Shown here: piece by piece, positions 1 to 45,471 of the stretch
Position numbering within the stretch: the first letter of the stretch is position 1
Layout: every line of letters begins with the position of its first letter
Source of the DNA: Helicobacter pullorum NCTC 12824
GTDB taxonomy: Bacteria; Campylobacterota; Campylobacteria; Campylobacterales; Helicobacteraceae
DNA length: 45,471 bases
Reading direction: 5' to 3'
Assembly: GCF_017979475.1 (NCBI RefSeq)
Contig: NZ_JAERIT010000011.1
Span: 1 to 45,471, forward strand
The notes under the pieces: generated by a model
The model's database searches: none
Seen by the model: the letters and a program-made list of their open reading frames with translations, nothing else
What the model was told of the DNA's origin: nothing
Made by a program: the position numbers and the translations under genes

Positions 1-8
1 GGGGGGGG
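1..8. repeat. Poly-G tract cut by the window edge
   Basis: The window opens with at least eight G in a row, so the true tract length is unknown. On the minus strand it reads ATG followed by eight C, downstream of leuC. Long G/C homopolymers are the usual phase-variation sites of Helicobacter and Campylobacter and are also common assembly break points. No ribosome binding site is visible in front of that minus-strand ATG, so I do not call a gene here. Confidence 0.5.
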
Positions 9-91
9 CATAATGCGTTTTTGGGGATATTGATAACGATTGCAAAAATAAATTTATAGCGTATTCGTTTATTTATACCCTCAAAAAAGAG

Positions 92-1360
92 CTATGCTTC
101 TCTTGGGTCAGCGATTTTGCCTTTTATCGCACTTATGGCTGCCACTGCAGAGTTTGCGAGATAAACTTCAGAGTTTCTTGCTCCCATTCGCCCTACAAAA
201 TTTCTATTAGTCGTAGAAACACATCGTTCGTTGTCTCCCAAAATCCCCATATATCCGCCAAGACAGGCACCACAAGTAGGATTAGAAATCAATGCCCCTG
301 CTTCTAATAAAATATCAATGTAGCCTAGTTTATGGGCTTCTTTGTAAATGTTTTGTGTGCCGGGTGTGATGATGAGGCGGACATCTTGATGAACCTTTTT
401 GCCCTTTAGAATCTCACTTGCGATTTTTAAATCACTCAAACGCCCATTAGTGCAACTGCCGATAAACACTTGATCAATCTTCAAATCATCTTTTATGGCT
501 TGAGAAATGCTTTTGCCATTGCTAGGCAAAAAGGGATAGGCAATCACCGGCTCTAGCTTGCTAATATCAATTTGGATTGTTTGGGTGTAGTTTGCATCTG
601 CGTCTGAATAAAACTCTCTAGGATTCGCACGCAAGAAAGGGCGAGATTTCAAAAACTCTCTTGTAATCTCATCTGGGGCGATGATTCCATTTTTTGCCCC
701 TGCTTCAATCGCCATATTACACAAAGAAAATCTATCATCCATTCCTAGATACTTTATGCCCTCTCCGCAAAATTCTAATGTTTGGTATAATGCACCATCT
801 ACGCCAATTTGTCTAATCACTTCCAAAATCAAATCTTTGCCATAAATGTGTTTGGCAGGCTTGCCGATGAACTCTACCTTTATCGCACTTGGAATCTTAA
901 ACCAATTTTTGCCTGTAATCATTGCATAGGCTAAATCTGTGCTTCCCATACCTGTGCTAAAAGCCCCCAAAGCACCATGCGTGCAAGTATGCGAATCTGC
1001 ACCGATAATCACATCACCACTTACCACTAAGCCTCTTTCTGGCAAAAGTGCGTGTTCTATCCCCATATCTTTTTCATCAAAAAAGTATTTGAGTTTGTGT
1101 TTTTTGGCAAAATCTCGGCTAATACGCGCTTGATTTGCACTTGCGATATCTTTTGCGGGGATAAAATGATCCATTACGATACAAAAACCATCGGGATTTG
1201 CTAGATTCTCCGCACCGCTTTGCTCATAAGCTTTGATAGATAAAGGCGTGGTAATATCATTGCCAATCACCATATCAATGGGGCAATCTATGATTTCCCC
1301 TGCATAAACCTTTTTGCCTACATGTTCTGAAAAAATCTTCTCGGTAATTGTTTGTCCCAT
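92..1360 (-). CDS. leuC: 3-isopropylmalate dehydratase large subunit
   Basis: LeuC isomerises 2-isopropylmalate to 3-isopropylmalate in leucine biosynthesis, as a cytoplasmic heterodimer with LeuD. The 422-residue length fits the shorter LeuC2/HacA-like branch of the aconitase superfamily. The three 4Fe-4S cysteine ligands are visible: Cys303 in GSCTNGR, and Cys363 and Cys366 in NPTCGACLGG. The substrate-loop motif GADSHTCTHGALG lies near residues 120-132. The ATG follows AAGGA by six bases and comes two bases after the hisG stop, so the gene is at the end of the hisG transcription unit. LeuD is not in the window and may lie beyond the left edge. The hisG-leuC pairing is not one I recognise as standard. 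Confidence 0.96.
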   Translation of the reverse strand: MGQTITEKIFSEHVGKKVYAGEIIDCPIDMVIGNDITTPLSIKAYEQSGAENLANPDGFCIVMDHFIPAKDIASANQARISRDFAKKHKLKYFFDEKDMGIEHALLPERGLVVSGDVIIGADSHTCTHGALGAFSTGMGSTDLAYAMITGKNWFKIPSAIKVEFIGKPAKHIYGKDLILEVIRQIGVDGALYQTLEFCGEGIKYLGMDDRFSLCNMAIEAGAKNGIIAPDEITREFLKSRPFLRANPREFYSDADANYTQTIQIDISKLEPVIAYPFLPSNGKSISQAIKDDLKIDQVFIGSCTNGRLSDLKIASEILKGKKVHQDVRLIITPGTQNIYKEAHKLGYIDILLEAGALISNPTCGACLGGYMGILGDNERCVSTTNRNFVGRMGARNSEVYLANSAVAAISAIKGKIADPREA

Positions 1361-1362
1361 AG

Positions 1363-1980
1363 CTAATCCTTTTTGATAAAATTTTTAAAATACTTTTGAA
1401 TCTCTAAAATCTCACGCTTTTGTGCATAAAAACTATTAGAATTTGCCACCAAATACGCACTAACCTCCATAATCACCTCATCAATTTTGAGATTGTTTTG
1501 CCTAAGTGTGCTACCTGTCTCTACCAAATCCACAATCGCATCTGCCATTCCCACAAGAGGTGCTAGCTCAATAGAACCATACAGCTTGATAATATCAACA
1601 CTTATGGCTTTTTTGGCAAAATAAGCTTTGGTGATATTCTCCATTTTGGTAGCGATTTTTAGTTTGGGCTTAGAAAAATCCAAAACATAATCATTAGGCG
1701 AACCGATGGCGACTTTGCATTTCCCAAACCCCAAATCAAGCAACCTCACTAAGCGGCTTTGTTTCTCTTCTAAAACATCTAAGCCCACTACGCCTATATC
1801 TGCCGCCCCTCGCTCGACATAAACCGGGACATCTTGACTTCTTACAAGCATAAATTCAAAATCTTTTTTCTTTAAAATCAATTTTCTATCTTCAAAATCC
1901 AATGAAGTTTGCAAAAAATCCTCAAAAATCTTCAATGCTTCTTGTGCGATTCTACCCTTAGGCAAGGCAACTTTTATCAT
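1363..1980 (-). CDS. hisG: ATP phosphoribosyltransferase, short form
   Basis: HisG couples ATP and PRPP in the first step of histidine biosynthesis. At 205 residues it is the short (HisG-S) type: it has the two-lobed catalytic core (MIKVALPKGRI at the N terminus, and the PRPP loop around VDLVETGSTLRQN near residues 150-163) but not the C-terminal regulatory ACT-like domain of the roughly 300-residue form. Short HisG enzymes normally need HisZ, a histidyl-tRNA-synthetase paralogue, as regulatory partner; none is in this window. The ATG overlaps the coaX stop by four bases, indicating coupled translation. Confidence 0.95.
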   Translation of the reverse strand: MIKVALPKGRIAQEALKIFEDFLQTSLDFEDRKLILKKKDFEFMLVRSQDVPVYVERGAADIGVVGLDVLEEKQSRLVRLLDLGFGKCKVAIGSPNDYVLDFSKPKLKIATKMENITKAYFAKKAISVDIIKLYGSIELAPLVGMADAIVDLVETGSTLRQNNLKIDEVIMEVSAYLVANSNSFYAQKREILEIQKYFKNFIKKD

Positions 1981-2615
1981 AATTGGATTCCTTTGGAGAT
2001 AATTTTATTTGTAATAATATTTTGCATTCCTTTAAAAATAAGTAAATCATCATAAATGCAATTTTCAAAAAAACGCGAAAGGAATTTACCATCACCACCG
2101 GTAAAATAAATCTTTTTGCCTTTGGAGAGATTCTCTATCATCAAAAGAATAGATTTCAACATACCATAAGAAACAGCGTCTTTTGTGTTTTGGGGGAAGG
2201 TATCTAATGCAACGCCAAGATTAAATTCACAATCTAATACCGCTATGGAACTAAACATTTCTCTATAACGCGATATGCCGGGCATAATGCAACCGCCTAA
2301 GTGGATTGCTTGGTGCATAATATCTATAGTAATCGCACTTCCTGCATCGACAATTACGCCATCTGTGATAGCATTACAAGCAACGATTCTATCTACGCCT
2401 AAGCCTTTGTAATTTGTATCCAAAGAAACAAAAGGCAAAAGATCAAAACAATAAGGGTGAGAATCCAAAAGAGACTTGGCAGAATCTTCATTAACGCTAA
2501 TAAAAATAATCACTTCTTTTGGGTCTTTTGGAGTGAGTTGCGTTTTGGCTTCTCTCCAAACTCTACCGCGATAATAGAAATGCAAAAATGAATTTCCAAT
2601 ATCACAAAGTATCAT
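1977..2615 (-). CDS. coaX: Type III pantothenate kinase
   Basis: CoaX phosphorylates pantothenate, the first step of coenzyme A synthesis, and belongs to the ASKHA fold. Visible motifs are the N-terminal phosphate loop CDIGNSFLHF (residues 4-13), the GVDRIVACNA block near residue 73, and the VDAGSAITIDI motif near residue 90, with YFTGGDGKFL towards the C terminus. The 212-residue length is slightly shorter than the usual 220-260. The gene overlaps hisG by four bases and starts four bases after the preceding lipoprotein stop. Adjacency to the lipoprotein, TPR protein, dut, greA and lpxB matches H. pylori gene order as I remember it. Confidence 0.93.
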   Translation of the reverse strand: MILCDIGNSFLHFYYRGRVWREAKTQLTPKDPKEVIIFISVNEDSAKSLLDSHPYCFDLLPFVSLDTNYKGLGVDRIVACNAITDGVIVDAGSAITIDIMHQAIHLGGCIMPGISRYREMFSSIAVLDCEFNLGVALDTFPQNTKDAVSYGMLKSILLMIENLSKGKKIYFTGGDGKFLSRFFENCIYDDLLIFKGMQNIITNKIISKGIQL

Positions 2616-2619
2616 TGCT

Positions 2620-3630
2620 TCACTTCACTTCTAAAATCTCATCACCTACAAAAATCTTTCCTGTCCCTGAAAATGCGGGTGTGTCTATCTTGTTGGGTAA
2701 AGAGTAAATTTCATAATTGCTTAAATCATTGCTTAGGGTAATCATATAACCGCGTGTTTCTAAAATCACGATTTTTTCACCATGGTTTGCTGCGGTAAAA
2801 TGTGCAAAGGGGAATTTTTGGCGTTTGATTTCATTTAAATCTTTATCGGTTAGAATCACTTCACCTTCTGTGGTAAAAAGCACAATTTGATCCCCAAAAA
2901 ACAAAATATCTTGCAAATTAGCATCAAAGGTATTAATCACATTTGGACTGACAGAAATCACTCGTTTGGGGGTTGCTGCAACCATTCTATCATTGATTGC
3001 TTCAAGAAAAATAACATTGTTGAAGTGTTTATCCCCATTGACTACGATATTGCGAATCATTTTGAAATTATTTCTATCTACGATTACAAGCTTACCATCA
3101 AGAGTTGGGATTATTGCAATATCACTCAAAAAATAAGGCGAAGCGATGAGGGTGTTATTGGTAGGGGCTGGGGTGCTTTCTTGTTTATACATTGCTTTGC
3201 CTAACTGCAAATCATACAATACAAAAGAATTATTATCAAAAATGATTGCTGCTAGATTATTGTCTAATGCTACACTGATAGGATTTCCCTCTAATGCAAT
3301 GATATTTTGGGAATGGGTTTCTTTGTCAATCAATAAAAGCTCTTTGTTGTTTGTCGTGGCAAGATAATATTTTTCTGATTCTCCCAAATAACGCCCATTT
3401 TTAGGAAGAGTAGCTTCTGGGATTTGCGAATATTTGGTAATAAACTGCCCATTTGCCAAAGTCGCTCCATCGCGAGTGATAAAAATAATATCACTAGGCA
3501 AAGAATCGCTATAAGCAACGCTATCTTTGACTTCTTCGTCTTTAGGCTCGAAATAATATTTTGAACCACAACCACTTATCAAAAAAAGCAACAAAGTACC
3601 TATTAGAAATTTTATAAGATTATTTTGCAT
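2620..3630 (-). CDS. Beta-propeller-type lipoprotein, BamB-like by context
   Basis: This 336-residue exported lipoprotein has a hydrophobic signal (residues 6-18) and a lipobox LISGC, placing the lipidated cysteine at about residue 21. The mature part is a chain of short beta-rich blocks with a recurring hydrophobic-D-hydrophobic pattern (ELLLIDKETH, SFVLYDLQLG, KLVIVDRNNF, EVILTDKDLN), as expected of a PQQ/WD-type propeller. It lies directly after a YfgM-like membrane TPR protein and overlaps it by 11 bases. E. coli has yfgM followed by bamB, so a BamB-like role in outer-membrane assembly is a reasonable inference, not shown by sequence identity. H. pylori HP0863 is the likely counterpart from gene order. 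Confidence 0.75.
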   Translation of the reverse strand: MQNNLIKFLIGTLLLFLISGCGSKYYFEPKDEEVKDSVAYSDSLPSDIIFITRDGATLANGQFITKYSQIPEATLPKNGRYLGESEKYYLATTNNKELLLIDKETHSQNIIALEGNPISVALDNNLAAIIFDNNSFVLYDLQLGKAMYKQESTPAPTNNTLIASPYFLSDIAIIPTLDGKLVIVDRNNFKMIRNIVVNGDKHFNNVIFLEAINDRMVAATPKRVISVSPNVINTFDANLQDILFFGDQIVLFTTEGEVILTDKDLNEIKRQKFPFAHFTAANHGEKIVILETRGYMITLSNDLSNYEIYSLPNKIDTPAFSGTGKIFVGDEILEVK

Positions 3631-4210
3631 TATTAATTCCTTTAATGGTTAAATGTTCTAAGGCATTGGCAATTTCTTTGATAGTCGAATCGCTTGGAAT
3701 CTTGGCTAAAATACTTTTTGCTTCTTTAATATTGCCCTTTTGTATTTCCAAATAAGCCGCTTCAAAATACCCCAAATCTGTCGAATTGCTAGAATTTAAC
3801 TCTTGGAGATTCTTATCCAAACTAGCATTTTGCTGTTTGGAGAGTTTGGCTATCATTGGATCTTTGGAAGATTCAAGGGTTTTAAGCGTCTTGGCGTCTT
3901 GTTCTTTGAGCGCTTTTTGGAAAAGATACAAATCATAAAGTTTGCTTTGAGAATCTTTTAGGCTTGCAATTGCATTTTCATCGCCCATAAGTGCTTTTTG
4001 ATAGAATTGTGCATTTTTTTGACTTTGTTGCTCTTGGTAATAATTATTTAAACTATACCCTACTCCGCCAACTACAAGAAGTGCTACTAAAATAATCAAA
4101 GGGATTTTATAACGCTTATACCAACTTTCAATTCTTATCAATCCCTCCAACATTTTCTCATCGCTGTTGATTTCTTCTTTGATATAATTTACATTTTGCT
4201 TTAAACTCAA
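3620..4210 (-). CDS. Membrane-anchored TPR-like protein, YfgM-like
   Basis: The 196-residue protein starts at TTG, chosen because AAGGAG lies five bases upstream. A short cytoplasmic N-terminal segment is followed by one transmembrane helix at about residues 35-53 (IPLIILVALLVVGGVGYSL) and a periplasmic helical domain with TPR-like pairing (YFEAAYLEIQKGNIKEAKSI near residue 148). Inside-out topology is suggested by KRYK just before the helix. The plan matches E. coli YfgM, an inner-membrane TPR protein linked to Sec translocon and periplasmic chaperone function. Function here is inferred from architecture and from the neighbouring lipoprotein. Confidence 0.7.
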   Translation of the reverse strand: MSLKQNVNYIKEEINSDEKMLEGLIRIESWYKRYKIPLIILVALLVVGGVGYSLNNYYQEQQSQKNAQFYQKALMGDENAIASLKDSQSKLYDLYLFQKALKEQDAKTLKTLESSKDPMIAKLSKQQNASLDKNLQELNSSNSTDLGYFEAAYLEIQKGNIKEAKSILAKIPSDSTIKEIANALEHLTIKGINNAK

Positions 4211-4221
4211 AATTTCTCCTT

Positions 4222-4653
4222 TTATTTTCCTGTGCTACCAAATCCGCCTTTTCCGCGTTTAGTGCTATCTAGTGATTGGACTTCTTTGATTTTTGCTTGT
4301 TTTACTCTACAAAGCACCGCTTGTGCGATTCTGTCACCTTTATTGATGATAAAATCCTCTTCTCCTAAATTCATCATAATGACTTTAATTTCTCCGCGAT
4401 AATCGCTATCAATTGTGCCGGGAGTATTAAGAAGAGTGATTCCATATTGCAAAGCTAAACCGCTTCTTGGACGCACTTGCACTTCATAGCCTTCTTTGAA
4501 ACTAAAAGCCAACCCTGTAGGCACCAAAGCCCATTTTCCTGCTGGTATAGTCGTTGATTGAATCGCACACAAATCAAATCCCGCTGAACCTGAAGTCTGA
4601 TACTTTGGCAAAATTGCCTCTGGAGTGAGTTTTTTGATTTTTAAAGTTGCCAT
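4222..4653 (-). CDS. dut: dUTP diphosphatase
   Basis: Dut hydrolyses dUTP to dUMP and pyrophosphate, supplying the thymidylate precursor and keeping uracil out of DNA. At 143 residues it has the normal trimeric dUTPase length. The signature motifs are visible in order: AGFDL (motif 1), RPRSGLA (motif 2), [13 protein letters not shown] with the catalytic Asp (motif 3), GDRIAQAVL (motif 4) and the C-terminal glycine-rich arm KGGFGSTG (motif 5). The ATG follows AAGGA. The gene lies eight bases downstream of greA and eleven bases before the TTG of the YfgM-like gene. Confidence 0.97.
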
Positions 4654-4661
4654 TGTTATCC

Positions 4662-5141
4662 TTAAAACTCGATTTTTTTATAGCAAATTTCTAAGATTTC
4701 ATAATCCACTTTGCCCTTTGGAAGCGAAATAGTTACCTCATCGCCAACAACTTTGCCCAAAAGCTGTTTTGCCAAAGGCGAATGATAAGAAATAAGCCCC
4801 TTGTCTGGATTGCTCTCTGTGGCACCAACAATGGTATAGCAAAACTGCTCTTCACTCTCCAAATCCTCTAGCGTGATAGTCGAGCCAAAGCTCACTTTAT
4901 CATGGTCAATCGTGCTTGGATCAATCACGCGTGCTTCTGCAACAAGCTGAGTTAGCTCATTAATGCGTGCGTCCAAAAAAAGCTGTCTTTCTCGTGCTGC
5001 GTGATACTCGGCATTTTCTTTTAAGTCGCCATGCTCTCGTGCTGCGTCAATTTCTTTGATATTATTGGGGCGTTCTACTTCTTTGAGATTTTTTAATTCA
5101 CTAATTAGCTTATTATAGCCGTATTCTGTCATTGGTTGCAC
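4662..5141 (-). CDS. greA: Transcription elongation factor GreA
   Basis: GreA rescues backtracked RNA polymerase by stimulating transcript cleavage in the secondary channel. The 159 residues hold the N-terminal antiparallel coiled coil with the acidic tip region ([17 protein letters not shown], about residues 36-52) and the C-terminal FKBP-like domain. I take the GTG at 5141 as start because GGAG sits seven bases upstream; the in-frame ATG three codons later has poor spacing. It leads the transcription unit down to leuC and has its own -10 box in the 70-base gap after lpxB. Confidence 0.96.
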
Positions 5142-5171
5142 TTCTAAACTCCAAATCTTTGAAAATAATTT

Positions 5172-5177
5172 ATAATA
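5172..5177 (-). promoter_or_regulatory. Probable -10 box for greA
   Basis: On the minus strand the gap between lpxB and greA contains TAGTATTATAAAT, with TATTAT as the -10 hexamer 30 bases before the greA start. A -35 box is not evident, which is normal for the housekeeping sigma factor in this phylum. Confidence 0.5.
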
Positions 5178-5211
5178 CTAACCAAAGAGGATTAAAAAGC
5201 ACTTTAGTTTT

Positions 5212-6345
5212 TTAATTTTTTGACATATTTTTTGCAAAATTTTCAATTTTTTGGACACAATTTTTTGCACTGCCATTTTTTAAATACTCCAAAAGAATCT
5301 TTTTTTGGGCAAAAAATTTGGAATAATCATAATTTTGCATTGCCCAAAAAAGCGTATTAGGATTTACTTCTTCTTGCAAAAACTCTGGGTGAATAGGGAA
5401 ATTTTGAGGGGTTTTATTGTCCTTTGGGGAACCAAAATAAAAAAACTCCAAAAAAATATTTGCAAGTCCGATATAATTAAGCTTAACAAGGCTTTTTGCA
5501 ATCCAATAATCCAGCTTCCTAGCCTTATAAGCAAGAATTGTTGGGATACCAAGAAGTGTAGATTCTAAGGTTGCTGTGCCACTGCACACAAAAGCAAACT
5601 CACATTTTGCCAACCCTTCATAAGTATCATACACTATGCTAAAATCCTCTAAATCGCCATAAATTTTAGATAAATCGCAATTTTCAAAATGTTTGGGAGC
5701 AATCAATAATGGCTGTTTATGCAAAGCTTTTAATTTTTTGGCAAGGCTTTTAAAAATAGGAAAAAGCGCTTTGATTTCTGATATTCTTGAACCGGGCATA
5801 AAGGCAATAATGCCTGTATCTACCCTACCCTCCCTTGAAAATGGAATCTCATCTAAAAGCGGGTGTCCCACATAAGCAATGTTTGCCTCTTTGGGATAAT
5901 AAGCACTCTCAAAAGGCAAGATTCCCCATAATTCATCACAAATTTGTGCGAGTATCTTTGCTCGATATGCTTTCCACGCCCACACTTGTGGCAATATATA
6001 ATAAACCAAATAAGGTTTATTTAAATCCCCACTCAAAGCCTTTAACAAAGGAATATTAAAAGAAGAAGAATCCATAAAGATTGCAATATCACATTGTTTG
6101 GCTAATGCAATGAGCTCTTTTTTTATTTTAAAGAATCTAGGAATTAGCTTTAAAACACCGCTAAATCCCATAATTCTAAACTCATTTGGGCTAAAATTAC
6201 TAGAAAATCCGAGAATCTTAGAATCAAAAATCCCATAAAAATGGCATTCCCCATATTGCTTTTGCAAAGTTTGGATAAGATAAGATAAATGGATATTTGC
6301 AGAATATTCTAATGCGGAAATAAAGATTTTGATAGGCTTATTCAA
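5212..6345 (-). CDS. lpxB: Lipid-A-disaccharide synthase
   Basis: LpxB (GT19) joins UDP-2,3-diacylglucosamine to lipid X to form the lipid A disaccharide at the inner membrane. The 377 residues fit the family. Visible family blocks are KIFISALEYSANIHLSYLI at the N terminus, the FMDSSSFNIPLLK region near residue 90, YYILPQVWAWK near residue 118, FMPGSRISEIKALFP near residue 182 and the VCSGTATLESTLLGIPTIL nucleotide-sugar motif near residue 253. Its start overlaps the end of the coiled-coil gene by eight bases, so the two are probably co-translated. Confidence 0.96.
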   Translation of the reverse strand: MNKPIKIFISALEYSANIHLSYLIQTLQKQYGECHFYGIFDSKILGFSSNFSPNEFRIMGFSGVLKLIPRFFKIKKELIALAKQCDIAIFMDSSSFNIPLLKALSGDLNKPYLVYYILPQVWAWKAYRAKILAQICDELWGILPFESAYYPKEANIAYVGHPLLDEIPFSREGRVDTGIIAFMPGSRISEIKALFPIFKSLAKKLKALHKQPLLIAPKHFENCDLSKIYGDLEDFSIVYDTYEGLAKCEFAFVCSGTATLESTLLGIPTILAYKARKLDYWIAKSLVKLNYIGLANIFLEFFYFGSPKDNKTPQNFPIHPEFLQEEVNPNTLFWAMQNYDYSKFFAQKKILLEYLKNGSAKNCVQKIENFAKNMSKN

Positions 6346-6997
6346 GATTGGATTCTTGTGAGGCTTTGGAATGTAAGCAAAAATAATCTTTTAAATCGCG
6401 AATTTCTAATAAAATCTTAGAAGTCTCTAAATCTAAAGATTTGAAGGTAGCAATAAGATTTTCTAATTGCTCATAAATCTCTTGTGCTTGGCTTAACAAT
6501 ACATAGGAATTAGCCGGCTTGGCTAAAAGCTTCTGGTAATTCTGATAAGAAACCTCTAATCTCTCTAATGCCACAGGTTTGGGAGGCAAGGTAATTTTAA
6601 GCTGCGATAAAGAGGAATGAATATTTTCACATTGGGTTTGAAGATTTAAAAAATCGCTTTGTAAATCCTTTTGCGAATCTGCTGGTATAGTTTCTTGGCA
6701 ATTTTTTTGTGTTTCTTGCACACAATCCATTTCTTGAATGATTTTATTTTTTTGGGCAATTTGAGCTTCTAACTCTTTGTTTTTAATTTCTAATTCTTTG
6801 TTTTGCGAAAGCAATAAAGCATTTTTGGCAGAAATTTCATTAGAATTTTTTATCAACGCTTCTCTTTGTTGTGATAATATTTCATATTCTTCTTCAAATT
6901 GTTTTTTTTGGGTTTCAAAAATCTCATAAATCTGCCATACTTCTTTAATCTCGTCTAATTTTTTTGTAATTTCTTGCAAAGCAAAATTATGCTTCAT
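6338..6997 (-). CDS. Coiled-coil protein of unknown function
   Basis: I do not recognise a family. The 219-residue product is soluble, with no signal peptide or transmembrane helix. Residues 25-95 form an uninterrupted heptad-rich, highly charged region (ETQKKQFEEEYEIL, LSQNKELEIKNKELEAQIAQ) typical of a long coiled coil, followed by a Gln/Ser-rich linker and a helical tail. It overlaps the Nudix gene by 11 bases and lpxB by eight, so it is translated from the same message. A structural or scaffold role near envelope synthesis is only a guess from position. Confidence 0.75.
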   Translation of the reverse strand: MKHNFALQEITKKLDEIKEVWQIYEIFETQKKQFEEEYEILSQQREALIKNSNEISAKNALLLSQNKELEIKNKELEAQIAQKNKIIQEMDCVQETQKNCQETIPADSQKDLQSDFLNLQTQCENIHSSLSQLKITLPPKPVALERLEVSYQNYQKLLAKPANSYVLLSQAQEIYEQLENLIATFKSLDLETSKILLEIRDLKDYFCLHSKASQESNLE

Positions 6998-7601
6998 TCC
7001 TCTCCTTTAAAAACCACAAAAATGCAAACATAATCCCGGAAGTTTTGGGATAAGATTCATCTAAAATAAACTCATAAGCTTGTTTGCGTGGAATAAAAAT
7101 AACTTCAATATTTTCATCATCTACCCCACCTCCTTGATGGACTTTGCATTTCTCATCAATCGTGGCAAAAAACAATGTTTGCTTACTCCCAGCAAAACCC
7201 ACTGAACTATAAAATTCTGTAATTTTTTCGATATTTTCTAATTCTACATTATATCCGCATTCTTCTAGTATTTCTTCTTGTGCAATTTCTTTGAGTGTTT
7301 TATTTGGCTTATCTGTAATACCCGCACAAAGCTCGTAAGTATAACCAATCTCGCTTTTTAGATTTTGAGTTTGGCGGATAGTTTCTTTTAAGAAAACTGC
7401 GGGGCGAAATTGCTTGACTATCACAAATGAATCCTTTTTTGGATGATAGAGCAACACAGCCACACTATCATGTGCTTCTATGATATCCCAGCTTCTTTCT
7501 TTGCCATTTTCACAAAAAAGCATTCTTTTGGGTTTGATATACAAAGAAGATTCACATGCACAAAAGCGAATATTAGTTATTTCTTTTGGAGGTTTCATCA
7601 T
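6987..7601 (-). CDS. Nudix hydrolase, NUDT14/UDP-sugar diphosphatase type
   Basis: Nudix enzymes cleave nucleoside diphosphates linked to another moiety. The box region AGITDKPNKTLKEIAQEE continues into ILEECGY; the Arg of the classical REUxEExGU pattern is Glu and the first Glu of the box is Asn. Both this variant box and the flanking blocks (ELCAG before it, SSVGFAGSKQTLFF after it) resemble eukaryotic NUDT14, a UDP-glucose/ADP-ribose diphosphatase, as I remember it. Start: a longer reading frame opens at 7634, but the paired ATGs at 7601/7598 just before KPPKEITN give a 204-residue protein of normal length and shorten the overlap with the peptidase gene to 29 bases. No strong ribosome binding site is visible. 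Confidence 0.82.
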   Translation of the reverse strand: MMKPPKEITNIRFCACESSLYIKPKRMLFCENGKERSWDIIEAHDSVAVLLYHPKKDSFVIVKQFRPAVFLKETIRQTQNLKSEIGYTYELCAGITDKPNKTLKEIAQEEILEECGYNVELENIEKITEFYSSVGFAGSKQTLFFATIDEKCKVHQGGGVDDENIEVIFIPRKQAYEFILDESYPKTSGIMFAFLWFLKERNEA

Positions 7602-8805
7602 CTTGTATTTCACTATTTTGTGTGAGATAAACAATATAAGAATTTTGCGTTACTTTAAAAGGCTCATATTCTGCATAAGTTGCCAAAATAGTATCTAGCT
7701 TGCTTTTATAATCTTTAGCAAAAAACAAAAATTGCTCTTTTTCTTTGCCTTTAAGTTTGGTTGTAGCAATCCTAAGATGTTTTTGGGGATTTAATGCACT
7801 GCCATTGCGATAAAGACCAAAATGCAAATGAGGACCTGTGCTCAATCCAGTGCTACCCACTGTCCCTATTTGTTTGCCTTGTGAAACATAAACCCCCGTG
7901 CGGATTCCTTTATTAATCTTGTGCATATGCCCATAAAGTGTGCGATAACCATTTTCGTGTTGGATAATCACGGTTTTTCCATATCCGCCCTTTGTCCCTG
8001 CGAAAATCACTTTTCCTTGACTAGCTGCTTTGATAGGGGTATGTCTTGGTGCGGCATAATCTGTGCCTAAATGGGGGCGTTTGTATCCTAATATAGGGTG
8101 TTTTCTCCCCATAGAAAAACTAGAGGAAATCCGCTTATAATTAAGCGGAATCATAAAAAGATATTTGTTGAGATTATTTCCTTGTAAGTCATAAAAATGT
8201 CCATCTTCATAACGCACAACATATTTTTGTTCATCGCTTGTTTCTAGGGTAGAAGCTTTGATAAGAGGGCTACCAAAAACCTTGCCTAAGCGATATTTTC
8301 TCTCATAAATAATAGCAAGTTTATCTCCCTTTTTAATTTGTCGTTTAAAATTAATACTGCCTTTGTAAGCTTGTATAAAATCTGAAGCCAAAAGTGTATC
8401 GCCTGTGTATTTGACAATATCATTATAAAGGGAGCTTTCCACAGAAAGTGCTATGGTGCGTTCTTTTTGAAAATAAACAATAGGAATCGCACGCATTCCA
8501 TAACTATCACCTTGTTTATAAATATGGAGTTGTGAATTTTCATCAATAGGAATCAACGCTTGTAGCAAAGTCTCCCCATCATAAAGAGTATAAAAAGTAT
8601 TGCCGCTAATAATCTCATCAGCTAGCTCTTTATCTTCTCTTTCTAAATCATAATAAACATTCAAAGGGATAGAATTTTTTTCAAAAAATGTTAATAATGT
8701 CTGACCATTTTCCCACTTACTTTCTTTAATCTCTGCTGCTTGCAAGCTAGATAACACAAAAACAAAACAACACAAACTTTTTAATAAAAAAATAAAAAAA
8801 TTCAT
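7573..8805 (-). CDS. csd3: M23 peptidoglycan peptidase, Csd3/HdpA type
   Basis: This is a secreted LytM-type zinc peptidase of about 410 residues. In H. pylori, Csd3/HdpA (HP0506) trims and cleaves cross-linked peptidoglycan and sets helical cell shape. A signal peptide covers roughly residues 1-23 (ending LQA). A long N-terminal region with OapA/LysM-like folding and inhibitory role in the family is followed by the M23 domain from about residue 230. Zinc and catalytic residues are visible in HLGTDYAAP, YGHMHK and the HLHFG motif after GLSTGP. I place the start at the ATG at 8805, eight bases after AGGG, rather than the GTG three codons upstream. Symbol given from architecture. Confidence 0.88.
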   Translation of the reverse strand: MNFFIFLLKSLCCFVFVLSSLQAAEIKESKWENGQTLLTFFEKNSIPLNVYYDLEREDKELADEIISGNTFYTLYDGETLLQALIPIDENSQLHIYKQGDSYGMRAIPIVYFQKERTIALSVESSLYNDIVKYTGDTLLASDFIQAYKGSINFKRQIKKGDKLAIIYERKYRLGKVFGSPLIKASTLETSDEQKYVVRYEDGHFYDLQGNNLNKYLFMIPLNYKRISSSFSMGRKHPILGYKRPHLGTDYAAPRHTPIKAASQGKVIFAGTKGGYGKTVIIQHENGYRTLYGHMHKINKGIRTGVYVSQGKQIGTVGSTGLSTGPHLHFGLYRNGSALNPQKHLRIATTKLKGKEKEQFLFFAKDYKSKLDTILATYAEYEPFKVTQNSYIVYLTQNSEIQDDETSKRNN

Positions 8806-8840
8806 TAAAAGCACCCTAATAATTTTGATGATAAATGTAG

Positions 8841-8846
8841 ATTATA
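8841..8846 (-). promoter_or_regulatory. Probable -10 box for the csd3 transcription unit
   Basis: The minus strand reads TTGTGGTATAATCTAC, a perfect TATAAT with an upstream TG-rich extension, 35 bases before the csd3 ATG. It would drive csd3, the Nudix gene, the coiled-coil gene and lpxB. Confidence 0.6.
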
Positions 8847-8911
8847 CCACAATAAAAGCGACTTTTAAAGATACAATACGGCTTTTTACCAAAAATTTTA
8901 GAAAAATCTGC

Positions 8912-8917
8912 TATACT
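8912..8917 (+). promoter_or_regulatory. Possible -10 box upstream of the small membrane protein
   Basis: CTATACTTTT contains TATACT, 78 bases upstream of the small gene at 8995. No sigma-54 site (GG-N10-GC) is visible in this 190-base divergent gap, so ordinary transcription is the simplest reading. The resulting leader would be about 70 bases with no clear structure. Confidence 0.35.
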
Positions 8918-8994
8918 TTTAGTTTAAAAATTAAATTCCATTTAGATTTAAGTGAATATCTCATTAGAAATAAACCTAAATAATAGAGGAAAAA

Positions 8995-9189
8995 ATGAAA
9001 GATTGGTTTGTGCCTTCTATTAGTTTTGGATTGTTTATTTATTTTATGCTTTTTGTGATTTTATATGCAATAAAAATTGGCGGCTCTGATGTTCCATTAT
9101 ACAATACCGATGGATATATAGCTCCACCAAAAACCGATACAGAGAAATTTTTACAAGATATTTCAAAAAGTATTAAAAAAGCACTTTAG
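8995..9189 (+). CDS. Small single-helix membrane protein of unknown function
   Basis: A 64-residue protein with one transmembrane helix at about residues 7-26 (SISFGLFIYFMLFVILYAIK) and a soluble C-terminal tail containing a short Pro-rich hinge (APPKT) and an amphipathic end (FLQDISKSIKKAL). AGAGGA precedes the ATG by a few bases, supporting translation. It sits 52 bases upstream of flgM in the same direction, so a flagellar or regulatory link is possible, but nothing in the sequence proves it. I do not recognise a family. Confidence 0.7.
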   Translation: MKDWFVPSISFGLFIYFMLFVILYAIKIGGSDVPLYNTDGYIAPPKTDTEKFLQDISKSIKKAL

Positions 9190-9195
9190 TTTTTT

Positions 9196-9221
9196 TAAAA
9201 ATAGTCGATTTATGCGATATA
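9196..9221 (+). promoter_or_regulatory. Candidate sigma-28 (FliA) promoter for flgM
   Basis: TAAA at 9196-9199 is separated by 14 bases from GCGATATA at 9214-9221, close to the sigma-28 consensus TAAA-N15-GCCGATAA and to the CGATAT -10 element of Campylobacterota. It lies 21 bases before the flgM ATG. FlgM controlled by its own target sigma factor is the usual feedback arrangement. Confidence 0.55.
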
Positions 9222-9241
9222 AATTTTAAGAAAGGGAAAAT

Positions 9242-9487
9242 ATGATTAGCCATTTAATGAGCAATTCCGCCTTTTCTAGCGCCATTAATCAAGCAAACAA
9301 TAAAAACACCGCACAGATTAATGGGGCTAAAAATGAACAGGTTGAAGAAAAACAAAAAAACTCACAAGTAAAAACAAATGCTTCTTCATCGAGAGTAGAA
9401 GAAATCAAAAATGCCATCAAAAATGGCACTTATCAAATTAATTTAAAGGGGAGTGCAGAGAAATTGGCACAAGAATTGCTTAGATAG
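9242..9487 (+). CDS. flgM: Anti-sigma-28 factor FlgM
   Basis: FlgM binds FliA (sigma-28) and holds back late flagellar genes. The 81-residue protein has the expected low-complexity, disordered N-terminal half rich in Asn, Lys and Ser and the conserved C-terminal sigma-binding part, with RVEEIKNAIKNGTYQIN at residues 50-66 and a final amphipathic helix (AEKLAQELLR). AAGGGAAAAT precedes the ATG. It is followed 29 bases later by a FlgN-like gene and then flgK, the same order as in Campylobacter jejuni as I remember it. Confidence 0.93.
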   Translation: MISHLMSNSAFSSAINQANNKNTAQINGAKNEQVEEKQKNSQVKTNASSSRVEEIKNAIKNGTYQINLKGSAEKLAQELLR

Positions 9488-9516
9488 AAATAATTTCAAA
9501 TTTTAGGAGTTATTCT

Positions 9517-9972
9517 ATGTCTTTGCAATTCTTAAAAGATGCGTTAGAAGATATTAAAGCTTTAATCGCTATTACTGAACAAGATATTTCTGATATCAAA
9601 GTAGCAAATAATGAATCCATTTTTGCAAGAATCCCACAAAAAGAAGAACTTACAAGCTCTTTTATCCGCAAAAAAGAAGCCTATGCAAAAAGTATAGAAG
9701 ATAGACTACGCAAAGAATATCCAAATGCCACACTTGCTGACTTAACTTATGAGGACAAACAAAAGCTTTTGGGAGAAGGTGCGAGTGAATTTACTGCCCA
9801 ACTTCATGACAAACTTGAAGAACTAAAAAAACTAAACTACCGCTTTGGCAAAATGTCTTTGGCAGTTTCTGAATTTTACAATTCACTTTTAAGGAATATT
9901 ATCCCTATTGAACAACAAGGATACAAAAAAAGCTCCTTAAGCAATTCTTCCTTTCTTAAAACCGAAGTATAA
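9517..9972 (+). CDS. FlgN-like flagellar export chaperone
   Basis: The 151-residue all-helical, highly charged protein has the size of FlgN, the cytoplasmic chaperone that holds the hook-junction proteins FlgK and FlgL for export. No strong FlgN motif can be seen by eye; the call rests mainly on the position between flgM and flgK and on predicted helical content (FLKDALEDIKALIAITEQDI at the N terminus, and KLEELKKLNYRFGKMSLAVS near residue 110). AGGAG precedes the ATG. The 16-base gap to flgK suggests one transcript. Confidence 0.72.
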   Translation: MSLQFLKDALEDIKALIAITEQDISDIKVANNESIFARIPQKEELTSSFIRKKEAYAKSIEDRLRKEYPNATLADLTYEDKQKLLGEGASEFTAQLHDKLEELKKLNYRFGKMSLAVSEFYNSLLRNIIPIEQQGYKKSSLSNSSFLKTEV

Positions 9973-9988
9973 ATAGCAAGGAAAAATT

Positions 9989-11818
9989 ATGGGTGGATTA
10001 CTTTCTTCTTTAAACACGCCTTATACCGGATTAACCGGGCATCAAGTAATGGTAGATACAGTAAGCAACAACATTGCTAATGCCAACAATGAATTTTATA
10101 CACGACAAGTAGTAAGAAGTGCAGCACAAACTCCCCTTTTGGTTTCTTCAAACTATGCTATTGGACAAGGGCTTGATACTTTGACTGTAGAGAGGGTGCA
10201 TGATGAATTTACTTTTTCTCGCTACAAAAAAGCAAGTATGGAAAAAACTTATTATGATACAAGTTTTTCCGGGCTTAAAGAAGCTTCCTCTTATTATCCA
10301 GAAGTAGATGGGGTTGGTATTTATAACGATTTGCAAAACTACTTTAATGCTTGGAAAGATTTATCAACCAAAGCTGGTGATTCTGCACAAAAAATCGCAC
10401 TTGCAGAACAAGCCTCTACACTTGCAAATAATATTTCAGCCACAAGAGAACGCTTAGTTAATCTCCAACAACGTCTTAATGATGAACTCAAAGTAGCTGT
10501 TGATGAAGTCAATCGCTTGGGAGAACAAATAGCACAGATTAACAAAAAAATTGCAGAATACGAAAATCAACAACTTAATCAAAAAGCAAATGATTTGCGG
10601 GATTTAAGAGATCAATATGAATTTGAAATTAACAATCTCATTGGTTGTGATGTTTTCAAAGAAGGACTTAAAGGAAGTGCGTGCGTAGATGAAAACATTG
10701 CTGATTTTGAAGAAGGATACACCCTCACTATTGGTGGAAAATCTATTGTAGATGGCACTTCATTTCACCCGCTTACTCTTGATAATTCCCAAAATGAAAG
10801 TGGAATTTATTCTATTAAATACCTAAGAAGCGACCACAAAGAATTCAATCTCACAAATTCACTCACCGATGGAAAAGTAGGTGCAATTTTAGATTTAATT
10901 CGCACAGAAGATGTCTTAACCTGCAATGGAACTTTAGGCAAACTACAAGTCTATATCAATGACTTAGATACCTTTGCTAATGGCTTAATTGAAGCTACTA
11001 ATAATATTTATGCACAAAGCTCTCAATTAGAAGCAAGAAGTGATGTTTTAAATATCAATATCCAAGATGCACTCACAACAAGTGGCTACAATATCAACAA
11101 TGGCAGCTTTAAAGTGGTTATGTATAATAAACAAGGCGAAGAGATAGGCACAAGAACAGTCAATATTGATGGGCTAACTAATATGCAAAGTATCCTAGAC
11201 CAACTAAATGCCAATGTTGATGACAACGGCGATGCAAATGCAAGTAATGACTTTGATGATAGGTTTGTAGCAACTTTCAACAATGATACAAAAACCTTTG
11301 CTATTACCTCTAAGAATCCTGCCGAAGAGATTTACATTTCTATCCAAGATAATGGGACAAATTTCGCTGGAGCATTTGGGGTGAATCGATTCTTTGATGG
11401 CAATGATGCAAGCAATATTCAACTTGCACAATCTTACAAAAATGATCCAACCTTAATCCACGCATATAGAGAAGCAGTAGATGGCAATTTTGAAGTGGCA
11501 AATATGATGCAACAACTTCAATATAACAAAATCACTTTTACTGATTCTGAAGGCAATATACAAAATGAAACTATTAGTGGATATTTCCGCTTTATTGCTA
11601 GCAAAGTCGCCTCACAAACAGAAAGCACTCAAATCACACAAGAAACTAAAGAAGCAGTATATGTCTCTATCAAACAAGAATACAAAGCAATTTCAGAGGT
11701 TTCAGTAGATGATGAATTGGTCAATCTCATTAAATACCAAAGTGGTTATAGTGCTAATGCCAAAATGGTCTCTACAATCGATGAAATGCTAAATACACTA
11801 CTTGGAATCAAAAGCTAG
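9989..11818 (+). CDS. flgK: Flagellar hook-associated protein 1
   Basis: FlgK forms the first junction ring between the hook and filament and is exported by the flagellar type III apparatus. The 609-residue protein begins with the classical axial N-terminal segment (SLNTPYTGLTGHQVMVDTVS, then NNIANANNEFYTRQ) and ends with the matching coiled C-terminal segment (DDELVNLIKYQSGYSANAKM, then DEMLNTLLG). The variable middle carries the exposed domains. AAGGA lies seven bases before the ATG. Its last four bases overlap the tail of the convergent TIGR02757 gene. Confidence 0.96.
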   Translation: MGGLLSSLNTPYTGLTGHQVMVDTVSNNIANANNEFYTRQVVRSAAQTPLLVSSNYAIGQGLDTLTVERVHDEFTFSRYKKASMEKTYYDTSFSGLKEASSYYPEVDGVGIYNDLQNYFNAWKDLSTKAGDSAQKIALAEQASTLANNISATRERLVNLQQRLNDELKVAVDEVNRLGEQIAQINKKIAEYENQQLNQKANDLRDLRDQYEFEINNLIGCDVFKEGLKGSACVDENIADFEEGYTLTIGGKSIVDGTSFHPLTLDNSQNESGIYSIKYLRSDHKEFNLTNSLTDGKVGAILDLIRTEDVLTCNGTLGKLQVYINDLDTFANGLIEATNNIYAQSSQLEARSDVLNINIQDALTTSGYNINNGSFKVVMYNKQGEEIGTRTVNIDGLTNMQSILDQLNANVDDNGDANASNDFDDRFVATFNNDTKTFAITSKNPAEEIYISIQDNGTNFAGAFGVNRFFDGNDASNIQLAQSYKNDPTLIHAYREAVDGNFEVANMMQQLQYNKITFTDSEGNIQNETISGYFRFIASKVASQTESTQITQETKEAVYVSIKQEYKAISEVSVDDELVNLIKYQSGYSANAKMVSTIDEMLNTLLGIKS

Positions 11819-12564
11819 ATGAGTCCTAATTGCCCTATCCTATAAAGCGCAAAATCATACTTGATAGGGTCTTTTGGATTTAATCCCCTCAAAAACTCGC
11901 TTGCCTCTAAAGCAGCTTTTAAATCATAACTTTTTCTTTTTAAGATTCCCAATCTTTGGCATACCCTAAAAGTGTGAGTATCTAATGGCAAAATCAAATC
12001 ACTCGTTCTAATCCCTTCCCACATTCCCAAATCCACAGAATCTTTTCTAACCATCCAACGCAAAAACATATTCCACCGCTTCAAAGGGGAATTGCTTTGA
12101 GGTTTGCCAATTAAAAACTCCAAACCCGAAGTTGTTCTACTAAGTTTTTGGTATAACAAATATTGCAAAGATTCAATGCCTTTTAAGAGAGAATCTTTTT
12201 TGTAATGCTTATAAAAAATCCCATAAAGAGATTCAACCTCCAAAAGCACTTCAAAAAAATCTTGTATCTCATCTCTTGTTTGGAAACGATAGGGCTTAAG
12301 TGTGCATTGAGTAAATTGCGATTCTTGAAGACAATCTAGTTTGCAAGCTTCTAAAAACCTCACAATCGCCCTTGCATTGCCATAAGCAAATAAAGCACAA
12401 AAAAGTGCGACTTTTTCATTCTTAAATTTTCTTGCAATGCCTAATGGGTCGGGATAGTCAATAGAAATAGCATGGTAATGGTTAAAGGCTTCATATTGCT
12501 CTTCTAAAAGATGATAGAGAAACTTTTTAGAAAGACTTTTGGGCAGTTTGATGGGTGAGTGCAT
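11815..12564 (-). CDS. TIGR02757 / DUF2400 family protein
   Basis: The family is conserved in Campylobacterota and Bacteroidota but its biochemical role is unknown to me. The 249-residue protein has the family blocks AIVRFLEACK, FLRWMVRKDSVDLGMWEGI near residue 165 and the LILPLDTHTFRVCQRLGILK motif near residue 190, which resembles the end of helix-hairpin-helix DNA glycosylases. The reading frame extends to a TTG at 12573, but the ATG at 12564, five bases after the stop of the outer-membrane gene, is a better start by reinitiation. Its stop overlaps the flgK stop on the other strand. Confidence 0.85.
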   Translation of the reverse strand: MHSPIKLPKSLSKKFLYHLLEEQYEAFNHYHAISIDYPDPLGIARKFKNEKVALFCALFAYGNARAIVRFLEACKLDCLQESQFTQCTLKPYRFQTRDEIQDFFEVLLEVESLYGIFYKHYKKDSLLKGIESLQYLLYQKLSRTTSGLEFLIGKPQSNSPLKRWNMFLRWMVRKDSVDLGMWEGIRTSDLILPLDTHTFRVCQRLGILKRKSYDLKAALEASEFLRGLNPKDPIKYDFALYRIGQLGLI

Positions 12565-12569
12565 TTTTA

Positions 12570-13244
12570 TCAAAAAAGGAAATTATAACCAAAGAAAAAT
12601 CCTGTATTAGAAGTTTCACTCAAATCCAAATTTGTGCCTGTTGGTGTATCATTGATAATAACGCTGCTACTTTCATCGCCAAAATCTAATCGCCTTGATT
12701 GAATGCCAAATTCTAATTCACCAAACCTCGTTTCATAAATCGCCCCAGCTTTTACTCCATAAGTTAGCCCGGTATAATCCAATTTTCCCATCGCACTATC
12801 ATTGATGACAAAACTTCCAGAATCAAAGCTACCAAACGCAATTCCAGCATTTACGCCAAGCAAAAGACGCCATTTTTGGGTGTTTGGTATTCTTGGAGTG
12901 AAGGCATACCCCAAAGTCAAACTACGATAAGAAAAGCCATTTTTCTTTAAAGTATTTTCAAAATTTACAAGGATTCTATGATTTTGACTTAATAAATATC
13001 CCATTTGCAAACCAAAACCAAATGGCTTTTCACTCAAATCGTGATTTTGTGAGGCAAAACCTGAAATATTCAAATTAGCATCTGATTCTACTTTATTAAA
13101 AGTCCCATACACCCCAAGCAAACGATTGCGTCGCTCTTCATAAAGTGGATGATAAGAAGCTTGCGGGGAAGAAGCTGTATTTTGATAGGCTTCATAACCA
13201 AAAAATAGATTAACAAACAATGCCAAAAAAAATACAATTTTCAT
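12570..13244 (-). CDS. Outer-membrane beta-barrel protein
   Basis: A 224-residue secreted protein with a signal peptide at about residues 1-17 (IVFFLALFVNLFFGYEA) and a mature part of alternating beta-strand segments ending in aromatic residues, with C-terminal Phe (FGYNFLF), the typical last-strand signature read by the BAM complex. Repeated patterns such as RILVNFENTLK, YRSLTLGYAFTPR and RLLLGVNAGIAFGS fit an eight-strand barrel. It looks like one of the numerous small Helicobacter outer-membrane proteins; no adhesin-specific motif is visible. GGGGG lies close upstream; a GTG one codon before the chosen ATG is also possible. Confidence 0.8.
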   Translation of the reverse strand: MKIVFFLALFVNLFFGYEAYQNTASSPQASYHPLYEERRNRLLGVYGTFNKVESDANLNISGFASQNHDLSEKPFGFGLQMGYLLSQNHRILVNFENTLKKNGFSYRSLTLGYAFTPRIPNTQKWRLLLGVNAGIAFGSFDSGSFVINDSAMGKLDYTGLTYGVKAGAIYETRFGELEFGIQSRRLDFGDESSSVIINDTPTGTNLDLSETSNTGFFFGYNFLF

Positions 13245-13301
13245 CACTTTATCCCCCTTTTAATTTTTAAAACCTCTAGCAAAAATGATTCCAAAATATC
13301 C

Positions 13302-14504
13302 TCACTCTACAATATCCAATTTTCTCGCTACAAAACCAAGTGTAATACCCTGCAAAAGCACAGAAATAAACACCATAAAAAACACCATATTAAAAATCAT
13401 ATGAGAATTTGTTAGTTTATACGCATAAGGATAAGTTGCCAAAATAATAGGCACCGCCCCTCTCAAACCAACCCATGAAATAAAAGCTTTTTCTTTGAAA
13501 TTATATCTACTCTTAACCAATGAAGCAAATACGCTAATAGGACGAGCAATAAATATCAATACAAAAGAAAGTATCAAAGCCTGTATTGCAACACTAGGAA
13601 GCTCTGATGGAAAAACAAGCAATCCTAATACTAAAAACACAATAATCTGCATCATCCAAGCAATGGCATCATGGAATGAAATGATATGTGCTTTATTAGG
13701 GAAGGCAAATTTGTTTGTAACAATTCCAGCAATATAAATGCTTAAATAGCCATTCCCATTTAAAAGCGAAGAAAGTCCAAAAATCATAAAAAGCCATGCC
13801 ACACTAATAAGAGGATAAAGCCCAGCTTGAGAAATATTAATGTATTGACAAATTTTAGGGAAAAGATACCCACAAATAATTCCAAGCAAACCTCCAATTG
13901 CAAATTGCATGATAAAATACAACAACCACTCACTCATTGAATTTGCCTCTGGCATAGTAATAAGCTGCAAAACAACAATGGTTAAGAAAATCGCCATAGG
14001 ATCATTACTTCCAGATTCTAATTCCAAAAGCGGTCGAATATTATTTTTTAATTTAATTTTTTGAGAACGCAAAATCATAAAAACCGCTGCTGCATCGGTA
14101 GAAGAAACAACAGAGCCCAAAAGCAAAGATTCCAAAAAAGTAAAATCCAAAATCACATAAATAAAACACGCCATCACAAATGCAGTGATTAAAACTCCAA
14201 TAGTTGCAAGCACGAACCCCTGTAATGCTACTGGCTTAACCTCTTCCCAAAAAGTATCCAAACCTCCACTATATAAAATAAAAATCAAAGCCATAGTGCC
14301 GATTGCTTGAGTTAATAATGCGTTATCAAATTCGATTCCACCAATCCCTTCACTTCCTAGAAGCATTCCAATCCCAAGAAATATAAGCAATAAAGGAATT
14401 CCAATTTTTTCTGAAATTTTACTTGCATAAACACTAATAAATAAGATTACTCCGATAATAACAATGTAGAAATTAAAATTTGCAACGATTTGGGCAATTG
14501 TCAT
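13302..14504 (-). CDS. CPA1-family cation:proton antiporter (NhaP/CvrA-like)
   Basis: A 400-residue integral membrane protein with about 12 hydrophobic helices. Family blocks are the N-terminal LLLIFLGIGMLLGSEGIGGI, SGGLDTFWEEVKP near residue 80, GSVVSSTDAAAVF near residue 130, the ELESGSNDPMAIFLT ion-translocation motif near residue 161 (paired Asp region) and WVGLRGAVPIILATYP near residue 340. It stops after the membrane core: the cytoplasmic TrkA_C/CorC-like regulatory domains found on the roughly 500-570-residue K+/H+ antiporters NhaP2/CvrA are absent. It lies 17 bases after recR. Whether it moves Na+ or K+ cannot be told from the sequence. Confidence 0.88.
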   Translation of the reverse strand: MTIAQIVANFNFYIVIIGVILFISVYASKISEKIGIPLLLIFLGIGMLLGSEGIGGIEFDNALLTQAIGTMALIFILYSGGLDTFWEEVKPVALQGFVLATIGVLITAFVMACFIYVILDFTFLESLLLGSVVSSTDAAAVFMILRSQKIKLKNNIRPLLELESGSNDPMAIFLTIVVLQLITMPEANSMSEWLLYFIMQFAIGGLLGIICGYLFPKICQYINISQAGLYPLISVAWLFMIFGLSSLLNGNGYLSIYIAGIVTNKFAFPNKAHIISFHDAIAWMMQIIVFLVLGLLVFPSELPSVAIQALILSFVLIFIARPISVFASLVKSRYNFKEKAFISWVGLRGAVPIILATYPYAYKLTNSHMIFNMVFFMVFISVLLQGITLGFVARKLDIVE

Positions 14505-14520
14505 TCCATATTCCTTGAGA

Positions 14521-15093
14521 TTAAATTTTTACACGCGACTGCAAAGCTCGTATAATAGAAAGCTGGTCGATATTTTCTAAACTCACTCCTGTTGGCACTC
14601 CCTGTGCAATTTTGGTAAATTGCAAATCCAAATGGCTAAGTTTATCCTCCAAATATAGCATCAAACTATCACTACTCAAAGAAGGACTTAATGCAAAAAT
14701 AATTTCCCTAATATTATTTTTGATGATTTTCCTTTCTAACGCTTTCATATCCAAAGTTTCTAAGGAAGTAATCACGAAATATTTACCATTAAACTCTCCG
14801 CTTTCTTCAAGCAAAAAAATCTCTTTGGGGCTTGCGATAATGCAAAGCTCACCATTATTTCGCATAGAATTAGAACAAATCTCACAAATTGGCTCTTTGC
14901 TAATCCCAAAGCATTCTTCACAAATCCGCAATTCTTGCATACAAGATTCAATATTGTGAGCAATTTGCAAGGCACTTAATTTATCTTCAAAAGCCAAAAA
15001 ATAAGCAAGACGCATAGCAGATTTTTTTCCGATGCTTGGAAGCTTTTCTAAAGATTCTACAAGTTTTGCAAAACTTTCTGGAATAGATTTCAT
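14521..15093 (-). CDS. recR: Recombination mediator RecR
   Basis: RecR acts with RecO (and RecF) to load RecA on gapped single-stranded DNA. The 190-residue protein has the helix-hairpin-helix start (LEKLPSIGKKSAMRLAYFL), the four-cysteine zinc finger at about residues 56-71 (CEECFGISKEPICEIC), a Toprim domain beginning GELCIIASPKEIFLLEESG, and the C-terminal Walker-like end (IAQGVPTGVSLENID). The protein is slightly shorter than the ~200 residues of E. coli RecR. It is divergent from dnaJ, 137 bases away. Confidence 0.95.
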   Translation of the reverse strand: MKSIPESFAKLVESLEKLPSIGKKSAMRLAYFLAFEDKLSALQIAHNIESCMQELRICEECFGISKEPICEICSNSMRNNGELCIIASPKEIFLLEESGEFNGKYFVITSLETLDMKALERKIIKNNIREIIFALSPSLSSDSLMLYLEDKLSHLDLQFTKIAQGVPTGVSLENIDQLSIIRALQSRVKI

Positions 15094-15168
15094 TAAAATG
15101 CCTTGGATTTTATTTGGATATTTTTACAAACTGCTTTTAGTTGATTCTATCTAAGGATTATTTAATAA

Positions 15169-15194
15169 CTAATAAAAGTATTATTAGATACAAT
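15169..15194 (+). promoter_or_regulatory. dnaJ promoter with a palindromic operator-like site
   Basis: TACAAT at 15189-15194 is a good -10 box 36 bases before the dnaJ TTG. Immediately upstream, CTAATAA (15169-15175) and TTATTAG (15181-15187) form a perfect 7-5-7 inverted repeat covering the -35 region. This looks like a repressor operator. It does not match CIRCE (TTAGCACTC-N9-GAGTGCTAA), and I cannot assign it to HspR by eye. Confidence 0.45.
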
Positions 15195-15230
15195 AAAGAT
15201 AAAAAAACAATCAATTTATAGGAGCTTTTT

Positions 15231-16340
15231 TTGGAAGAATTTGACTATTATGAAATATTAGAATTACAACGCAATGCAAGTGGAGATGAAATCAAAAAAG
15301 CCTACCGCAAAATGGCTTTAAAATATCACCCAGATAGGAATCCAGACGACAAAGAAGCAGAAGAAATGTTTAAAAAAGTCAATGAAGCCTATCAAATTTT
15401 AAGCGACAAAGAAAAACGACAAATCTATGATACTTATGGCAAAAAAGGCTTAGAGAGTAGCGGCTTTGGGTTTGGTGATATGGAAGGTAGCATTTTTGAT
15501 ATTTTTAATTCTGTTTTTGGTGGAGGATTTGGCGGATTTGGACAAAGAACCAAAAAGAATGAAAAATATTCGCGTGATTTGGGCATAGAAGTAGAATTGA
15601 CTTTCCAAGAAGCTGTATTTGGCTGCAAAAAAGAAATAGAAATTATTTATAAAAAATCTTGTGAATCTTGCAAAGGAACGGGAGCTAAGGAAGGCAAAGT
15701 AACTACTTGTAGTGCCTGCAAAGGAAGTGGAAGAGAAACTTTCTCACAAGGCTTTATGACTTTTGCACAAACTTGCTCTAAATGCCATGGTAGCGGACAA
15801 ATGATAGCAGAAAACTGCGATAAATGCCACGGCAAGGGCTACAAAGAGGAAAAAGAAAAGTTTGAAGTAAATATCCCTGAAGGTGTAGATAGCCACAATC
15901 AAATTCGCGTAGCAAAACATGGAAATATTATGCCCGATGGAACAAGGGGAGATTTATACATTGAAATCTTTGTGCAAGAAGATGAACATTTTATTCGCCA
16001 TCACAATGATATTTACCTAGAAATTCCTGTATTTTTCACGCTTGTAATGCTTGGAGGAACAATCAAGATTCCAGCCCTTACAAAAGAATTAGAGCTAAAA
16101 ATTCCAATAGGTGTCAAAGATAAACAACAATTTGTTTTTCATGGTGAAGGTGTAAAAAGTGTCAATGGCAACAAAAGAGGCAATTTCATCGCTGTTGTTA
16201 ATATCACCTATCCAACCAAACTTGATGAAAAACAAAAAATACTTCTTAATCAACTACACGAATCTTTTGGGTATGAAGAGGCAAAACCCATTAATTGCCT
16301 AGAAGGATTAGTAGATAAAATCAAAAATTGGTTCAAATAA
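15231..16340 (+). CDS. dnaJ: Chaperone protein DnaJ
   Basis: DnaJ is the Hsp40 co-chaperone that delivers unfolded proteins to DnaK and stimulates its ATPase. The start is TTG, seven bases after AGGAG. The 369-residue protein is a type I J protein: J domain at residues 1-70 with HPD in KYHPDRNP, a Gly/Phe-rich stretch ([10 protein letters not shown]), four zinc-binding CxxCxGxG repeats ([32 protein letters not shown]) at about residues 143-206, then the two client-binding barrels. dnaK and grpE are not adjacent. Confidence 0.97.
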
Positions 16341-16363
16341 TCCAAAAATAGGGGGAAATTGAT

Positions 16364-17707
16364 TTGGAATCAATAAAAAAATCTCTAATTATTATTGCAA
16401 TTGATATTCTTATCTTTGCGCTTTTATATACTTTTTTGCCCTTTGAGAGAAATGCAAACATCGGGATTTGCATTTTGATTTTTGTGGGGATTTTGTGGAT
16501 TACAGAAGCTACCCATACTGCCATTACTGCATTGTGCGTGCCCTTTTTGGCAGTAATCTTTGGCTTAGAAAATACCTCTAGTGCATTAAAAACTTTTGCT
16601 GATCCGGTGATATTCCTGTTTTTTGGAGGTTTTGCGATTGCTAGTGCATTGCATATTCAAGCACTAGATCGTTTCATTGCAAATTATCTCATTTACTTAG
16701 CAAAAGGCAAAATGAGCTTAGCTATTATCCTGCTCTTTTGTGTTACTGCCCTTCTTTCAATGTGGATTAGCAACACTGCCACTGCTGCTATTATGCTACC
16801 TTTGGCACTTGGTATTCTATCTAATCTCAAAATAGACAAAGACCGCAATACTTTTGTGTTTGTGCTTTTGGGTGTGGCATATAGTGCAAGTATCGGAGGC
16901 TTTGGAACTTTGGTTGGAAGCCCACCAAATGCAATTGCAGCTGCATATTTGCAAATGAACTTTTTTGATTGGATGAAGCTTGGAATACCATTTATGCTAA
17001 TTATGTTACCTAGCTGCATTATTATTTTGTATTTACTTTTGAAGCCTAATTTAAACACTCAATTTAGCATAGAATTAGAAAACACACAATGGAATCACAA
17101 AAAAACCATTACCCTAATCATTTTTGCCCTCACTGCACTTGCATGGATATTGAGTGCAAAAATCAGTTCTCTTTTGGGGGGTATTGATGATTTAGACACC
17201 ATTATTGCCCTTGCTTGTGCCATTGCTATTGGGGTTACCAAAGTAGCCACTTGGAAAGATATTCAAAACAATACAGATTGGGGTGTTTTGTGGCTTTTTG
17301 GTGGGGGATTAGCTTTGAGTGCGATTTTAAAAGATTCTGGAGCTAGTGCGGTTTTGGCAAATGGTGTAGCACAAATCTTTGGCAATAGCCATTGGCTAAT
17401 TATCATTATTGTAGTAGCCTTTTTCATCATTGCTCTAACCGAATTTACAAGCAACACAGCAAGTGCTGCCCTACTTGTGCCGATTTTTGGAGTAGTTGGC
17501 GAAGCTATTGGAATGCCAGAACATATCTTGCCACTTGTAATTGGATTTGGTGCAAGTTGTGCTTTTATGCTACCTGTGGCAACTCCACCTAATGCAATTG
17601 TGTATGGAACAGGCTATGTCAAACAAATAGAAATGATGAAATATGGCGTATGGGTTAATTTATTTTCAATTGTTTTAATTACGATATTTGCTTCTTTGGT
17701 TTGGTGA
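16364..17707 (+). CDS. DASS (SLC13) family sodium:anion symporter
   Basis: A 447-residue transporter with about 11-12 helices in the DASS/SLC13 family, which imports di- or tricarboxylates or sulfate with sodium. Both SNT signature motifs of the two inverted repeats are visible: WISNTATAAIMLPLALG at about residue 135 and EFTSNTASAALLVPIFG at about residue 360. GVAYSASIGGFGTLVGSPPN and MLPVATPPNAIVYGTG are the substrate and sodium clamp regions. The start is TTG with GGGGG nine bases upstream, only 23 bases after dnaJ, so readthrough from dnaJ is likely. The substrate cannot be assigned. Confidence 0.9.
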   Translation: MESIKKSLIIIAIDILIFALLYTFLPFERNANIGICILIFVGILWITEATHTAITALCVPFLAVIFGLENTSSALKTFADPVIFLFFGGFAIASALHIQALDRFIANYLIYLAKGKMSLAIILLFCVTALLSMWISNTATAAIMLPLALGILSNLKIDKDRNTFVFVLLGVAYSASIGGFGTLVGSPPNAIAAAYLQMNFFDWMKLGIPFMLIMLPSCIIILYLLLKPNLNTQFSIELENTQWNHKKTITLIIFALTALAWILSAKISSLLGGIDDLDTIIALACAIAIGVTKVATWKDIQNNTDWGVLWLFGGGLALSAILKDSGASAVLANGVAQIFGNSHWLIIIIVVAFFIIALTEFTSNTASAALLVPIFGVVGEAIGMPEHILPLVIGFGASCAFMLPVATPPNAIVYGTGYVKQIEMMKYGVWVNLFSIVLITIFASLVW

Positions 17708-17759
17708 GTTTTAAGAAACTTTTTACGCATTATTTGAAAGAATAAAAGCAATGCAGATT

Positions 17760-17783
17760 CAAGAATGGAAAAACCCATTCTTG
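17760..17783. terminator. Hairpin between convergent DASS and PepSY genes
   Basis: CAAGAATGG (17760-17768) and CCATTCTTG (17775-17783) form a perfect nine-base stem with a six-base A-rich loop in the 77-base convergent gap. There is no T run directly after it on either strand, so it may be a weak bidirectional terminator or an RNA 3' end stabiliser rather than a classical intrinsic terminator. Confidence 0.5.
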
Positions 17784-17784
17784 A

Positions 17785-18333
17785 TTACATAACACTCAAA
17801 ACGCCCAAAACAATGCTTACAAGACAGCCTGCCAAAATTGTCCCATATTGAATATTTCTATTTTTCTTAGAGTTAAAAAGAGTAATCATCAATCCAGAGA
17901 GGTAAAGCAAAACCATCGTAATACCAAAACCAATGGCTAAAACATTAAAATACCATTTAGCTTTTGCCTTGTGCAACATAATCATATCCCCAATCAACGA
18001 ACGCTTAGTAGTGTTAATAGTCCATTGATTCTCCCCACTTTGTGCGATACTTGCAGAATAATGTGTGCCACCAATACTCAATGCACCACTCTTATTAGGT
18101 TTTGGCTCTGTTTTTGCAGGTAGAGGCAAATTATTTTCTTCTAAATACTTCAACATTGCATCAATTTCTCCGCCCTTAGGAATCTCCGCATTGAGGATAT
18201 AAGTGTTTTTTGTCGCTCCGCTATCTTGGTCAAATCCACTAATATATAAAACACCCGTGAGTGCATACATCAAAGCAACCGGCAAGAAAAACAAGCTAAG
18301 ATAGATGTGAAGATTGCGAAATTGTTTTGTCAT
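17785..18333 (-). CDS. PepSY-type membrane protein
   Basis: A 182-residue inner-membrane protein with a first helix at about residues 10-31 (LSLFFLPVALMYALTGVLYI), a periplasmic loop of about 90 residues, and two helices near the C terminus (NVLAIGFGITMVLLYLSGLM and TILAGCLVSIVLGVLSV). His9 before helix 1 and His115 before helix 2 fit the PepSY_TM group, members of which often act in iron or haem reduction. ATG at 18333 is preferred over a TTG one codon earlier because AAGGAG is six bases upstream. Single gene, divergent from yejA. Function is inferred from family only. Confidence 0.75.
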   Translation of the reverse strand: MTKQFRNLHIYLSLFFLPVALMYALTGVLYISGFDQDSGATKNTYILNAEIPKGGEIDAMLKYLEENNLPLPAKTEPKPNKSGALSIGGTHYSASIAQSGENQWTINTTKRSLIGDMIMLHKAKAKWYFNVLAIGFGITMVLLYLSGLMITLFNSKKNRNIQYGTILAGCLVSIVLGVLSVM

Positions 18334-18370
18334 CAAAAACTCCTTTATACAAACAAAATTGAAGGTTTGA

Positions 18371-18430
18371 ATTATATTTAAAAAATGTGAATATAATGTT
18401 AAGTAAAAATAATCTTTTATTTGATAGAAT
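18371..18430. promoter_or_regulatory. Divergent promoter region, PepSY gene and yejA
   Basis: On the minus strand TATAAT at 18376-18371 is a -10 box for the PepSY gene. On the plus strand TATAAT at 18392-18397 and TAGAAT at 18425-18430 are candidates for yejA; the second gives a leader of about 25 bases and the first about 60. I see no clear Fur-type palindrome here. Confidence 0.5.
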
Positions 18431-18460
18431 CCAAAAACCCTTAAAATAATAGGAAAACTT

Positions 18461-20272
18461 ATGCGTTATTTATTATTCTTGTTTTTATTAAACTTCTCTC
18501 TTTTTGCGGCTGATACTTATAGCAATAATGCATTTGCTATCAATGGGGAAGTAAAATACAAAAATTTCAAGCATTTTGATTATGTCAATCCTAATGCCCA
18601 AAAAGGTGGGCATATCAAAGAATATGCAATTGGGACTTTTGATAGCTTTTATGACTTTTTGCTAAAAGGCACGAGTGCGCAAGGTTTGCATCTTATCTAT
18701 GATACTTTAATGGTGCGTTCTTATGATGAGCCAAGCAGTCAATATGGATTAGTAGCCAAACAAATCCAAAGAGCAAAAGACAATACTTTTGTAATCTTCC
18801 ATTTAAATGAAAATGCTCGTTTTCATGATGGCAAGGAAATTACTGCCTTTGATGTGGAATTTAGCTTTAACACTCTTGCTAGAGGGGAAAATCCCTCCAT
18901 GGCGCGCTATTATGCTGACATCAAAGAAGCTATTGTGGTTGATAAATATACCATTCGCTTTAATTTCAAAGATTCCAACAATCGCGAATTAGCCCTGATT
19001 TTAGGGGATTTACCAATTCTTCCCAAACATTATTATGAAGGGATAGATTTTCATTCAAACTCACTTAGAATCCCGCTAGGAAGCGGTCCATATAAACTTG
19101 AATCATTTGATGCTGGACGCAGTGTTACCTACAAAAGAGTAGAAAATTACTGGGCAAAGGATCACCCCACACGCATTGGACATTTCAATTTTGATAGAAT
19201 CACTTTTGAATATTACAAAGATGATTCAGTAGCACTAGAGGCATTTAAAGCTGGAAAATATGATTACAGACAAGAGATGAGTGCGAAAAATTGGGCTTTG
19301 GGCTATGAAGGCAAAGCACTTAAAGAAGGTGAGATTATCAAGCAAGAAATTTTGCACTCTCTCTCTAGCGGAATGCAAGGCTTTGTTTTTAATCTACGCA
19401 AGGATTTCTTCAAAGATATTAAAACAAGGGAAGCTTTGGGACTTGCTTTTGATTTTGAATGGAGCAATAAGAATCTTTTTTACAATCAATATTCAAGAAC
19501 TAAAAGCTTTTTTGACAATTCAGAATTCGCAAGCGTTGGAGTGCCTTTGGGCGAAGAATTAAAACTTCTAGAATCTTTTAAAAACAATCTCCCTCCAAAA
19601 CTCTTCACACAAAGCTTTGAACTACCTACAACCACAGGCAATGGCAGCAATAGAGAAAATCTCAAAAAAGCACAAAACCTGCTCAAAGAAGCAGGATACA
19701 CAATGAAAAATGGGAAGCTTTATAATCCAAACAATCAACCTTTTGTCTTTGAGCTTTTATTGGTTTCCCCAGCTATGCAAAGAGTGGCTGTTCCTTTTGC
19801 CAAAAATTTGCAATCTCTTGGAATTGAAATGAAAATTCGCCTTGTAGATGTCAGTCAATACATTAACCGCTTAAGGACTTTTGATTATGATATGATTGTG
19901 GCGGTTTTCCCTCAAAGTCTCTCACCGGGAAATGAACAAAGATTCTTTTGGGGATCAAGTGCTGCCAAAGCCGAGGGAAGCTATAATTATGCAGGCATAG
20001 AAAATCCTGTGGTAGATTCTTTGATTGAAAAAGTAATCAATGCTAAAAACTATCAAGAATTACTCATAACAACAAGAGCGCTTGATAGAGTACTTTTGTG
20101 GAATTATTATGTAATCCCTCATTTTCACACCAAAACCTTTAGGGTAGCTTTTTGGAATTTTTTAGAACATCCCAAAATTACCCCCATTTACAATGTTGGT
20201 TTTGAAACTTGGTGGGTTAATGAAGAAAAACTTTTGAAACTTCAAGAAAAATATCCTTCATTTAGACGCTAA
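18461..20272 (+). CDS. yejA: Peptide ABC transporter substrate-binding protein, YejA-like
   Basis: This is the periplasmic binding protein of an oligopeptide importer. The 603 residues include a signal peptide (residues 1-16, ending LFA), the SBP_5 core (NENARFHDGKEITAFDVEFS near residue 117, SGPYKLESF near residue 209) and the YejA-type features AQKGGHIKEYAIGTFDSF at the N terminus and FPQSLSPGNEQRFFWGSSAA near residue 487. In E. coli YejABEF imports peptides and the antibiotic microcin C. yejB follows nine bases later, and a complete importer operon follows. Confidence 0.9.
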   Translation: MRYLLFLFLLNFSLFAADTYSNNAFAINGEVKYKNFKHFDYVNPNAQKGGHIKEYAIGTFDSFYDFLLKGTSAQGLHLIYDTLMVRSYDEPSSQYGLVAKQIQRAKDNTFVIFHLNENARFHDGKEITAFDVEFSFNTLARGENPSMARYYADIKEAIVVDKYTIRFNFKDSNNRELALILGDLPILPKHYYEGIDFHSNSLRIPLGSGPYKLESFDAGRSVTYKRVENYWAKDHPTRIGHFNFDRITFEYYKDDSVALEAFKAGKYDYRQEMSAKNWALGYEGKALKEGEIIKQEILHSLSSGMQGFVFNLRKDFFKDIKTREALGLAFDFEWSNKNLFYNQYSRTKSFFDNSEFASVGVPLGEELKLLESFKNNLPPKLFTQSFELPTTTGNGSNRENLKKAQNLLKEAGYTMKNGKLYNPNNQPFVFELLLVSPAMQRVAVPFAKNLQSLGIEMKIRLVDVSQYINRLRTFDYDMIVAVFPQSLSPGNEQRFFWGSSAAKAEGSYNYAGIENPVVDSLIEKVINAKNYQELLITTRALDRVLLWNYYVIPHFHTKTFRVAFWNFLEHPKITPIYNVGFETWWVNEEKLLKLQEKYPSFRR

Positions 20273-20281
20273 GGAAGTTTT

Positions 20282-21319
20282 GTGGGAGCCTATATTTTCA
20301 AACGCCTCTTATTGATTATCCCAACTCTTCTTGGCATTATTACTTTAAATTTTTTCATTATCCAAGCAGCACCGGGAGGTCCGGTAGAGCAAATGATAGC
20401 CAAACTAGAATCACACAATCTACAAGGTGAAGTTTCTAGCGGAAGCACTTATAAAAATCAAGGTTTAGATGAGGCAACTATTGCTAAAATCAATGCACTT
20501 TATGGTTTTGACAAACCTCTTTTGGAGCGTTATTTTTTGATGTTAAAAAATTATATTGTTTTTGATTTTGGAGATAGCTTTTATAAAAATACCTCTGTTG
20601 TCAATCTCATCTTAGAAAAACTTCCGGTTTCTATTTCCCTTGGACTTTGGAGCACTTTACTAATCTATCTTATTTCAATTCCACTTGGCATCAAAAAAGC
20701 CATCTGCAATGGCACTCCCTTTGACAATCTTACAAGCACACTTATTATCATAGGCAATGCCATTCCCACTTTCCTCTTTGCTTTGATTTTAATCATCTTT
20801 TTTGCAGGAGGCACTTATTTTAGCTGGTTTCCTTTGCGAGGAATTGTGGGTGATAATTTTGAATCGCTTTCTTTGATGGAGAAAATCAAAGACTATTTTT
20901 GGCACATTACTTTGCCTGTCATTTCACTAAGCATTGGTGGCTTTGCAACCTTAACATTGCTTGCTAAAAACTCTTTTTTAGAAGAAATTTCCAAACAATA
21001 TGTTAAGCTCGCCTTTGCTAAAGGTTTGAGCGAAAAACAAGTCCTTTATCGCCATATTTTCCGCAATGCAATGTTGCTAATTATCTCTTCTATTCCTGCT
21101 GCTTTATTAGGAATTTTTCTTATGGGTTCATTATTGATAGAAATTATCTTTTCATTAGATGGTTTAGGATTATTAGGCTATGAATCCATTATCACTCGTG
21201 ATTATCCTGTAATTTTTGGGACTTTGTATATTTTTACACTTTTTGGATTGATTGCAACTCTCATTAGCGATTTGCTTTATACTTTAATTGATCCAAGAAT
21301 CCATTTTCAAAAGGCATAA
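20282..21319 (+). CDS. yejB: Peptide ABC transporter permease, YejB-like
   Basis: A 345-residue inner-membrane permease starting at GTG with AAGGAAG just upstream. The N terminus ([20 protein letters not shown]) is typical of DppB/OppB/YejB permeases and the next motif [15 protein letters not shown], with the long linker before the second helix, is YejB-like. The EAA loop that contacts the ATPase is seen as [19 protein letters not shown] near residue 239. It is followed by yejE after a single base. Confidence 0.93.
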
Positions 21320-21320
21320 T

Positions 21321-22340
21321 ATGGGATTTTTCACAACTCGACATTACACAGCCTTCAAAAAAAACAAAAAAGCATTTTATTCTTTATGGATATTTTTGGG
21401 TATTTTTCTTGTCAGTTTAAGTGCGGAATTTATCGCTAATGACAAACCTTTGTATATACGCTATGACAACAAAAATTATTTTCCTATTTTCAAAAACTAT
21501 CCAGAAACTACTTTTGGCGGAGATTTTGAAAGTGATGCAAACTACAACGATCCTTATTTGCAAGATTTAATCCGCCAAAAAGGCTTTTTTATTATGCCTC
21601 TTATCCCTTATTCTTATGATACTATTATCTACAACCTACCCTCTCCCGCCCCCACTCCACCTACTCTATCTAATTGGCTAGGGACAGATGATTTGGGAAG
21701 AGACATTGTAGCACGCCTACTTTATGGCTTACAAACTTCTATCCTCTTTGCGATTATTTTGACTTTTTTTAGTTCTATCATTGGATTTTTAGTTGGAGCA
21801 ATTTGTGGGTATTTTGGAGGCAAGGTAGATTTATTTGGACAGAGGCTTATAGAAATATGGAGCGGAATGCCGATTTTATTTATTCTTATTATTTTTGCAA
21901 GCTTATTGCAACCAACATTTTGGACAATCCTTTTGATTGTTTTACTTTTTTCTTGGATTGCACTCGTGCCTTTTATAAGGGCTGAATTTTTAAAAGTGAG
22001 GAATTTAGAATACATTAAAGCAGCAAAAATGCTTGGGGTTGGTCATTGGCGAATCATCTTCTATCACATTTTGCCAAACGCCCTTATAGCAATGCTAACT
22101 TATCTACCTTTTATTTTATGTGGAAGCATTACTACTCTAGCATCTTTAGATTTTCTTGGGCTTGGATTGCCTCCACCTAGTGCAAGTTTGGGCGAGATTC
22201 TCTCTCAAGGCAAAAACAACCTTAATGCCCCTTGGCTTGGGTTGAGTGGATTTTTTATTTTAAGTATTTTGCTTTGTTTGTTGGTTTTTATTGGTGAGGG
22301 CTTAAGAGATGCCCTAAGGAGCGAAAATGACAATTCTTAA
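21321..22340 (+). CDS. yejE: Peptide ABC transporter permease, YejE-like
   Basis: The second permease of the importer, 339 residues. I start it at the ATG at 21321, one base after the yejB stop and with AAAAGG upstream; an upstream in-frame start inside yejB is less likely. Visible are the N-terminal helix (LWIFLGIFLVSLSAEFI), a periplasmic loop containing NYFPIFKNYPETTFGG, the conserved WLGTDDLGRDIVARLLYG motif near residue 117 and the EAA loop YIKAAKMLGVGHWRIIFYH near residue 230. It overlaps yejF by 14 bases. Confidence 0.94.
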   Translation: MGFFTTRHYTAFKKNKKAFYSLWIFLGIFLVSLSAEFIANDKPLYIRYDNKNYFPIFKNYPETTFGGDFESDANYNDPYLQDLIRQKGFFIMPLIPYSYDTIIYNLPSPAPTPPTLSNWLGTDDLGRDIVARLLYGLQTSILFAIILTFFSSIIGFLVGAICGYFGGKVDLFGQRLIEIWSGMPILFILIIFASLLQPTFWTILLIVLLFSWIALVPFIRAEFLKVRNLEYIKAAKMLGVGHWRIIFYHILPNALIAMLTYLPFILCGSITTLASLDFLGLGLPPPSASLGEILSQGKNNLNAPWLGLSGFFILSILLCLLVFIGEGLRDALRSENDNS

Positions 22341-23877
22341 AGTAGAATCTCTAAGCTTAAAACTTGCAAATTTCTGCCTTGAAAATATTTCTTTTGAATT
22401 ACCAAAAGGCGAGATTCTAGGAATTGTTGGAGAATCAGGAAGCGGAAAATCTATGCTTGGCAATGCTATTTTGCAACTTCTTCCAAATATCCAACACCAA
22501 AGCGGAACAATTGATTTTCTAGGGCAAAATCTCTTAAATCTCTCCCAAAAGCAAATGCAAAAAATTCGTGGCAAAGAAATTAGCTATATCTTTCAAGAAC
22601 CACTTAGCGCATTAAATCCTCTACACAAAATCAAAAAACAAATCACTGAGGCTATTTTAATCCACAATCCCACTTGCCCCAAAGATACACTCCAAAAACG
22701 AATTTTAGAACTGCTAGAAAATGTTTCTCTTCCCCCAAAAGTGCTTGATTCTTATCCACATGAACTAAGCGGGGGACAAAGACAGCGAATCTGCATTGCT
22801 ATTGCCCTTGCAAATTCTCCAAAAATCCTTATTGCCGATGAACCAACCACCGCTTTAGATTCTACAACCCAACAGCAAATCCTTGAACTTTTGCAATTCT
22901 TGCAAAAAAAACTCCACTTAAGTATTTTGTTTATTAGCCACGACCTCTTGGCTGTCTCTAAGCTCTGCAAAAAAATCCTTGTCCTAAAAAAGGGCAAGAT
23001 TATAGAAAGCGGGGATACAAGCTCTATTTTTAATAGTCCCAAAAATCCTTATACTAAGCTCTTAGTAGAATCGCTAACCTTCCATTACAACACGCAAAAA
23101 AATTTTGGCAAAACAATTATGGAAGTGGAAAATCTTGGGGTATCTTACATTGTCAAAAAAAATTTTTGGGGTAAAGCATTAGAAAAATTTGAAGCCCTAA
23201 AACCCCTTAGTTTTCAACTCAAAGAAGGCGAAAATTTAGGCATTATTGGTGAATCTGGCAGCGGCAAAACTTCTCTAGGGAATGCCATTTGCCGCTTAAT
23301 AGAATCTAATGGCACAATTAAGCTCTTAGGACAAGATTTTTTTAGCCTCAAAGGAGAATCTTTGAGAGATTTTAGAAAGAATATTCAAATGATTTTTCAA
23401 GATCCTTTTAGCTCACTCAACCCCAAAATGACAATTTCCCAGATTCTAAAAGAAGGACTATTAGCCCACAAGATTCCAAACTATCAAACAAAAATCACTC
23501 AAGCTCTTTTAGATGTCAGCTTAGATGAAAGCTTCTTAGAACGCTATCCAAATGAGTTAAGCGGAGGACAAAGACAGCGAATAAGCATTGCTAGAAGCCT
23601 CGTCCTAAAACCCAAAATTTTATTGCTTGATGAGCCCACAAGTGCATTAGACAAAAATACGCAAAAACAAATTTTGGAATTGCTTTTGAGACTTGCTAAA
23701 CAATACCATTTAAGCTATATTTGCATTAGCCACGATTTAAGCGTGATTGCAAGTTTATGTCAAAGTGTAATTGTCCTAAAAAAGGGAGAAATTTTAGAAA
23801 GAGGCGATACTCAAGAAGTTTTTGCAAATCCCAAAAATGCTTATGTCAAAAAACTTTTGGAGGCAAGTGGAATTTGA
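22327..23877 (+). CDS. yejF: Peptide ABC transporter ATPase with two nucleotide-binding domains, YejF-like
   Basis: The 516-residue protein fuses two ABC ATPase domains, as in YejF. Domain 1 (about 1-245): Walker A GESGSGKSMLG, signature LSGGQRQRI, Walker B ILIADEPTTALD, H-loop ISHD. Domain 2 (about 260-516): Walker A GESGSGKTSLG, signature LSGGQRQRI, Walker B ILLLDEPTSALD, H-loop ISHD. All catalytic motifs are intact in both halves. Its stop overlaps the TTG of the SNase-like gene. Confidence 0.95.
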   Translation: MTILKVESLSLKLANFCLENISFELPKGEILGIVGESGSGKSMLGNAILQLLPNIQHQSGTIDFLGQNLLNLSQKQMQKIRGKEISYIFQEPLSALNPLHKIKKQITEAILIHNPTCPKDTLQKRILELLENVSLPPKVLDSYPHELSGGQRQRICIAIALANSPKILIADEPTTALDSTTQQQILELLQFLQKKLHLSILFISHDLLAVSKLCKKILVLKKGKIIESGDTSSIFNSPKNPYTKLLVESLTFHYNTQKNFGKTIMEVENLGVSYIVKKNFWGKALEKFEALKPLSFQLKEGENLGIIGESGSGKTSLGNAICRLIESNGTIKLLGQDFFSLKGESLRDFRKNIQMIFQDPFSSLNPKMTISQILKEGLLAHKIPNYQTKITQALLDVSLDESFLERYPNELSGGQRQRISIARSLVLKPKILLLDEPTSALDKNTQKQILELLLRLAKQYHLSYICISHDLSVIASLCQSVIVLKKGEILERGDTQEVFANPKNAYVKKLLEASGI

Positions 23878-24428
23878 AACAAAAATTGATTAAAAAAATT
23901 TTTATGATAGGACTAATATCCAGCCTTGCTGTGCTGCATCTTTATTCTTTTGTTTTCACACCCATAACCCAACGCGTTATTCTAAAAAATATTTATGCAC
24001 CCGCTGTATTTAGCGTATATTCCAAAGATAATGGAATGCTATATTGTCAGCTCTATGGAGTGGCATCAGCAAGTAAAGATTTCAAAAGAGATTGCCAAAT
24101 CACACCAAAAGCCATTAAGGAAATGCGGCATTTTGCAATGAATTATGTGAGAAATAAAATTTTTTTGGAGCAACAATACACCATACATTACCAAAATGGT
24201 TGGTGCTTTTTGCAAAATGGAGGAAATCTCTTTAATGAAGAAATTATCAAAGATGGATATGGGGTGGTGCAATATTTTGACACTAGCCAGCCAGAAATAA
24301 TTGAAAAACTAGAAATTTTAGAAAATCTTGCAAGAAGTCAAAAAAGGGGCTTATGGAAAGAATGGAATCAAGAAATGGAATGCCTCAAAAGCACTCTAAG
24401 GCAAATTGCACAAGAATCCCAAAAATAG
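23874..24428 (+). CDS. Membrane-anchored SNase-fold protein, probably catalytically inactive
   Basis: I start this 184-residue protein at the TTG at 23874, which overlaps the yejF stop and has GGAGG upstream; an earlier in-frame ATG lies inside yejF and gives a Cys/Lys-rich shadow sequence. Residues 8-28 form one hydrophobic anchor or signal. The rest has thermonuclease (SNase) layout, with NLFNEEIIKDGYGVV near residue 119 and LENLARSQKRGLWKEW near residue 148. The residues that make SNase a nuclease are not where expected: RLLGIDTPE is replaced by QLYGVASASK, and the Arg of DKYGR is replaced around HYQNGWCF. A binding rather than cutting role is inferred. Confidence 0.7.
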   Translation: MKQKLIKKIFMIGLISSLAVLHLYSFVFTPITQRVILKNIYAPAVFSVYSKDNGMLYCQLYGVASASKDFKRDCQITPKAIKEMRHFAMNYVRNKIFLEQQYTIHYQNGWCFLQNGGNLFNEEIIKDGYGVVQYFDTSQPEIIEKLEILENLARSQKRGLWKEWNQEMECLKSTLRQIAQESQK

Positions 24429-24433
24429 GAATT

Positions 24434-27121
24434 TTACTTTAGCTCTCCCCAATTCTCGCCTATGCTAATAGTGCATTTTAAAGGGACTTTCAAAGTTGTG
24501 ATATTTTCCATAATCTTTGCAATTTCCTCGGATTCTTTTTTTGCTATCTCTTTGGGTGCTTCAAAAATCAGCTCATCATGCACTTGCAATAATAGCTTAG
24601 ATTCTAAATTAGCCTTTGTAATAGCATTCATTGCCATTTTAATAATATCTGCTGCACTCCCTTGAAAAATCGCATTGATTCCCTCCCTCAAAAAAGCCGC
24701 TTTTTGATACTCTTGCACTCCCTCAAAATCAAATTTCCTCATTCTTCCAAGCAATGTTTTAGAATATCCATTCTCCAAAATAAACTCTTCTTGATTCTTC
24801 AAAAACTCCTTAACTGTCGGAAATGAAGTAAAATAATTTTGGATATAAGTTTTTGCCTCTTGAAAAGTAATTTTCAATGTTTCTGAAAGCTTTTTTGGAC
24901 CCATTCCATAAATCAAACCAAAATTGATACTTTTTGCAATTGCGCGTTTTTCTTGTGCCATATCTTCACCAAAAATCTTTTTGGCAGTTTCCAAATGAAT
25001 ATCTGCATCTTTCAAAAAAGCTTCAATCATGGCTTCATCTTCTGAAAAATGCGCCAAAAGACGCAATTCAATTTGCGAGTAATCTAAGCTAACAAGAAGG
25101 TGATTTTCTTTTGCGATAAATCCCCTCCTTATACGTCTCCCTTGTGCTGTTTTGACTGGAATATTTTGCAAATTTGGATTTTTAGAGCTCAAACGCCCAG
25201 TGCTCGTTCCTGTTTGCATAAAAGAAGTGTAGATTCTATGTTGCAAATCCGCTTTTGCATGCTCGCTCAAAGGCTCAATGTAAGTGCTATAAAGCTTAAA
25301 AAATTCCCTATATTCAAGAATCTTTGGAATAATTGGATGCGTATCATAAAGCGAATTTAAAACCGATTCAGAGGTGCTAAAGCCGGATTTTGTTTTTTTG
25401 CCTGCTTGCAAATTAAGCTCTTCAAAAAGTATCGTTGCAAGCTGTTGAGGCGAATTGAGATTAAATCGCTTATTAGCTAAAGCAAAAACTTCTTCAGAGA
25501 TTTGATGCAACCTCTCTCTTGATTCCAAAATCAATTCTTGAAAAAACTCCAAATCAATCTTAATGCCTATCAATTCCATATTCATTAAACTTTGGATGAA
25601 TGGAAATTCTACATTTTTAGCAATCTCCATCAACCTTTCATCCACTAATCCCTTAAGCTTAAAATACAGCTGGTAGCAAGCCGCTGCATCTTCACTTGCA
25701 TATTCGCAAGCATATTGAATCAAAATTTGAGAAAAATTTTCTTTTTTATGCACAATATCCTTATAATGTATCATCTCATGATTAAAATATTTTTTCATCA
25801 AAAAATCCAAATTGCACAATGCGTCACTTTGCAAAAGCCACGCCAAAAGCATACTATCTCGGATTTTGGAAAAATCTTGCAAAACAAAATCAAAATTAGT
25901 CTTTAAAATTTCAAGGTCGTATTTAAGATTATGCCCAATCACATATTTACAGCCAAAAATATATTCAATAAATTCTTTAGCACATTCATAACTAACCTGC
26001 TCTTCAACTCCCAAATAATTGTGAGCAATAGGGACATAATAAGAATCCACTCCATTGACACTAAAGGAAAATCCAACAATCTTTGCACTCCTTACTTCCA
26101 AAGAAGTCGTTTCAGTATCAAAAGAAAAAATATCTTCTGGCGTAAATGTGGATAAAAGTTCTCTTAATTTTTCATCAGTATTAATCAAATGGGATTTATA
26201 AATAAATTGTTTTTCCTGCGTATTTTCTTGCATACTCTGTTTTTGGACTATTTTCTTTTTGGTAATGGGATTTTTATGGAGTTTTTTTAAAATGCTATTT
26301 AAATCATAGTGTTTTAGCGAATCTAAAATATTCAACAATGGGCAATCTTGAGGCATTTCACATTTGCTCAAATCAAAATCTCCCAATAAATCATCTCTCA
26401 ATCGCACAAGCTCTCTACTGCGATAGGCATCTTCTTTGGAAGCAAGCAATAATTCTCTTATGCGCTTTTGCGGGATTTTTTCAATGTTTTCATAGATTCC
26501 ATCTAAAGTTTGATAAGCCCCCAATAAACTCGCTGCACCTTTTGCACCCACACCTTTGACACCCGGGACATTATCAACACTATCTCCAACGATACTTTGA
26601 TAATCCACAAACTGGCTAGGACTAACCCCATATTTTTCTATACATTCCTCTTCCCTAATCTCCTCTTTTTTGGAAGGATTAAACAAAAAGGTATCTCTAT
26701 CAATAAGCTGATAAAGATCTTTATCGTGGCTAATAATTCTTACATTAACTTTTAATTGATTAGCTTGTTTATTGATAGAGGCAATCACATCATCTGCCTC
26801 ATATCCTTCAATGCTAATATTTTTAAACCCCATATCTTCAACCCATTTAATCGCCACTTCAAGTTGGAGCTTCAAATCTTGTGGCATTTCTGGGCGATTT
26901 GCCTTATAAAGAGGATCAATTTGTTTGCGGAAATTTTCGCCTTTGGAATCCAAGGCAAAAACCAAATAATCCTTAGGATAATCTCTATGAAGTTGCATAA
27001 TTAGCTTTGCAAATCCCGTCAAAAGACCAGTGGGAAACCCCTCATGATTTTTGAGTGGCGGTAATGCAAAATAACTACGAAATAAAAATCCAAAAGTATC
27101 AATAATCGTTAAAGTTCTCAT
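24434..27121 (-). CDS. polA: DNA polymerase I
   Basis: The 895-residue protein has all three domains. The 5'-3' exonuclease (about 1-290) shows DTFGFLFRSYFALP, VFALDSKGENFRK, EGYEADDVIAS and the VPGVKGVGAKGAASLL hairpin. The 3'-5' proofreading domain (about 310-500) keeps the DEDDy set: FDTETTSLE, GHNLKYDLEIL and YASEDAAACYQ. The polymerase domain has SLDYSQIELRLLAHFSED (motif A), the O-helix KRAIAKSINFGLIYGMG and LLQVHDELIFEAP (motif C). It works in Okazaki fragment maturation and repair. ATG follows TTGGAGAAAT. It converges on the SNase-like gene with five bases between. Confidence 0.97.
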   Translation of the reverse strand: MRTLTIIDTFGFLFRSYFALPPLKNHEGFPTGLLTGFAKLIMQLHRDYPKDYLVFALDSKGENFRKQIDPLYKANRPEMPQDLKLQLEVAIKWVEDMGFKNISIEGYEADDVIASINKQANQLKVNVRIISHDKDLYQLIDRDTFLFNPSKKEEIREEECIEKYGVSPSQFVDYQSIVGDSVDNVPGVKGVGAKGAASLLGAYQTLDGIYENIEKIPQKRIRELLLASKEDAYRSRELVRLRDDLLGDFDLSKCEMPQDCPLLNILDSLKHYDLNSILKKLHKNPITKKKIVQKQSMQENTQEKQFIYKSHLINTDEKLRELLSTFTPEDIFSFDTETTSLEVRSAKIVGFSFSVNGVDSYYVPIAHNYLGVEEQVSYECAKEFIEYIFGCKYVIGHNLKYDLEILKTNFDFVLQDFSKIRDSMLLAWLLQSDALCNLDFLMKKYFNHEMIHYKDIVHKKENFSQILIQYACEYASEDAAACYQLYFKLKGLVDERLMEIAKNVEFPFIQSLMNMELIGIKIDLEFFQELILESRERLHQISEEVFALANKRFNLNSPQQLATILFEELNLQAGKKTKSGFSTSESVLNSLYDTHPIIPKILEYREFFKLYSTYIEPLSEHAKADLQHRIYTSFMQTGTSTGRLSSKNPNLQNIPVKTAQGRRIRRGFIAKENHLLVSLDYSQIELRLLAHFSEDEAMIEAFLKDADIHLETAKKIFGEDMAQEKRAIAKSINFGLIYGMGPKKLSETLKITFQEAKTYIQNYFTSFPTVKEFLKNQEEFILENGYSKTLLGRMRKFDFEGVQEYQKAAFLREGINAIFQGSAADIIKMAMNAITKANLESKLLLQVHDELIFEAPKEIAKKESEEIAKIMENITTLKVPLKCTISIGENWGELK

Positions 27122-27138
27122 ATTTCTCCAAAAATTAA

Positions 27139-27876
27139 TTATCCTTTGATTTGCAAACGCTTTTTCTTAATGTAAATATTGATAGATTCAACCCCCAAAG
27201 AAAACGCCATAGCAAAATAAATATAACCTTTGGAAATATGAAACTCTAAGCCCTCAGCCACCAAAGTAACTCCCACCAAAATCAAAAATGCTAATGCCAA
27301 AATCTTTATAGTAGGATTCTCATCTACAAATTCTGAAATGCTTTTACTTGCTATCATCATTACGCCAACAGCAACAATTACCGCAATCATCATAATCTCG
27401 ATATTGCTTACCATACCAACTGCTGTAATTACAGAATCCAATGAAAATACAATATCTAAAATAGCAATTTGAATAAGCACACTAAAAAACCCTCTCTTTG
27501 CACCTTCTTTTAGTATATCTTCATCACTTTTTTCCCCAGCATTATCAATATCATGATGAATCTCCAATGTGGATTTTGCTATCAAAAACAATCCCCCCAA
27601 AATCAAAATAATATCTCGTCCAGAAATCTCTTGAGAAAACACACTAAATAATGGGGTAGTTAGTTTCATAATCCAAAACAAAGAAAGCAACAACAATAAA
27701 CGCGTAATCATTGCCAAACTCAAACCAAAGATTCTAGCTTTCTGTCTTTGTTCTTTTGGAAGCCTACCAACCAAAATCGCAATAAAAATAATATTGTCAA
27801 TCCCAAGCACTATTTCTAGCCCAATTAAAGTCGCTAAGGCTATCCACATCTCAGCACTAAAAATCCATTCAAACAT
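27139..27876 (-). CDS. TerC/YgdQ family integral membrane protein
   Basis: A 245-residue protein with seven or eight helices. The TerC signature is clear: IALATLIGLEIVLGIDNIIF near residue 13, and the second acidic helix IAILDIVFSLDSVITAVGM near residue 138, whose Asp residues are proposed to bind metal. Relatives export manganese or support metal loading of exocytoplasmic enzymes, and the tellurite link is historical. The gene is preceded by a -10 box and a strongly structured leader. It lies 17 bases upstream of polA in the same direction, so polA may be co-transcribed. The ion moved is not shown by the sequence. Confidence 0.9.
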   Translation of the reverse strand: MFEWIFSAEMWIALATLIGLEIVLGIDNIIFIAILVGRLPKEQRQKARIFGLSLAMITRLLLLLSLFWIMKLTTPLFSVFSQEISGRDIILILGGLFLIAKSTLEIHHDIDNAGEKSDEDILKEGAKRGFFSVLIQIAILDIVFSLDSVITAVGMVSNIEIMMIAVIVAVGVMMIASKSISEFVDENPTIKILALAFLILVGVTLVAEGLEFHISKGYIYFAMAFSLGVESINIYIKKKRLQIKG

Positions 27877-27926
27877 TTACTATTCCTTTATTAATTTTAT
27901 GATGCAAAATCAAACTTCCAAAGCTT

Positions 27927-27973
27927 TTGTTGAGTCCTAAATAACTTTTCTTAAGTTATTCTTCGCTCAACAA
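27927..27973 (-). promoter_or_regulatory. Structured 5' leader of terC, candidate cis-regulatory RNA
   Basis: The minus-strand RNA folds as two stacked perfect stems. The outer stem is TTGTTGAG with CTCAACAA (8 bp), then a symmetric 5x5 internal loop CGAAG/TAGGA, then an inner stem AATAACTT with AAGTTATT (8 bp) closed by AAGAA. It begins about 20 bases after the predicted transcription start and ends about 50 bases before the terC ATG. There is no T run on either side, so it is not an intrinsic terminator. The yybP-ykoY manganese riboswitch often found before TerC genes was looked for and not seen. Confidence 0.6.
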
Positions 27974-28002
27974 ACAAATGCTACATTAAAATTTTGGGCG
28001 TT

Positions 28003-28008
28003 ATTATA
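28003..28008 (-). promoter_or_regulatory. -10 box for terC
   Basis: The minus strand reads GAGTATAATAACGCC, a perfect TATAAT 127 bases before the terC start, giving a leader of about 120 bases. The remainder of this 334-base gap (28010-28210), between this promoter and the perR stop, holds AT-rich DNA with no gene or clear structure that I can see. Confidence 0.6.
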
Positions 28009-28210
28009 CTCAATGTTTTCTAAATTTTTAAATTTTACAAAAGCATTAATTAGCACTCAAAAATAAGTTTTAGATACTCTATACATTTCTAAATCTCAAA
28101 TTTATATGCCATTATATTGTTTTATAATCTAATTTTACAAAACTACAAAATCAAGCTTTCTCTGCTACCAATCTTCATGGCAACAAAGCCAAAGTCATAC
28201 AAAAACCAAA

Positions 28211-28612
28211 TCACTGGCATTTTGGACAAACACCAAGCAAAGCTATAGAAGTATCCTTGACTTTATAATAAGTTTGCTCTTCACATTCTTTTTTAAGTCT
28301 TTCAATAGAATTATCAAAATGTATATCCATAATACTTCCGCATTTCTCGCAAATAAGATGTATATGAGGTTGTTTGACAAGCTCATAGCGTTGTTTTTGG
28401 TTGGGAAGTTTAACTTCATCGACAATATGAGCCTCTTGCATAGAAGTAAGATTTTTATAAATTGTTGCTAGGGAAATTGAAGGATGAATCTCTTTGATAT
28501 TTTCATAAATTTCTTCAATACTAATATGCCCACTTTTTTTGATTTCTTTCAAAATTGCAACGCGTTGTGGAGTGATTTTTAAATTATTTTGCTTCAAAAC
28601 TTCTTCAAACAT
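28211..28612 (-). CDS. perR: Fur-family peroxide/metal regulator, PerR-like
   Basis: A 133-residue Fur-family repressor: winged helix at residues 1-80 (KITPQRVAILKEIKK, HPSISLATIYKNLTSMQE) and a metal-binding dimerisation domain (HIHLICEKCGSIMDI, near residues 91-105). Two CxxC pairs (CEKC and C-terminal CPKC) make the structural zinc site. Length, the short N terminus and the C-terminal CPKC favour PerR over the ~150-residue Fur of this group; this is inference, since the distinguishing ligand residue is hard to judge by eye. ATG at 28612 is preferred (AAGGA eight bases upstream) over a TTG one codon earlier. A palindrome overlaps its promoter, suggesting autoregulation. Confidence 0.8.
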   Translation of the reverse strand: MFEEVLKQNNLKITPQRVAILKEIKKSGHISIEEIYENIKEIHPSISLATIYKNLTSMQEAHIVDEVKLPNQKQRYELVKQPHIHLICEKCGSIMDIHFDNSIERLKKECEEQTYYKVKDTSIALLGVCPKCQ

Positions 28613-28672
28613 CAATAAATTCCTTTAAATATTTTAACTCCCAAAAACTATAAGAGCCTCTAAACACTCAAG

Positions 28673-28716
28673 ATTCTATACATTTTTCAAAACAGAAGCT
28701 CCTATAATTATTTAGG
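28673..28716 (-). promoter_or_regulatory. perR promoter with CCTA-N8-TAGG palindrome
   Basis: The minus strand has TGTATAGAATCT, giving -10 TATAGA at 28680-28675. The sequence CCTATAATTATTTAGG at 28701-28716, an inverted repeat CCTA-N8-TAGG with an AT-rich core containing ATAATTATT, lies where the -35 box would be. It resembles Fur/PerR boxes of the type TTATAAT-N-ATTATAA only in its core. Autorepression by the regulator is a reasonable inference. Confidence 0.4.
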
Positions 28717-28739
28717 ATAACTTTTATTAACTAAATTTT

Positions 28740-28756
28740 TATTTTACAATAAAATA
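28740..28756. promoter_or_regulatory. AT-rich inverted repeat between perR and ffh
   Basis: TATTTTA and TAAAATA form a perfect 7-3-7 inverted repeat around CAA, 24 bases from the CCTA-N8-TAGG site. It may be a second operator for a Fur-family protein. In DNA this AT-rich some chance palindromes are expected, so the support is weak. Confidence 0.3.
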
Positions 28757-28911
28757 TTTTTTTGTCAATAAAATTATTTCTTTAAATGAATTAAAATTTT
28801 GCTGTTTTCTAAAATACGCAAACCTAATCCATCAAAGCAAACAAAACTTTAAATATAGCCCAAAATTGTCTTATTTGATAAAAGTTTTTATTGTATTTAA
28901 AGTTAAAATTT

Positions 28912-28919
28912 TATAGAAT
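28912..28919 (+). promoter_or_regulatory. Probable -10 box for the ffh operon
   Basis: TATAGAAT lies 55 bases before the ffh TTG; the same octamer forms the perR -10 on the other strand. The stretch from 28757 to 28905 is very AT-rich and shows no other clear signal. Confidence 0.45.
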
Positions 28920-28973
28920 CTAAGCCAAAAAATTTTATAAAATTTACCAATTTGATTTCTTAAGGATAAAAAC

Positions 28974-30314
28974 TTGTTTGGTGCAATTACAGAAAGTTTT
29001 CAAAGTGCGATTAACAAAATTCGCTTTCAAGATGATGAAAAAGCCTTAAAAAGAGCATTAGATGAATTAAAAAAAACTCTTTTAAAATCTGATGTTCATT
29101 ACAAAGTTCTAAAATCTCTTTTAGAAGAAATAGAACAAAAAACAAAATTAGCCGGAATTGGAAAGGAAAATTTTTTAAACGCATTAAAAGAATCTTTAAC
29201 ACATATCTTAACCGCACCGGGAAATTATGGTTTTATTTTTGCTCCCAAACCCCCAACAATTGTCCTAATGGCTGGTTTGCAAGGAAGTGGTAAAACCACA
29301 ACCACAGCAAAACTAGCAAACTACCTCAAAAACAAACAAAAAAAAGTTTTGCTAGCTGCGTGTGATTTGCAAAGATTAGCGGCAGTTGAGCAGCTTAGAC
29401 AATTAAGTTTGCAAGTAGAAGTGGATTTTTTCTATGAAGAAAATAAAAGCCCTATTGAAATTGCAATAGCTGCTAAAGAAAAGGCTATTTCTGGGCTTTA
29501 TGATGTATTAATTGTAGATAGTGCGGGACGCTTGGCTATTGATGAAGATTTAATGCAGGAATTACAAGGGATTAAAGATTCTATCCAACCTAATGAAATT
29601 TTTTATGTTGTAGATAGCCTAAGTGGGCAAGATGGTGTGAAAAGTGCTGCGATTTTCCATGAAAAAATGGATTTAAGCGGAGTGATTTTAAGCAAATTTG
29701 ATGGAGATAGCAAAGGCGGAATCGCTCTTTCTATCGCACATCAACTCGGAATTCCATTGCGTTTTATTGGGGTGGGAGAGAAGATTCCTGATTTGGAAGT
29801 TTTTATCCCCCAAAGAATCGTTGGTAGGCTTATGGGGGCTGGAGATATTCATTCACTAGCCGAAAAAACAGCAGCGATTATCAGTGAAAAAGAAGCAAAA
29901 GATATTTCCAAAAAAATCAAAAAGGGTAAATTCACCTTCAATGATTTTCTAGCACAAATGGACAATATCAAAAAAATTGGCTCTATGCAATCTATCATTT
30001 CAATGCTTCCGGGGCTTGGAAATATGGCTGGTGCTTTAAAAGATGTTGATTTGGACAATTCCAAAGAAATCAAACAAATAAGAGCAATGGTAAATTCAAT
30101 GACGCCCAAAGAGAGAGAAAATCCCGATTTATTAAATGGTAGTCGCAAAAAACGCATAGCACTTGGAGCTGGGGTTGATGTAAGTGATGTGAATCGATTC
30201 TTAAAACAATTTGAAAATGCCGCAAAAATGGCGAAAAGATTCTCATCAAAAGGCGGAATGAGCGACCTAATGGCTTTGATGAAAGATGCGAGAATGGGAG
30301 GTTTAAAGAGATAA
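28974..30314 (+). CDS. ffh: Signal recognition particle protein
   Basis: Ffh is the SRP GTPase that binds signal sequences on the ribosome and docks with FtsY at the membrane. The 446-residue protein starts at TTG, seven bases after AAGGA. Order: N domain (1-90), G domain with GLQGSGKTTTTAKLA (P loop), VDSAGRLAID (G3), SKFDGDSKGG (G4) and GVGEKIPDLEVF, then the Met-rich M domain from about residue 330 (SMQSIISMLPGLGNMAGAL) ending in MAKRFSSKGGMSDLMALM. It leads the ffh-rpsP-khpA-rimM-trmD-rplS cluster. Confidence 0.97.
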   Translation: MFGAITESFQSAINKIRFQDDEKALKRALDELKKTLLKSDVHYKVLKSLLEEIEQKTKLAGIGKENFLNALKESLTHILTAPGNYGFIFAPKPPTIVLMAGLQGSGKTTTTAKLANYLKNKQKKVLLAACDLQRLAAVEQLRQLSLQVEVDFFYEENKSPIEIAIAAKEKAISGLYDVLIVDSAGRLAIDEDLMQELQGIKDSIQPNEIFYVVDSLSGQDGVKSAAIFHEKMDLSGVILSKFDGDSKGGIALSIAHQLGIPLRFIGVGEKIPDLEVFIPQRIVGRLMGAGDIHSLAEKTAAIISEKEAKDISKKIKKGKFTFNDFLAQMDNIKKIGSMQSIISMLPGLGNMAGALKDVDLDNSKEIKQIRAMVNSMTPKERENPDLLNGSRKKRIALGAGVDVSDVNRFLKQFENAAKMAKRFSSKGGMSDLMALMKDARMGGLKR

Positions 30315-30338
30315 TCTTTTCTCTTTAAGCATAAGTTT

Positions 30339-30384
30339 GTCTAAAAAAGAATAAAATTTCATTTTTAGACAGATTTATGTCTGT
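30339..30384 (+). promoter_or_regulatory. Two overlapping, mutually exclusive hairpins before rpsP
   Basis: GTCTAAAAA (30339-30347) pairs with TTTTTAGAC (30362-30370), nine base pairs with a 14-base loop. ACAGA (30369-30373) pairs with TCTGT (30380-30384). The two share bases, so only one can form at once. A TAAAAT follows, which could be a -10 box. The arrangement resembles an attenuator or r-protein leader, but no T run follows either hairpin. Confidence 0.35.
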
Positions 30385-30414
30385 AAAATTAGATTTATTT
30401 TAAGGAGTTTGCTT

Positions 30415-30642
30415 ATGGCAACAGTTATTCGTCTAACAAAAATGGGACGCAAGAAAAAACCATTTTATCGAATCGTAGTAACAGATAGTAGAAAAAAAAG
30501 AGATGGGGGTTGGATTGAATCTATTGGCTATTACAATCCTTTGACAGAACCTTCAACTGTGAAATTTGATGCAGAGCGTTTGAAATATTGGACAAGCGTT
30601 GGTGCAAAAATGAGCGAAAGAGTGCAGGCAATCACAAAATAA
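30415..30642 (+). CDS. rpsP: 30S ribosomal protein S16
   Basis: S16 is a primary assembly protein of the small subunit. I start it at the ATG at 30415 (AAGGAG seven bases upstream) rather than a TTG two codons before. The 75-residue protein begins [20 protein letters not shown] and has [15 protein letters not shown] near residue 29, both family signatures. Its stop overlaps the khpA start as TAATG, giving one-base coupling. Confidence 0.97.
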
Positions 30643-30881
30643 TGGTTGAAAAATTCGTTGAATTATATGTCAAAAAAATTGTCAATGAACCTGAAAAAAT
30701 ACAAATTCATAAAAAAGAATTGGACACAAATTTTTATGAAATAGAGATTATCTCTTCTGCACAAGATGCTGGAAGATTAATCGGAAAAGATGGCAAAATG
30801 ATTAGTGCCATTAAAACCATTATTTCTGGTTTAAAAGCAAAAGATGGGAATTCATACAGAGTGATTGTAAAACCCGAATAA
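30642..30881 (+). CDS. khpA: KH-domain RNA-binding protein KhpA
   Basis: A 79-residue single-KH-domain protein (YlqC/KhpA family) starting at the ATG that overlaps the rpsP stop. The GxxG loop is IGKDGK near residue 46, preceded by the beta strand YEIEIISSAQDAGRL. KhpA binds RNA and, in Gram-positive bacteria, works with KhpB in cell division control. Location between rpsP and rimM is the standard one for the family. TAATG coupling continues into rimM. Confidence 0.94.
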   Translation: MVEKFVELYVKKIVNEPEKIQIHKKELDTNFYEIEIISSAQDAGRLIGKDGKMISAIKTIISGLKAKDGNSYRVIVKPE

Positions 30882-31432
30882 TGCTTCAAAAACACAAAAT
30901 ACAAAAAGATTGGGTAAGTGTCGCAAAAATTGGTCGCCCAGTAGGTGTAAAAGGGGAAGTCCTTTTGCATTTATTAACAGACTTTCCCGAAGTTTTGAAA
31001 GTGGGCGATACTTATTTTTCGCAAATAGGTGATTTGACAATACAATCCTACAACAAAGAAAACTCTCGCATAAAATTTACTCAAATTAATTCAAGAGAAA
31101 TCGCAAAACAATTCACAAACCTCATACTCTACACAACACAAGATTTCACCAAAGAACATTGCAAATTAAAAGAAGATGAATTTTTTTGGTTTGAGATTAT
31201 AGGGAGCAAAATACTTGAATCAGAAGAAATTTTGGGGGAAGTATGCGAAATAGAAAGATTTGGGCAAAAAGATTTCTTATCAATAAAAACTAGCCACGAT
31301 TTACAAGCCAAAGGATTCCCAAAAAGCTTTCTAGTGCCTTATGAAAAACGCTATATCAAAGAAGTGGATATCCACACAACCCCCAAGATAATCCATACAA
31401 ATTTTTGTAAAGAAATTTTGGAAAATAGCTAA
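30881..31432 (+). CDS. rimM: Ribosome maturation factor RimM
   Basis: RimM binds S19 during maturation of the 30S head. The 183-residue protein has the N-terminal barrel (VSVAKIGRPVGVKGEVLLHL) and the C-terminal PRC barrel with EFFWFEIIGSKI and LVPYEKRYIKEVDI. It is coupled by one-base overlaps to khpA upstream and trmD downstream, typical for this operon. Confidence 0.95.
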   Translation: MLQKHKIQKDWVSVAKIGRPVGVKGEVLLHLLTDFPEVLKVGDTYFSQIGDLTIQSYNKENSRIKFTQINSREIAKQFTNLILYTTQDFTKEHCKLKEDEFFWFEIIGSKILESEEILGEVCEIERFGQKDFLSIKTSHDLQAKGFPKSFLVPYEKRYIKEVDIHTTPKIIHTNFCKEILENS

Positions 31433-32136
31433 TGCACTTTTCTTTTGTGAGCCTATTTCCGCATTTATTAGAATCGTATTTTAGCGATTCGATTTTGTGC
31501 CGTGCTATAAAAAATCAAAAAATTTCTGTTGGATACATAAATCCAAGAGATTTTAGCAAAAATCGATTTTTGAAAGTTGATGATTATCAAGTTGGTGGAG
31601 GTGCTGGGCTTGTGCTAGAGCCTTTTGCATTGAGTGATACATTAGAATCTATCAAAAATCAAGATTCCAAAGCACATATTATCTTTTTAACACCTTGTGG
31701 GAAAAATTTTAACCACAAAGATTCTAGGCGTTTGGCAAAAAAAGAGCATATTGTTTTTGTTTGTGGGCGTTATGAAGGATTTGATGAAAGATTGATTGAG
31801 CTTTATGCAAATGAAGTTTTTAGCATAGGGGATTTTATTTTGACAGGTGGTGAGCTTGCGGCACTTTGTTTGTGTGATAGCATTGCAAGGCAAATTAATG
31901 GGGTGCTTGGCAATAGCGAATCTCTAAAGGGCGAGAGTTATGAAGATTTTTTGCTTGAAGCGCCAAATTTTGTCAAACCTCATATTTTTAAAAATTTAAG
32001 TATTCCTTCAGAGTATTCAAAGGGAAATCATGCTAAAATTTGCGACTTAAAATTAAAAGCATCAGAGGCAAAAACTAGATTCCATAGATTAGACCTCTAT
32101 TGGCAATACAAACAAAGGTTAAAAAATGAGAAATAA
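31432..32136 (+). CDS. trmD: tRNA (guanine-N1-)-methyltransferase
   Basis: TrmD methylates G37 next to the anticodon and prevents frameshifting. The 234-residue protein has the SPOUT knot seen in [37 protein letters not shown] and the AdoMet-binding loop [16 protein letters not shown], with [16 protein letters not shown] near the N terminus. It overlaps rplS by 11 bases. Confidence 0.97.
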
Positions 32137-32482
32137 ATACATTCAACATTTTGAAGATGCACAAATGGCAGGAAAAGAGATTCCACAATTTAAAGCTGGA
32201 GATACTTTGAGGGTTGGGATTCGTATTTCAGAAGGCGACAAAACAAGAATCCAAAATTTCGAAGGGATTTGTATTTCTTTACGCGGGGTTGGCACAGGCA
32301 AGACTTTTACGATTAGAAAAATCGGTGCTAATGGCGTTGGAGTTGAGAGAATTTTCCCTATTTATTCAGAAAGTATTGATAGTATCAAGGTGCTTAAAAT
32401 CGGTCGTGTTAGACGTGCAAAACTCTATTATCTACGCACTAGAAGCGGAAAATCTGCAAGGATTAAAGAGATTAGAAAATAA
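32126..32482 (+). CDS. rplS: 50S ribosomal protein L19
   Basis: L19 sits at the 30S-50S interface. The 118-residue protein shows [40 protein letters not shown] and the C-terminal [20 protein letters not shown] family signature. It is the last gene of the ffh-rplS cluster; the accessory island begins 36 bases further on, in convergent orientation. I see no convincing intrinsic terminator in that short gap. Confidence 0.97.
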
Positions 32483-32517
32483 TCTCTTAGCTTCTGCTTT
32501 CATTTTTACTTCAAGCT

Positions 32518-33318
32518 TCACATCAATACAAAAACTTCCTTATAAAGTTTCTCTATTTCTTTTTTATTATCTTGTGTTTCTATATTTTCCATTACTCCAA
32601 GATAATGCTCTAATTCACCATTTTGAATAAGATAATTATACAATGCACAACTTCTTGCTTGGCAGTTGATTGAATTTTTGCCAAACTCAATATCAGTAAA
32701 AACATTGTATTTTGATAAATCTATTTTGTGCTCTCTCAATGCTTGGATATAAATGTAATCATAAAACAAGGTTTTAGGCTCATTGGGATATTGCTTGCCT
32801 TTGTAATCAAAATAATCCAACTGGGATTGTGGATAAAGCATCAAATAAAGCTTATTTAAATCCCTTTTTGATTTTGTATCCCAAAAACCACTCGCTTTTA
32901 GCTGTTGATAAATCTTTTTTGCCTTTTCTTTATCGGTTTTATTGGTTGCATCTAGCCTTATTTCATCATTGAATATTCTTTCTTTGATTTCATCAAATCC
33001 TTCACAATAGCCATCACTATTGACAAAAACTTTTGCAGTTTGAAAAATATCCTCGATACAAACGCCTTGCAAAGTGAGATTAAAGGCACTAAGTTGAAAC
33101 CCTAGCTCTTTATTGGGAGATTTTGTAGAAACTTCCAAAATATTGGAATTAGGGTATTGTTTGAGAATTTCATCGTGTAGAGAACAAATACACTTCTGTT
33201 TTTGCCCTATTGCAAATCCACCAAAATAATCAAACTCAAATTCCTTTTCCAAAACTCCATTAGCTTGATTAATAAAACAAAGCTTTTTGCTTCTTGGTTG
33301 CTTTTTTTGTCTGCTCAT
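32518..33318 (-). CDS. DarT1-type NADAR antitoxin
   Basis: NADAR proteins paired with DarT1 toxins remove ADP-ribose from guanine bases in DNA and so neutralise the toxin. The 266-residue protein shows the blocks I recognise for this family: FGGFAIGQKQKCICSLH at about residues 32-48, ILEVSTKSPNKELGFQLSAF (60-79), EDIFQTAKVF (89-98), EPKTLFYDYIYIQAL (180-194) and FTDIEFGKNSINCQARS (207-223). A charged stretch of about 70 residues lies between the third and fourth block. Its ATG follows AAGGAGATAATGCA. It lies 66 bases downstream of darT in the same direction. The NADAR call is from memory of family motifs, not a search. Confidence 0.78.
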   Translation of the reverse strand: MSRQKKQPRSKKLCFINQANGVLEKEFEFDYFGGFAIGQKQKCICSLHDEILKQYPNSNILEVSTKSPNKELGFQLSAFNLTLQGVCIEDIFQTAKVFVNSDGYCEGFDEIKERIFNDEIRLDATNKTDKEKAKKIYQQLKASGFWDTKSKRDLNKLYLMLYPQSQLDYFDYKGKQYPNEPKTLFYDYIYIQALREHKIDLSKYNVFTDIEFGKNSINCQARSCALYNYLIQNGELEHYLGVMENIETQDNKKEIEKLYKEVFVLM

Positions 33319-33348
33319 TGCATTATCTCCTTTTATTTTCTAACGCTA

Positions 33349-33381
33349 CTAGAAAGGAATATCATCCAAATCATCATTCAT
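33349..33381 (-). pseudogene. SSB C-terminal-tip-like micro-ORF, probable ssb remnant
   Basis: Directly after the darT stop and in the same frame, the minus strand reads CCT, ATG and then codons for NDDLDDIPF before a stop. An acidic run ending DDIPF-stop is the hallmark of the C-terminal tip of single-stranded-DNA-binding protein, which recruits repair and replication proteins. No OB-fold coding sequence precedes it. It may be the last codons of an ssb gene left at a recombination joint, a micro-ORF read by reinitiation, or a tail once fused to DarT. The exact match over a short stretch is the only evidence. Confidence 0.5.
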
Positions 33382-33384
33382 AGG

Positions 33385-34203
33385 CTAAGAATACTCAATG
33401 CGTATGATATATTTTGGATCTATTGATCCTTGATACAATATCTCTGCTTGCTCATAGGTTGGCTCATTGGCTGCTTTATTATATCTTTTTACCTGTTGCT
33501 TTCCTCTTGTTGTCTCAAAATACACCACATCATCAAACATTCGCTCTAAATCCGATAATGTCCTACCTTTTGGACATTTAGTAGAAGCAGCGTTGGTTAC
33601 ACAATAAAGCCTATCATTGCTTTCTTTATAAAGGATACTAGCATCGATATAAATAAACGCTCCCCTTTGGATACTTCCCTTCTTCACAAAGCTTTGATAA
33701 ACATAATTATTGGGATTTGTAATAGAGAGGGAAATATAATCCAATCTCTTATCCCATCTCGCATTATCATTAAATCTAAATTCCATTCCTCTTCTTTGCA
33801 AAAAGGCTCTACTAAGCAAACCATTCCTTTTGATAGAAGAGATATTAGCCGCATCAGTAAAATGCACGAGGTATTTTATCCCTCTTTTCTCCAAAAACCT
33901 CTTAATTTCTGGATAATAGTTAGTTTGTGGCACCCCATCAAAAGCTTTCTCTTTTAAATTGTCCTTTTTATGATAGGCTTCTTGCTCTTCATTTTTACGA
34001 TAGTTTTTATTTCTCTTATCCGCTTCAATATCTTTTAAAATCTCTTGCCATCTTTTCTTTTCTTCGGCAGTAAAGGGCTTATAGCTTTTATCTAAACTCT
34101 TCTCAATTTCATCTTGAAGATTGCGTCTGTGCTGCTTAACGCCACCAAGATTAAAAATATACAACGCAACAATAACAACAACCACTAAGATTAAAAATTC
34201 CAT
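33385..34203 (-). CDS. darT: DarT-family DNA ADP-ribosyltransferase toxin with N-terminal membrane anchor
   Basis: DarT enzymes transfer ADP-ribose from NAD+ to bases in single-stranded DNA and block replication; they act as TA toxins and anti-phage factors. In this 272-residue protein the DarT domain starts near residue 97: YLVHFTDAANISSIKRNGLL (111-130) is the NAD-binding His-Phe-Thr region, LDYISLSITNPNNYVY (154-169) follows, and TYEQAEILYQG (249-259) holds the likely catalytic Glu254. Residues 2-19 are a transmembrane helix followed by KQHRRN, predicting a cytoplasmic enzyme tied to the inner membrane, and residues 38-62 form a charged helix. Residues 1-62 are homologous to the two small proteins upstream. 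The NADAR gene follows, which supports a DarT1 (guanine-modifying) assignment. Confidence 0.82.
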   Translation of the reverse strand: MEFLILVVVVIVALYIFNLGGVKQHRRNLQDEIEKSLDKSYKPFTAEEKKRWQEILKDIEADKRNKNYRKNEEQEAYHKKDNLKEKAFDGVPQTNYYPEIKRFLEKRGIKYLVHFTDAANISSIKRNGLLSRAFLQRRGMEFRFNDNARWDKRLDYISLSITNPNNYVYQSFVKKGSIQRGAFIYIDASILYKESNDRLYCVTNAASTKCPKGRTLSDLERMFDDVVYFETTRGKQQVKRYNKAANEPTYEQAEILYQGSIDPKYIIRIEYS

Positions 34204-34449
34204 AACAACTCCTTTGATTAAAGTTTTGTATAAAATTCCCTAAATATTTTTTACGATTTTTTATCTATCGTCAATCTCTTTCAAAATCTCTTGCCACCTT
34301 TTCTTTTCAGCATCGGTTTTGGGTTTATAGCTCTTCATAATAGACCTTTCAATGTCATTGCGAAGATTGCGTCGAAACTTCTTAATAATACTAAGATTTA
34401 AAACATATAATGCAACAATAACACCAACTACCAAGATTAAAAATTCCAT
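34204..34449 (-). repeat. 246-bp tandem repeat, copy nearest darT
   Basis: This copy and 34450-34695 are direct repeats of exactly 246 bp with, by eye, about fifteen scattered differences. Each holds a 57-base spacer, identical over nearly its whole length, and one 62-codon gene with its AAAGGAG site. The 5' end of darT is a third, more diverged copy of the coding part. Confidence 0.9.
34261..34449 (-). CDS. Small membrane protein homologous to the DarT leader, copy 2
   Basis: A 62-residue protein: transmembrane helix at residues 2-19 (EFLILVVGVIVALYVLNL), basic KKFRRN just after it (N-out, C-in topology), and a charged C-terminal helix AEKKRWQEILKEIDDR. AAAGGAG lies six bases before the ATG, identical to the sites in front of darT and of copy 1. 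It differs from copy 1 at only a few positions (for example YKPKTDAEKK against YKPFTDEEKK). DarT residues 1-62 align with it over the whole length. It ends at a stop where DarT continues. Role unknown; it could form membrane oligomers with DarT or be a by-product of duplication. Confidence 0.78.
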   Translation of the reverse strand: MEFLILVVGVIVALYVLNLSIIKKFRRNLRNDIERSIMKSYKPKTDAEKKRWQEILKEIDDR

Positions 34450-34695
34450 AACAACTCCTTTGATTAAAGTTTTGTATAAAATTCCCTAAATATTTTTTAC
34501 GATTTTTTATCTATCGTCAATCTCTTTCAAAATCTCTTGCCATCTTTTCTTTTCTTCGTCGGTAAAGGGCTTATAGTTTTTCATGATAGACCTTTCAATG
34601 TCATTGCTAAGATTGCGTCGAAACTTCTTAATAATACTAAGATTTAAAACATATAATGCGACAATAACACCAACCACCAAGATTAAAAATTCCAT
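34450..34695 (-). repeat. 246-bp tandem repeat, copy nearest the YwqK-like gene
   Basis: This is the second copy of the unit described at 34204-34449. Its upstream edge is sharp: beyond the shared ribosome binding site at about 34708 the sequence no longer matches the other copy. No inverted ends, target duplications or transposase are visible, so unequal recombination or slippage is more likely than transposition. Confidence 0.9.
34507..34695 (-). CDS. Small membrane protein homologous to the DarT leader, copy 1
   Basis: A 62-residue single-helix membrane protein with the same plan as copy 2: helix at residues 2-19, KKFRRNLSNDIERSI, then YKPFTDEEKKRWQEILKEID. The YKPFT-x-EEKKRWQEILK core is the same as in DarT, so this copy is closer to the toxin leader than copy 2 is. 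I start it at 34695, where AAAGGAG has correct spacing; the frame could extend 24 codons further but that part includes the ribosome binding site. It lies 80 bases downstream of the YwqK-like gene and is probably in the same transcript. Confidence 0.78.
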   Translation of the reverse strand: MEFLILVVGVIVALYVLNLSIIKKFRRNLSNDIERSIMKNYKPFTDEEKKRWQEILKEIDDR

Positions 34696-34775
34696 AACAA
34701 CTCCTTTGATTTTTTTAATATTATTTTGCGATTCCATTTGCCTTGCTTGGATATTTTGGTCAATCACTACTCAAA

Positions 34776-35477
34776 TCAGTAATCTTTACTCCAAACTTCC
34801 AAATCATATTTATAACCTGTCTCGCTTTTTAACTTTCCATTTTCATCATAAACTTTTAAATTTTCATTTTCATCATAAACTTTTACAATTCCATTTATTT
34901 TGTCATCTACAAAAGTAGCTTCCTGTTGTATTTTTCCATTTTCATCATAAAGTTTTTGAATTCCATTTGCTTTATCATCTACAAAAGTGGCTTCCTGATC
35001 TATTTTTCCATTTTTATAATAAATTTTTGCAATTCCATTTTTTTTACCATCTTTGTAGGGGATTTCCCTTTGTAGTTTTCCATTTTCATAATAAATTTTT
35101 GCAATTCCATTTTTTTTACCATCTACAAAAGAAGTTTCCTCTTTTAATTTTCCATTTTCATAATAAAGTTTTGCAATTCCATTTGCTTTGTCATCTTTAT
35201 AAGGTGTTTCCAGTAGTAATCCTCCACTTTCATAATAAATTTTTGCAATTCCATTTGCTTTGTCATCTTTATAAGGTTTTTCCAATAGTAATTTTCCACT
35301 TTCATAATAAGCCTTTGCAATTCCATTGATTTTTCCATCTTTATAGGGGGTTTCAGTTTTTAATCTCCCCTTTGGATAATATTCTTTTTTAATTGTCACT
35401 TTTTTATCCGCATTATTGCTACCAATAGCCCATACTATAACCCCTACAAAAAGTGCTAACGCCAAAATAATTTCCAT
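34776..35477 (-). CDS. Membrane-anchored YwqK/MORN-type repeat protein
   Basis: A 233-residue protein with an N-terminal helix (residues 3-19, IILALALFVGVIVWAIG) followed by seven 24-residue repeats (about 31-198) of the form K-x-Y-Y-E-x-G-K-L-x-x-E-x-x-(Y/F)-x-D-x-K-x-N-G-I-A and an eighth, partial one. This is the YwqK-family antitoxin repeat, a MORN variant; in Bacillus YwqK neutralises the YwqJ toxin. The last repeat contains a nine-residue duplication (KVYDENENL/KVYDENGKL) that looks like replication slippage. ATG at 35477 is preferred because AAGGAG is five bases upstream. It is the first gene of the island. Whether it affects DarT is unknown. Confidence 0.8.
   Translation of the reverse strand: MEIILALALFVGVIVWAIGSNNADKKVTIKKEYYPKGRLKTETPYKDGKINGIAKAYYESGKLLLEKPYKDDKANGIAKIYYESGGLLLETPYKDDKANGIAKLYYENGKLKEETSFVDGKKNGIAKIYYENGKLQREIPYKDGKKNGIAKIYYKNGKIDQEATFVDDKANGIQKLYDENGKIQQEATFVDDKINGIVKVYDENENLKVYDENGKLKSETGYKYDLEVWSKDY
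34884..35387 (-). repeat. Seven 72-bp coding repeats
   Basis: The recurring block around GCAATTCCATTT (plus strand) returns every 72 bases, for example at 35172 and 35244, and encodes the 24-residue protein repeats. Identity is highest between the second and third copies, so the number of copies may vary between strains. Confidence 0.85.
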
Positions 35478-35525
35478 CAAATCTCCTTCATTGGTTTTGT
35501 TTCAAACAAACAGCATGAAATCAAG

Positions 35526-35550
35526 TTTATAATTCTGCCCCCCCCCCCCC
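35526..35550 (-). promoter_or_regulatory. Island promoter with a 13-base G tract
   Basis: On the minus strand 13 consecutive G (35550-35538) are followed by CAGAAT and TATAAA (35531-35526), a likely -10 box about 50 bases before the first island gene. The homopolymer sits where the spacer and -35 region would be. Changes in tract length would alter spacing and therefore expression, the mechanism known for phase-variable promoters. Confidence 0.6.
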
Positions 35551-35632
35551 ATTAAGATTTGCTTAAATCACCCCCAAGATAATTTTCAAAACTTTCATCA
35601 AAAATCTTTTGGATATTTTTACAATGCTAAGG

Positions 35633-35638
35633 TATAAT
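35633..35638 (+). promoter_or_regulatory. -10 box for ppk
   Basis: TATAAT lies 28 bases before the ppk ATG at 35666. A start site near 35645 excludes the longer in-frame reading that would begin at 35609. Confidence 0.6.
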
Positions 35639-35665
35639 TATAAAAACTTCCAAATAAGGACAAAA

Positions 35666-37765
35666 ATGACAAATCCTTTGAATCAACCTTCCAACTTCAT
35701 TAACCGCGAACTTTCTTGGTTGCGATTCAACACTAGAGTTTTAAGCGAAGCCCAAAACAAAGAAAATCCACTTCTAGAGCGTCTAAAATTCATCGCCATT
35801 TATGGGACAAACCTCGATGAATTTTATATGGTGCGTGTTGCTGGATTGAAGCGACTATATGCCGCTAGAATCACAGAAAGCGGGGCAGATAGGCTAACTC
35901 CAAAAGAGCAGTTAGATGAGATTCGGACTTATTTGAAAAATGAAAAAAAGCTTTTGGAATCTTGCTATTTTGAAATCATTAGTGAGCTAAAAAAACTCGG
36001 GCTTTGTATCAAAAATTATGAGGAAGTTGAAGAATCCCAAAAAAAAGAATTGCAAACTTATTTTATGAATCACCTCTATCCCATCGTAGTGCCTATTGCT
36101 GTAGATGCCACTCACCCATTCCCGCACCTCAATAATCTTAGCTATGTTTTGGCATTAAAACTTCAAAGCCTTGATAATCCAAATGAAATCAAATTTGGTA
36201 TGACAAGAATCTCAAGAATGCTTCCGGGATTTATCAAGCTTGGGGATATTTATGTTTTGACAGATAGCATTGTAGCAGAATTTACAAGTGAATTATTTCC
36301 GGGTTTTCGCGTGCTAAGCTGGACTGCTTTTAGGGTGACAAGAAATGCAGATATTGAAATAGAAGAGGAAGAAGGCGATGACTTCTTAGCTTTGATGACA
36401 GAGGGCTTAAAATCTCGTAGAAAGGGAGAGATTATCCGCTTAGAAATCGGCAAAACTTCAGATAATGAACTCAAAAAATTTATTACAAATTATATCCGCG
36501 TTTCTCCTGAAGATATTTATGAATGCGAAGTGCCGATGAATTCAAGCATTCTATGGGAAATTGTGGGGAACAAAAATTTCGCCCAACTTACATTTCCAAA
36601 CTACACGCCAAAGATTCTACCGCCCTTAGATTCTAATGTAAATATTTTTTCTATTTTAGATACACAAGATATTCTTTCATTCCAACCTTATGAGAGTTTT
36701 GACCCCATTGTCAGCTTTATCCAAAATGCCGCCAAAAATCCCGATGTATTTTCTATTCGCATGACACTTTATCGTGTAGGCAAAAATTCACCCATTGTAA
36801 AAGCACTCATTGAAGCAGCCGAAAATGGCAAGCAAGTAACTGCCCTAGTAGAGCTAAAAGCAAGATTTGATGAAGAAAACAATCTACATTGGGCAAAAGC
36901 CCTAGAATCAGCTGGCGCACATGTAATCTATGGAGTCCCCGGGCTAAAAGTCCATGCCAAAATCGCACTTGTAATCAAAAAAGAAGACAAAGAATTGCGT
37001 GAATATGTGCATTTAAGCACGGGCAATTATAATCCAAGCACCGCCAAAATCTACACAGACATTAGCTATATGACTTCCAAAAAAGAATTTACCCAAGATG
37101 CAATCAAGTTTTTTCACAACCTCTCTGGATTCTCACACAAATCCAAGCTCAACACGCTTCTTGCAGCACCCTTGCAAATCAAACCAAAGATTTTAGAATT
37201 AATCGCTAATGAGGCTAAAATGGGAAGTGAGGGAAGAATTATCCTAAAAGCAAATTCTATCGTGGATACCGATGTTATTTTGGCACTTTATGAGGCTTCT
37301 AATGCTGGAGTTAAGATTGATTTAATCGTGCGTGGAATTTGTTGTTTGAAACCAGGCATCAAGGGAGTGAGTGAAAATATCCGCGTCGTTTCTATTGTGG
37401 GGAAATATTTAGAACACGCCCGTATTTATTATTTCAAAAATGCAACTCCACAAATCTACTTTGCAAGTGCAGATTTAATGCCTAGAAATTTGGAACGCAG
37501 AGTGGAATTAATGACACCGGTATTTGAAAAAAATCTCGCAGATAAACTTTTTGGCATAATTCGCCTCCAAAGTGAAGACAATTCTCAAGCACACGAACTT
37601 CAAAGCAATGGAGAATATAAAAAATTAAGCCCTATTGATGGCAAAAAAATCAATAGCCAAAAAATCTTAGAGGACTACACTAACGCAACTTACACTTCAT
37701 TAAAACGAGAAGAAGAGGAAGTAAAAGCCAAAAAACTCGCACGAAGAATGTTTAGGGAGAACTGA
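35666..37765 (+). CDS. ppk: Polyphosphate kinase 1
   Basis: Ppk reversibly polymerises the gamma phosphate of ATP into polyphosphate. The 699-residue protein starts at an ATG with AAGGA five bases upstream and begins SNFINRELSWLRFNTRVL, the usual N-terminal motif. The tunnel and head domains are followed by two PLD-like catalytic halves: TLYRVGKNSPIVKALIEAA, KVHAKIALV (candidate autophosphorylated His), HLSTGNYNPSTAKIYTD and YFASADLMPRNLERRVEL. Length and motifs are complete. It is joined to proA by a one-base overlap (TGATG). Confidence 0.96.
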   Translation: MTNPLNQPSNFINRELSWLRFNTRVLSEAQNKENPLLERLKFIAIYGTNLDEFYMVRVAGLKRLYAARITESGADRLTPKEQLDEIRTYLKNEKKLLESCYFEIISELKKLGLCIKNYEEVEESQKKELQTYFMNHLYPIVVPIAVDATHPFPHLNNLSYVLALKLQSLDNPNEIKFGMTRISRMLPGFIKLGDIYVLTDSIVAEFTSELFPGFRVLSWTAFRVTRNADIEIEEEEGDDFLALMTEGLKSRRKGEIIRLEIGKTSDNELKKFITNYIRVSPEDIYECEVPMNSSILWEIVGNKNFAQLTFPNYTPKILPPLDSNVNIFSILDTQDILSFQPYESFDPIVSFIQNAAKNPDVFSIRMTLYRVGKNSPIVKALIEAAENGKQVTALVELKARFDEENNLHWAKALESAGAHVIYGVPGLKVHAKIALVIKKEDKELREYVHLSTGNYNPSTAKIYTDISYMTSKKEFTQDAIKFFHNLSGFSHKSKLNTLLAAPLQIKPKILELIANEAKMGSEGRIILKANSIVDTDVILALYEASNAGVKIDLIVRGICCLKPGIKGVSENIRVVSIVGKYLEHARIYYFKNATPQIYFASADLMPRNLERRVELMTPVFEKNLADKLFGIIRLQSEDNSQAHELQSNGEYKKLSPIDGKKINSQKILEDYTNATYTSLKREEEEVKAKKLARRMFREN

Positions 37766-39024
37766 TGAAACTTTATGAAACTTTGAAAAAAGCCAAAGAA
37801 GCAAAAAACATTCTCTCCCAGCTCCCACACACAATAAGGCAAAATTTCTTAAGAGATTGTGCAAGAAATTTAGAAAACAAAACCCTAAAAATCCTAGAAG
37901 CAAACCAAAAAGATTTAAAAAACGCCAAACAATACAATCTCAATTCCGCTATGCTAGAGCGGTTAATGCTCAATGAAAAACGCATTGTTGATATGGCAAA
38001 TTCCTTAAGAGAAATTGCAGATTTTCCAGACCCTTTGAATAGAATCTTAAGTGGTTTTTGCAATGCAAGTGGTTTAGAGATACAAAAAGTAAGCGTTCCA
38101 CTTGGCTTAATAGCAATTATTTATGAATCAAGACCAAATGTTACAAGTGATACTGCTGGGCTTTGCTTCAAAAGTGGCAATGTATGTATCTTAAAAGGGG
38201 GCAAAGAAGCACAAAACTCTAATGAAGCTATTGTGGAAATTTTCTCTCAAGTTTTACAAACATACAACCTTCCACAAGAAGCGATTGTTTTGCTGCCTAG
38301 TATGAAAAATAGAGAAGAGTTAAAAGAGCTGTTGGAGGCTAAAGAATATGTAGATTTACTCATTCCACGCGGTGGAGAAGGATTGATTTCTTTTGTTAGT
38401 CAATATGCCAAAGTCCCTATTATCAAGCACGATAAGGGAGTTTGCCATATTTTTGCTCACCATAGTTGCAAAATAGAACAATCCATTGAAATAATCATTA
38501 ATGCAAAAACTTCACGCCCCAGCACCTGCAATGCTTGTGAAACTTTGCTTATTGATTCTAGCTTTGCAGAGGAATTTTTGCCCAAAGTCGCTCAAGCACT
38601 CAAGCAAAAAGATACCATTCTCAAAGGCTGCAAGAAAGCATGTGAGATTCTAAGTCAAAACAATATAGAATGCCAATTAATCCCGCTAGAATCCTATCAT
38701 ATTGAATACAATGAAAACATTTTAAATCTTAGAATCGTGCAAGATTTACAAGAGGCAATCCAACACATACAAACTTTTGGAAGTGGGCATAGTGAGGCTA
38801 TTTTATGCGAGGATTATAGCATAGCAGAGGAATTTTTAAACAAAATTGATAGTGCGTGTGTTTATGTCAATGCCTCTACGCGTTTTAGCGATGGGGGAGA
38901 GTTTGGCTATGGGGCAGAAGTTGGCATCTCGACTTCAAAACTCCACGCAAGAGGTCCAATGGGAGTAGATTCTCTTACAAGCTACAAATACAAAATTCGA
39001 GGCAATGGACAAATAAGGAAATAA
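37765..39024 (+). CDS. proA: Gamma-glutamyl phosphate reductase
   Basis: ProA reduces glutamyl-5-phosphate to the semialdehyde in proline synthesis. The 419-residue protein has aldehyde-dehydrogenase layout: VPLGLIAIIYESRPNVTSDT, the IPRGGEGLISFV region, the catalytic-cysteine motif SRPSTCNACETLLI (Cys near residue 255) and the C-terminal STSKLHARGPMGVDSLTSYK. Its start overlaps the ppk stop by one base. It converges on murE with five bases between. proB is not in the window. Confidence 0.96.
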   Translation: MKLYETLKKAKEAKNILSQLPHTIRQNFLRDCARNLENKTLKILEANQKDLKNAKQYNLNSAMLERLMLNEKRIVDMANSLREIADFPDPLNRILSGFCNASGLEIQKVSVPLGLIAIIYESRPNVTSDTAGLCFKSGNVCILKGGKEAQNSNEAIVEIFSQVLQTYNLPQEAIVLLPSMKNREELKELLEAKEYVDLLIPRGGEGLISFVSQYAKVPIIKHDKGVCHIFAHHSCKIEQSIEIIINAKTSRPSTCNACETLLIDSSFAEEFLPKVAQALKQKDTILKGCKKACEILSQNNIECQLIPLESYHIEYNENILNLRIVQDLQEAIQHIQTFGSGHSEAILCEDYSIAEEFLNKIDSACVYVNASTRFSDGGEFGYGAEVGISTSKLHARGPMGVDSLTSYKYKIRGNGQIRK

Positions 39025-39029
39025 ACTTA

Positions 39030-40343
39030 TTATTGCTTAAAATACAATTGAAGGGATTTTTGTATCTCTTCAACATCATCAAAATGCAACATTTCATCTC
39101 CAATGATTTGATATTTCTCATCGCCCTTACCAAGCACCAATAGCACCTCATCATCACAAAGCTCTTTAATAGCTCTCTGAATGGCTAGGGCACGATTCTC
39201 TTCTAAGAATACTTTTGATTGTTTATCTTTAGGGATTCCATTGAGAATTTCTTGCATAATCGTTTTTGGATTTTCACTACGCGGATTATCGCTTGTAATA
39301 TAAATTTTACTTGCGTATTTACTTGCACAATACCCCATTTTAGGTCGTTTTGTCTTATCCCTATCGCCCCCAGCACCAAAGATAACTACAATTTTTTGGT
39401 GCAAAAAAGATTGAAAAACCTGCTCCATTCCATCTTGTGTATGTGCAAAATCAACAATAATCAAGGGTTTTTCATTCACAACCTGCATTCTCCCCAAAAC
39501 TCCGCCAAAATTTTCTAATTTGTCTGCAATCATCTGGAGAGGTGATTTGGTGAGTATTTTCACTGCACCAATAGCAGCAAGGGCGTTATAAAGATTATGT
39601 TTGCCAAAAAGATAGGCATTTAGCATAGCTTCTTCCTTGCCATAAGCAATTTGTGCTGTGATTCCCCCTTTTAGACTATAAGCTTTAATGTGAAAAGTTG
39701 CATTAGATTCAATTCCATAAGTCATTGTATTTTGCAAAGAATATTGAGCATTTTTCTCATCTTTATTGATAAGTTTTTCATCTTTTGGAGTAGCAAAAAA
39801 GGAATTTTTGGTAGCAATATAATTTTCTAATGTTTTATGATAATCAAGATGATCGCTTGTAATATTTGTAAGAATCCTCAAAGCAAACTCTAAGCCCTCA
39901 ATTCTATTTTGCACGATAGCATGAGAGCTAACTTCCATTACAAAAAATTCGCAATCTTCTTGCCTTGCTTCATTAATAGCTGTATAAACTTCCAGCAAAG
40001 ATGGCGTTGTAAGCCCTTTTTGACGCTTTTGAATGCCATTGACAAAAAATCCTCTTGTCCCCAATAAGCCAACTTTATAACCCATATCCAAAAGAATAGA
40101 ATATATCATTGCTGCTGTTGTGGTCTTGCCATTTGTGCCCGTAATGCCAATTAATTTGAGATTCAAATCCAAATATTTTTTCAAATCTTGCGGGGTGATA
40201 AAAATCTCAAAACCATTATCTTTGGCTTGTTGAAAATATTTTTGCGAACTTTGAGTAACCAAAAAGGCACAATCTTTTGGATTTTCCCTTGAATCATCAC
40301 TCAAAAACTTAAAATCACTTGCACCCTTAAGAGCAATTTTCAT
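39030..40343 (-). CDS. murE: UDP-N-acetylmuramoyl-tripeptide synthetase, meso-DAP adding
   Basis: MurE adds the third amino acid to the peptidoglycan precursor. The 437-residue protein shows the ATP loop GITGTNGKTTTAAM, the EVSSHAIVQNR block, the carbamylated-Lys region after LTNITSDHLDYH, and SDNPRSENP, whose DNPR motif selects meso-diaminopimelate. I start it at the ATG at 40343: GGAG is seven bases upstream and the ATG overlaps the preceding stop as TGATG. An ATG two codons earlier has its ribosome binding site too close. Confidence 0.96.
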   Translation of the reverse strand: MKIALKGASDFKFLSDDSRENPKDCAFLVTQSSQKYFQQAKDNGFEIFITPQDLKKYLDLNLKLIGITGTNGKTTTAAMIYSILLDMGYKVGLLGTRGFFVNGIQKRQKGLTTPSLLEVYTAINEARQEDCEFFVMEVSSHAIVQNRIEGLEFALRILTNITSDHLDYHKTLENYIATKNSFFATPKDEKLINKDEKNAQYSLQNTMTYGIESNATFHIKAYSLKGGITAQIAYGKEEAMLNAYLFGKHNLYNALAAIGAVKILTKSPLQMIADKLENFGGVLGRMQVVNEKPLIIVDFAHTQDGMEQVFQSFLHQKIVVIFGAGGDRDKTKRPKMGYCASKYASKIYITSDNPRSENPKTIMQEILNGIPKDKQSKVFLEENRALAIQRAIKELCDDEVLLVLGKGDEKYQIIGDEMLHFDDVEEIQKSLQLYFKQ

Positions 40344-40957
40344 CAACATTCTCCAGATTTCAAAATTCGTTTATAAATTTTTAGAAAATCCCTGTCCAAA
40401 AAAAGAATATTTCCAATATTTTCAAAATAATTAATTGCAATATCTTGAAACCCATAATCAATAAGATTTTGCATAAAAAACAAAAAATCTCCCTTATTTG
40501 TAAAAATAATTTTTGTGCTAAACATCAAATCCTCAAAAGCCTCTTTAAATCCAACATTATTCACAACTTTTTGAAAATCTTTGTATAAGATTCCATCATT
40601 TTTATCAATATCTGCTTCTTGAATTCTTTGAATTGCAAGATTGAGCATCAGCACATCCCTATCGCAATTTTCAATCATTTTAATAATCTCTTTTGGAGCG
40701 TTTTTTGTTTTTTTAATCACTTGATAATATTCATACAAAGCCCTAGCTTCTTCTTGGTGCTCTAATGCCATATCTGCAAGCAAAGTTAGCATTTGCAAAA
40801 ATGAGAGTTTTTTTACAGGAATGCTAGAATCTTCTTGAATCCCTTGAAGGATTCCATTAGCCAAAGAACAAGCCTCAAGACATTCCAAATACTTCCCTTT
40901 TTGAAAAAAATCATTTGCTTTTTTTAGAAATTTTAAAAATTGTTTAGTCAAATCCAT
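40343..40957 (-). CDS. Helical protein of unknown function between nifU-like gene and murE
   Basis: A 204-residue soluble, all-helical protein with TPR-like paired helices (ANDFFQKGKYLECLEACSLA near residue 14, then LADMALEHQEEARALYEYYQ near residue 60). It contains no signal peptide or membrane segment. The same position, between a NifU-like gene and murE, is held in H. pylori by HP1493 as I remember it, so the gene is conserved. It is coupled to murE by a one-base overlap and starts one base after the NifU-like stop. Confidence 0.78.
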   Translation of the reverse strand: MDLTKQFLKFLKKANDFFQKGKYLECLEACSLANGILQGIQEDSSIPVKKLSFLQMLTLLADMALEHQEEARALYEYYQVIKKTKNAPKEIIKMIENCDRDVLMLNLAIQRIQEADIDKNDGILYKDFQKVVNNVGFKEAFEDLMFSTKIIFTNKGDFLFFMQNLIDYGFQDIAINYFENIGNILFLDRDFLKIYKRILKSGEC

Positions 40958-40958
40958 T

Positions 40959-41204
40959 TTAGCCTACATTGATTAATTCAATATCGGGGTGAATCTCATT
41001 TTTCAATGCCCTTTCAATCCCAAATTTTAATGTTTGGGAACTACTAGGACAGCCCTTACAGGCACCCTCTAATCGCACATAAACCTTTCCATTTTCTATT
41101 TTTAGCAATGTAACATTCCCGCCATCATTAATTAACATAGGGCGAACCTTTTCTATTACCATCTCCACAGGCTTTAAAAGCTCTTGGTCACTAAAGACAA
41201 ACAT
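40959..41204 (-). CDS. NifU C-terminal domain (Nfu-type) iron-sulfur carrier
   Basis: An 81-residue single-domain protein corresponding to the C-terminal module of NifU/NfuA, which carries a 4Fe-4S cluster between two subunits and delivers it to target enzymes. The cluster motif is CKGCPSS near residues 49-55; INDGGNVTLLKIENGKVYV precedes it. AAGGAG lies six bases before the ATG. It is the first gene of the unit leading to murE and is divergent from frdC, an iron-sulfur-dependent enzyme operon. Confidence 0.92.
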   Translation of the reverse strand: MFVFSDQELLKPVEMVIEKVRPMLINDGGNVTLLKIENGKVYVRLEGACKGCPSSSQTLKFGIERALKNEIHPDIELINVG

Positions 41205-41326
41205 TGCCTTCTCCTTGCACTTTTGGTTTTTTTATGTTTTATATTCTATTAATTCTTAAGTTTAGATTATTTTCTACTAATTATTAAAAATTTGCAATAT
41301 TTATGGAATTTTATTCATTATTGTTT

Positions 41327-41332
41327 TATAAT
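41327..41332 (+). promoter_or_regulatory. -10 box for frdCAB
   Basis: TTTTATAATGC contains a perfect TATAAT 78 bases before the frdC ATG, giving a leader of about 70 bases. Confidence 0.6.
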
Positions 41333-41364
41333 GCAAATTTGGATTACATAAAGGAAGGGAGTTT

Positions 41365-41421
41365 GTGCGGAAAGCGCTTAGTATATTTACTACTTTAATA
41401 GGAGGATTTTATGCAAAATGA
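41365..41421 (+). CDS. Possible 18-codon leader peptide overlapping frdC
   Basis: A GTG follows AAGGAAGGGAGTTT and opens an 18-codon frame ([18 protein letters not shown]) whose TGA at 41419-41421 lies inside the first codons of frdC in another frame. The frdC ribosome binding site GGAGG is itself inside this frame, so translation of the peptide could control frdC. The frame is short and could be chance; the extra Shine-Dalgarno-like run is the main support. Confidence 0.3.
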   Translation: MRKALSIFTTLIGGFYAK

Positions 41422-42139
41422 TGAAGTAGTGATTCAAAGTTATCTAAAAATAACTTCAGAAAGAAAAAAAAGGAAGAATCCTGCGCGTTGGGATATGTGG
41501 CAGAGTATTACAGGGCTAGTTTTAGCGATTTTTATTTTATTTCATATGTGTTTTACTTCCTCAATCCTTTTTGGTGTTGATGCGTTTAATGCCGTGGTTG
41601 CCTTTAGTGAAGGTTCATTGATTTTTGGCAAAGGTATTCCACTGCTTACAACATTTGTTGTTATTATCATCAGTGCATTTTTCGTAGCTCACGCATTTTT
41701 GGCAATGAGAAAGTTTCCAGCAAATTTTCAACAATTAATGATTTTTAAGACTCATAAATCTTTAATGAAACATTGCGATACTACACTTTGGTGGATACAA
41801 TTCCTCACGGGTTTTGCGTTATTTTTCTTGGGTAGTGCGCATTTAGTCACTATTCTCTTCAATTCTACCGATATTAATGCTTTAACTTCAGCAGCAAGAT
41901 TTGTAGAAGGAAACTTAGCAGAATTTTATCTTGTTTTACTTGTAGTAATGGTATTGCATGCAAGCATTGGTTTATATCGCGTGATTATCAAATGGATTCC
42001 GCTTGAAGCTTCAACAACTGCAAAAAGCAACATTAAAAGAAGAAATGTGAAAATCGCAGTATTTTCAGTATTTATTATTCTTGGGGTAATTGCATTTATT
42101 GCAGATTTCACTTGGATTGCTCTTGGAAAAAGTTTATAG
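41411..42139 (+). CDS. frdC: Quinol:fumarate reductase dihaem cytochrome b subunit
   Basis: FrdC anchors FrdAB in the inner membrane, carries two haem b groups and oxidises menaquinol. The 242-residue protein has five helices; the conserved start [20 protein letters not shown] and His residues in FHMCF (helix 1), [33 protein letters not shown] and [11 protein letters not shown] supply haem ligands as in the Wolinella/Helicobacter enzyme. AGGAGG precedes the ATG. The gene order C-A-B is characteristic of Campylobacterota. Confidence 0.95.
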
Positions 42140-42147
42140 GAGTTTTT

Positions 42148-44121
42148 ATGAAAATAGTATATTGTGATTCATTAGTAATTGGTGGAGGATTAGCAGGTCT
42201 TAGAGCTGCAGTAGCCTGTCAAGAAAAAGGATTAAGCACAATCGTTTTAAGTCTTATTCCAGTCAAAAGAAGTCACTCAGCAGCAGCACAAGGCGGTATG
42301 CAAGCAAGTCTTGGTAACTCCAAAATGAGCGATGGGGATAATGAAGATTTACACTTTGCTGATACCGTAAAAGGAAGCGATTGGGGGTGCGATCAAAAAG
42401 TAGCAAGAATGTTTGTAACAACCGCACCAAAGGCTATTAGACAATTAGCGGCTTGGGGAGTGCCTTGGACAAGAATCAAAAAAGGGGATAGAACTGCAGT
42501 TATCAATGCCCAAAAAACAACTATCACCGAAGAAGATTTTAGACATGGGTTAATTCACTCAAGAGATTTTGGAGGGACTAAAAAGTGGAGAACTTGCTAC
42601 ACAGCTGATGCCACAGGGCATACAATGCTTTTTGCAGTGGCAAATGAAGCATTAAAGCACAATGTAGAAATCCACGACAGAAAAGAAGCAATTGCGATTA
42701 TTCACAAAGATGGTCGATGCTATGGATCAATAGTTAGAGACTTAATCACAGGAGAATTAATTGCCTATGTCGCAAAAGGAACTCTCATCGCAACTGGTGG
42801 TTATGGAAGAATCTACAAAGATACTACAAATGCTGTGATTTGTGAAGGAACAGGAACTGCGATTGCTCTTGAAACAGGTGTCGCAAAACTTGGCAATATG
42901 GAAGCAGTACAATTCCATCCAACTGCACTTTTCCCAAGTGGAATCTTGCTTACTGAAGGTTGTCGTGGTGATGGTGGAATCTTGCGTGATGTTGATGGAT
43001 ATCGCTTTATGCCCGATTATGAGCCAGAAAAAAAAGAATTAGCAAGTCGCGATGTTGTTTCTCGTAGAATGATTCAAAGAATCCGTGAGGGCAAAGGTGT
43101 AAAATCTCCCTATGGAGAACACTTGTGGCTAGATATTTCGATTTTGGGACGCCAACACATTGAGACAAATTTAAGAGATGTGCAAGAAATTTGTGAATGT
43201 TTTGCGGGGATTGATCCTGCAGAAAAATGGGCTCCTGTTAAACCAATGCAACACTATTCTATGGGAGGTATCCGAACCAACCACAAAGGCGAAAGTGCAT
43301 TAAAGGGGCTTTTCTCTGCTGGTGAAGCTGCTTGTTGGGATTTGCATGGCTTTAACCGCCTTGGCGGAAATTCAGTCAGCGAAGCGGTGGTAAGTGGTAT
43401 GATTATCGGTGATTATTTTGCAGAAAGTTGCCAACAAACTTATGCAGATATTGAAACCAAACTTGTAGAAGAATTTTTGCAAAAAGAGCAAAAGTATCTT
43501 GAAGATATTCTTGCCAAAGAAAATGGAGAGAATGTTTTTGAAATCAAAAACAAAATGAAAGAAATAATGGGAGATAAAGTAGGAATCTTCCGAGATGGAA
43601 AACATTTGCAAGAAGCTGTTGATGAGTTAGAAAAGCTCTATATTCGCTCAAAAAATATCAGCATTAAAACCAAAAGAATGCACGCAAATCCAGAATTAGA
43701 AGAAGCTTATCGTGTCCCAAAAATGCTAAAAATCGCATTATGTGTTGCTAAAGGCGCATTAGATAGAACAGAATCCCGTGGAGCACATAGTAGAGAAGAT
43801 TTCCCTAAACGCGATGATTTAAATTGGTTAAAACGCACCTTAACTTCTTGGGAAGATCCAAATCAAACCTTGCCAACCATTACTTATGAACCATTAGATA
43901 TTTCTACAATGGAAATTGCACCGGGATTCCGAGGATACGGAGCTAAGGGAATGATTATTGAAAATCCAGAAAGTCTAAAAAGACAAGAAGAAATCGATAA
44001 TATTCGCACAAAAATGGAAGCAGAAGGCAAAGATCGCTATGAGATTCAAGAAGCATTGATGCCATTTGAATTACAATCATATTACAAAGCACGCAACCAA
44101 AGAATAGGAGATAAACAATGA
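42148..44121 (+). CDS. frdA: Fumarate reductase flavoprotein subunit
   Basis: FrdA reduces fumarate to succinate on covalently bound FAD. The 657-residue protein starts at the ATG at 42148 (TAGGAG upstream); an earlier in-frame start would lie in frdC. It has the dinucleotide fold [15 protein letters not shown], the FAD-linking His in [15 protein letters not shown], the active-site region [31 protein letters not shown] and the C-terminal [18 protein letters not shown]. It overlaps frdB by four bases (ATGA). Confidence 0.97.
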
Positions 44122-44864
44122 GTGGAGCAGTAGAGAATAGCAACAGAACATTGACAATTAGGGTACTAAAATTTGATCCAAATAGTGCAATCTCAAAACC
44201 ACATTTTGTGGAATATAAATTGCAAGAAGCACATTCTATGACAATTTTTATTGTTTTAAATATGATTAAAGAGCAATTTGATCCAGATTTGAGTTTTGAT
44301 TTTGTATGCCGTGCGGGAATTTGTGGAAGTTGTGGAATGATGATTAATGGACGCCCAAGACTTGCTTGCAGAACTTTGACCAAAGATTTTCCTGATGGCA
44401 TTATCACACTTATGCCACTTCCTGCATTTAAACTCATCAAAGATTTATCCGTAGATACCGGAAATTGGTTTAATGGTATGAGCAAGCGAGTAGAGAGCTG
44501 GATTCATGCACAAGAAAAAAGCGAAGAACATATGAGCCAGCTCGAAGAACGCGTAGAGCCTGAAGTAGCACAAGAAGTTTTTGAGCTTGATAGATGTATT
44601 GAATGTGGTTGCTGCATTGCATCTTGTGGAACTAAACTAATGCGTGAAGATTTCGTAGGGGCGGCGGGATTAAATCGGGTTGTTCGATTTATGCTTGACC
44701 CACATGATGAACGCACAGATGCTGATTATTATGAATTAATAGGTGATGACAATGGTGTTTTTGGTTGTATGAGCTTACTTGCTTGCCATGATGTTTGCCC
44801 CAAAAATCTACCACTACAAAGCAAAATTGCTTATTTAAGAAGAAAAATGGCAACTGCAAAATAA
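44118..44864 (+). CDS. frdB: Fumarate reductase iron-sulfur subunit
   Basis: FrdB passes electrons from the cytochrome to FrdA through three clusters. In the 248-residue protein the 2Fe-2S site is [12 protein letters not shown] with a further Cys in RLACRTL; the 4Fe-4S site is [11 protein letters not shown] near residue 160; the 3Fe-4S site is in [17 protein letters not shown] near residue 220. All cysteines are present. It ends the operon, and a good intrinsic terminator follows. Confidence 0.97.
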
Positions 44865-44870
44865 TTTTTA

Positions 44871-44888
44871 GAATCCCTTTTGGGATTC
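44871..44888 (+). terminator. Intrinsic terminator of frdCAB
   Basis: GAATCCC-TTTT-GGGATTC forms a perfect seven-base stem six bases after the frdB stop, followed by a T-rich stretch (TTTCTTATTTTTATT). Confidence 0.75.
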
Positions 44889-44912
44889 AATGCTTTCTTA
44901 TTTTTATTAGGA

Positions 44913-44918
44913 TAAAAT
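44913..44918 (+). promoter_or_regulatory. -10 box for tRNA-Ser
   Basis: GATAAAATTCC contains TAAAAT ten bases before the mature 5' end of the tRNA. Confidence 0.4.
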
Positions 44919-44927
44919 TCCAGCTTT

Positions 44928-45015
44928 AGAGAGGTGTCCGAGTGGTTGAAGGAGCACGCCTGGAACGCGTGTAAGGTGCAAGCCTTCGAGGGTTCGAATC
45001 CCTTCCTCTCTGCCA
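44928..45015 (+). tRNA. tRNA-Ser(GGA)
   Basis: An 88-base tRNA with acceptor AGAGAGG pairing CCTCTCT, discriminator G and encoded CCA. The anticodon stem CACGC/GCGTG encloses CTGGAAC, anticodon GGA, reading UCC and UCU. A long variable arm (AAGGTGCAAGCCTT) is the class II feature of serine tRNAs, and GGTTCGAATCC is the T arm. Its 3' end is a typical integrase target and an integrase gene follows. Confidence 0.95.
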
Positions 45016-45152
45016 GAACTACTTTTCTATCCTTTTATTTTTGTTTCCATTTATTCCACAAACTGCGTAAAATACGATGTTTAATCTATCCTATCTATTC
45101 CTAGTGATTTCTATTGATTTGCCTTTATGTTATATCAAAAGTATATATGATA

Positions 45153-45185
45153 GTATACATAAAAAATTTTGCGGTATACATAAAA
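45153..45185 (+). repeat. Direct repeats GTATACATAAAA before the integrase
   Basis: GTATACATAAAA occurs at 45153-45164 and again at 45174-45185, 21 bases apart (two DNA turns), just before the integrase ATG. Each starts with the palindrome GTATAC. They could be integrase arm sites or an operator controlling the integrase. Confidence 0.6.
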
Positions 45186-45194
45186 GGATACATT

Positions 45195-45471
45195 ATGCAA
45201 TTCACTAATGACAGGCAACTCAAAGCACTTCCAAAAGACAAGCAGGATTATCACAAAGATTCTTTGGTAAAAAATCATTATGCCAATGTATCGCCAAACA
45301 AAAAAGGTGGCAGTATTTCTTTTTATTATAGATACAAAAAGAATGGCAAAATATATAATATCAGTTTAGGTAAATACCCTGCAATCTCTTTAGCAGAAGC
45401 AAGAGCAAAAGCAAGTGAATTAAATTTAAAGTTAGAAAGAGGCGAAAATCTACAAATCAATAGTGCTAATA
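45195..45471 (+). CDS. Tyrosine recombinase/integrase, N-terminal part (cut by window end)
   Basis: An open frame of 92 codons runs off the right edge. AAGGATAC lies just upstream of the ATG. The sequence is the arm-binding domain (DUF4102 type) of P4-like integrases: ISFYYRYKKNGKIYNISLGK near residues 41-60, followed by YPAISLAEARAKASEL. The catalytic domain lies outside the window. Position 180 bases downstream of tRNA-Ser, pointing away from it, is the standard arrangement for an element integrated at a tRNA 3' end. Confidence 0.88.
   Translation, partial: MQFTNDRQLKALPKDKQDYHKDSLVKNHYANVSPNKKGGSISFYYRYKKNGKIYNISLGKYPAISLAEARAKASELNLKLERGENLQINSAN

What the first reader, a model, noticed from the sequence alone, without database searches (positions are those of the whole stretch)
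34204..34695. DarT's membrane leader exists as two stand-alone 62-residue proteins in exact 246-bp tandem repeats
The starts at 34203, 34449 and 34695 are spaced exactly 246 bases apart. Each has the same AAAGGAG site and encodes a helix plus a YKPxTxxEKKRWQEILK segment. Two copies stop at residue 62 and the third continues into the toxin domain. Intact frames and ribosome binding sites despite drift suggest selection. The small proteins could co-assemble with DarT through the shared helix and act as a membrane scaffold, titrator or sensor. I know of no such component in described DarTG systems.
Basis: partly seen in the sequence, partly recalled or inferred. Interest (0 to 1): 0.82.

Follow-up and report, generated by a model that had tools for sequence, protein, structure and literature searches.

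The report
Membrane-anchored DNA-modifying toxin, duplicated anchors
A bacterial DNA-modifying toxin carries a membrane anchor, and two extra copies of that anchor without the toxin sit directly upstream of it; they look like a local duplication, and whether the extra copies do anything is not settled.

Summary
On the minus strand, ORFs starting at 34695 and 34449 (62 aa each) and the DarT gene starting at 34203 (272 aa) lie in exact 246-bp register, with the same AAAGGAG site and 68-94% leader identity. The toxin is DarT1: Pfam DarT, followed by a NADAR-DarT1 antitoxin gene. It is therefore a DarTG1 system.

The leader is a strongly hydrophobic N-terminal segment plus a short helix. Genome, plasmid, phage and viral searches gave no credible relative. 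The closest DarT1-NADAR pair lacks it. Stand-alone copies thus look local to this lineage. Copies A and B differ mostly by synonymous changes (P 0.003; 0.04 without a stretch possibly exchanged with the DarT leader): selection on the small proteins is suggested, not shown.

A wider point: of 58 DarT ORFs in NADAR loci, 10 carry hydrophobic N-terminal segments. With the window and two further loci, these 13 fall into ten groups without detectable similarity. Membrane anchoring of DarT1 seems recurrent. None of the 12 other anchored loci, as fetched, has leader-only copies. Verdict: a real, lineage-specific variant of a known system.

The parts
34507..34695 (-). Leader-only gene A (62 aa): N-terminal hydrophobic helix, basic flank, YKPFTDEEKKRWQEILK segment
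   Evidence: hydropathy; AlphaFold2 of A on an alignment of the three leaders gives helices 2-40 and 46-61, mean pLDDT 78
34261..34449 (-). Leader-only gene B (62 aa), 94% identical to A as protein
33385..34203 (-). DarT1 toxin gene (272 aa): residues 1-60 leader, about 61-98 linker, about 100-270 DarT domain
   Evidence: PF14487 E 8.9e-15, residues 114-269; E. coli C7 DarT1 structure 8baq matches residues 100-268, E 3e-12
32518..33318 (-). NADAR antitoxin (DarG1), 266 aa
   Evidence: PF22397 NADAR-DarT1 E 4.1e-49; Geobacter lovleyi NADAR structure 8bat E 2e-24
34450..34506 (-). A-B junction: non-coding tail of A plus ribosome binding site of B
   Evidence: identical to the B-DarT junction
34204..34260 (-). 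B-DarT junction: non-coding tail of B plus ribosome binding site of DarT
   Evidence: possible hairpin over the site and start, z -1.89
34776..35480 (-). Upstream same-strand gene of MORN_2 repeats, hydrophobic N-terminus by eye; membership in the system is not shown
   Evidence: PF07661 E 3.1e-46; sequence

Best explanation
This is a DarTG1 (DarT1-NADAR) toxin-antitoxin operon whose toxin is tethered to the inner membrane by an N-terminal helix. SHOWN: the gene order, the domains, the hydrophobic leader and the two leader-only copies in tandem. INFERRED: one transcript; basic residues after the helix (KKFRR in A and B, KQHRR in DarT) place the C-terminal side in the cytoplasm, so the catalytic domain sits on the inner face of the membrane, where NAD+ and DNA are. 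It would modify guanines in single-stranded DNA there, and NADAR would reverse this. The leader-only genes arose in this lineage by tandem duplication of the 5' end of the toxin gene or of an adjacent leader gene, and have probably exchanged sequence with each other and with the toxin's leader since. They are probably translated and inserted next to DarT. The most likely effect, if any, is that toxin-less anchors compete or mix with DarT at the same membrane sites and so dilute it. I give about 0.4 to any selected function of the small proteins.
For: DarT and NADAR domains. Closest pair met in the searches, G434: DarT 50% over 171 aa with no such leader, NADAR 61% over 257 aa (best of the DarT loci compared), so the leader is an addition to a DarT1 core. 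The leader has no more than weak, unrelated matches in 120 other genomes of the family. NADAR, DarT, A, B and the MORN gene gave no tblastn match (E 0.01) in the flanks taken at rplS (18 of 18 other genomes of the genus) and ppk (17 of 18). A/B differences: 7.8 synonymous against 6.2 non-synonymous of 14, omega 0.16; 0.3% of 3000 neutral simulations had so few non-synonymous changes. Outside codons 42-51: 4 synonymous and 2 non-synonymous codons, P 0.04. Exchange: A matches DarT's leader at 10 of the 14 A/B differences, B at 3, clustered; a 93-base identical run covers the end of the ORF and the junction (P 0.016).
Against: Exchange with the DarT leader, itself under selection, can mimic purifying selection on A and B. 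Divergence may also predate truncation or come from other strains. A against DarT is not clearly constrained: omega 0.47, 11% of neutral simulations have as few non-synonymous changes, and codons 21-40 differ almost as much at non-synonymous as at synonymous sites (pN 0.39, pS 0.47). No expression data exist. Twelve other anchored DarT1 loci show no leader-only genes.
Confidence: 0.55

Rival explanations
1. Recombination by-product: leader-only ORFs are truncated 5' copies of the toxin gene with no selected role, kept open by youth and by exchange with the DarT leader.
For: Found in one genome only; 93-base identical run including the junction; no such copies in 12 other anchored loci; the tail after the small ORF's stop weakly resembles DarT codons beyond the leader (21 of 1000 shuffles score as high).
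Against: Excess of synonymous A/B differences; two open copies, while neutral simulations at the A/B divergence acquire a stop in 52% of 3000 runs.
Confidence: 0.4
2. Dedicated component: leader-only proteins form mixed membrane assemblies with DarT through the shared helix and set toxin activity or placement.
For: Shared helix and shared C-terminal YKPxTxxEKKRWQEILK segment, with both ends more conserved than the middle; same ribosome binding site; A/B omega 0.16.
Against: No credible relatives elsewhere; other anchored DarT1 loci lack it; no interaction data.
Confidence: 0.25
3. The leader was a stand-alone small membrane gene first, already duplicated here, and an incoming DarT-NADAR cassette fused to the last copy.
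For: Closest DarT1 has a different N-terminus; DarT1 enzymes carry ten dissimilar anchor groups, so anchors are acquired repeatedly; the cassette's genes were not found in the flanks taken at rplS or ppk in other species of the genus.
Against: No stand-alone leader gene in any related genome searched; weak resemblance of the A/B tail to DarT coding sequence.
Confidence: 0.25
4. The duplication matters as RNA: it gave DarT a new translation start inside a weak hairpin, and the small ORFs are incidental.
For: The identical junction before B and before DarT folds over the ribosome binding site (z -1.89, 10 of 200 shuffles as good), while the start of A does not stand out (z 1.02).
Against: Weak stem with several G-U pairs; no Rfam match; the coding pattern of A/B changes is not explained.
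Confidence: 0.1

Closest known systems
DarTG1 (DarT1-NADAR), E. coli C7 and Geobacter lovleyi
   Same: DarT1-type ART domain with a NADAR antitoxin gene (PMC11543638, passages seen)
   Different: E. coli C7 DarT1 (8baq chain, 208 aa) matches from its residue 4, i.e. without anchor or linker; no anchor or leader-only gene is mentioned in the passages seen
   Same: Hydrophobic N-terminal segment, linker, DarT domain, NADAR gene in the same locus
   Different: Anchor sequences not detectably similar to the window's at E 0.01; no leader-only copies in the fetched loci
DarTG2 (DarT2-DarG macrodomain)
   Same: DarT-type toxin with adjacent antitoxin
   Different: Antitoxin here is NADAR; no macrodomain match

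Membership tests
DarTG1 | DarT ART domain | tested here: met
   PF14487 E 8.9e-15, 55.4 bits against a cut-off of 22.5
DarTG1 | NADAR antitoxin of the DarT1-associated type in the same operon | tested here: met
   PF22397 E 4.1e-49; same strand, 66 bp downstream; single transcript not tested
DarTG1 | Catalytic glutamate in the QAE motif and the NAD-binding HFT..N..I motif | tested here: met
   H114, F115, T116, N120, I124, Q252, A253, E254 invariant in an alignment of six DarT proteins; their roles are from recall
DarTG1 | Guanine-specific ADP-ribosylation of ssDNA, reversed by NADAR | not testable with these tools
   needs biochemistry; described for E. coli C7 and G. lovleyi in PMC11543638 (passages seen)
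DarTG2 | DarG antitoxin with macrodomain | tested here: not met
   no macrodomain match in 32518-33318 at E up to 1
SHOCT-type short helical domain (considered for the YKPFTDEEKKRW segment) | match to PF09851 | tested here: not met
   not among the six families listed for A, B or the DarT leader at E up to 10; the program's filters drop most weak matches

The most novel reading that the evidence does not exclude
DarT1 toxins have been tethered to the inner membrane repeatedly, with ten dissimilar anchors, to act on single-stranded DNA as it enters the cell (phage, conjugation or natural transformation). In this lineage the tether has become a separate subunit: two toxin-less anchor proteins assemble with DarT at the entry site and set how much toxin sits there.
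Probability: 0.12. Interest if true: 0.8.

Novelty: new variant of a known kind. Interest (0 to 1): 0.48.

Why it matters
How DarT toxins are triggered is open (a passage of PMC9967889, calls the mechanism that unleashes DarT elusive). Recurrent membrane anchoring of the DarT1 branch suggests a testable factor: location. The leader-only genes would be a natural tool to test whether anchors self-associate. If they are only by-products, they still show how a toxin's leader can duplicate and exchange.

Tried and rejected
A wider family for the leader. Family search: 3 genomes besides its own, E 0.001-0.006; all three (L005, L006, L007) are the same kind of longer protein, by eye a ketol-acid reductoisomerase. 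Order search: 4 genomes besides its own, E 2e-5 to 1e-3; the four (L022, L025; L023, L024, after I had first read these two on the wrong strand) are unrelated longer proteins by eye. Genome, viral, plasmid and phage searches gave no confirmed relative; phages also gave no match to DarT.

Of 150 confirmed genome loci only the best 80 were kept by the tool. 35 of these 80 showed no DarT by my profile and are outside the DarT counts; one search lists upstream frames for most of them, and I recognised no DarT there by eye. The 58 DarT ORFs hold 56 distinct sequences.

SHOCT idea: not supported. DarT structure from its single sequence: mean pLDDT 43.8, too poor for a fold search. RNA family: none. 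Weak similarity of the leader to colicin DNases (E 0.24-0.97 range) taken as chance. I at first noted G082's DarT as broken (note) because the profile match reported stops; the ORF list shows an intact 177-aa frame, and the match runs past its stop.

Full report
OBSERVATION. On the minus strand three ORFs start at 34695, 34449 and 34203, exactly 246 bases apart. The first two stop after 62 residues; the third is a 272-residue protein. The repeat is found by the repeat finder and by Tandem Repeats Finder (34025-34711, period 246, 2.8 copies, score 1047). Leaders are 94% (A/B) and 70% (A/DarT) identical as proteins. From 16 nt upstream of each ATG to nt 17 of the ORF the three copies are identical, so the shared ribosome binding site is part of an unchanged block and not separate evidence of selection.

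IDENTITY. DarT matches PF14487 (E 8.9e-15, residues 114-269) and the next gene matches PF22397, the DarT1-associated NADAR antitoxin (E 4.1e-49). E. coli C7 DarT1 (8baq) matches residues 100-268 and Geobacter lovleyi NADAR (8bat) matches the antitoxin. The motif residues H114-F115-T116, N120 and Q252-A253-E254 are invariant in six DarT proteins. By the naming in PMC11543638 (passages seen) this is DarTG1.

THE LEADER. The N-terminal stretch is strongly hydrophobic (best 18-residue means 2.78, 2.78, 2.88; none of 2000 shuffles reached the observed value in any of the three). AlphaFold2 of A on an alignment of the three leaders gives helices 2-40 and 46-61 at mean pLDDT 78; full-length DarT from one sequence was poor (43.8) and I did not use it. 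The basic stretch after the helix suggests that the C-terminal side is cytoplasmic (positive-inside rule, recalled). No topology predictor was available.

WHERE ELSE. The 62-residue protein gives weak matches in 3 of 120 other genomes of the family and in 4 of 397 others of the order; all seven, read, lie in unrelated longer proteins by eye. None of 137 pattern hits in genome contigs was confirmed, nor any in viral contigs; plasmids and phages gave no match. Records very near the window's genome may be hidden from the collection searches, so copy number between strains is untested. Full-length DarT has no other match in the family at E 1e-5. PF14487 is present in 37 of 398 genomes of the order and PF22397 in 2 of 120 of the family, the window's own and G082; G082 has a short DarT (177 aa, no leader) before its NADAR gene. 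The closest pair I met is in G434: DarT 50% identical over 171 residues and NADAR 61% over 257. Its DarT N-terminus is a different, acidic stretch, and another gene lies between its antitoxin and toxin genes. In the same genus, NADAR, DarT, A, B and the MORN gene gave no match in the flanks taken beside rplS (18 of 18 other genomes, 4.0-5.8 kb each) or ppk (17 of 18, 1.3-5.5 kb each). The cassette thus lies at a junction not seen in those relatives.

RECURRENT ANCHORS. A scan with NADAR proteins returned the best 80 of 150 confirmed genome loci and 10 viral loci. A DarT ORF was found in 45 of the 80 and 10 of the 10; 58 ORFs in all, 56 distinct. Eighteen of the 58 have at least 45 residues before the domain, and 10 of the 58 have a hydrophobic segment there (18-residue mean 1.7 or more). 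Eight proteins were given to Pfam: seven are DarT (six of the ten, plus L107 from a Vibrio plasmid); one of these, L135, also carries a DUF4328 domain. The eighth, L160, is a SHOCT membrane protein described under other observations. With the window, L107 and L059 (genome G158), 13 anchored proteins fall into ten groups: the four Enterobacter/Raoultella leaders resemble one another, and no other pair matched at E 0.01. The criterion is hydropathy, not a topology predictor, and 48 of the 58 ORFs show no such segment. None of the 12 others has a second copy of its leader in the fetched locus, whereas the same search finds A and B in the window. Print: 'transmembrane' occurs 0 times in PMC11543638, PMC11125620 and PMC9967889 (word counts and passages). 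The listings (15 of 23 papers shown; 5 of 5; 4 of 4) showed no title or abstract start on an anchored DarT. The LeRoux 2022 paper is not held. So I found no description, in a library that lacks many papers.

HISTORY AND SELECTION. A and B differ at 14 of 246 positions, all between nt 21 and 153; the last 93 bases of the unit are identical (P 0.016 for such a run). At the 14 sites A agrees with DarT's leader at 10, B at 3, and the eight from nt 126 to 153 all agree with A. This pattern suggests exchange between copies, or faster change in B. Over 60 codons A/B show 7.8 synonymous and 6.2 non-synonymous differences (omega 0.16); 0.3% of 3000 neutral simulations had as few non-synonymous ones. 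Dropping codons 42-51 leaves 4 against 2 codons (P 0.04). A/DarT and B/DarT give omega 0.47 and 0.31, with neutral-simulation fractions of 0.11 and 0.013; DarT's leader is itself part of a gene probably under selection. The tail after the small ORFs weakly resembles DarT coding sequence (21 of 1000 shuffles; 20 of 2328 stretches elsewhere in the window score as high), which leans toward truncated toxin copies without settling it.

MECHANISM. My reading is a tethered DarT1 with NADAR as antidote, plus two toxin-less anchors made by local duplication. Competition or mixing of anchors at the membrane is the simplest effect they could have. I put about 0.4 on a selected role and about the same on a by-product. 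The novel reading, a tether that places DarT1 where single-stranded DNA enters, is not excluded and would apply to all ten anchor groups.

Noticed in passing
window 35538-35550: Run of 13 G on the minus strand, 61 bases upstream of the ATG (35477) of the MORN_2 gene and next to an AATTATAAAC stretch; looks like a phase-variable promoter tract for the MORN-A-B-DarT-NADAR gene row.
   Followed up: partly
window 34776-35480: MORN_2 protein with about six 72-bp repeats and, by eye, a hydrophobic N-terminus; similar DNA on Cetobacterium plasmids is annotated 'toxin-antitoxin system YwqK family antitoxin'. A second related stretch lies on contig C11 of the same genome.
   Followed up: partly
window 34190-34263 and 34436-34509: Identical junctions before B and DarT can fold over the ribosome binding site and start (z -1.89), unlike the start of A (z 1.02).
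   Followed up: partly
L160 2156-2752: In Vibrio fluminensis a membrane protein with a SHOCT domain (PF09851), not a DarT, precedes the NADAR gene.
   Followed up: no
L135 1073-2965: Sulfurovum DarT1 fused to a DUF4328 domain.
   Followed up: no
L177 and L190: DarT1 proteins of Poribacteria with about 390-610 residues before the DarT domain, not hydrophobic by my threshold; possibly repeat-type extensions.
   Followed up: no
window 32126-37765: rplS and ppk lie about 3 kb apart here, with the cassette between; in three relatives (G067, G068, G069) they lie roughly 19-23 kb apart with ppk inverted relative to rplS.
   Followed up: partly
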